A stretch of 7,131 bases of DNA from Streptosporangiaceae bacterium (GTDB lineage: Bacteria > Actinomycetota > Actinomycetes > Streptosporangiales > Streptosporangiaceae), in NCBI GenBank assembly GCA_030043395.1, contig JASHXW010000454.1, forward strand, positions 1 through 7,131, in the 5' to 3' direction. The notes below the pieces were generated by a model that did no database searches, was not told where the DNA came from, and was given only the letters and a program-made list of their open reading frames with translations. Positions 1 to 7,131 of this stretch are shown here, piece after piece. The position numbers were made by a program, and so were the translations under genes. Numbering within the stretch: the first letter of the stretch is position 1; each line of letters starts with the position of its first letter.

Positions 1-1091
1 AGGTACGCCCGGTAGGAGTCGCGCTTGAACTGCTCAGGCGCGGAGGCGTCGACCGCGAACCATGACAGGACCTCGGTCTCCCGCTCGGACACTGGCTGCC
101 ACTGCCGCAGCGAGATGAACGGCGCCACGGTGCCGGCCTCGTCGACCTGCGGCCAGTTGTGCACGAACGACAAGTTCGGGAACAGGGTCGCCGCGGAGAC
201 CATGAACCCGCTGGCCTCGACCAGGTCCCGCTGGCGCTGTGACCACGTCGACGCCATCTCCGGGATCATCTCCGGCGGGTAACCGACGTACCTGAGCTGC
301 TCGGCGAACGACCCGCCGGGGGGCAGCTTGTAGGTGGTGCCCGCCCCCGGCCCGGCCATGTACAGGGCGCCTTCCTTGCGCTTGCTGGCCTTGGGCTCGC
401 GGAACAGCCCGATGTCGACCACGCTGGCGTGCGTGTGCGGGGTGTGATAGCTGTCGCCGGCGAAGTTCTCCGCGCCGATCTTCCAGTTCGCCCGCACCCG
501 CCAGCGCTGCGGGCCGCGCAACTCGATTCCGGCCGGCGTCTGGCGAGAGTAAAGATCGAGGTAGAACGCAAAATCCCCGAGCCAGTGCCGTAGCGGGGCC
601 GCATCGTCGTCGAGGCTGACGAAGATCAGCCCGTTGTAGACCTCCATCGACGGTGCTGGCAGCAGCGACTGGCCGGCCCTGGCGAACCCGTCTTCGCCGC
701 CGTAAGCCTCGGCATGGAACGGGACCCCGGCTAGGCGTCCGTCGTTCCGGTAGGTCCACGCGTGGTACGGGCACCGGAAGTGCGAGGCATTGCCCATCTC
801 GGCCCGGCACACCTGCATGCCCTTGTGCAGGCACATGTTGAACATCACCCGGACACGGCCGGCCTCGTCCCTGGCCACGATGAACGAGTCAGCCAGAACG
901 CGGCGCACCACGTAGTCGCCAGGCTCGGGGATCTCCGACTCGTGCGCGAGGAAGACCCAGGCGCGGCTGAACAGCCGGTCGCGCTCCAGCGCGAAGATCT
1001 CCGGGTCGTTGTAGATGTGCGCGGGGATCCTGCCGCTGCGGACGTCCGCGGTGATCGCGGCTATCTCAGGCGTGACAGCGGCCTCAGGCAT
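1..1091 (-). CDS. Rieske non-heme iron oxygenase, alpha (catalytic) subunit, C-terminus cut by window edge
   Basis: This is probably the terminal oxygenase of a ring-hydroxylating or related Rieske system, using O2 and electrons from a reductase/ferredoxin to hydroxylate or demethylate a substrate. The frame runs 363 codons from ATG 1091 to the left edge; family members are usually about 400-460 residues. The Rieske [2Fe-2S] ligands are visible as CLH at 87-89 and CPYH at 107-110, with 17 residues between H89 and C107. The mononuclear iron motif follows in ENFAGDSYHTPHTH: D213 (bridging Asp), H216 and H221. The third iron ligand, a C-terminal Asp, would lie past the edge. The start is set by GGAGG eight nt upstream of the ATG. 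The gene follows the aldolase gene by 24 nt in the same frame, so they are very likely co-transcribed. No beta subunit, ferredoxin or reductase is visible. The family is certain from the motifs; the substrate is unknown. Confidence 0.93.
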   Translation of the reverse strand, partial: MPEAAVTPEIAAITADVRSGRIPAHIYNDPEIFALERDRLFSRAWVFLAHESEIPEPGDYVVRRVLADSFIVARDEAGRVRVMFNMCLHKGMQVCRAEMGNASHFRCPYHAWTYRNDGRLAGVPFHAEAYGGEDGFARAGQSLLPAPSMEVYNGLIFVSLDDDAAPLRHWLGDFAFYLDLYSRQTPAGIELRGPQRWRVRANWKIGAENFAGDSYHTPHTHASVVDIGLFREPKASKRKEGALYMAGPGAGTTYKLPPGGSFAEQLRYVGYPPEMIPEMASTWSQRQRDLVEASGFMVSAATLFPNLSFVHNWPQVDEAGTVAPFISLRQWQPVSERETEVLSWFAVDASAPEQFKRDSYRAY

Positions 1092-1115
1092 GACGACGGC
1101 CTCCACGGACGGTGT

Positions 1116-1841
1116 TCACAGGCCGAGCCCCGCGTGCTCCAGCCGGGCGAGGTGGCAGCGCCAGACGCTGAGCGTGTTCAGCGCGGCACCCAGGTCGGGC
1201 AATTCGGCGAAGTCCGCCTCAGGCAGGTCTGCCGGGTGGCCGCCCGCCTGGGCAGCGCCGAGCACGACCCTGGCGAGTGACTCGATGTTGAGCGCCATTA
1301 CCACGGCCTCGGCGACGCTCGACCCGGTGGTGGTCAGCCCGTGACCCCGCAGCACGCAGGCAGGCGCGTCCGCCATCGAGCTCAGCATCTCGGCCGCGAG
1401 CTCGGCCCTGCTGATCAGAACGCCGCGCGGATACACCGGTATCCCGCGCCGGGCCAGCCGCGCCGCCGGGATGTTATAGGCGCCGACGACCGGCCGGGGC
1501 GCGAGGCCGGCCAGGTCGGCGGTCACGACCGCCGTCGGGTGCGCGTGCACTACGGCGTTCACTAGTGGCCGCGAGCGCAGCGTTTCGACGTGGATCGGCA
1601 GCTCGCCAGGAACGCGATAGCCGCCCGGCAGGTCGTGCGGGCCGTCAAAGCTGACCTCGTGCACGTCCTGCGCGGTGGTGAACAGCAGGCCGGACTCCTG
1701 CGGGCCGCGGCAGCGCACGAGCAGGGAGTCAGGTCCGACCCGCACGCTGACGTGGCCGAGCACGTCCTGCGCCAGCCCGGCGAACGCCAGCACCCGGCAC
1801 GCTTGCGCGACGGCGAGCCGCAATCCCGGCAGGTCGTCCAT
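1116..1841 (-). CDS. Class II aldolase/adducin family protein (FucA/AraD-like)
   Basis: This 241-residue protein has the fold signature of zinc-dependent class II aldolases and epimerases (L-fuculose-phosphate aldolase, L-ribulose-phosphate epimerase) and of related decarboxylases or dehydratases. GHVSVR is at 29-34 and E80 is in GELPIH. The zinc ligands are H99 and H101 in VHAHP, and H167 in RGHG. The E80-to-H99 spacing of 19 matches E73-to-H92 of fuculose aldolase, so the site looks intact. ATG 1841 was chosen because GAGAGGA lies five nt upstream and homology-like sequence begins there. The frame stays open upstream to 2153, but that part overlaps the divergent synthetase and is not believed. 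It is the first gene of a minus-strand operon with the Rieske oxygenase, which suggests a C-C cleaving or dehydrating step in a catabolic pathway rather than sugar-phosphate metabolism. The substrate is not predictable. Confidence 0.88.
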   Translation of the reverse strand: MDDLPGLRLAVAQACRVLAFAGLAQDVLGHVSVRVGPDSLLVRCRGPQESGLLFTTAQDVHEVSFDGPHDLPGGYRVPGELPIHVETLRSRPLVNAVVHAHPTAVVTADLAGLAPRPVVGAYNIPAARLARRGIPVYPRGVLISRAELAAEMLSSMADAPACVLRGHGLTTTGSSVAEAVVMALNIESLARVVLGAAQAGGHPADLPEADFAELPDLGAALNTLSVWRCHLARLEHAGLGL

Positions 1842-1946
1842 CCGGGTCCTCTCGAGGTTGCCCGCACTACTGCGGTCGAAAGTCTGTCCTACAGAAGATC
1901 TTTCTGCAACGATACGTGCTGCACAGGTGAAGAGGTGGCCCGGTTC
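1842..1946. promoter_or_regulatory. Divergent promoter region between the aldolase-oxygenase and synthetase operons
   Basis: This 105-bp gap separates two outward-facing operons and must hold both of their promoters. It is less GC-rich than its surroundings near 1880-1915. For the minus strand, TTGCAG (1909 to 1904), a 17-bp spacer and CAGACT (1886 to 1881) form a weak sigma-70-like pair ending 39 nt before the aldolase ATG. For the plus strand only a poor match was found (AACGAT at 1908-1913 as a -10). An inverted repeat, listed separately, sits inside the proposed minus-strand spacer. Calling this a regulatory region follows from the layout; the exact boxes are weak inference. Confidence 0.5.
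1892..1906. repeat. Short inverted repeat, candidate operator
   Basis: CAGAA-GATCT-TTCTG has two perfect 5-bp arms around a 5-bp centre that is nearly symmetric itself. It lies in the divergent intergenic region, where a shared regulator of both operons would bind. Arms this short can arise by chance, and no regulator gene is adjacent, so an operator role is only a suggestion. Confidence 0.3.
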
Positions 1947-3512
1947 ATGCAGAGCTTCGTCCACGTGATCGAGTGGCGCGCGACCGTCCGGCCGGACGTG
2001 ACCGCGCTGGTCGACGATCGCGGCGCGCGCTACAGCTACGCCGAGCTGCGCGCAGCCATCGAGCGTCACGCGGGTGGCTGGGCCGGGCTCGGTGTCAAGC
2101 CGGGTGACGTCGTCGCGATCGTGGCGAAGAACAGCGCCGACTTCCTGGTCCACGCCTTCGCGATCCTGCGAGCCGGGGCGACGCCTGCGTTCGTCAACTG
2201 GCGGCTGTCGCCGCGCGAGCTGACCGAGGTGCTAGCGCTGGTCGAGCCGGTGGCCGTCGCGGCCGATGCCGAGTTCACGGCCCTGGTCGAGTCGGCGGCC
2301 CCTGACCTCGGCAGGCGCGTTCTCATCAGCGGCGGTGCGCAGGACCGTCCAGGCTGGCTGGAGGGGACCAGCCTGACCGGTCCGGTGCCGCCGAGGCCCG
2401 AGCTGCCCAGCGATGGCGTGCTGGCGCTGGTGCACACCAGCGGCACGACGGGCCGGGCCAAGGCGATCCCGCTCCGGCACGGCGCATTGCTGGTCAGCGT
2501 GGCGGGCATGGCGATCGAGGTCGGCGATCAGGTGGCCGGCTCGGCGCACCTGCAGATCCTGCCGCTGTTTCACCTGGGCGGGTTCGGGCAGTGCATGCAG
2601 GCGCTGCTGACCGCGGGAACGGTCTACATTCACGCCCAGTTCAGCCCGCCAGCGGTGATCGACGCGATCGAGCGCGACCGGATCGAGTTCTTCACCGCCG
2701 GCCCGTCGCTGATCGACATGCTGGTGGCGGAGATCCGCCGGCGGTCCGGCCCGGGCGGACCAGGCCCGGACCTGCGCAGCCTCAGGGAGATCGCCTACGG
2801 CACGGCTCCGATCACCCCGACTTCACTGTCGGCCGCGATCGAGGCATTCGGGTGCCGGTTCCGCCAGATCTACGGGAACACCGAGAGCCAGAGCATGATC
2901 AGCTTGCTGGCGCCCGAGGATCACCAGCCCGGTCATCCCAGGCTCGCCAGCGCCGGCCGGGTGTCGTTCGGCTGGGAGGTCAAGGTGGTCGACCCGGCCG
3001 ACGAGGCCAACTCGGCGCTGCCGGCCGGCACGCCAGGCGAGCTGCTCATCAAGGGCGAGTGCCTGTTCTCCGGGTACTGGCGCGACCCGGCGGCGACGGC
3101 CGCGGCCTTCACCAAGGACGGCTGGTACCGGACCGGCGACATCGCCAGGCTGACGCAGGACGGCTACCTGTACATCCTGGACCGGGCCAAGGACATGGTG
3201 ATCAGCGGCGGCGAGAACATCTACCCGGCCGAGGTCGAGGCCGTGCTGGCCCGCCATCCGGCGGTGGCCGAGGTCGCGGTGATCGGCCGCCCGGACCCGA
3301 CCTGGGGCGAGGCCGTGCACGCCGTGATCAGGCCGGCCGACGGCGCGGAAGTGTCCGAGCAGGAGATCATCGCCTGGTGCCGCGAGCGGCTAGCCCACTT
3401 CAAGTGCCCCAAGAGCGTGGAGTTCACCGGCCCGTTGCCGCGCACGACGACGGGAAAGGTGCTCAAGCGCGAGCTGCGCGCACGTCCTGGCCAATCCGAG
3501 GGAGCACCCTGA
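1947..3512 (+). CDS. AMP-forming acyl-CoA synthetase (FadD-like, AMP-binding family)
   Basis: This 521-residue enzyme of the ANL superfamily should activate a carboxylic acid with ATP to an acyl-AMP and transfer it to CoA. All core motifs are present: P-loop TSGTTGRAK at 164-172, YGNTES at 309-314, YRTGD at 394-398, the hinge and A8 region around DRAKDMVISGGENIYP at 412-427, and the catalytic C-terminal lysine K504 in TTGK. Length is normal for the family. ATG 1947 has GAAGAGG eleven nt upstream. An in-frame GTG at 1935 would add four residues and cannot be excluded; the frame is open back to 1590, but that part overlaps the aldolase gene. It is the first gene of a plus-strand pair, its TGA overlapping the next ATG by one base. 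The divergent oxygenase operon suggests the acid comes from, or enters, a ring- or side-chain-degradation pathway. Acyl chain specificity cannot be judged by eye. Confidence 0.93.
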   Translation: MQSFVHVIEWRATVRPDVTALVDDRGARYSYAELRAAIERHAGGWAGLGVKPGDVVAIVAKNSADFLVHAFAILRAGATPAFVNWRLSPRELTEVLALVEPVAVAADAEFTALVESAAPDLGRRVLISGGAQDRPGWLEGTSLTGPVPPRPELPSDGVLALVHTSGTTGRAKAIPLRHGALLVSVAGMAIEVGDQVAGSAHLQILPLFHLGGFGQCMQALLTAGTVYIHAQFSPPAVIDAIERDRIEFFTAGPSLIDMLVAEIRRRSGPGGPGPDLRSLREIAYGTAPITPTSLSAAIEAFGCRFRQIYGNTESQSMISLLAPEDHQPGHPRLASAGRVSFGWEVKVVDPADEANSALPAGTPGELLIKGECLFSGYWRDPAATAAAFTKDGWYRTGDIARLTQDGYLYILDRAKDMVISGGENIYPAEVEAVLARHPAVAEVAVIGRPDPTWGEAVHAVIRPADGAEVSEQEIIAWCRERLAHFKCPKSVEFTGPLPRTTTGKVLKRELRARPGQSEGAP

Positions 3513-4534
3513 TGAGCCGTGTCGGACTGTCCATCGCCTCGCATAGCGGGCTGCGGCCTGCTGCGATCGGCGACCTCGCCGCCGCTGCCGAGCAGGCGGG
3601 CTTCGGCGCGGTGTTCGTGGCCGAGGGCCACGGCGACGCGCTGTCGCTGTGCCTGCCGGTCGCCGCTGCGACGGAACGGGTCACCGTAGGCACGGCCATT
3701 GCCAACGCGGCGCTGCGCCCGCCGGTGCTGGCAGCCAAGACCGCCGCGATGCTCGATCACGCCTCGGACGGCAGGTTCGTGCTTGGCCTGGGCACCGCGA
3801 ACGCGATCATGAACGGCCGCTTCGGCATTGCCCCGTTCGCTCCGCTGCCGATGATCGAGGAGTACGTCGCGGTCATCCGGGCGGTTCTCGCGGGCGACCC
3901 GGCGGGTTTCTCGGGAAAGGTCTTCAGCACCGGCATGGTGCCGCTGGACAGCCCGCCCGTCCGCGCGGACCTGCCCATCTACCTGGCCGCGCTCAGGCCG
4001 CCGATGCTCAGGCTGGCCGGCCGCATCGCCGACGGCGTGGTTCTCAACCTGATGTCGCCCGCGCAGGCGGGCACCGCCGCGGAGATCGTCCGGGCGGCGG
4101 CCGCCGAGGCTGGCCGCGATCCTTCTTCGGTGCAGGTGACGTGCGTCGTGCACTGCTGCCTGACCGACGATCCGGAGGCCGCGGGTGCCGCGGCCCGGTC
4201 GGTAGTGCCGCGCTATGTGCTGCACCCTGCCGTGCCGGAGTTGTTCGGCGAGGGCGACGCGCCGGCCGGCAGCGAGCCGGTGGACCTGTCTGGTGTCCGG
4301 GCGCTCACGCTGGCCGGCGACCGTGCCGGGGCGGCGCAGCAGGTGCCCCAGCACGTGGCCGACGGGTTCGTGGCGAGTGGCGACGCCGCTGCCGTCCAGG
4401 CGAGGGTGGCGCAGTACGTGGCCGCGGGCGTTGACCTGCCGGTCTTGTTCCCGATGCCGGTCGGAACCGACTGGGGTTATGAGCCGGTGATCGCCAGCCT
4501 CGGCCGGGCGGCCCGCCAGCCAGAAGCGAGTTAG
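3512..4534 (+). CDS. Luciferase-like (LLM class) flavin/F420-dependent oxidoreductase
   Basis: This 340-residue TIM-barrel protein belongs to the bacterial-luciferase-like superfamily, which uses reduced FMN or coenzyme F420. Family traits are the N-terminal strand VGLSIAS, the AAAAEQAGFGAVFVAEGHGD segment (23-42, acidic residue after strand 2), RVTVGTAI at 56-63, and the glycine-rich FVLGLGTANA at 89-98 followed by the insertion-loop start. PIYLAALRPPMLRLAGRIADGVVLN (155-179) is the typical later barrel segment. ATG 3512 overlaps the synthetase stop as TGATG, with GAGGGAG seven nt upstream, so translational coupling is likely. The frame is open far upstream (to 2591), but that is a GC-driven shadow of the synthetase. 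In actinomycetes such proteins are mostly F420-dependent, which is inference here. It could act as a dehydrogenase, reductase or monooxygenase on the pathway intermediate. Confidence 0.9.
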   Translation: MSRVGLSIASHSGLRPAAIGDLAAAAEQAGFGAVFVAEGHGDALSLCLPVAAATERVTVGTAIANAALRPPVLAAKTAAMLDHASDGRFVLGLGTANAIMNGRFGIAPFAPLPMIEEYVAVIRAVLAGDPAGFSGKVFSTGMVPLDSPPVRADLPIYLAALRPPMLRLAGRIADGVVLNLMSPAQAGTAAEIVRAAAAEAGRDPSSVQVTCVVHCCLTDDPEAAGAAARSVVPRYVLHPAVPELFGEGDAPAGSEPVDLSGVRALTLAGDRAGAAQQVPQHVADGFVASGDAAAVQARVAQYVAAGVDLPVLFPMPVGTDWGYEPVIASLGRAARQPEAS

Positions 4535-4552
4535 GAGGACGCCGAGGAACGG

Positions 4553-5356
4553 TCAGTTCGGCTCGGCTGCCCGGCGGCGGTTATAGAGCCGGATCGCCCA
4601 CAGGTAGCTGACCAGGGCGATGCCGACACTCCAGGCGATGGCGGCAACCGCGTGCGTGCCGATCGGACCGCCGCTGAGCAGGCCGCGGACGGTCTGGGTG
4701 ACCGGGGTGAACGGCTCGTACTCGGCGAACTGGCGCAGCCCGGCTGGCATGCCGGCGGTGGGGACGAACCCGCTGGACAGGAACGGCAGCAGGGTGAGGA
4801 ACATCGGGGTGTTGCTCGCGGTCTCTACGCTCTTGGCGGCCAGGCCAAGGGCTGCGGACAGCCAGATGAGCGCGAACGCGAACAGCGCGAGCACGCCGGC
4901 GGCGGCTAGCCATTCGAGGACGTCGGCATCGGACCGGAAGCCAATGGCCACGGAAACGCCGACGACGAGCACCAGGACGGCGAGTGTCTGCAGCAAGCTG
5001 CCGATGACATGGCCGGTGAGCACGGCGGCCCGGGAGATGGCCATGGTGCGGAACCTGTCGATGATGCCACCCGTCATGTCCGTGGCGACCGAGATCGCGG
5101 TGCCCAGGGCGGCGTACGCCACGGTGATGATCAGGATGCCGGGAACCACATAGGTGATGTAGGCGGCACGGCCGCCGCCGCCGTGCGTGCCAAGGCCAGA
5201 ACCGAGCTGGCTGCCGAAGACGTAGACGAAAAGCAGCAGGAGCACGATCGGCAGGCCCACGAGCATGATCGTCAGCGACGGGTAGCGGAGCTGGTGCTTG
5301 AGGTTGCGGCGCAGCATGGTTGCCGAGTCGCTGACGGTGTAGGCCAGGGAGGTCAT
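4553..5356 (-). CDS. ABC-2 type transporter permease, DrrB-like
   Basis: This 267-residue integral membrane protein is the permease half of an exporter. About six hydrophobic segments can be seen: roughly residues 28-48, 66-90, 117-139, 147-172, 185-200 and 235-256. GGIIDRFRTMAISRAAVL (96-113) is the cytoplasmic loop expected to dock on the ATPase. SGFVPTAGMPAGLRQFAEY (195-213), followed by PFTPVTQTVRGLL, is a pattern typical of DrrB/daunorubicin-resistance permeases. The ATG overlaps the ATPase stop codon as ATGA, and AGAGGAAG lies ten nt upstream within the ATPase gene, so the two are translationally coupled. It presumably forms a homodimer with two ATPase subunits. The exported compound is unknown. 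Confidence 0.93.
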   Translation of the reverse strand: MTSLAYTVSDSATMLRRNLKHQLRYPSLTIMLVGLPIVLLLLFVYVFGSQLGSGLGTHGGGGRAAYITYVVPGILIITVAYAALGTAISVATDMTGGIIDRFRTMAISRAAVLTGHVIGSLLQTLAVLVLVVGVSVAIGFRSDADVLEWLAAAGVLALFAFALIWLSAALGLAAKSVETASNTPMFLTLLPFLSSGFVPTAGMPAGLRQFAEYEPFTPVTQTVRGLLSGGPIGTHAVAAIAWSVGIALVSYLWAIRLYNRRRAAEPN

Positions 5357-6333
5357 GGCTGGAGGACTTCCTCTTCTTGGCGGGCGGCGGGTTCGATGGC
5401 GGCGTGGCCGGTGACGGCGAAGAACATGTCGTCGAGGTCGGGCGTGTGGATCGAGAGGTGCTCGACCGGGATGCGAGCGTCGTCCAGTTCGTCGAGCATT
5501 CGGCGCAGCGAGGCGATGCTTCCGTCGCCAGGGACCTGCAGGGTCAGCTGTTCGTCGTCCGGGCTGGCGTTCGGGATCATGCTGACCGCGGCGCGCAGGG
5601 CGCCTGAGTCTGCGAACCGGAGCTGGATGTGGCCTCCCGGGATGCGGCGCTTCAGCTCGGCGGGGGTGCCATCGGCGACGATCCGCCCGTGATCCAGCAC
5701 CACGACATGGTCAGCGAGCTCGTCGGCTTCGTCGAGGTACTGAGTGGTGAGGAAGATCGTCACGCCCTCGGCGGAGAGCTCGCGGATGATCTGCCACATG
5801 GTGCGGCGGCTCCGCGGATCGAGCCCCGTGGTCGGCTCGTCGAGGAAGATCACGGACGGGCTGCCGACCAGCGTCATCGCCAGGTCCAGCCTGCGCCGCA
5901 TGCCGCCGGAGTAGGTCGAGAGCGGCTTGCGCGCGGCGCCGGCCAGGTCGAACCGCTCGAGCAGCTCGGCGATCCGGCGGCGTCCGGCCTGGCGGCCAAG
6001 GTGGCGAAGGTCGGCCATCAAGCGCAGGTTCTCCTCGCCGGTGAGCAGGTTGTCCACCGCGGAGAACTGGCCAGTGACCCCGATCACCGCGCGCACGGCG
6101 TCCGGCTCGGCGCCGACGTCGTGCCCGCCGACCCGGATGTCGCCGCCGTCCGCCGGGATCAGGGTCGACAGGATGCGAACCATCGTGGTCTTGCCCGCGC
6201 CGTTGGGGCCGAGCAGGGCGAAGATGGTGCCTTCGGCGACCGTGAGGTCGACTGCGTCGAGCACGATGTGCTCGCCGAAGGACTTGCTGACCGCGCGGGC
6301 GCTGATCGCCGGCGTCGCAGGGCTCATCGTCAC
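5353..6333 (-). CDS. ABC transporter ATP-binding protein, DrrA-like (daunorubicin-resistance family)
   Basis: This 326-residue nucleotide-binding subunit powers the adjacent permease. Motifs in order are Walker A GPNGAGKTT (42-50), Q-loop Q89 in VTGQFSAVD, signature YSGGM (141-145), Walker B VIFLDEP (161-167), D-loop GLDPRS, and the switch position in LTTQYLDEAD (195-204). There Q198 replaces the usual H-loop histidine, a known trait of DrrA-type ATPases. A roughly 100-residue C-terminal extension ends in HTPDLDDMFFAVTG, also typical of DrrA. The start is GTG 6333, with GAGGA five nt upstream; ATG 6327 is the alternative (GAGGA 11 nt away) and removes only two residues. It lies 14 nt after the regulator stop and overlaps the permease by four nt, giving a regulator-ATPase-permease operon. 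Substrate specificity is not inferable. Confidence 0.95.
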   Translation of the reverse strand: MTMSPATPAISARAVSKSFGEHIVLDAVDLTVAEGTIFALLGPNGAGKTTMVRILSTLIPADGGDIRVGGHDVGAEPDAVRAVIGVTGQFSAVDNLLTGEENLRLMADLRHLGRQAGRRRIAELLERFDLAGAARKPLSTYSGGMRRRLDLAMTLVGSPSVIFLDEPTTGLDPRSRRTMWQIIRELSAEGVTIFLTTQYLDEADELADHVVVLDHGRIVADGTPAELKRRIPGGHIQLRFADSGALRAAVSMIPNASPDDEQLTLQVPGDGSIASLRRMLDELDDARIPVEHLSIHTPDLDDMFFAVTGHAAIEPAARQEEEVLQP

Positions 6334-6347
6334 GGGTGTCCTCGCCT

Positions 6348-6851
6348 TCAGTGTTGGGCTGGGAGGTCGGGGAGCTCACCGGCAGCCCGGAGCGCCTCGC
6401 GGTGGGCTATCCAGTCCTGTTCCAGCAGCGGCAGCCGCGCCACGAGGAAGTCCGCGAACGCCGCCCACTCCAGCAGCACGGTCTTCCGCTTCAGCGGGGC
6501 GCCGGCCAGCAGCGCCAGGCCCTCGCGTGCCAGATCGGCCTGTTCCTGGTACTCGGTCACGTCGAAGCCCGTCGAGCGGGGCGCGGTCACGTCGATCCAT
6601 ATGCGGTCCATCCGCTCTCCCGCCGCCCGCGAGCGGCGGATCAGGCCGAGGGTTTCCAGCGTGCTGACCGCGCCGGCGATCGCGCTGCGGCTGGCCAGCA
6701 GCGCCTCGGCCAGTTCCGCGATGCTCTGCTCGTGCGGGTCGCAGATCGCCAGGTAGCCCAGCAGCCTGCCCACCATCGGCGCCATGCCGTAGCGGCGGGC
6801 ATACATGCGGCCAGCGTGGTCAGCGAACGTGATCTCAGCGTCAGTCGGCAT
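6348..6851 (-). CDS. MarR/GbsR-family winged-helix transcriptional regulator
   Basis: This 167-residue protein has a winged helix-turn-helix at about residues 30-90. AICDPHEQSIAELAEALLAS forms the first helices. SRSAIAGAVSTLETLGLIRR (54-73) is the recognition helix leading into the wing, which ends near RIWIDVTAP. The C-terminal half is helical and probably forms the dimer interface, as in GbsR/MarR-like regulators that sit upstream of ABC exporters. ATG 6851 has no Shine-Dalgarno match, but a good promoter ends seven nt before it, so the mRNA is probably leaderless. As first gene of the exporter operon it is most simply a ligand-responsive repressor of its own promoter, acting at the 48-bp palindrome. 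That role is inferred from position. Confidence 0.88.
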   Translation of the reverse strand: MPTDAEITFADHAGRMYARRYGMAPMVGRLLGYLAICDPHEQSIAELAEALLASRSAIAGAVSTLETLGLIRRSRAAGERMDRIWIDVTAPRSTGFDVTEYQEQADLAREGLALLAGAPLKRKTVLLEWAAFADFLVARLPLLEQDWIAHREALRAAGELPDLPAQH

Positions 6852-6858
6852 GCGTCAG

Positions 6859-6887
6859 AGATTACAGGTAGAACTGAGATAACACAA
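6859..6887 (-). promoter_or_regulatory. Promoter of the regulator-exporter operon, predicted leaderless
   Basis: Read on the minus strand, TTGTGT (6887 to 6882) is followed by a 17-bp spacer and TAATCT (6864 to 6859), a good actinobacterial sigma-70-type pair (TTGNNN / TANNNT). Only seven nt (CTGACGC) separate the -10 from ATG 6851, so transcription should start at or within a base or two of the A of ATG. The -35 and the whole spacer lie inside the palindrome, and the -10 begins directly at its edge. Binding there would block RNA polymerase. Confidence 0.65.
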
Positions 6888-6912
6888 ATTTGTGTTATCT
6901 CAGTTCTACCTG
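6865..6912. repeat. Perfect 48-bp palindrome with no spacer, candidate operator or rearrangement junction
   Basis: Two 24-bp arms are exact reverse complements around the 6888/6889 axis, with core AACACAAATTTGTGTT at 6881-6896. The symmetry ends at 6864/6913 (A against G, a mismatch). The element is AT-rich (18 G+C of 48) in a window of much higher GC. It covers the -35 and spacer of the regulator promoter, where a MarR-type dimer or pair of dimers would bind. MarR-family operators are normally imperfect palindromes of about 16-24 bp, so the perfect outer arms are more than a single dimer needs. The mirrored -35 on the plus strand (6890-6895) has no -10 after it (GCGCTC at 6913-6918). Confidence 0.9.
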
Positions 6913-7131
6913 GCGCTCACGAGGACTGCGCTCGCGGTCGTGGACGCCCGGTACCTGGAGCCGTCGATCCCGGCGACGCACACCCCGTCGTTCGCCATCG
7001 AGCCAGGCGCCCGGCTGATCCCGGTCAACGACCTGGTCAGCCTGAACCAGCCGGCCAGCGGGTTCACCATTCTCGGCGGCGGCAAGACCGCGATCGACGC
7101 ATGCCTGTGGCTGCTCGGCGCGGGCGTGCCG
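6892..7131 (+). pseudogene. NAD(P)/FAD-dependent oxidoreductase fragment, 5'-truncated, runs off the right edge
   Basis: The frame is open from just after TAA at 6880-6882 to the window end, 80 codons if counted from GTG 6892. From about residue 17, VVDARYLEPSIPATHTPSF and RLIPVNDLV, then GFTILGGGKTAIDACLWLL (58-76), resemble the middle of flavoprotein monooxygenase-like oxidoreductases. GGGKTA (62-67) is a Rossmann dinucleotide-binding turn. In such proteins this segment normally follows an N-terminal FAD-binding domain (GxGxxG) of well over 100 residues. None is present: the frame starts inside the 48-bp palindrome, and the preceding bases belong to the regulator promoter. No ribosome binding site supports GTG 6892. 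I read it as a beheaded gene or a chimeric junction. A short single-domain protein is possible but less likely. The family call rests on recall of conserved phrases, not a search. Confidence 0.55.

Follow-up and report, generated by a model that had tools for sequence, protein, structure and literature searches.

The usual operator of a MarR-family regulator is roughly 18-22 bp long. The locus described here has several features in common with MarR-family autorepressors: its regulator carries a winged-helix MarR domain and is encoded by the first gene of an exporter operon, and a two-fold symmetric, AT-rich site lies over the predicted -35 box and spacer. It departs from them in the size of the conserved site, which at 30 bp is longer than the usual operator of the family. 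The titles and abstracts covered by a literature search included no relevant paper on the operator sequence, no MarR operator with a perfect palindrome or cruciform and none with a leaderless start. The exporter genes resemble the operons of DrrAB-type ABC exporters in that a DrrA-type ATPase scoring above the TIGR01188 cut-off adjoins an ABC-2 permease, but the permease falls below the cut-off of TIGR01247. A further parallel is mutational. In Escherichia coli it is established that template switching makes quasi-palindromes more perfect, and in lacZ and thyA, as set out in the available text of the source (PMC7202029), an imperfect inverted repeat gains several bases of symmetry at once. A gain of the same kind would account for the palindrome considered below, with the difference that here it is inferred from a comparison of species at an operator, whereas in E. 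coli it was observed as a mutation.

The palindrome lies near the right-hand end of a stretch of 7131 nucleotides (the window, by which we mean the whole of the DNA that was analysed), between a leftward MarR-type gene and an open frame that is read rightwards and continues past the contig end (Table 1). The original prediction described a perfect 48-bp palindrome without a spacer, placed in the promoter region of the MarR-type gene over the -35 box and the spacer, and on both points it agrees with a direct reading of the sequence: the element equals its own reverse complement at 48 of 48 positions, and the symmetry stops exactly at both ends. Viewed from the MarR-type gene, the promoter-proximal arm is the left arm in the window. 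The chance of a perfect 24-bp arm is, by simple arithmetic, about 4^-24 per position. When single-stranded, the palindrome folds with an energy of -23.2 kcal/mol (z of -12.9 versus shuffles). At up to three mismatches, the inner 22 bp occur only once in the window, and no second copy is expected by chance. It had also been argued that palindromes of this length are rarely kept because they are attacked by SbcCD-type nucleases. This argument is weak at 48 bp: as far as the available text of one study goes (PMC3315005), the E. coli chromosome tolerates even an 85-bp interrupted palindrome with SbcCD present, and this palindrome was no target of SbcCD during replication.

Table 1. Features of the palindrome region and of the adjoining genes (positions in the window).
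Feature	Position	Strand	Basis or remark
ABC-2 type permease, DrrB-like	4553..5356	-	PF01061, 77.5 bits (cut-off 26.9)
DrrA-type ABC ATPase	5353..6333	-	TIGR01188, 320.5 bits (cut-off 312.45)
MarR-type regulator, 167 aa	6348..6851	-	PF12802, 31.7 bits (cut-off 27)
Predicted -10 box, TAATCT	6859..6864 (read 6864-6859)	-	Direct reading; just outside the palindrome
Exact 48-bp palindrome, no spacer	6865..6912	.	Reverse-complement identity and single-strand fold
Outer 9 bp, promoter-proximal arm	6865..6873	-	Includes the TG (6865-6866) of the predicted extended -10
Candidate core operator, 30 bp, CTGAGATAACACAAATTTGTGTTATCTCAG	6874..6903	.	Both arms conserved across orthologs
Predicted -35 box, TTGTGT	6882..6887 (read 6887-6882)	-	Direct reading; inside the candidate operator
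Outer 9 bp, distal arm	6904..6912	.	Exact reverse complement of 6865-6873; without conservation in orthologs; likely copied
NAD(P)-binding (flavoprotein-like) gene fragment	6913..7131	+	Open at the contig end; N-terminal part missing; homology from about 6922-6939

The MarR-type gene is followed by the genes for the DrrA-type ATPase and the ABC-2 permease, all on the minus strand. The regulator exceeds a curated cut-off for the MarR winged-helix domain through PF12802, and its score with PF01047 (22.8 bits) is just under the cut-off of 24.6. At an E value of 0.001 it has 3313 homologs, among them the proteins P0002-P0008 with 88-92% identity, and, with regard to the GbsR-like label of the original prediction, it matches no NCBIfam model. 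The best match of the regulator profile among solved structures is PDB entry 4nb5 (named DNA binding protein; E = 1.1e-12, positions 9-130), a distant match that we take to be a mycobacterial MarR-type protein. TIGR01188 places the ATPase in the DrrA type, while the permease reaches only 49.9 bits with the curated DrrB model TIGR01247 (cut-off 223.05) and matches general ABC-2 models. A DrrA homolog is found directly downstream of the regulator in 33 of 65 orthologous loci, three loci having fewer than 600 bases of downstream DNA, and more distant branches carry other genes there instead. In two such loci the region downstream of the regulator contains a frame matching a sodium/hydrogen exchanger model (L031) or the Pfam beta-lactamase model PF00144 (L041). 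Elsewhere in the window, a gene for a class II aldolase family protein (1116-1841; 323.3 bits against a cut-off of 200 for the NCBIfam 3,4-dihydroxyphthalate decarboxylase model) stands beside that for the alpha subunit of a Rieske ring-hydroxylating oxygenase (3-1106). An acyl-CoA ligase-like protein (1947-3512) and a luciferase-like F420-type oxidoreductase (3512-4534) are also encoded, and these four genes may constitute an aromatic degradation cluster.

The conservation of the palindrome was assessed in orthologous promoters. A profile from 18 homologs yielded 39 loci in the genome collection, and further loci were obtained from genome searches with the protein, from searches with operator patterns and from two plasmids; two of the unique loci (L070 and L079) were discovered only by searching for the site itself. 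At each locus tblastn was used to place the gene, and the 150 bp before it were searched for the best 30-bp core match, with a threshold of 20 of 30 positions. Such a core is present upstream of the MarR-type homolog at 88 of 90 loci in the first round (66 unique) and at 103 of 105 loci in the enlarged set (73 unique); because the totals of 90 and 105 include the window and loci that were fetched twice, the unique counts are to be preferred. No operator is found at this threshold in L016 and L059, and L107 and L108 barely reach it with matches that are out of register. L057 was excluded from the statistics, as its projected start is misplaced and the operator lies 4 nt from it. When 78 loci were scanned over their full length on one strand, the second-best core matches scored 14-19. 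At 70 of the 72 unique loci that remain without L057, the core is separated from the projected start codon by 20-25 nt; in the earlier set this applied to 65 of 66. Column statistics from 65 loci show that both arms are conserved up to position 15, with TGT at arm positions 5-7 and AT at positions 9-10 each present at 95-100%.

These data divide the palindrome into two parts. The original prediction took all 48 bp as one element and looked to orthologous promoters for the alternative, a native site with only one half. The inner 30 bp are present in the orthologs with both halves, and to this extent the symmetric element stands; the outer 9 bp of each arm do not, with fewer than four further pairs beyond position 15 at 64 of 72 unique loci. 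The proposal that the promoter of the regulator-exporter operon contains an operator-like element is supported, the conserved core being in register with the predicted -35 and -10 boxes. The conserved 30-bp site is a likely candidate for an autoregulatory operator that overlaps its own predicted promoter.

The predicted promoter of the window reads, on the minus strand, TTGTGT, 17 bp, TAATCT, 7 nt and ATG. No evident ribosome-binding site is present in the 7 nt between the -10 box and the ATG, and the message is therefore predicted to be one that starts without a leader; on this reading the marR-drrA-drrB mRNA should be leaderless. Across 65 loci the favoured pattern on the promoter side is that of an extended -10 element, TG followed by TAnnnT: position 24 is G in 93%, positions 23-24 read TG in 45 loci, and columns 25, 26 and 30 are T in 55%, A in 58% and T in 73%, respectively. 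The phase of this element may shift by one base because the spacing to the start varies. The positions that form the -35 and extended -10 elements are better conserved on the promoter-side arm in these loci; arm position 2 is conserved at 81% on the promoter side versus 47% on the distal side, and position 4 at 92% versus 73%. A divergent promoter for the right-hand gene was considered and rejected: the mirror position reads GCGCTC, with no -10 box, and that gene is a fragment. A hairpin in the RNA was likewise rejected, because transcription is predicted to start only downstream of the palindrome.

The outer 9 bp of each arm behave differently from the core. Runs of paired bases beyond position 15 reach 9 in the window and in L024 (Gordonia hankookensis), 7 in L031 (Streptomyces torulosus), 6 in L093 (from the same genus as L024) and in L015 (a MAG), and 4 in each of L007, L028 and L060. 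The five loci with runs of 6-9 therefore comprise the window, two Gordonia, one Streptomyces and one MAG, and two of them, L024 and L031, are named isolates. The sequence of these extensions differs from locus to locus, yet each is self-complementary. In L031, short tandem repeats of a cctctcctgaccgg-like unit are found directly before the distal arm, upstream of the operator. Runs of at least 4 occur at 8 of 72 unique loci against a null mean of 1.20 and runs of at least 6 at 5 of 72 against 0.15, and neither count was reached in any of 20,000 partner shuffles, a control that ignores the relatedness of the loci. When the window is removed, 7 loci with at least 4 and 4 loci with at least 6 remain, and again no shuffle among 20,000 reaches either number. 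When the window and three Gordonia loci are removed, the count for at least 4 is reached in 3 and that for at least 6 in 51 of 20,000 shuffles, so that the excess of runs of at least 6 is weaker but still unusual. The longest run alone was reached in 804 of 20,000 shuffles and is less striking, as would be expected if shuffling exchanges arms between closely related loci. With the axis slid by 1-3 bases there is no run of at least 6, and runs of at least 4 appear only at +3, in 2 of 72 loci (in none of the 65 analysed earlier) versus 8 at the true axis. None of the seven unique loci that were added last, whose proteins are 49-56% identical to that of the window, shows an outer run.

The two sides of the outer region are also unequal. 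On the distal side almost no sequence is shared beyond arm position 15 (65 loci), and the mirror of the TG is found there in only 5 of 65 loci, the window and L024 among them. The comparison with the 45 loci that have TG on the promoter side suggests that the promoter-side arm was the template for the distal outer arm. On the regulator tree, in which 31 of 69 inner branches are open, the eight loci with runs of at least 4 need eight changes and the five with runs of at least 6 need five. Given these scattered positions, the outer extensions look as though they were acquired separately, with the exception of L024 and L093, which are sisters on the tree and for which one gain and a loss in L085 is possible. 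Between L024 and L085 (97% in the aligned gene region) the differences cluster within the distal arm, but the spacer has diverged as a whole, and as the trace of a copying event the comparison of the Gordonia trio is only suggestive.

A second discontinuity is found at the right-hand edge of the palindrome. In the seven best matches of the gene fragment there, similarity to NAD(P)-binding proteins sets in between its residues 11 and 17. The counterparts in L001 and L002 have roughly 130-160 residues ahead of that start of homology, and relative to them the fragment is short of roughly 120-150 N-terminal codons. Direct reading places a stop codon at 6880-6882, within the left arm, and this blocks leftward extension of the fragment's frame. 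Seven fragments in the protein database match it at 51-85% identity; six of the seven have a DARYLE-like motif, as does the fragment in the window, and the five with sequence to the left of this motif have an arginine-rich or related stretch where the window reads TRTALA. The gene is present in the upstream flanks (237-3,500 bases) of none of 65 orthologous loci, and a match to the fragment at an E value of 1e-10 was found in 4 of 100 relatives of the genome that contains L007. Since the fragment is truncated and absent beside the orthologs, the join at the palindrome edge would be either a rearrangement or a chimera of assembly or amplification.

We consider it quite likely that the element combines the operator core of a MarR-type autorepressor with an outer extension that arose by template switching. 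A dimer of the regulator would bind the two-fold symmetric 30-bp core and cover the -35 box and the spacer. The covered promoter would be the one that drives the leaderless marR-drrA-drrB mRNA, resulting in autorepression, and a ligand, probably a substrate of the exporter, would release the repressor. Replication would stall at the hairpin-forming core and briefly use the promoter-side arm as a template, which would add nine mirror bases distally. The step from 30 to 48 bp would thus fall outside the recognition sequence, and quasi-palindrome template switching is its most likely origin. The pre-existing inverted repeat that such switching requires is provided by the conserved core, with its capacity to fold into a hairpin. 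Template switching has also been proposed, in the available text of PMC8794818, to create hairpins in one step. The exceptional length of the palindrome is probably a local, mutational extension of an operator-like site of a known kind.

The original prediction offered two functional readings of the full length, two stacked dimers and a cruciform switch. The more general form of these, in which selection acts on the outer arms and the full 48 bp either take up a second dimer or form a promoter-tuning cruciform, seems unlikely to us. The recurrence of self-complementary extensions with different sequences in several lineages is what selection for pairing would give, and the folded strand is stable. 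Against this, outer runs are shorter than 4 at most unique loci, the distal outer bases carry almost no information and the element, which precedes the predicted start of transcription, would give no mRNA hairpin. The short runs and the upstream position leave the cruciform switch unsupported. The stacked dimers find no support either, and were dropped as the leading idea because arm positions 16-24 are hardly conserved on the distal side. That the outer sequences differ argues against protein contacts, and together with the small number of long runs and their scattered origins it makes template switching a better fit than additional contacts. A chance match beside a conserved operator is very improbable and already disfavoured. 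The promoter-side flank does have shared column preferences (T, A and T at 16, 18 and 19, and TG at 23-24), about one run of at least 4 is expected among 72 loci and the +3 slide of the axis gives two, and the loci added last show no excess; nevertheless, the five runs of at least 6 far exceed their null mean and were matched in no shuffle.

A more serious possibility, although one that we lean against, is an artefact that comprises the distal outer arm together with its junction to the gene fragment, produced as a foldback or chimeric molecule or by misjoining of a metagenome contig at a hairpin-forming operator, the native element being the 30-bp core only. The palindrome ends 219 bp from the end of the contig and directly abuts the truncated fragment, the frame of which is closed by the in-frame stop in the left arm; the fragment's gene is missing from the analysed flanks of all 65 orthologs, and amplification is known to yield inverted chimeras. 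However, a natural rearrangement would look alike, and because the isolates L024 and L031 have similar outer extensions in their genomes, the outer arm in itself does not call for an artefact. The template-switch origin of the extension, from an operator core that is conserved in its own right, is the reading that we retain.

In seven genomes selected for carrying an ortholog, a search at up to two mismatches found the site once in five, twice in G655, where the second site is near the start of a contig, and three times in G652. The three copies in G652, a Solirubrobacterales genome, correspond to L014, L025 and L079, each of which by its coordinates precedes its own MarR-type gene. At up to one mismatch, 4 of 394 genomes of the class contain the site. 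One of these four sites, L071, is operator-like with one mismatch to the inner pattern and has no MarR-type homolog within the 3,022 bases around it, and was for this reason excluded from the counts. With so few occurrences per genome and in the class, the operator looks mostly dedicated rather than a regulon-wide box. An origin from a phage or virus was rejected: viral contigs include no relative, and the exact inner site is absent from them too.

For this regulator-exporter family, the analysis provides a precise candidate operator, a promoter and a probable leaderless start across several actinobacterial groups. A broader idea, which we put forward tentatively and with some doubt, is that hairpin-prone repressor operators are self-perfecting: repeated outward copying of the promoter-side arm would generate ever longer palindromes in separate lineages without selection, and the same sites would act as break points that truncate neighbouring genes. 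The sister operators, with a fixed core and freely changing flanks, offer a natural set for the question of whether regulatory palindromes in wild bacteria are shaped by template switching. They also indicate that the length of a palindrome alone is no measure of the footprint of a protein.
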